In this document: piece after piece, positions 1 to 12,207 of the stretch
Layout: every line of letters begins with the position of its first letter
Position numbering within the stretch: the first letter of the stretch is position 1
From: a bacterium
Lineage (GTDB): Bacteria > SM23-31 > JAUVVT01
Length of the DNA stretch: 12,207 nt
Assembly: GCA_030616165.1 (NCBI GenBank)
Contig: JAUWXV010000105.1
Span: 1 to 12,207, forward strand
Direction of reading: 5' to 3'
Made by a program: the position numbers and the translations under genes
Notes under the pieces: model-generated
Database searches by the model: none
What the model was told of the DNA's origin: nothing
The model's input: the letters and a program-made list of their open reading frames with translations, nothing else

Positions 1-66
1 ACAAGTTTTGACATTTAGTCATTTGGATTTTATTTGGCATTTGAGCTTTGAAATTTAAGCTTTTAT
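1..66. repeat. Degenerate AT-rich ATTT-type low-complexity repeat
   Basis: The stretch reads as repeated ATTT or CTTT cores separated by three or four bases, a period of roughly seven (for example CATTTGG, then ATTTGG, then CATTTGAG). No open frame runs through it. Similar degenerate ATTTGG-like tracts occur between genes in many candidate-phylum genomes, but that is from memory. A comparable tract in the complementary orientation lies around 3645-3785. The rest of 1-386 has no gene I can support; it holds only this tract, a hairpin repeat at 222-250 and AT-rich spacer. Confidence 0.45.
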
Positions 67-221
67 TAATAATAAACCATAAAACTGCTTTTTTCAGGTG
101 CGAATATTTAAAGTTAATGTATTAACAAATCGTTACACTAGCATATTTTTTGATAATTTTAAAATATTCTCTAACCAATTTTAGGCAAAATTTTAACAAT
201 GTTAATATATTTTTATTGAAA

Positions 222-250
222 GGACAGAACGATGTTCTGTCCCTACAATG
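222..250. repeat. Hairpin repeat followed by CCCTACAATG
   Basis: Perfect 9-base arms GGACAGAAC (222-230) and GTTCTGTCC (234-242) enclose a three-base loop. The right arm runs into CTACAATG. The same layout, a GC-rich stem followed by CCCTAC and an AATG-like end, recurs at 6737-6763 and 9989-10021, so this is a dispersed repeat family and not a gene-specific terminator. There is no T tract after the stem on either strand. Confidence 0.7.
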
Positions 251-386
251 AATATATATACAGTTGATTTAATTTATAACTGTTAATTATAATTTTATTT
301 TTTTTATAAATAATAGTGATGAATTCTTTCCTCGTTTATCAAAGGTATATTGTGCTGACTTATGGGCATGTCATAAATAAACTAAA

Positions 387-1916
387 CTATATTACTGTTT
401 GTCGGATGTTAAAAAGCCTGCAATATTCCTTTAGTTCCTGCTTGAAGTCGCCATAGAAAAAGAGCTGGTGGAAACCGGGATATGAAAGAAGGTCTGAGGG
501 GTCATTTACGCCGTCCAGTTTGACGTTTATAGATACGACGCAACCGCCTGAGGGCGGGACAGAAATATTCTCAATAACTTCTCCAGTTGAAATAATCATC
601 TCGGGTCGTTTATCTTCCATATCGATTGGGAATCTATGGGCAAATTGTGTTCTACTACTACTTTGTTGATTGAAAACGATATCAAATACTGTTACCTTTT
701 GTCCAATTTTCCATATCGTCACGGGTACTGCGTCCCGTTTGCCGTGGTGGTGAGAGAGGAAATAAGATTCAGACGGTTCAGAAAATCCATTCAAGCGTGT
801 CGGGCATGAACAATGCGCACCGATGAGACTTTTTTTCGCCGTATCAGGCACGGGGTCCTGCTGAAAACCCGGTCGGTCGAAGAGATACTGGACCAAACAG
901 TGTTTGACCACCGATGTTAAATCAGCCTCACACACAGCGGGCACGCCATCATCATTGAGTTTCGACCATGCTATACAGGGCAAACTCACGTCAGACTTGC
1001 CAAGCGCACCCAAGCAATCCATAGTAATAGCGTCTGCACCTTCACGCTCAATTATATTTCGGGCAACAACATACCCTTTTACTCCATTCAGTACATCCTG
1101 CTTTGTGGGTCCAGCCATTCTTACCGCATTCTTTATATAATCCTCTGCCATAACTTCAATTTCATCTGTTATTGGGGTTCGATTGTAATCATCAAGATAA
1201 GTTGTTGCCGGCAGGTAGAGCAATTTGACGCCAAACTGAGGGATTTCATCTTCCCTTCGTTTATTACCTCTTAGTACGACGACTCTTGTTTCACGAAGTC
1301 TTGCTCCAGCCTTTATCATCTTTATACCATAAACAGCCTGACTGAAATCATCTGTTGAGCAAATAAAAACACCGCTCATCGCATCTGCCACAGTAGTGTT
1401 TGTAGTAAACGCTGTACCTACCGGTGAAAAAACCACCGTTGGAATTTTTGTTTCAACAGTTTTGTAAACCGTTGGCCAGGAGTGTTGTTGTCTGTCAAGA
1501 ACAACAACTAAAAATCCATCGGGTTTTTCCGCTGCGGCTTCAGTTAACCACTGGTCTGCTTCTTTTAAGGAGTATATCGGGAGAGAACGGATATCAATCT
1601 TAATGCCGAGTTCTCTTTCTGCCTTTATTATCTGCTGACGATAGTTTTTGAGAGCAGTCTCACCGTCGTAAATAGCGCCGGGCCATGCCATACCATAGTC
1701 ACCTTTTCTCCTAACAAAAGCAGCCTTAATCAAAGGAACATATCTGGACGCCGGTCCTGCCATAATTTGCTTTTTCACGTTTGAACCTAAAGTGAAACCG
1801 GTATTAGAAAGTATTTTTCCTCCCAACACCGAGCCACCCGCGGCAATTTTAATAAAATCCCGGCGAGTATAACTCTTCAATCTTTCTTTATCATTTTTGT
1901 TTTTCATACTGCTCAT
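387..1916 (-). CDS. Tat-exported L-fucose/L-arabinose-isomerase-fold protein
   Basis: A 509-residue protein. I start it at the ATG at 1916, because GGAGG (complement of 1925-1929) lies eight bases upstream; an ATG five codons earlier overlaps that GGAGG. The N-terminus carries a twin-arginine signal, TRRDFIK at residues 17-23, followed by a short Gly/Ala-rich hydrophobic stretch, so export as a folded protein is expected. The body resembles the FucI/AraA superfamily. Rossmann-like N-terminal and middle domains span about residues 60-315. They are followed by a CEAD segment (329-332), a Cys/His-rich stretch with HCSCP (368-372), and a HHH cluster (389-391), where this fold places metal ligands and substrate contacts. 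The C-terminal part is beta-rich. Known members are cytoplasmic aldose-ketose isomerases; an exported one is atypical. It may be an isomerase, an epimerase or only a fold relative. The stop is TAG. It lies downstream of an MFS gene, with a 504-base gap. Confidence 0.75.
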   Translation of the reverse strand: MSSMKNKNDKERLKSYTRRDFIKIAAGGSVLGGKILSNTGFTLGSNVKKQIMAGPASRYVPLIKAAFVRRKGDYGMAWPGAIYDGETALKNYRQQIIKAERELGIKIDIRSLPIYSLKEADQWLTEAAAEKPDGFLVVVLDRQQHSWPTVYKTVETKIPTVVFSPVGTAFTTNTTVADAMSGVFICSTDDFSQAVYGIKMIKAGARLRETRVVVLRGNKRREDEIPQFGVKLLYLPATTYLDDYNRTPITDEIEVMAEDYIKNAVRMAGPTKQDVLNGVKGYVVARNIIEREGADAITMDCLGALGKSDVSLPCIAWSKLNDDGVPAVCEADLTSVVKHCLVQYLFDRPGFQQDPVPDTAKKSLIGAHCSCPTRLNGFSEPSESYFLSHHHGKRDAVPVTIWKIGQKVTVFDIVFNQQSSSRTQFAHRFPIDMEDKRPEMIISTGEVIENISVPPSGGCVVSINVKLDGVNDPSDLLSYPGFHQLFFYGDFKQELKEYCRLFNIRQTVI

Positions 1917-2064
1917 AAGGTGTTCCTCCATATTTTAAATCAGAAATGAAAGATAGAAATTGTTATAATACTAAAAATTGCGATAAAATAAAAAAATCTC
2001 TCAAATTTGTTATATTATTAGAACTCTGGTAAATTTCCGTTACATATAATGAAAAACATCTTAA

Positions 2065-2187
2065 AACAAGCAGAGTTTATTTGAAATCCGCGTTGATAAT
2101 TCAGATAAAGAAACTTTTATTGGGTCTGATGGCAAAATGGGTAAGAACAATATTACTACGGCTTTTGCATTAACTTTTACATTTTAA
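2065..2187 (+). pseudogene. Possible 3' remnant of a coding sequence (40 codons)
   Basis: Between stop codons at 2062-2064 and 2185-2187 a 40-codon frame on the plus strand reads like protein. It has a charged, Asp/Lys-rich start (IRVDNSDKETF) and ends GKNNITTAFALTFTF. The alternating hydrophobic pattern with terminal Phe resembles the closing strand of an outer-membrane beta-barrel. The only ATG is internal, there is no ribosome binding site, and the sequence upstream is not coding. I treat it as a possible gene tail left by deletion. It could equally be a chance open frame. Confidence 0.25.
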
Positions 2188-2216
2188 TGCATTATTTAAT
2201 TTGTACTATTCTATCT

Positions 2217-2230
2217 ATGTGTTAACACAT
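2217..2230. promoter_or_regulatory. 14-base perfect palindrome, possible operator
   Basis: ATGTGTTAACACAT is a perfect palindrome without a spacer, the form expected of a dimeric repressor site (LacI-type sites also centre on symmetric cores). It sits between the MFS gene ending at 2421 and the Tat-isomerase gene starting at 1916, about 300 bases upstream of the latter. No promoter is clearly paired with it, so the operator role is inference. Confidence 0.3.
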
Positions 2231-2240
2231 GAGGAATAAA

Positions 2241-2276
2241 ATTCTCAAGTGATAGACTGGTCTATCCCCTGAGAAT
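2241..2276. repeat. Two-part nested hairpin
   Basis: Outer arms ATTCTCA (2241-2247) and TGAGAAT (2270-2276) enclose inner arms GATAGAC (2251-2257) and GTCTATC (2260-2266). The interior loops of three bases on each side are symmetric. The right half reads CCCCTGAGAAT after the inner stem and so may be a diverged member of the hairpin-plus-CCCTAC family. There is no T tract on the minus strand, so it is not an obvious terminator for the MFS gene ending at 2421. Confidence 0.55.
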
Positions 2277-2301
2277 CGCTTGCATAAATTAAAAATACGA
2301 T

Positions 2302-2377
2302 GAATTTAGGATTATGAAATATTTTTTTTCAGTAATTCTTTCAGAAGTCGAGTTTACAAGATTAGAAACCTAAATTC
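2302..2377. other. Long-range 9-base inverted repeat downstream of MFS gene
   Basis: GAATTTAGG (2302-2310) and CCTAAATTC (2369-2377) are perfect complements separated by 58 bases. They lie in the 3' untranslated region of the minus-strand MFS gene ending at 2421. The arms are AT-rich and there is no clear stacked inner stem, so this could be chance or an mRNA 3' structure. Confidence 0.25.
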
Positions 2378-2420
2378 TTCTTTACGTACTGCAATTTTTA
2401 ATTTAAAACTGCTCAATTTT

Positions 2421-3563
2421 TTAGAACATTCCCATAATTATAATCATGACAAGCATAACAACTGCTGCAGCAATAGCAATCTTAAAACTCTGCTGAACAG
2501 TTCTCCCTTTCGAATAAATACCCATTGCAGCAGGAATAGTACTTGCACCAAGAAGTCCAATAGCAAATATAATCCCGAAACCGCTTCCTACTACCGGTTT
2601 AACAACCGGGTCAGCCAATGCAACGCCGAGTACTGTTGGATAGATAGGTCCAAATATCAGTCCCATAAAAATAACACCTATTGTTCCAACGATTTTTAAT
2701 TTTGCTACTGTCAGAATAATAATTATAATAATAGCTGCTATTGATAATACTATACTTACCGTTATTCCTATTTCAGGACCTACTAAAGCTTTTATACCAA
2801 AACCGGCAGCTATCAATCGCCCAAGCATAAGGCAGATCCAGTATGAAGAAAGCACAAAATTTGAACTGCGGTCTGAAAAGCCTAAACCGCTTGCATAGGA
2901 AGAAACCCATCCTCCCATTGCGTTCTCCAATCCAACGTAACAAAATAAAGCCAATGCCGAAAAAATGACGATTCCTTTACCAAGAAGAGCGAATGCCTGT
3001 GAGATTTGAAAGCCTATCTTAACTTCAGGATAGTTGGCAAAAAGAGCAAATATGATTGGCAGTAAGAGAATAATGGCAATAAAATTTCCCGTTATTTTAT
3101 ACCCAAGTTTCTTTAAAAGTATAGCAACGACAAAAGGTGTAAAAAATGCACCTAAACCAAAGAATGAATTCCCGAGACTGAGGGCAGCGGGTTCATTTTC
3201 TCCACCAAACAAAACCACTGTCATAAGTACGTTTCCTATCGTGGTCAAGCAAGTCGCGCCAATACCCATGATTATACAAGCAAAAACAGCCGTTCTGTAT
3301 GATTTCGCAGATATGAGCATAAAAAATCCAAGAAATACAATTATACTGCCAGCAACAGCAAAGAATTTGTGCCCATATGCATCAACCATTGGACCAATAA
3401 ATAATACTAAACACATCATTGTGAACATAAGGGCTGAGATAAGTCCTCCAACCTTAGCGTTATCGATATTTAGTACCTTAGCAAGTTTCAACTTTAGGGC
3501 ACCAACAGCTGCAAATATAATCCCCACAGCAAAAGCAGCCAATAATGCCACAGCCTGAATCAT
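2421..3563 (-). CDS. MFS transporter, FucP-like, copy 1
   Basis: A 380-residue, almost wholly hydrophobic protein with about twelve predicted membrane helices and no signal peptide. The loop after the second helix, GPMVDAYGHK (57-66), matches the MFS motif A pattern G-x3-D-x2-G-x-K/R. SLGNSFFGLGAFFTP (129-143) and GLENAMGGWVSSYAS (from about 212) look like the FucP/sugar-proton symporter branch, in which such Asn/Gly-rich helices line the substrate path. The start ATG has AGGAG eight bases upstream. It is a paralogue of the gene at 5198-6340: same length, near-identical stretches such as LAKVLNID and LISAKSY, and a shared C-terminus SF-x-IAIAAAV. It is about 420 bases downstream of the TIM-barrel gene. 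Substrate is inferred from neighbours to be a sugar or related compound; the sequence does not fix it. Confidence 0.85.
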   Translation of the reverse strand: MIQAVALLAAFAVGIIFAAVGALKLKLAKVLNIDNAKVGGLISALMFTMMCLVLFIGPMVDAYGHKFFAVAGSIIVFLGFFMLISAKSYRTAVFACIIMGIGATCLTTIGNVLMTVVLFGGENEPAALSLGNSFFGLGAFFTPFVVAILLKKLGYKITGNFIAIILLLPIIFALFANYPEVKIGFQISQAFALLGKGIVIFSALALFCYVGLENAMGGWVSSYASGLGFSDRSSNFVLSSYWICLMLGRLIAAGFGIKALVGPEIGITVSIVLSIAAIIIIIILTVAKLKIVGTIGVIFMGLIFGPIYPTVLGVALADPVVKPVVGSGFGIIFAIGLLGASTIPAAMGIYSKGRTVQQSFKIAIAAAVVMLVMIIIMGMF

Positions 3564-3644
3564 TTTTCTTACTCCTTTTTAATTAGTGCTTTGTTAAATA
3601 TTACTACAAAAAAAAACAGAAAAACAGACACACACAATAATAAA

Positions 3645-3785
3645 TTCTAAATACTAAACAAATTATAAATCTTAAATATTAATATCTAAATAAATCCAAA
3701 ATTCAAATTTCAAATGTTTTAAACATATTTTAACTTATCTATTATGAATTTAAACTTATATCGTTTTGAATTTAGAATTTAGAAA
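3645..3785. repeat. Degenerate AT-rich AAATT-type repeat in MFS upstream region
   Basis: Repeated AAATTC, AAATCT, AAATTT and AATTTAGAATTTAG-like units fill much of the gap between the TIM-barrel gene and the MFS start at 3563. It is the complementary counterpart of the tract at 1-66. It includes ATGTTTTAAACAT (3714-3726), six-base arms around one base, which resembles the palindrome at 2217-2230 only loosely. The remainder of 3564-3982 holds nothing else I can support. Confidence 0.4.
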
Positions 3786-3982
3786 TTGAACCATATACTG
3801 TTTAATCTTAATTTAACAGAATATCTTACTTTTCATTTTTTATTGAACAGAACCATAGCCATTAATATTAATAAATATAAATTATAAAATCAACCAAATA
3901 ATCCGGTACCTCATCGTTTCTTTGCAAGAATTAGCATATAATTTTTTTGCAGACAGCTTCTTAAAAAGATAGGAATACACCT

Positions 3983-4873
3983 CTACAATAGATTTTGATA
4001 CGCAAGAAATAGTGCTCTATAGTATCTCATTAACCGAATTGGATCGTTGCTTGCTGGTATTTCAGCACAACAGTATCCGTTATAGCCGGAATTAATAAGA
4101 AGCTGAAATAGTTTCCGATAAGGGTATTTTTCATTCCATAGTTCGGTTATATGAGCAAAGTGTATTTTCGATTTTACAAGATTAAAATTAGCTTCTAAAC
4201 CTTCATCCAGAAGGTCATTTGCATTTGAATTCCAGCATACAAAAACATTATCACAATCGGCATAATCCATTATCTTTTTTATTCTCGGAAGACGACTTGT
4301 ATCTCTGCCGTGAACCTCAAGCCTTATCTCGATGCCATAATCTCTGGCAAATTCTCCAACCTCTTTCAATGATTTTCCAATCTGTTCAAGGATTTTTTCT
4401 TCGGGAATTCCCTTTTTAACCATAAGTCCATTTGGTCTGACTTTCACCCCTTCTGCCCCAACATCACGAGCAAGTATGGCATATTCTTTTGTCCCTTCAA
4501 TATTTTTTCGAAGCACATCCGGGTCATCCGAATGATACTCAAAAGCACTCCCCAGGCTCAACAGTCTCACTGAAGAATCTTCAAATTTTTTCCCGACTTC
4601 TTTCCTCCGGGCAGAGTTGAGTTCCACTTCCACTTTGTGGGCATGGGTTGTCCGCAGTTCTACTCCCTCAAATTTTGTTTCTGTGCAGTTTTTGATTATT
4701 GTATCAATATCCCAGTCCCTTGCCAGGTTATATGTTACAAGACCAAGATGTAATTCACCTTTTACATTTTGGTTATCTTCACCCGGCCGTCCACAAACTG
4801 ATAACAAAGCAGGTATGGATGCCGAAAATACTGCAGATTTTAAAAATTTTCTTCTCGAAAATTTTTCTGACAT
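3983..4873 (-). CDS. Tat-exported xylose-isomerase-like TIM-barrel protein
   Basis: A 296-residue protein with a textbook twin-arginine motif SRRKFLK (6-12) and a short hydrophobic run ending LSVC (24-27). That Cys is not a good lipobox because Val precedes it. The remainder fits the sugar phosphate isomerase/epimerase (AP-endonuclease 2) TIM barrel. GVELR (70-74) ends an early strand, LEVHG (185-189) carries a Glu and a His, CWNSN (213-217) is a likely substrate segment, HFAHITE (238-244) carries His residues, and CAEIPA (269-274) provides the C-terminal Glu. Family members typically bind Mn, Mg or Zn through Glu, Asp/Asn, His and Glu. Start context is weak: AGGG ten bases upstream. It lies between the two MFS paralogues. 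Likely job: isomerase or epimerase acting on a sugar outside the cytoplasm; hydrolase or lyase activity cannot be excluded. Confidence 0.8.
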   Translation of the reverse strand: MSEKFSRRKFLKSAVFSASIPALLSVCGRPGEDNQNVKGELHLGLVTYNLARDWDIDTIIKNCTETKFEGVELRTTHAHKVEVELNSARRKEVGKKFEDSSVRLLSLGSAFEYHSDDPDVLRKNIEGTKEYAILARDVGAEGVKVRPNGLMVKKGIPEEKILEQIGKSLKEVGEFARDYGIEIRLEVHGRDTSRLPRIKKIMDYADCDNVFVCWNSNANDLLDEGLEANFNLVKSKIHFAHITELWNEKYPYRKLFQLLINSGYNGYCCAEIPASNDPIRLMRYYRALFLAYQNLL

Positions 4874-4969
4874 AATATTTTATCCCTACATTTAAGTTTT
4901 AAATATGTAATTGAAATTTTTAATTAAAAGTACTACTTTCATTTGAAAAGAAGGTAAACTCCACCATTA

Positions 4970-5045
4970 TCCGCCTTATGCGGAAAAGAAAATTTAAAAC
5001 TATCCCGAATAATCGGGATACTTAAATCACTTCCCAATTTGGGAA
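4970..5045. repeat. Three consecutive small hairpins
   Basis: Three perfect inverted repeats follow each other: TCCGC/GCGGA (4970-4984), TATCCCGA/TCGGGATA with a four-base loop (5001-5020), and TTCCCAA/TTGGGAA around one base (5031-5045). The middle one resembles ATCCCGA-TCGGGAT dispersed palindromes known from many environmental genomes, and shares CCCGA...TCGGG with the palindrome at 9913-9930. They lie upstream of the TIM-barrel gene and downstream of the second MFS gene. None has a T tract after it on the minus strand. Confidence 0.6.
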
Positions 5046-5048
5046 AAA

Positions 5049-5146
5049 GCCGATTGTCCGTGATATTTTGAGCAAATTAATAGAGTTTCCAAATTTTTAG
5101 TCTTCTCTTAAAGAAAAAATTATCAGTTGTATGCTCTTTAATCGGC
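5049..5146. other. Nested complementary segments, possible structured element
   Basis: Four complementary pairs nest in order: GCCGATT (5049-5055) with AATCGGC (5140-5146), GAGCA (5070-5074) with TGCTC (5132-5136), AATTTTT (5092-5098) with AAAAATT (5115-5121), and TTCT (5103-5106) with AGAA (5112-5115). The inner pairs are AT-rich and could be chance; the outer two are less so. The location, in the gap between the MFS and TIM-barrel genes, would fit a transcript leader or an inverted-repeat remnant. Confidence 0.25.
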
Positions 5147-5197
5147 AATAATTTCAGAACTTTCAAATATATATTATCTTCACCCAACAATCCAATT

Positions 5198-6340
5198 TTA
5201 AAACCGACCCATAATTAGTGCCATTATAAATAAAATTACTGCTGCAGCAATTGCAACCATAAAACTTTTTTGAATGGTCTTTCCTTTTGCGATGATACCG
5301 ATTGCAGTGGGCATAAAGCTTCCGCCAAAAAGCCCAACAGCAAATATAATCCCAAAAACACTTCCATGTAAAGCTTCGAGAGTTTTCGAAAACGTCACAC
5401 CCACAATGGTTGGAAAGATAGGTCCGAAAGCAAGTCCTGTTAATATTACCCCTATAACAGCGAGTGTTTTTGATTTTGCAACTGCCATTATACCTATTGT
5501 AATAACTGCAACTGCCGCTAATACAGCGATGACGCTGGCGCCGATTTCGGGTGTGACCAGCGGTTCAAAAACACCAAACCCGGCTGTTGTTAATCGTGCA
5601 ATCATAAGGCTAATCCAGAAAACTGAAAGAGTTATATTTGCACCTTTATCTGTAAATCCCAAGCTGCTTGCATACGTTGAAATCCATCCACCCATTGAAA
5701 ATTCTAATCCTATATAACAAACAAGAGCTAATGCTGCAATAATCACAATCCCTGATGCAAGAAGTCCAAAAGCTTTAGACATTTCAAAACCGGTAGGCAC
5801 AGATGGCAGTACTGTAATTATTGCAATTATAACCGGGATTAGTAGAATTACGGCAATAATCGTTCCTGTTGTTTTATATCCCAATTTACGAAGGAGCAGT
5901 CCGACTATTAGGGGTGTAACAAAAGCACCAAGACCAAAGAAAGTATTCCCGAGATTAAGTGCTGCGGGGGCATTTTGTCCATCGAAGAGAATCACCGGCA
6001 TAAGTGTGTTTCCCACAGTATTTAAACACATTCCCCCAACTCCCAGTATGATGCAAGCAAATACTGCCATCTTGTAGGATTTAGCCGATATAAGGAGGAA
6101 TATTGAGATAAATGCTACCAAGAATCCCACAATTGCAACAGGTTTGTATCCTACTGAATCAACTATCGGTCCCGTTATCAACACCATAATCATACTCGCA
6201 AACATTAATGTAGAAATTAAACTTCCGACTTTTGCGTCGTCGATATTGAGAACTTTTGCAAGTTCTAATTTTAGAGCGCCTATAATTGCAAAAATTACCC
6301 CCAATCCAAAGACGCTCATTAACGCTACTGATGCTGACAT
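5198..6340 (-). CDS. MFS transporter, FucP-like, copy 2
   Basis: A 380-residue inner-membrane protein, about twelve helices, paralogous along its whole length to the protein at 2421-3563. It shows the same landmarks at the same positions: motif A as GPIVDSVGYK (57-66), NLGNTFFGLGAFVTP (129-143), and GLEFSMGGWISTYAS in the second half. By eye more than half of residues are identical, with most changes inside membrane helices. GGAGG six bases before the ATG gives a strong start. On the minus strand it begins 25 bases after the stop of a truncated gene (6366-6521), so it was probably once the second gene of an operon. It is expected to be a proton-coupled sugar or polyol symporter; substrate unknown. 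Confidence 0.85.
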   Translation of the reverse strand: MSASVALMSVFGLGVIFAIIGALKLELAKVLNIDDAKVGSLISTLMFASMIMVLITGPIVDSVGYKPVAIVGFLVAFISIFLLISAKSYKMAVFACIILGVGGMCLNTVGNTLMPVILFDGQNAPAALNLGNTFFGLGAFVTPLIVGLLLRKLGYKTTGTIIAVILLIPVIIAIITVLPSVPTGFEMSKAFGLLASGIVIIAALALVCYIGLEFSMGGWISTYASSLGFTDKGANITLSVFWISLMIARLTTAGFGVFEPLVTPEIGASVIAVLAAVAVITIGIMAVAKSKTLAVIGVILTGLAFGPIFPTIVGVTFSKTLEALHGSVFGIIFAVGLFGGSFMPTAIGIIAKGKTIQKSFMVAIAAAVILFIMALIMGRF

Positions 6341-6365
6341 GATTTTCCTCCTGTTTAATTAATGT

Positions 6366-6521
6366 TTAGTTATTTTTATTTCTCAATTCTTCTGCCATAT
6401 ATTTAATCTCAACTAGGTCAGAGCGCATTTCTGCCCAACCATACCAAAATGTATAATCAGGATTAGCATGAAATGCTCCCTGAAAGGCACATTCTCTCCC
6501 AATTTGAGACACAAAGTTGCA
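6366..6521 (-). pseudogene. C-terminal remnant of an unidentified gene
   Basis: A minus-strand frame ending in TAA at 6366-6368 encodes 51 protein-like residues: Cys-Asn-Phe-Val, then IGRECAFQGA, then FHANPDYTFWYGWAEMRSD, then an amphipathic helix (IKYMAEEL) and a polar end. Aromatic-rich FWYGW and the Asn-Pro-Asp turn are not what random AT-rich DNA gives. The frame is open upstream only to 6554, has no ATG and no ribosome binding site, and the adjoining DNA is AT-rich and repeat-bearing. I read it as the tail of a longer gene whose front is deleted. It stops 25 bases before the second MFS gene, so the lost gene was probably co-transcribed with that transporter. I do not recognise the family. 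Confidence 0.6.
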
Positions 6522-6648
6522 GGAAAAAAGTATATTTATCAGTATGTTTTGTTTTTATGGAAATAGTTTTTCAAAAAATCAAGATGATTATTAGTTTATT
6601 GTAACTAATTACACAGTGATATAAAGACATTATTATAGGCTATTTTGT

Positions 6649-6675
6649 TGGCGAAGGTGAAGAACACCTTCGCCA
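6649..6675. repeat. Hairpin with 11-base stem
   Basis: TGGCGAAGGTG (6649-6659) pairs perfectly with CACCTTCGCCA (6665-6675) around a five-base loop. It is GC-rich in an otherwise AT-rich spacer. Neither strand has a T tract directly after it, so it is more likely a dispersed repeat than a terminator. The region 6555-7012 has no gene I can support; it holds this and the two repeats that follow. Confidence 0.6.
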
Positions 6676-6736
6676 TCAGAAAACTATTATTTTTTGTAAA
6701 TATATTGGATTTCTTAACTCACAAAAGCACCGTTAA

Positions 6737-6763
6737 GGTCGGTTCACTAACCGCCCCTACAAT
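6737..6763. repeat. Hairpin repeat followed by CCCTACAATG
   Basis: Arms GGTCGGTT (6737-6744) and AACCGCCC (6749-6756), one mismatch, enclose CACT and run into CCTACAATG. This is the second copy of the repeat layout seen at 222-250 and 9989-10021. The arm sequences differ between copies while the flanking CCCTAC motif is kept. Confidence 0.6.
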
Positions 6764-6796
6764 GGGACGGAATCTATTGTTTATTAAATGTTTAGA

Positions 6797-6844
6797 TGTT
6801 GAAATAATACTGAATCAAGTTCAGCACAGGATTCAGCATGACAG
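6797..6844. repeat. CTGAA...TTCAG...ATGACA dispersed repeat
   Basis: CTGAA (6810-6814) and TTCAG (6820-6824) form a short stem, followed by a second GATTCAGCATGACA block. Repeats built on CTGAAACAAGTTCAG and ATTCAGAATGACA-like cores occur between genes in many environmental bacterial genomes (recollection). The ATGACA end also closes the repeat at 9887-9944. Confidence 0.45.
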
Positions 6845-7012
6845 TTAAACTTTATTTGTTTTAGTTTCGAATTATATACAATAGAAATTTACTAAAGTTC
6901 TGATATTAAGTTGGATAGATTATTATATGTTGTACCAAGAAGTTAAATTAAATATTCGTAAAATATTAATTAAAATATAAAAAAAATATATCTAATAAAC
7001 AACAAAAATTAA

Positions 7013-7210
7013 TTATTTTTCAGAAGGAATAGCGGCAATAACAATGCTAACCACCGAAATACTGATACCGAAAATATATTCAAGTTCATGCCCCCCTTTC
7101 TCAATATTCATTACTATTCCATGAACAGTTAAAAAACTTCCGATAAGAATAACAACACAGAGCCAAGACCTTACACTTAATCCAAGAAAAGTTTTATTAA
7201 TAAACCGCAT
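7013..7210 (-). CDS. Small two-helix membrane protein
   Basis: A 65-residue protein with two probable membrane helices (about residues 16-34 and 45-62) separated by a charged loop with Glu, Lys and His (36-43). The last residues, Pro-Ser-Glu-Lys, are polar. GGAG lies five bases upstream of the ATG, and the gene begins 39 bases after the stop of the Nramp-like transporter on the same strand, so the two are probably co-transcribed. I do not recognise the family. It could be an accessory subunit or regulator of the transporter, by context only. Confidence 0.65.
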   Translation of the reverse strand: MRFINKTFLGLSVRSWLCVVILIGSFLTVHGIVMNIEKGGHELEYIFGISISVVSIVIAAIPSEK

Positions 7211-7249
7211 ATTTCTCCTTTTTCATAAACAAACAAATTCCTACAAAGT

Positions 7250-8614
7250 TTAGAAAAATTTACCAACAATATAACCTGCCGTCCCCAGAGCGTTGATAAA
7301 TATAGCAATTAACATCCCTAAATTCCAGAGATATCCCTTCCAGCCCCTGTTTACATATTCGCCGAGATAATCCTTTCTATTCTGCAAAATAAAGAAACAA
7401 ATAAAAGTAATTGGTGTCATGACGAGATTAAATGCAGAAGTCCAAACAGGAACCCACCAAGGCCAAGTCATAAAAGCTCCGATTATCCCAATATTTGCAA
7501 TAGAGGTTGTTAATCTAAATTTCCAGCCTCTTGGTTCAAATCCAAACATTTCAGATAATACAAATCCACATATTAACATTTCCAGAATCATTGTAGAAAC
7601 ACACATTCCTAAAATTCCGACAGATAAAATTACTCTTGCAGTTAGCAGACCAGCCAGAGGTTCAAGGGCACGGGCGACATCTGTTACGCCTTCTACATCA
7701 ACAATCCCGCTGTTTGCAACAGCAATAAGGAGCAAACTTGGCGCAATTACCGATGGAATAAACATACTCAATGTAAGGTCAAAATCTTTTAATCCTCTAT
7801 GTTCTTTAACCCACCTTCTCGCAAGCATTACATAAGGATAAAGAAATGTGGTATTAACGCCGATAGATGCGCCAAGAAGTGCCAGAATAATCATAACAGC
7901 ACTAATATCGTGCGGGATTTTAAAAAAGAAAAAACCTTTAAAAGTTGCGCCCCAGTTAATACCGGTTTTAATAACAACCAATACTAATGCTAAAACAAAA
8001 CCCCAGACCAGATACTTTAATACATGTTCAAACCTGATAATGTATTTTCTCCTCCCTGTTCCATAACTCCAGCAAATATAAGTAGATAATATGAGGAAAA
8101 AGCCAGCAATTATCACAGTGGATATCCAACCAGGCATTCCAAATTTTTCTACTGAAAACATATATTTAACCACATCCGTTCCGAGAGCATATTGAGGAAA
8201 CTGCCAAACCACAGATGCAAGGAGCACATTAATGCCCCAGAATACTGCGAGTGCCGGATGAAGTTTATTCCAGAAAACCTTATAAGGACGTTCTCCAGTA
8301 AAACAAACCTGATAACCTATTGCAGCAAGGCAGAGAATACCGAAAAACTTTCCCAACGGAACAACCCAGAGCAGATCATATCCAAATCTTCCTGCATTAA
8401 TTGCAGAACCGGCGGTTGCTGCACCAAGCGTTAATGCACTCAGAAGCCACGCTGGTCCGATAAATTTGAAATAACCTCTCCAGCGGTTGAATATTGATGG
8501 TCTATTGTTGATATCCCTCAGCGCCTCTTTTTCTTTTTCAAAAGCCGCATCGTCCTTTTTGCTAATAAAAAAGAATTTTTGTGTCTCCTTTTGATTTTCT
8601 CTATTTTCTTTCAT
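7250..8614 (-). CDS. Divergent Nramp-fold transporter lacking metal-binding motifs
   Basis: A 454-residue inner-membrane protein: a 45-residue charged cytoplasmic N-terminus, then about eleven helices. FIGPAWLLSALTLGAATAGS (51-70) aligns with helix 1 of the Nramp family, which normally reads GPG...DPGN; here GAAT (64-67) replaces DPGN. Helix 6 normally carries MPHN after GA; here GASIGVNTT (248-256) puts Gly-Val-Asn-Thr there. The Asp, Asn and Met that hold manganese or iron in canonical Nramp proteins are therefore absent, as in the remote GAGD-type branch annotated as Nramp-like. Substrate could be another cation, or an amino acid or organic solute as in other LeuT-fold (APC superfamily) carriers. 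The start has no obvious ribosome binding site, though no better start is available. The downstream partner is the 65-residue membrane protein. Confidence 0.8.
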   Translation of the reverse strand: MKENRENQKETQKFFFISKKDDAAFEKEKEALRDINNRPSIFNRWRGYFKFIGPAWLLSALTLGAATAGSAINAGRFGYDLLWVVPLGKFFGILCLAAIGYQVCFTGERPYKVFWNKLHPALAVFWGINVLLASVVWQFPQYALGTDVVKYMFSVEKFGMPGWISTVIIAGFFLILSTYICWSYGTGRRKYIIRFEHVLKYLVWGFVLALVLVVIKTGINWGATFKGFFFFKIPHDISAVMIILALLGASIGVNTTFLYPYVMLARRWVKEHRGLKDFDLTLSMFIPSVIAPSLLLIAVANSGIVDVEGVTDVARALEPLAGLLTARVILSVGILGMCVSTMILEMLICGFVLSEMFGFEPRGWKFRLTTSIANIGIIGAFMTWPWWVPVWTSAFNLVMTPITFICFFILQNRKDYLGEYVNRGWKGYLWNLGMLIAIFINALGTAGYIVGKFF

Positions 8615-8654
8615 TCTAATATATGTTTTATTTATGGTTAACTTTATTCCAAGT

Positions 8655-8683
8655 ATAATACAAAAAAATATCTAAAAATGCAA
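8655..8683 (-). promoter_or_regulatory. Possible promoter for Nramp-like gene
   Basis: On the minus strand TTGCAT (8678-8683) and TATTAT (8655-8660) are 17 bases apart, about 40 bases before the start codon. The -10 match is good and the -35 match is poor. Position and spacing suit transcription of the Nramp-like and small membrane genes. Confidence 0.35.
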
Positions 8684-8746
8684 TTTTAAAATAATTTTTT
8701 TTATACTTTTCGTCCATGTGGATAGTCCAATGTGTTTAATTTTATC

Positions 8747-8775
8747 TTGACATTTCAGGTTTAATGAATTATATA
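8747..8775 (+). promoter_or_regulatory. Sigma-70-like promoter for exported hydrolase
   Basis: TTGACA (8747-8752), a perfect -35 consensus, is followed after 17 bases by TATATA (8770-8775). Transcription would start near 8782 and leave a leader of about 170 bases before the hydrolase ATG at 8956. It overlaps the divergent intergenic region shared with the Nramp-like gene. Confidence 0.55.
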
Positions 8776-8783
8776 GTAGTTTG

Positions 8784-8859
8784 ATACCTTTTATTTGTTT
8801 CAGAAATACATAAATCTCCAAAAGATAATATATTAACAATATATTAATGAAAAAGGTAT
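8784..8859 (+). other. Leader with long-range inverted repeat and internal direct repeat
   Basis: Just after the predicted start of transcription, ATACCTTTT (8784-8792) is a perfect complement of AAAAGGTAT (8851-8859), 58 bases apart. Between them AATATATTAA occurs twice (8827-8836 and 8838-8847). The arms would close a leader domain if transcribed. No known riboswitch is recognised. Confidence 0.3.
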
Positions 8860-8955
8860 GCGGAATGTTAAATTTTTAAAAATAACGAAAAAAAGTGCAT
8901 ATCTAAAATTAAGAAAATTAATTTAAAAAATAATCATAATTTATGGAGGTCTGGT

Positions 8956-9858
8956 ATGAAAAAATTGAAATGGATGGTTGTAATATTATTTTGTTCATTA
9001 CTTGTATTGAATTTAAATGCTGCGGATTCAGGTATAGTCATTTCTGCTTATCAAGGTCAGTGTAATGACGGCAATTTTGATGAGAATCTTAAAACTGTTT
9101 ATAGAGTAATAAAAACGGCTCTTGAGCGTAAATCTGACTTTTTATGTTTTCCGGAAACATTTTTATCAGGATATTATACAAAGGAACAGGTTTTACGAGG
9201 AGCAGTCAAATTAGATGACCCACGGTTAACAAGGCTTATCAAATCAACTGCCAATTATGATATGGTTGTCCTCGTGGGAGTGGCGGAAAAAACTGAGGAG
9301 ACTATGTATAATACTCAATTAGTGATGTATAAAGGAGAGCTTTTGGGGAAATACAGCAAAATAATGCTGATTGGAGGTGACAGGAGAATAGGGTTTGAAA
9401 CCGGGAAATCTATGCCAGTTTTCGAGGCAAAAGGCGTAAAATTTTCATGTATAATATGCGCAGATTCGTCATACCCGGAGCCAGCGCTCCTGGCACGATA
9501 CCAGGGAGCCATTCTTCTTTTCAGCCCGCATTATAATTCTCTCGCTATCGATAGAATGGATAATCATCGAATCAGGGTACGCAACAATCATATTGGAATA
9601 GCAGCATTAACGAGGATGATTGTGGTCAGGTCAAACGTTATCAACGTTCATCCGGATAGACTTGGATATGGTGACAGTGCAATCTTTGACCTGAATGGTG
9701 TACCGCTTGCTGAAGCACCCCTATTTAAAGAAACATTGATTACCGCTGAGATTGACAAAGAGACAATCGAGACCTGTAAAAAATGGAAATATCTCGAAAG
9801 ATTCCCTCAAGTATTACGAGAAAAATTGGCAAATCTATTACTTTTTGATTTACCGTAG
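8956..9858 (+). CDS. Sec-exported carbon-nitrogen hydrolase (nitrilase superfamily)
   Basis: A 300-residue protein with a Sec signal peptide (Lys-rich start, hydrophobic core 7-19, probable cleavage after NLNA at 19-22). The mature part is a single alpha-beta-beta-alpha nitrilase domain. The triad is visible: Glu67 in FPETFLSGY, Lys135 in GKYSKIML, Cys168 in CIICADSSYPE. YNT at 118-120 lies where amidases of this family have Tyr-Asn-Ser/Thr. The enzyme should hydrolyse an amide or carbamoyl C-N bond by way of a Cys thioester. Most family members are cytoplasmic, so envelope location is unusual. GGAGG six bases before the ATG fixes the start. It is the only complete plus-strand gene here, transcribed divergently from the Nramp-like gene. 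Substrate unknown. Confidence 0.85.
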   Translation: MKKLKWMVVILFCSLLVLNLNAADSGIVISAYQGQCNDGNFDENLKTVYRVIKTALERKSDFLCFPETFLSGYYTKEQVLRGAVKLDDPRLTRLIKSTANYDMVVLVGVAEKTEETMYNTQLVMYKGELLGKYSKIMLIGGDRRIGFETGKSMPVFEAKGVKFSCIICADSSYPEPALLARYQGAILLFSPHYNSLAIDRMDNHRIRVRNNHIGIAALTRMIVVRSNVINVHPDRLGYGDSAIFDLNGVPLAEAPLFKETLITAEIDKETIETCKKWKYLERFPQVLREKLANLLLFDLP

Positions 9859-9886
9859 AGTTTAAGAGCGAAGGTAAAATTTTCAG

Positions 9887-9944
9887 GAGACTGCCACGCC
9901 TGCGCAGGCGTCGTCCCGAGTACTCGGGACTCCTCGCAATGACA
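9887..9944. repeat. Palindromic dispersed repeat with CCTCGCAATGACA end
   Basis: GAGACTGCCA opens the element and CCTCGCAATGACA closes it. Inside are two perfect palindromes, CGCCTGCGCAGGCG (9897-9910) and GTCCCGAGTACTCGGGAC (9913-9930). This matches a repeat type I recall from many bacterial genomes, usually read in reverse as TCATTGCGAGGA...GCAATCTC. It is GC-rich against an AT-rich background and lies between convergent genes. Open frames across it are artefacts. Confidence 0.7.
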
Positions 9945-9988
9945 GGTGGATTGTGACTGCCAAATCGCTCTGTTTCTTGCAGGAGGAA

Positions 9989-10021
9989 GGGCGAACGGAC
10001 CGTTCGCCCCTACCAATAATG
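9989..10021. repeat. Hairpin repeat followed by CCCCTACCAATAATG
   Basis: GGGCGAACGG (9989-9998) and CCGTTCGCCC (10000-10009) are perfect complements around a single base, followed by CTACCAATAATG. This is the third copy of the hairpin-plus-CCCTAC family. It begins 130 bases after the hydrolase stop and ends eight bases before the Spy-like stop, so it could help end transcription from both sides, although no T tract follows it. Confidence 0.65.
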
Positions 10022-10028
10022 ATGCCAG

Positions 10029-10685
10029 CTACCAGAGACGGCCCCAACCGAAGCCTCTTCCAAGTCCCAATCCACAGGGACCTCTTCCCAATCTCGTACT
10101 ACCCAAAACATTTCTGACATAATATCCCCAATTCCCCAAACCAGTTCCATATCCCGTTCTTAATCCCAATCCTAATCCACCACAATATGGATAGAATGGC
10201 CAGCCATAACCTAAATTATTAGAATTTACAATTGCTTTTTGCTGTTCTGTGAGAATATTTCTAAAATCTTCTGAATGGGCAAAAACCTTCTTCTGAAGTT
10301 CTGCTCGAATTTTATTAATTTCATCAATCTTGACATTTATAGCCGTTTGATCAGGAGGTTGAACAATTGTAAGATTTTGAAGTTCAAGGTTTTTCTGGTT
10401 CAAACTGTTCGGAAGAGCCGCATTTTCACTCTGGAACTTAGTCTTAATTTCATTGAGTTTTTTTATTTGTTCCTGTGTTAGATTGAGTAAATTGGGATAA
10501 TTTGCAAAAGGATAACTTATTAAATTGTAAGTTTTAGGGGCTAAATAACCAGCGTATGGACATCCAGCACCCAAATAATCCATTCCTCTCCCCACTGCTC
10601 TGCCAAAAGGCTGAGAAAATCCCAGTTCCGAAAATAAGAACAAAAAGATTACAAATATTACCGAAATTATTTTATATTTTTTCAT
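10029..10685 (-). CDS. Spy/CpxP-like periplasmic protein with Gly-rich tail
   Basis: A 218-residue protein with a Sec signal peptide (hydrophobic core 5-18, likely cut after LGFS at 21-24). Two LTxxQ motifs, LTQEQ (69-73) and LTEQQ (145-149), flank a helical middle. They are the hallmark of the Spy/CpxP/ZraP family of periplasmic chaperones and metal-stress sensors. The C-terminal 60 residues are Gly/Tyr/Trp/Arg-rich, with Cys168 and Cys204, and are not part of the usual family core. GGAGG eight bases before the ATG supports the start. Last gene of the sigma/anti-sigma operon, 48 bases after the gene at 10734. Likely role: envelope stress protection, or sensing a metal or misfolded protein and passing this to the anti-sigma factor. 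Confidence 0.75.
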   Translation of the reverse strand: MKKYKIISVIFVIFLFLFSELGFSQPFGRAVGRGMDYLGAGCPYAGYLAPKTYNLISYPFANYPNLLNLTQEQIKKLNEIKTKFQSENAALPNSLNQKNLELQNLTIVQPPDQTAINVKIDEINKIRAELQKKVFAHSEDFRNILTEQQKAIVNSNNLGYGWPFYPYCGGLGLGLRTGYGTGLGNWGYYVRNVLGSTRLGRGPCGLGLGRGFGWGRLW

Positions 10686-10733
10686 TGTCTTTTCCTCCTG
10701 TTAGTTTATTTATTATTATCATTTTAACATTAT

Positions 10734-11270
10734 TTAAAAATTATTATCTCTTAACCATCTTGGCCCTCTTCCATCTCCTGTGCCTCTGCCACCCATATAT
10801 CCTTTCCCTTTTCCACCAAATGCTCTACCGCGACCGAACCTTTGATCAAACATTGAAAAATATTTTTCCTGTTGAACCGGGTTCAACAAATTTTTTTCTA
10901 TTATTATACACTTAACCGCTTCTTTCTGAAGATGTGCCTGAAGTAAACTGATTTGGTCTATCAGATTATTTATTAAATCAGTATCAGGATTCTCGCTTAT
11001 GACTGCATTAAACAATTCTATCTGCGTTTCATTTAATTTTATTCCTGCATTTTCTAATTCATTCTCAAATGATACTCTTATTTCTTCAATTTCTGCTGCC
11101 TGAGATTCGTTCAGGTTTAATTTTTCTTTTATTAAAGACTGAACCGACTTCTCCTCCTCCAATATCTCACCTCTTTTTACGATTTCACTATTGGATATGA
11201 TAGTGATTAAAGCAGAAATATTTGTTAAAAATAAAAATGTAATTACAATGATTATTATTTTCTTTTTCAT
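10734..11270 (-). CDS. Spy/CpxP-like protein with RG-rich tail
   Basis: A 178-residue protein with a hydrophobic N-terminus (4-25) that may be an uncleaved anchor, as no clear cleavage site follows. LNESQ (53-57) and LNPVQ (129-133) occupy the places of the two LTxxQ motifs, Thr being replaced by Asn, with a strongly charged helical region between them. The tail from residue 144 to 172 is Gly/Arg-rich, RFGRGRAFGG-like. This is the same architecture as the neighbour at 10029-10685 despite low identity, so they look like ancient duplicates. GAGG nine bases before the ATG supports the start. It follows the anti-sigma gene by 24 bases. Function is inferred from family and context: periplasmic stress or metal-sensing partner. 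Confidence 0.65.
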   Translation of the reverse strand: MKKKIIIIVITFLFLTNISALITIISNSEIVKRGEILEEEKSVQSLIKEKLNLNESQAAEIEEIRVSFENELENAGIKLNETQIELFNAVISENPDTDLINNLIDQISLLQAHLQKEAVKCIIIEKNLLNPVQQEKYFSMFDQRFGRGRAFGGKGKGYMGGRGTGDGRGPRWLRDNNF

Positions 11271-11294
11271 TTAAAATAACCTCATAATCTTTTT

Positions 11295-11753
11295 CTAAAG
11301 TTCTTTATAAAAATTAATATATGCATCTCCGATTGAACCTTCAGGGACTTCATCAAAAATTTCTAAATAGATGTTTTCATCAAATTCTTCCAGATATCCG
11401 CTCATTTCTTTACTTACATAAGAGTCTCCAAGTTCATAACCAAAAAATATTCCAACAGCGAATAACACTCCGTATGCAACAGGCTTGAGATATTTTATTG
11501 GATTCTCAAATATACTCCACACCTTTGGTCTTTCGTATTCCAAAATCTTTCTCTGGAGTTTTGTCCAGAAATAAGGGGAAAGTTCTGACTTTGCCGGAGA
11601 AACCACATAATTCCAGACCGAAGAGAGCTCTTTTACCAGCATTTTGCATTTCTCACATCCGAAAAGATGATTTTCTATTTTAGTTCGTTCTTTTTCTGAA
11701 ACATTCCCTTCAAGATAATCTATTATATTATTTTCAACATATTTGCAATTCAT
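11295..11753 (-). CDS. Zinc-finger anti-sigma factor
   Basis: A 152-residue protein. I start it at the ATG at 11753, with AAGGAG six bases upstream; the frame is open to an ATG ten codons earlier that lacks such a site. The N-terminus is a ZAS/zf-HC2 domain: Cys3, then His29, Cys33 and Cys36 in HLFGCEKC, with ENNIIDYLEGNVSEKER typical of the family helix. A single membrane helix follows near 91-107, and an acidic tail of about 45 residues lies on the far side. It should hold the adjacent ECF sigma factor inactive until a signal, probably detected in the periplasm. The gene starts 56 bases after the sigma stop. Confidence 0.85.
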   Translation of the reverse strand: MNCKYVENNIIDYLEGNVSEKERTKIENHLFGCEKCKMLVKELSSVWNYVVSPAKSELSPYFWTKLQRKILEYERPKVWSIFENPIKYLKPVAYGVLFAVGIFFGYELGDSYVSKEMSGYLEEFDENIYLEIFDEVPEGSIGDAYINFYKEL

Positions 11754-11809
11754 AATTTTCTCCTTATTCACTCTATTAGACACATATTATCTGATAAACT
11801 TTCGCATGA

Positions 11810-12207
11810 TTACAAAACTTCTTTAAGATATATCACAAGTTTTTTCTGAAGATTCATTTTTGCCCTGTGTATTCTTGATTCCACAGAAGAGATTGAACAT
11901 CCCATTATTTCTGCAATCTCCTCATAAGTGAATCCTTCAATATTATATAAAGTAAAAGCAACTCTCTGATTCGAAGGTAATCTATTCAATGCCTTAGAAA
12001 TAATATTCTTTTTTTCTTCGGTTATTACTTTAAAATCAGCAGTAGAATCTTGAGCGGCAGGAATTTCAGCCTCTTTACCCTCGCTTTCCTCTTTTAAACT
12101 AATTTTATTGAATATTCCCGATAATTTTATCTTTCTTATATGGTTTAATGAGCGATTTACGGCAATTCTGTATATCCAGGTGGAAATTTTAGATTCAAAT
12201 TTAAAAC
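11810..12207 (-). CDS. ECF RNA polymerase sigma factor, 5' end outside window
   Basis: The last 131 codons of a sigma-70 family ECF factor; the start lies beyond base 12207. FESKISTWIYRIAVNRSLNH, near the cut end, is region 2.3-2.4, which melts and reads the -10 element. A linker with acidic residues follows, then region 4: ALNRLPSNQRVAFTL, the helix-turn-helix GFTYEEIAEIMGCSISSV, and ESRIHRAKMNLQKKL. The stop is TAA at 11810-11812. The downstream zinc-finger anti-sigma gene is its expected partner, and the two Spy-like genes are probable members of its regulon. Confidence 0.9.
   Translation of the reverse strand, partial: FKFESKISTWIYRIAVNRSLNHIRKIKLSGIFNKISLKEESEGKEAEIPAAQDSTADFKVITEEKKNIISKALNRLPSNQRVAFTLYNIEGFTYEEIAEIMGCSISSVESRIHRAKMNLQKKLVIYLKEVL

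Follow-up and report, generated by a model that had tools for sequence, protein, structure and literature searches.

The window, a stretch of 12,207 nt, carries on its minus strand genes for two enzymes of sugar-isomerase folds, each with a twin-arginine (Tat) signal, that alternate with two paralogous MFS genes. We favour the view that the two are sugar enzymes, both Tat-exported but separate from one another, with a transporter gene near each, in a cell with much free-sugar chemistry in its envelope (probability about 0.55), over a single dedicated isomerise-and-import operon. The FucI/AraA-fold protein, here called FucI-like (387..1931; 514 aa), MFS transporter 2 (2421..3563; 380 aa; PF07690, E 5e-18), a xylose-isomerase-like TIM barrel (3983..4873; 296 aa; PF01261, E 2.5e-18, above cut-off) and MFS transporter 1 (5198..6340; 380 aa; PF07690, E 5e-21) are all intact reading frames, as the initial annotation had reported for these four genes and the two Tat-signal enzymes among them. 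Intergenic gaps of 324–489 nt separate the four; thus, the interleaved genes need not be a single operon. A terminator-like hairpin (5001..5020, minus strand) in the gap between the MFS 1 and TIM barrel genes is weak evidence, with 7 terminator-like sites found against 6.5 expected by chance. Upstream of the four-gene set on the same strand is an Nramp-superfamily transporter (7250..8614), a possible partner, relatives of which occur near FucI or TIM genes in loci L053, L067 and L222. The metal-binding motif of Nramp metal transporters, DPGN in TM1, was not found in this protein.

Tat signals were called from an RR-x-F/L motif near the N-terminus followed by a hydrophobic stretch. The motif is TRRDFIK in the FucI-like protein (residues 22–28; R23-R24 at 1860..1865, minus strand) and SRRKFLK in the TIM barrel (residues 6–12; R7-R8 at 4850..4855, minus strand). 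Both signals had been described as clean, and both motifs are indeed in place, but Lys39 breaks the hydrophobic stretch of the FucI-like signal, which is therefore less clean than first claimed. The twin arginine is conserved in all 76 FucI-like relatives with an intact N-terminus, 34 of which have a lipobox (the Tat-lipoprotein form), and hence this is an exported family, one without a curated name. To judge from these sequences it is apparently always exported, in about ten bacterial phyla that include Planctomycetota, Verrucomicrobiota, Acidobacteriota and several candidate phyla. The relatives were recovered by an alignment-based contig scan; a single-sequence scan gave 0 matches, probably because its patterns sat in variable regions, and a nine-member paralogue alignment lacked any part of sufficient conservation for scanning. 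No exported fucose isomerases were found in the open-access literature.

Cytosolic orthologues of the TIM barrel, about 60 % identical to it, begin at residue ~40, the start of the mature part, and the Tat signal region formed by the N-terminal ~40 aa (4754..4873, minus strand) is absent from them. Likewise, 76 TIM orthologues align only from about residue 33–54 onward. Because of this late start and of the motif shared throughout the FucI-like relatives, a chance origin of the RR motifs in both enzymes is very unlikely. In one phylum, 76 of 84 genomes carry exactly one copy of the cytosolic orthologue, and at least three switches between Tat and cytosolic forms are seen in the family. TatC is encoded in the source genome (E 3e-64), indicating that the Tat translocase is present; the assembly yielded no 16S rRNA. 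Tat substrates in this genome were counted per family only; RR motifs were present in 6/7 members of the FucI family and in 19/21 of the PF01261 proteins examined, so that a Tat signal on the TIM barrel is ordinary there.

An AlphaFold (AF2) model of the FucI-like protein, made from 57 natural homologues (pLDDT 86.7), matched AraA (E 5e-20) and FucI (E 6e-12) over its full length in Foldseek, with VIA Z of 25–27 to both across 401–424 residues. The model supports a whole-chain, three-domain FucI/AraA fold, in agreement with the fold assigned initially. Four predicted metal ligands, all encoded on the minus strand, align with AraA: E335 (927..929) with E306, D359 (855..857) with D334, H373 (813..815) with H350 and H488 (468..470) with H450. 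D359 also corresponds to FucI D361 by spacing, as the 24 residues between E335 and D359 equal those between FucI E337 and D361. All four ligands are invariant among the 57 relatives from about ten phyla, and by alignment the active site has a predicted set of divalent-metal ligands. The neighbour of D334 in AraA, E333, is replaced by Gln358. Five cysteines (C306, C319, C334, C374 and C464) are also invariant in the family, for which no curated Pfam or NCBIfam model was found at cut-off.

By profile comparison, the TIM barrel resembles D-tagatose 3-epimerase (E 1.5e-6). At the position of metal ligand Asp185 of that enzyme it has N215 (4229..4231, minus strand), and Asn is found there in 78 of 79 TIM-family sequences; the alignment thus gives Glu-Asn-His-Glu instead of the Glu-Asp-His-Glu metal quartet. 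Since a single-sequence structure model was unusable (pLDDT 40), the site is described here from the alignment. Metal residues had been anticipated in both enzymes, and while those of the FucI-like protein are aligned and invariant, the TIM barrel has lost the Asp ligand to Asn. Its proposed role as an isomerase or epimerase is not established, given this exchange and the fact that other sugar-isomerase-like metal enzymes are beta-eliminases or hydratases of 3-keto-glycosides (PMC10628242).

The two MFS proteins are 58 % identical to each other. The solved structures nearest to them are those of VMAT2, VAChT and EmrD, and FucP was absent among their matches at E 0.01; the suggestion that they are FucP-like was consequently rejected.

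The TIM family is present in 44/50 genomes bearing the FucI-like family, as compared with 13/118 Planctomycetota background genomes without it. Within Planctomycetota alone, the comparison is 23/25 FucI-bearing genomes against the same background (Fisher p 2.5e-15). Tat signals are found on 51 of the 60 TIM homologues from FucI-bearing genomes. Recurrence of the gene set, expected under the initial annotation, therefore holds for the FucI/TIM pair per genome but not for a conserved cluster. None of 80 FucI-like loci has a TIM gene within 10 kb, only one (L082, Glassbacteria) has an adjoining MFS gene, and G001, the nearest relative, has its FucI, TIM and MFS genes on three different contigs. 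The FucI and TIM families belong to one genomic repertoire, not one operon, and their co-occurrence may stem from lineage and lifestyle, these being large heterotrophs that export enzymes, and not from a common pathway. Operon conservation was rejected as a functional argument, the gene set not being kept as a cluster. Across phyla, no conserved partner gene of the FucI-like family was found in the 80 loci. Its commonest neighbours, a protein of ~570 aa with no Pfam match (18/80 loci) and a PadR-type regulator (10/80), occur mostly in Phycisphaerae and other Planctomycetota, and the window itself has neither. Within some 4 kb, 24/60 TIM loci have Gfo/Idh/MocA genes as against 10/80 FucI loci, and 12/60 versus 1/80 have DUF6807.

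As originally proposed, the four genes would be one dedicated unit that converts a sugar in the periplasm, by isomerisation or epimerisation through the two enzymes, for import by the two MFS symporters. We consider this unlikely. The shared strand of the neighbouring genes, the metal residues of the FucI-like protein, the genome-level co-occurrence and the FucI–MFS adjacency in L082 are consistent with it, but the wide intergenic gaps, the hairpin (weak) between MFS 1 and TIM, the unlinked genes of G001, the 80 loci lacking a nearby TIM gene and transporters that are not FucP-like argue against it. Overall, the initial interpretation is partly supported. More weight can be given to the alternative of a TIM barrel that serves in the periplasm as a lyase, hydratase or hydrolase of 3-keto-glycosides, acting after a Gfo/Idh/MocA or flavin 3-dehydrogenase, with the FucI-like protein processing the freed keto-sugar, although this too is on balance improbable. 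In Agrobacterium and gut bacteria, sugar-isomerase-like metal enzymes act on 3-keto-glycosides as Mn-dependent beta-eliminases and hydratases (PMC10628242), periplasmic 3-ketoglycoside cleavage has been proposed for Caulobacter (PMC9007349), and Gfo/Idh/MocA genes are frequent near TIM genes. However, the window contains neither of the two dehydrogenase types, the metal-ligand Asp is Asn in the TIM family, and the FucI-like protein has no direct tie to keto-sugars.

It is likewise doubtful that the FucI-like protein kept the fold but lost isomerase chemistry and serves, once exported, in sugar binding or sensing. A likeness to periplasmic sugar-binding proteins is seen in its N-terminal domain, 38/57 family members have a weak match to Peripla_BP_4, Gln stands in place of AraA E333, and the Tat-lipoprotein form is frequent. 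Yet AraA and FucI, too, are similar to periplasmic binding proteins in their N-terminal domains, and the metal residues are invariant over about ten phyla. A role outside carbon catabolism, such as a biosynthetic one in which envelope glycans or lipid sugars are modified, appears the least probable of these alternatives; co-occurrence without a conserved catabolic operon and the single-copy cytosolic TIM orthologue would fit such a role, whereas multi-copy expansion in exporters and neighbours that include Gfo/Idh/MocA, sulfatase and transporter genes would not.

Under the preferred reading of two separate envelope enzymes, the FucI-like protein most likely takes up its divalent metal and folds in the cytoplasm, and would then be exported in folded form via the Tat translocase. 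Outside the inner membrane it would act as an aldose-ketose isomerase, or a close variant, on an unphosphorylated sugar. The TIM barrel most likely has keto-sugars or 3-keto-glycosides as substrates and Gfo/Idh/MocA oxidoreductases as partners, as suggested by the presence of such genes beside TIM genes in related genomes, and the MFS pair may, more tentatively, bring in the products. A wider proposal, to which we give somewhat less than even odds, is that an always-Tat-exported branch of the FucI/AraA fold isomerises free sugars metal-dependently in the envelope across about ten phyla, sharing a repertoire with a keto-sugar TIM family that shifts between cytosol and envelope. Textbooks place aldose-ketose isomerisation in the cytosol, upstream of kinases, and the studied relatives of both folds act inside the cell. 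An always-exported FucI/AraA-fold family suggests that its host bacteria handle sugars chemically before uptake, which, if true, would alter genome-based prediction of their carbohydrate pathways. Additionally, the TIM family, as one conserved enzyme in Tat and cytosolic forms, offers a test case for enzyme relocation across a membrane.

Among known systems, the MFS proteins match the NCBIfam TsgA model (E 5e-13) of the TsgA/EmrD/VMAT group, but reach 57–59 % identity only inside their own small group. The TIM barrel shares E, H and E of the metal quartet with D-tagatose 3-epimerase; unlike that enzyme and other PF01261 proteins, its family has an additional conserved RTTHxH motif and, in some members, a Tat signal. 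AtOGE and CGE, Mn-dependent 3-keto-glycoside beta-eliminases, and the hydratase AtHYD belong to pathways with Gfo oxidoreductases and are, like the TIM barrel, sugar-phosphate-isomerase-like metal enzymes, a likeness that does not extend to demonstrated sequence-level membership; in contrast to the TIM barrel, Tat export is not mentioned for them in the available part of the source (PMC10628242). For the FucI-like family, the model of sulfoquinovose isomerase SftI (NF048012) was matched by 42/57 members (best E 4.8e-6), and in the window protein over a short stretch at 13.6 bits against a curated cut-off of 700. SftI is not known to be exported. AraA and FucI have the full-length fold in common with the FucI-like family at 11–14 % identity, and the equivalents of AraA E306, D334, H350 and H450 are kept while E333 is Gln; the family differs from both in the Tat signal carried by every intact member seen.

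The FucI-like protein (387–1931, minus strand) reaches the cut-off of no Pfam or NCBIfam family. A profile of nine members of its family, compared with solved structures, matched E. coli L-arabinose isomerase (AraA; E 3.7e-6). An AlphaFold model computed from 57 natural homologues (mean pLDDT 86.7) matched AraA (E 5e-20) and FucI (E 6e-12) over its full length in Foldseek, and VIA gave Z scores of 25–27 across 401–424 residues for the same two enzymes, which bears out the FucI/AraA fold originally assigned. In the alignment to E. coli AraA, E335, H373 and H488 fall on the metal ligands E306, H350 and H450; D359 lies at D334 and Gln358 at E333. The 24 residues between E335 and D359 equal the E337–D361 spacing of FucI. 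Because the ligand-aligned E335, D359, H373 and H488 are unchanged throughout both the close and the divergent family alignments, the active-site metal set is very probably intact, with Gln358 at the AraA E333 position.

Both enzymes begin with predicted twin-arginine signals, TRRDFIK in the FucI-like protein and SRRKFLK in the TIM barrel, and the source genome encodes TatC; the Tat signals of the initial annotation are thus retained. Searching 84,980 species genomes with an alignment-based scan gave 112 relatives of the FucI-like protein, of which 80 were kept (loci L063–L142; mostly 47–60 % identical), from Planctomycetota, Verrucomicrobiota, Acidobacteriota, Sumerlaeota, Omnitrophota, Glassbacteria, Hydrogenedentota, Bacteroidota, Aminicenantes and Armatimonadota. 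Wherever the N-terminus is intact (76 proteins), an RR motif precedes a hydrophobic stretch, and 34 of these proteins have a lipobox as well; export, as read from these signals, is therefore a stable trait of this branch. More distant, signal-less family members exist (e.g. L052, L062, L183, L187–L189, L191). The branch is rare in Planctomycetota (1 of 119 evenly drawn genomes, that one being the seed genome), and no exported fucose isomerase was found in the open-access papers searched. Additionally, 59 of the 76 signals have an n-region with at least two cysteines ahead of the twin arginine, typically as RC[PA]xxC..H..xRRxFL and in at least five phyla, compared with 1/40 other Tat-like ORFs of the same loci and 0/50 Tat-TIM proteins. 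One possible reading is a metal- or redox-sensitive export signal; the FucI-like protein of the window lacks the motif.

The TIM barrel (3983–4873, minus strand) is a PF01261 member whose profile matches D-tagatose 3-epimerase (E 1.5e-6), with a predicted metal quartet of Glu186, Asn215, His241 and Glu271. The usual metal-site Asp position is Asn in 78 of 79 TIM-family sequences. Glu186, the counterpart of a catalytic, metal-binding Glu, is substituted in a few paralogues; those at L054 (5484–6371) and L055 (8956–9846) have Cys there and keep the other site residues. A Tat signal on a TIM barrel is ordinary for the source genome, since 19 of 21 PF01261 proteins examined there have an RR motif. 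Among TIM homologues from genomes that carry the exported FucI family, 51/60 have Tat signals. In the phylum of genome G044 an orthologue (~60 % identical, single-copy in 76/84 genomes) lacks the N-terminal 40 residues, and a tree of 78 TIM-family sequences needs six Tat/cytosolic changes, at least three forced by well-supported branches. Some Planctomycetota versions with a Tat signal reach ~600 aa (L225, L227–L229, L232, L234, L246); L227, the only one of these scanned, has a C-terminal DUF6807 domain (PF14100, E 1.9e-75), and the remainder resemble it in sequence.

The window is the entire contig G000:C37 of the source genome. Five minus-strand genes follow in transcription order: an Nramp-like transporter (8614–7250), MFS 1 (6340–5198), the TIM barrel (4873–3983), MFS 2 (3563–2421) and the FucI-like protein (1931–387). 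Given the successive gaps of 909, 324, 419 and 489 nt, there is no clear sign that the five are co-transcribed. The gap between MFS 1 and TIM contains a terminator-like hairpin, such hairpins being no more frequent than expected by chance. At higher coordinates are a carbon–nitrogen hydrolase with an apparent Sec-type N-terminus (8956–9858) and, at 10029–12205, what resembles an envelope-stress unit: an ECF sigma factor, a zinc-finger anti-sigma factor and two LTXXQ/Metal_resist proteins. The source genome has another CN-hydrolase-like ORF, again with a Sec-type start, immediately upstream of one of its FucI paralogues (L050, 6366–7199).

The expected recurrence of the gene set did not hold at cluster level. 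The genome of G001, the closest relative, has the orthologues split over three contigs; within flanks of up to 10 kb, the TIM family was absent from all 80 FucI loci and the MFS family present at one (Glassbacteria L082, divergently adjacent). Gfo/Idh/MocA genes occur near TIM at 24/60 loci versus near FucI at 10/80. Phycisphaerae and related Planctomycetota often have genes for a PadR-type regulator and a ~570-aa protein with no Pfam match ahead of FucI, and often an HflX-like GTPase gene after it (L088, L089, L090, L091, L097, L119 and others). At genome level the two enzyme families do go together: TIM (threshold E 1e-40) occurs in 44/50 FucI-bearing genomes versus 13/118 other Planctomycetota, and in 23/25 FucI-bearing genomes when only Planctomycetota, assigned from record titles, are counted (Fisher p 2.5e-15). 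As clade structure and lifestyle are uncontrolled, this co-occurrence is an association and no proof of a shared pathway.

The two MFS proteins (58 % identical) were described as FucP-like; their closest solved structures are VMAT, VAChT and EmrD and their closest NCBIfam model is TsgA, and FucP is absent from the matches. They may be sugar carriers. The Nramp-like gene is a candidate recurrent partner of FucI/TIM genes, since relatives lie between two FucI paralogues (L053, 2077–3348), ~4.4 kb from FucI (L067, 4024–5559) and close to a TIM gene (L222, 1896–3143). The DPGN metal motif was found neither in the window protein (7250–8614) nor in that of L053, so their cargo may be other than a metal ion.

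Fold, ligand conservation, Tat signals, TatC and co-occurrence are established. The proposed periplasmic sugar isomerisation or epimerisation and uptake set is thus partly supported: the signals, the FucI fold and metal set and the genome-level association speak for it, whereas the conserved cluster and the FucP-like carriers fall away. The FucI-like protein would be loaded with a divalent metal prior to export and, outside the inner membrane, would catalyse an isomerase-type reaction on an unphosphorylated sugar, and the TIM barrel would act in keto-sugar chemistry. From the TIM fold alone one cannot tell an epimerase from an eliminase or a hydratase, because sugar-isomerase-like metal enzymes of Agrobacterium and gut bacteria cleave or hydrate 3-keto-glycosides (PMC10628242). 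A periplasmic 3-ketoglycoside route has been proposed in Caulobacter (PMC9007349).
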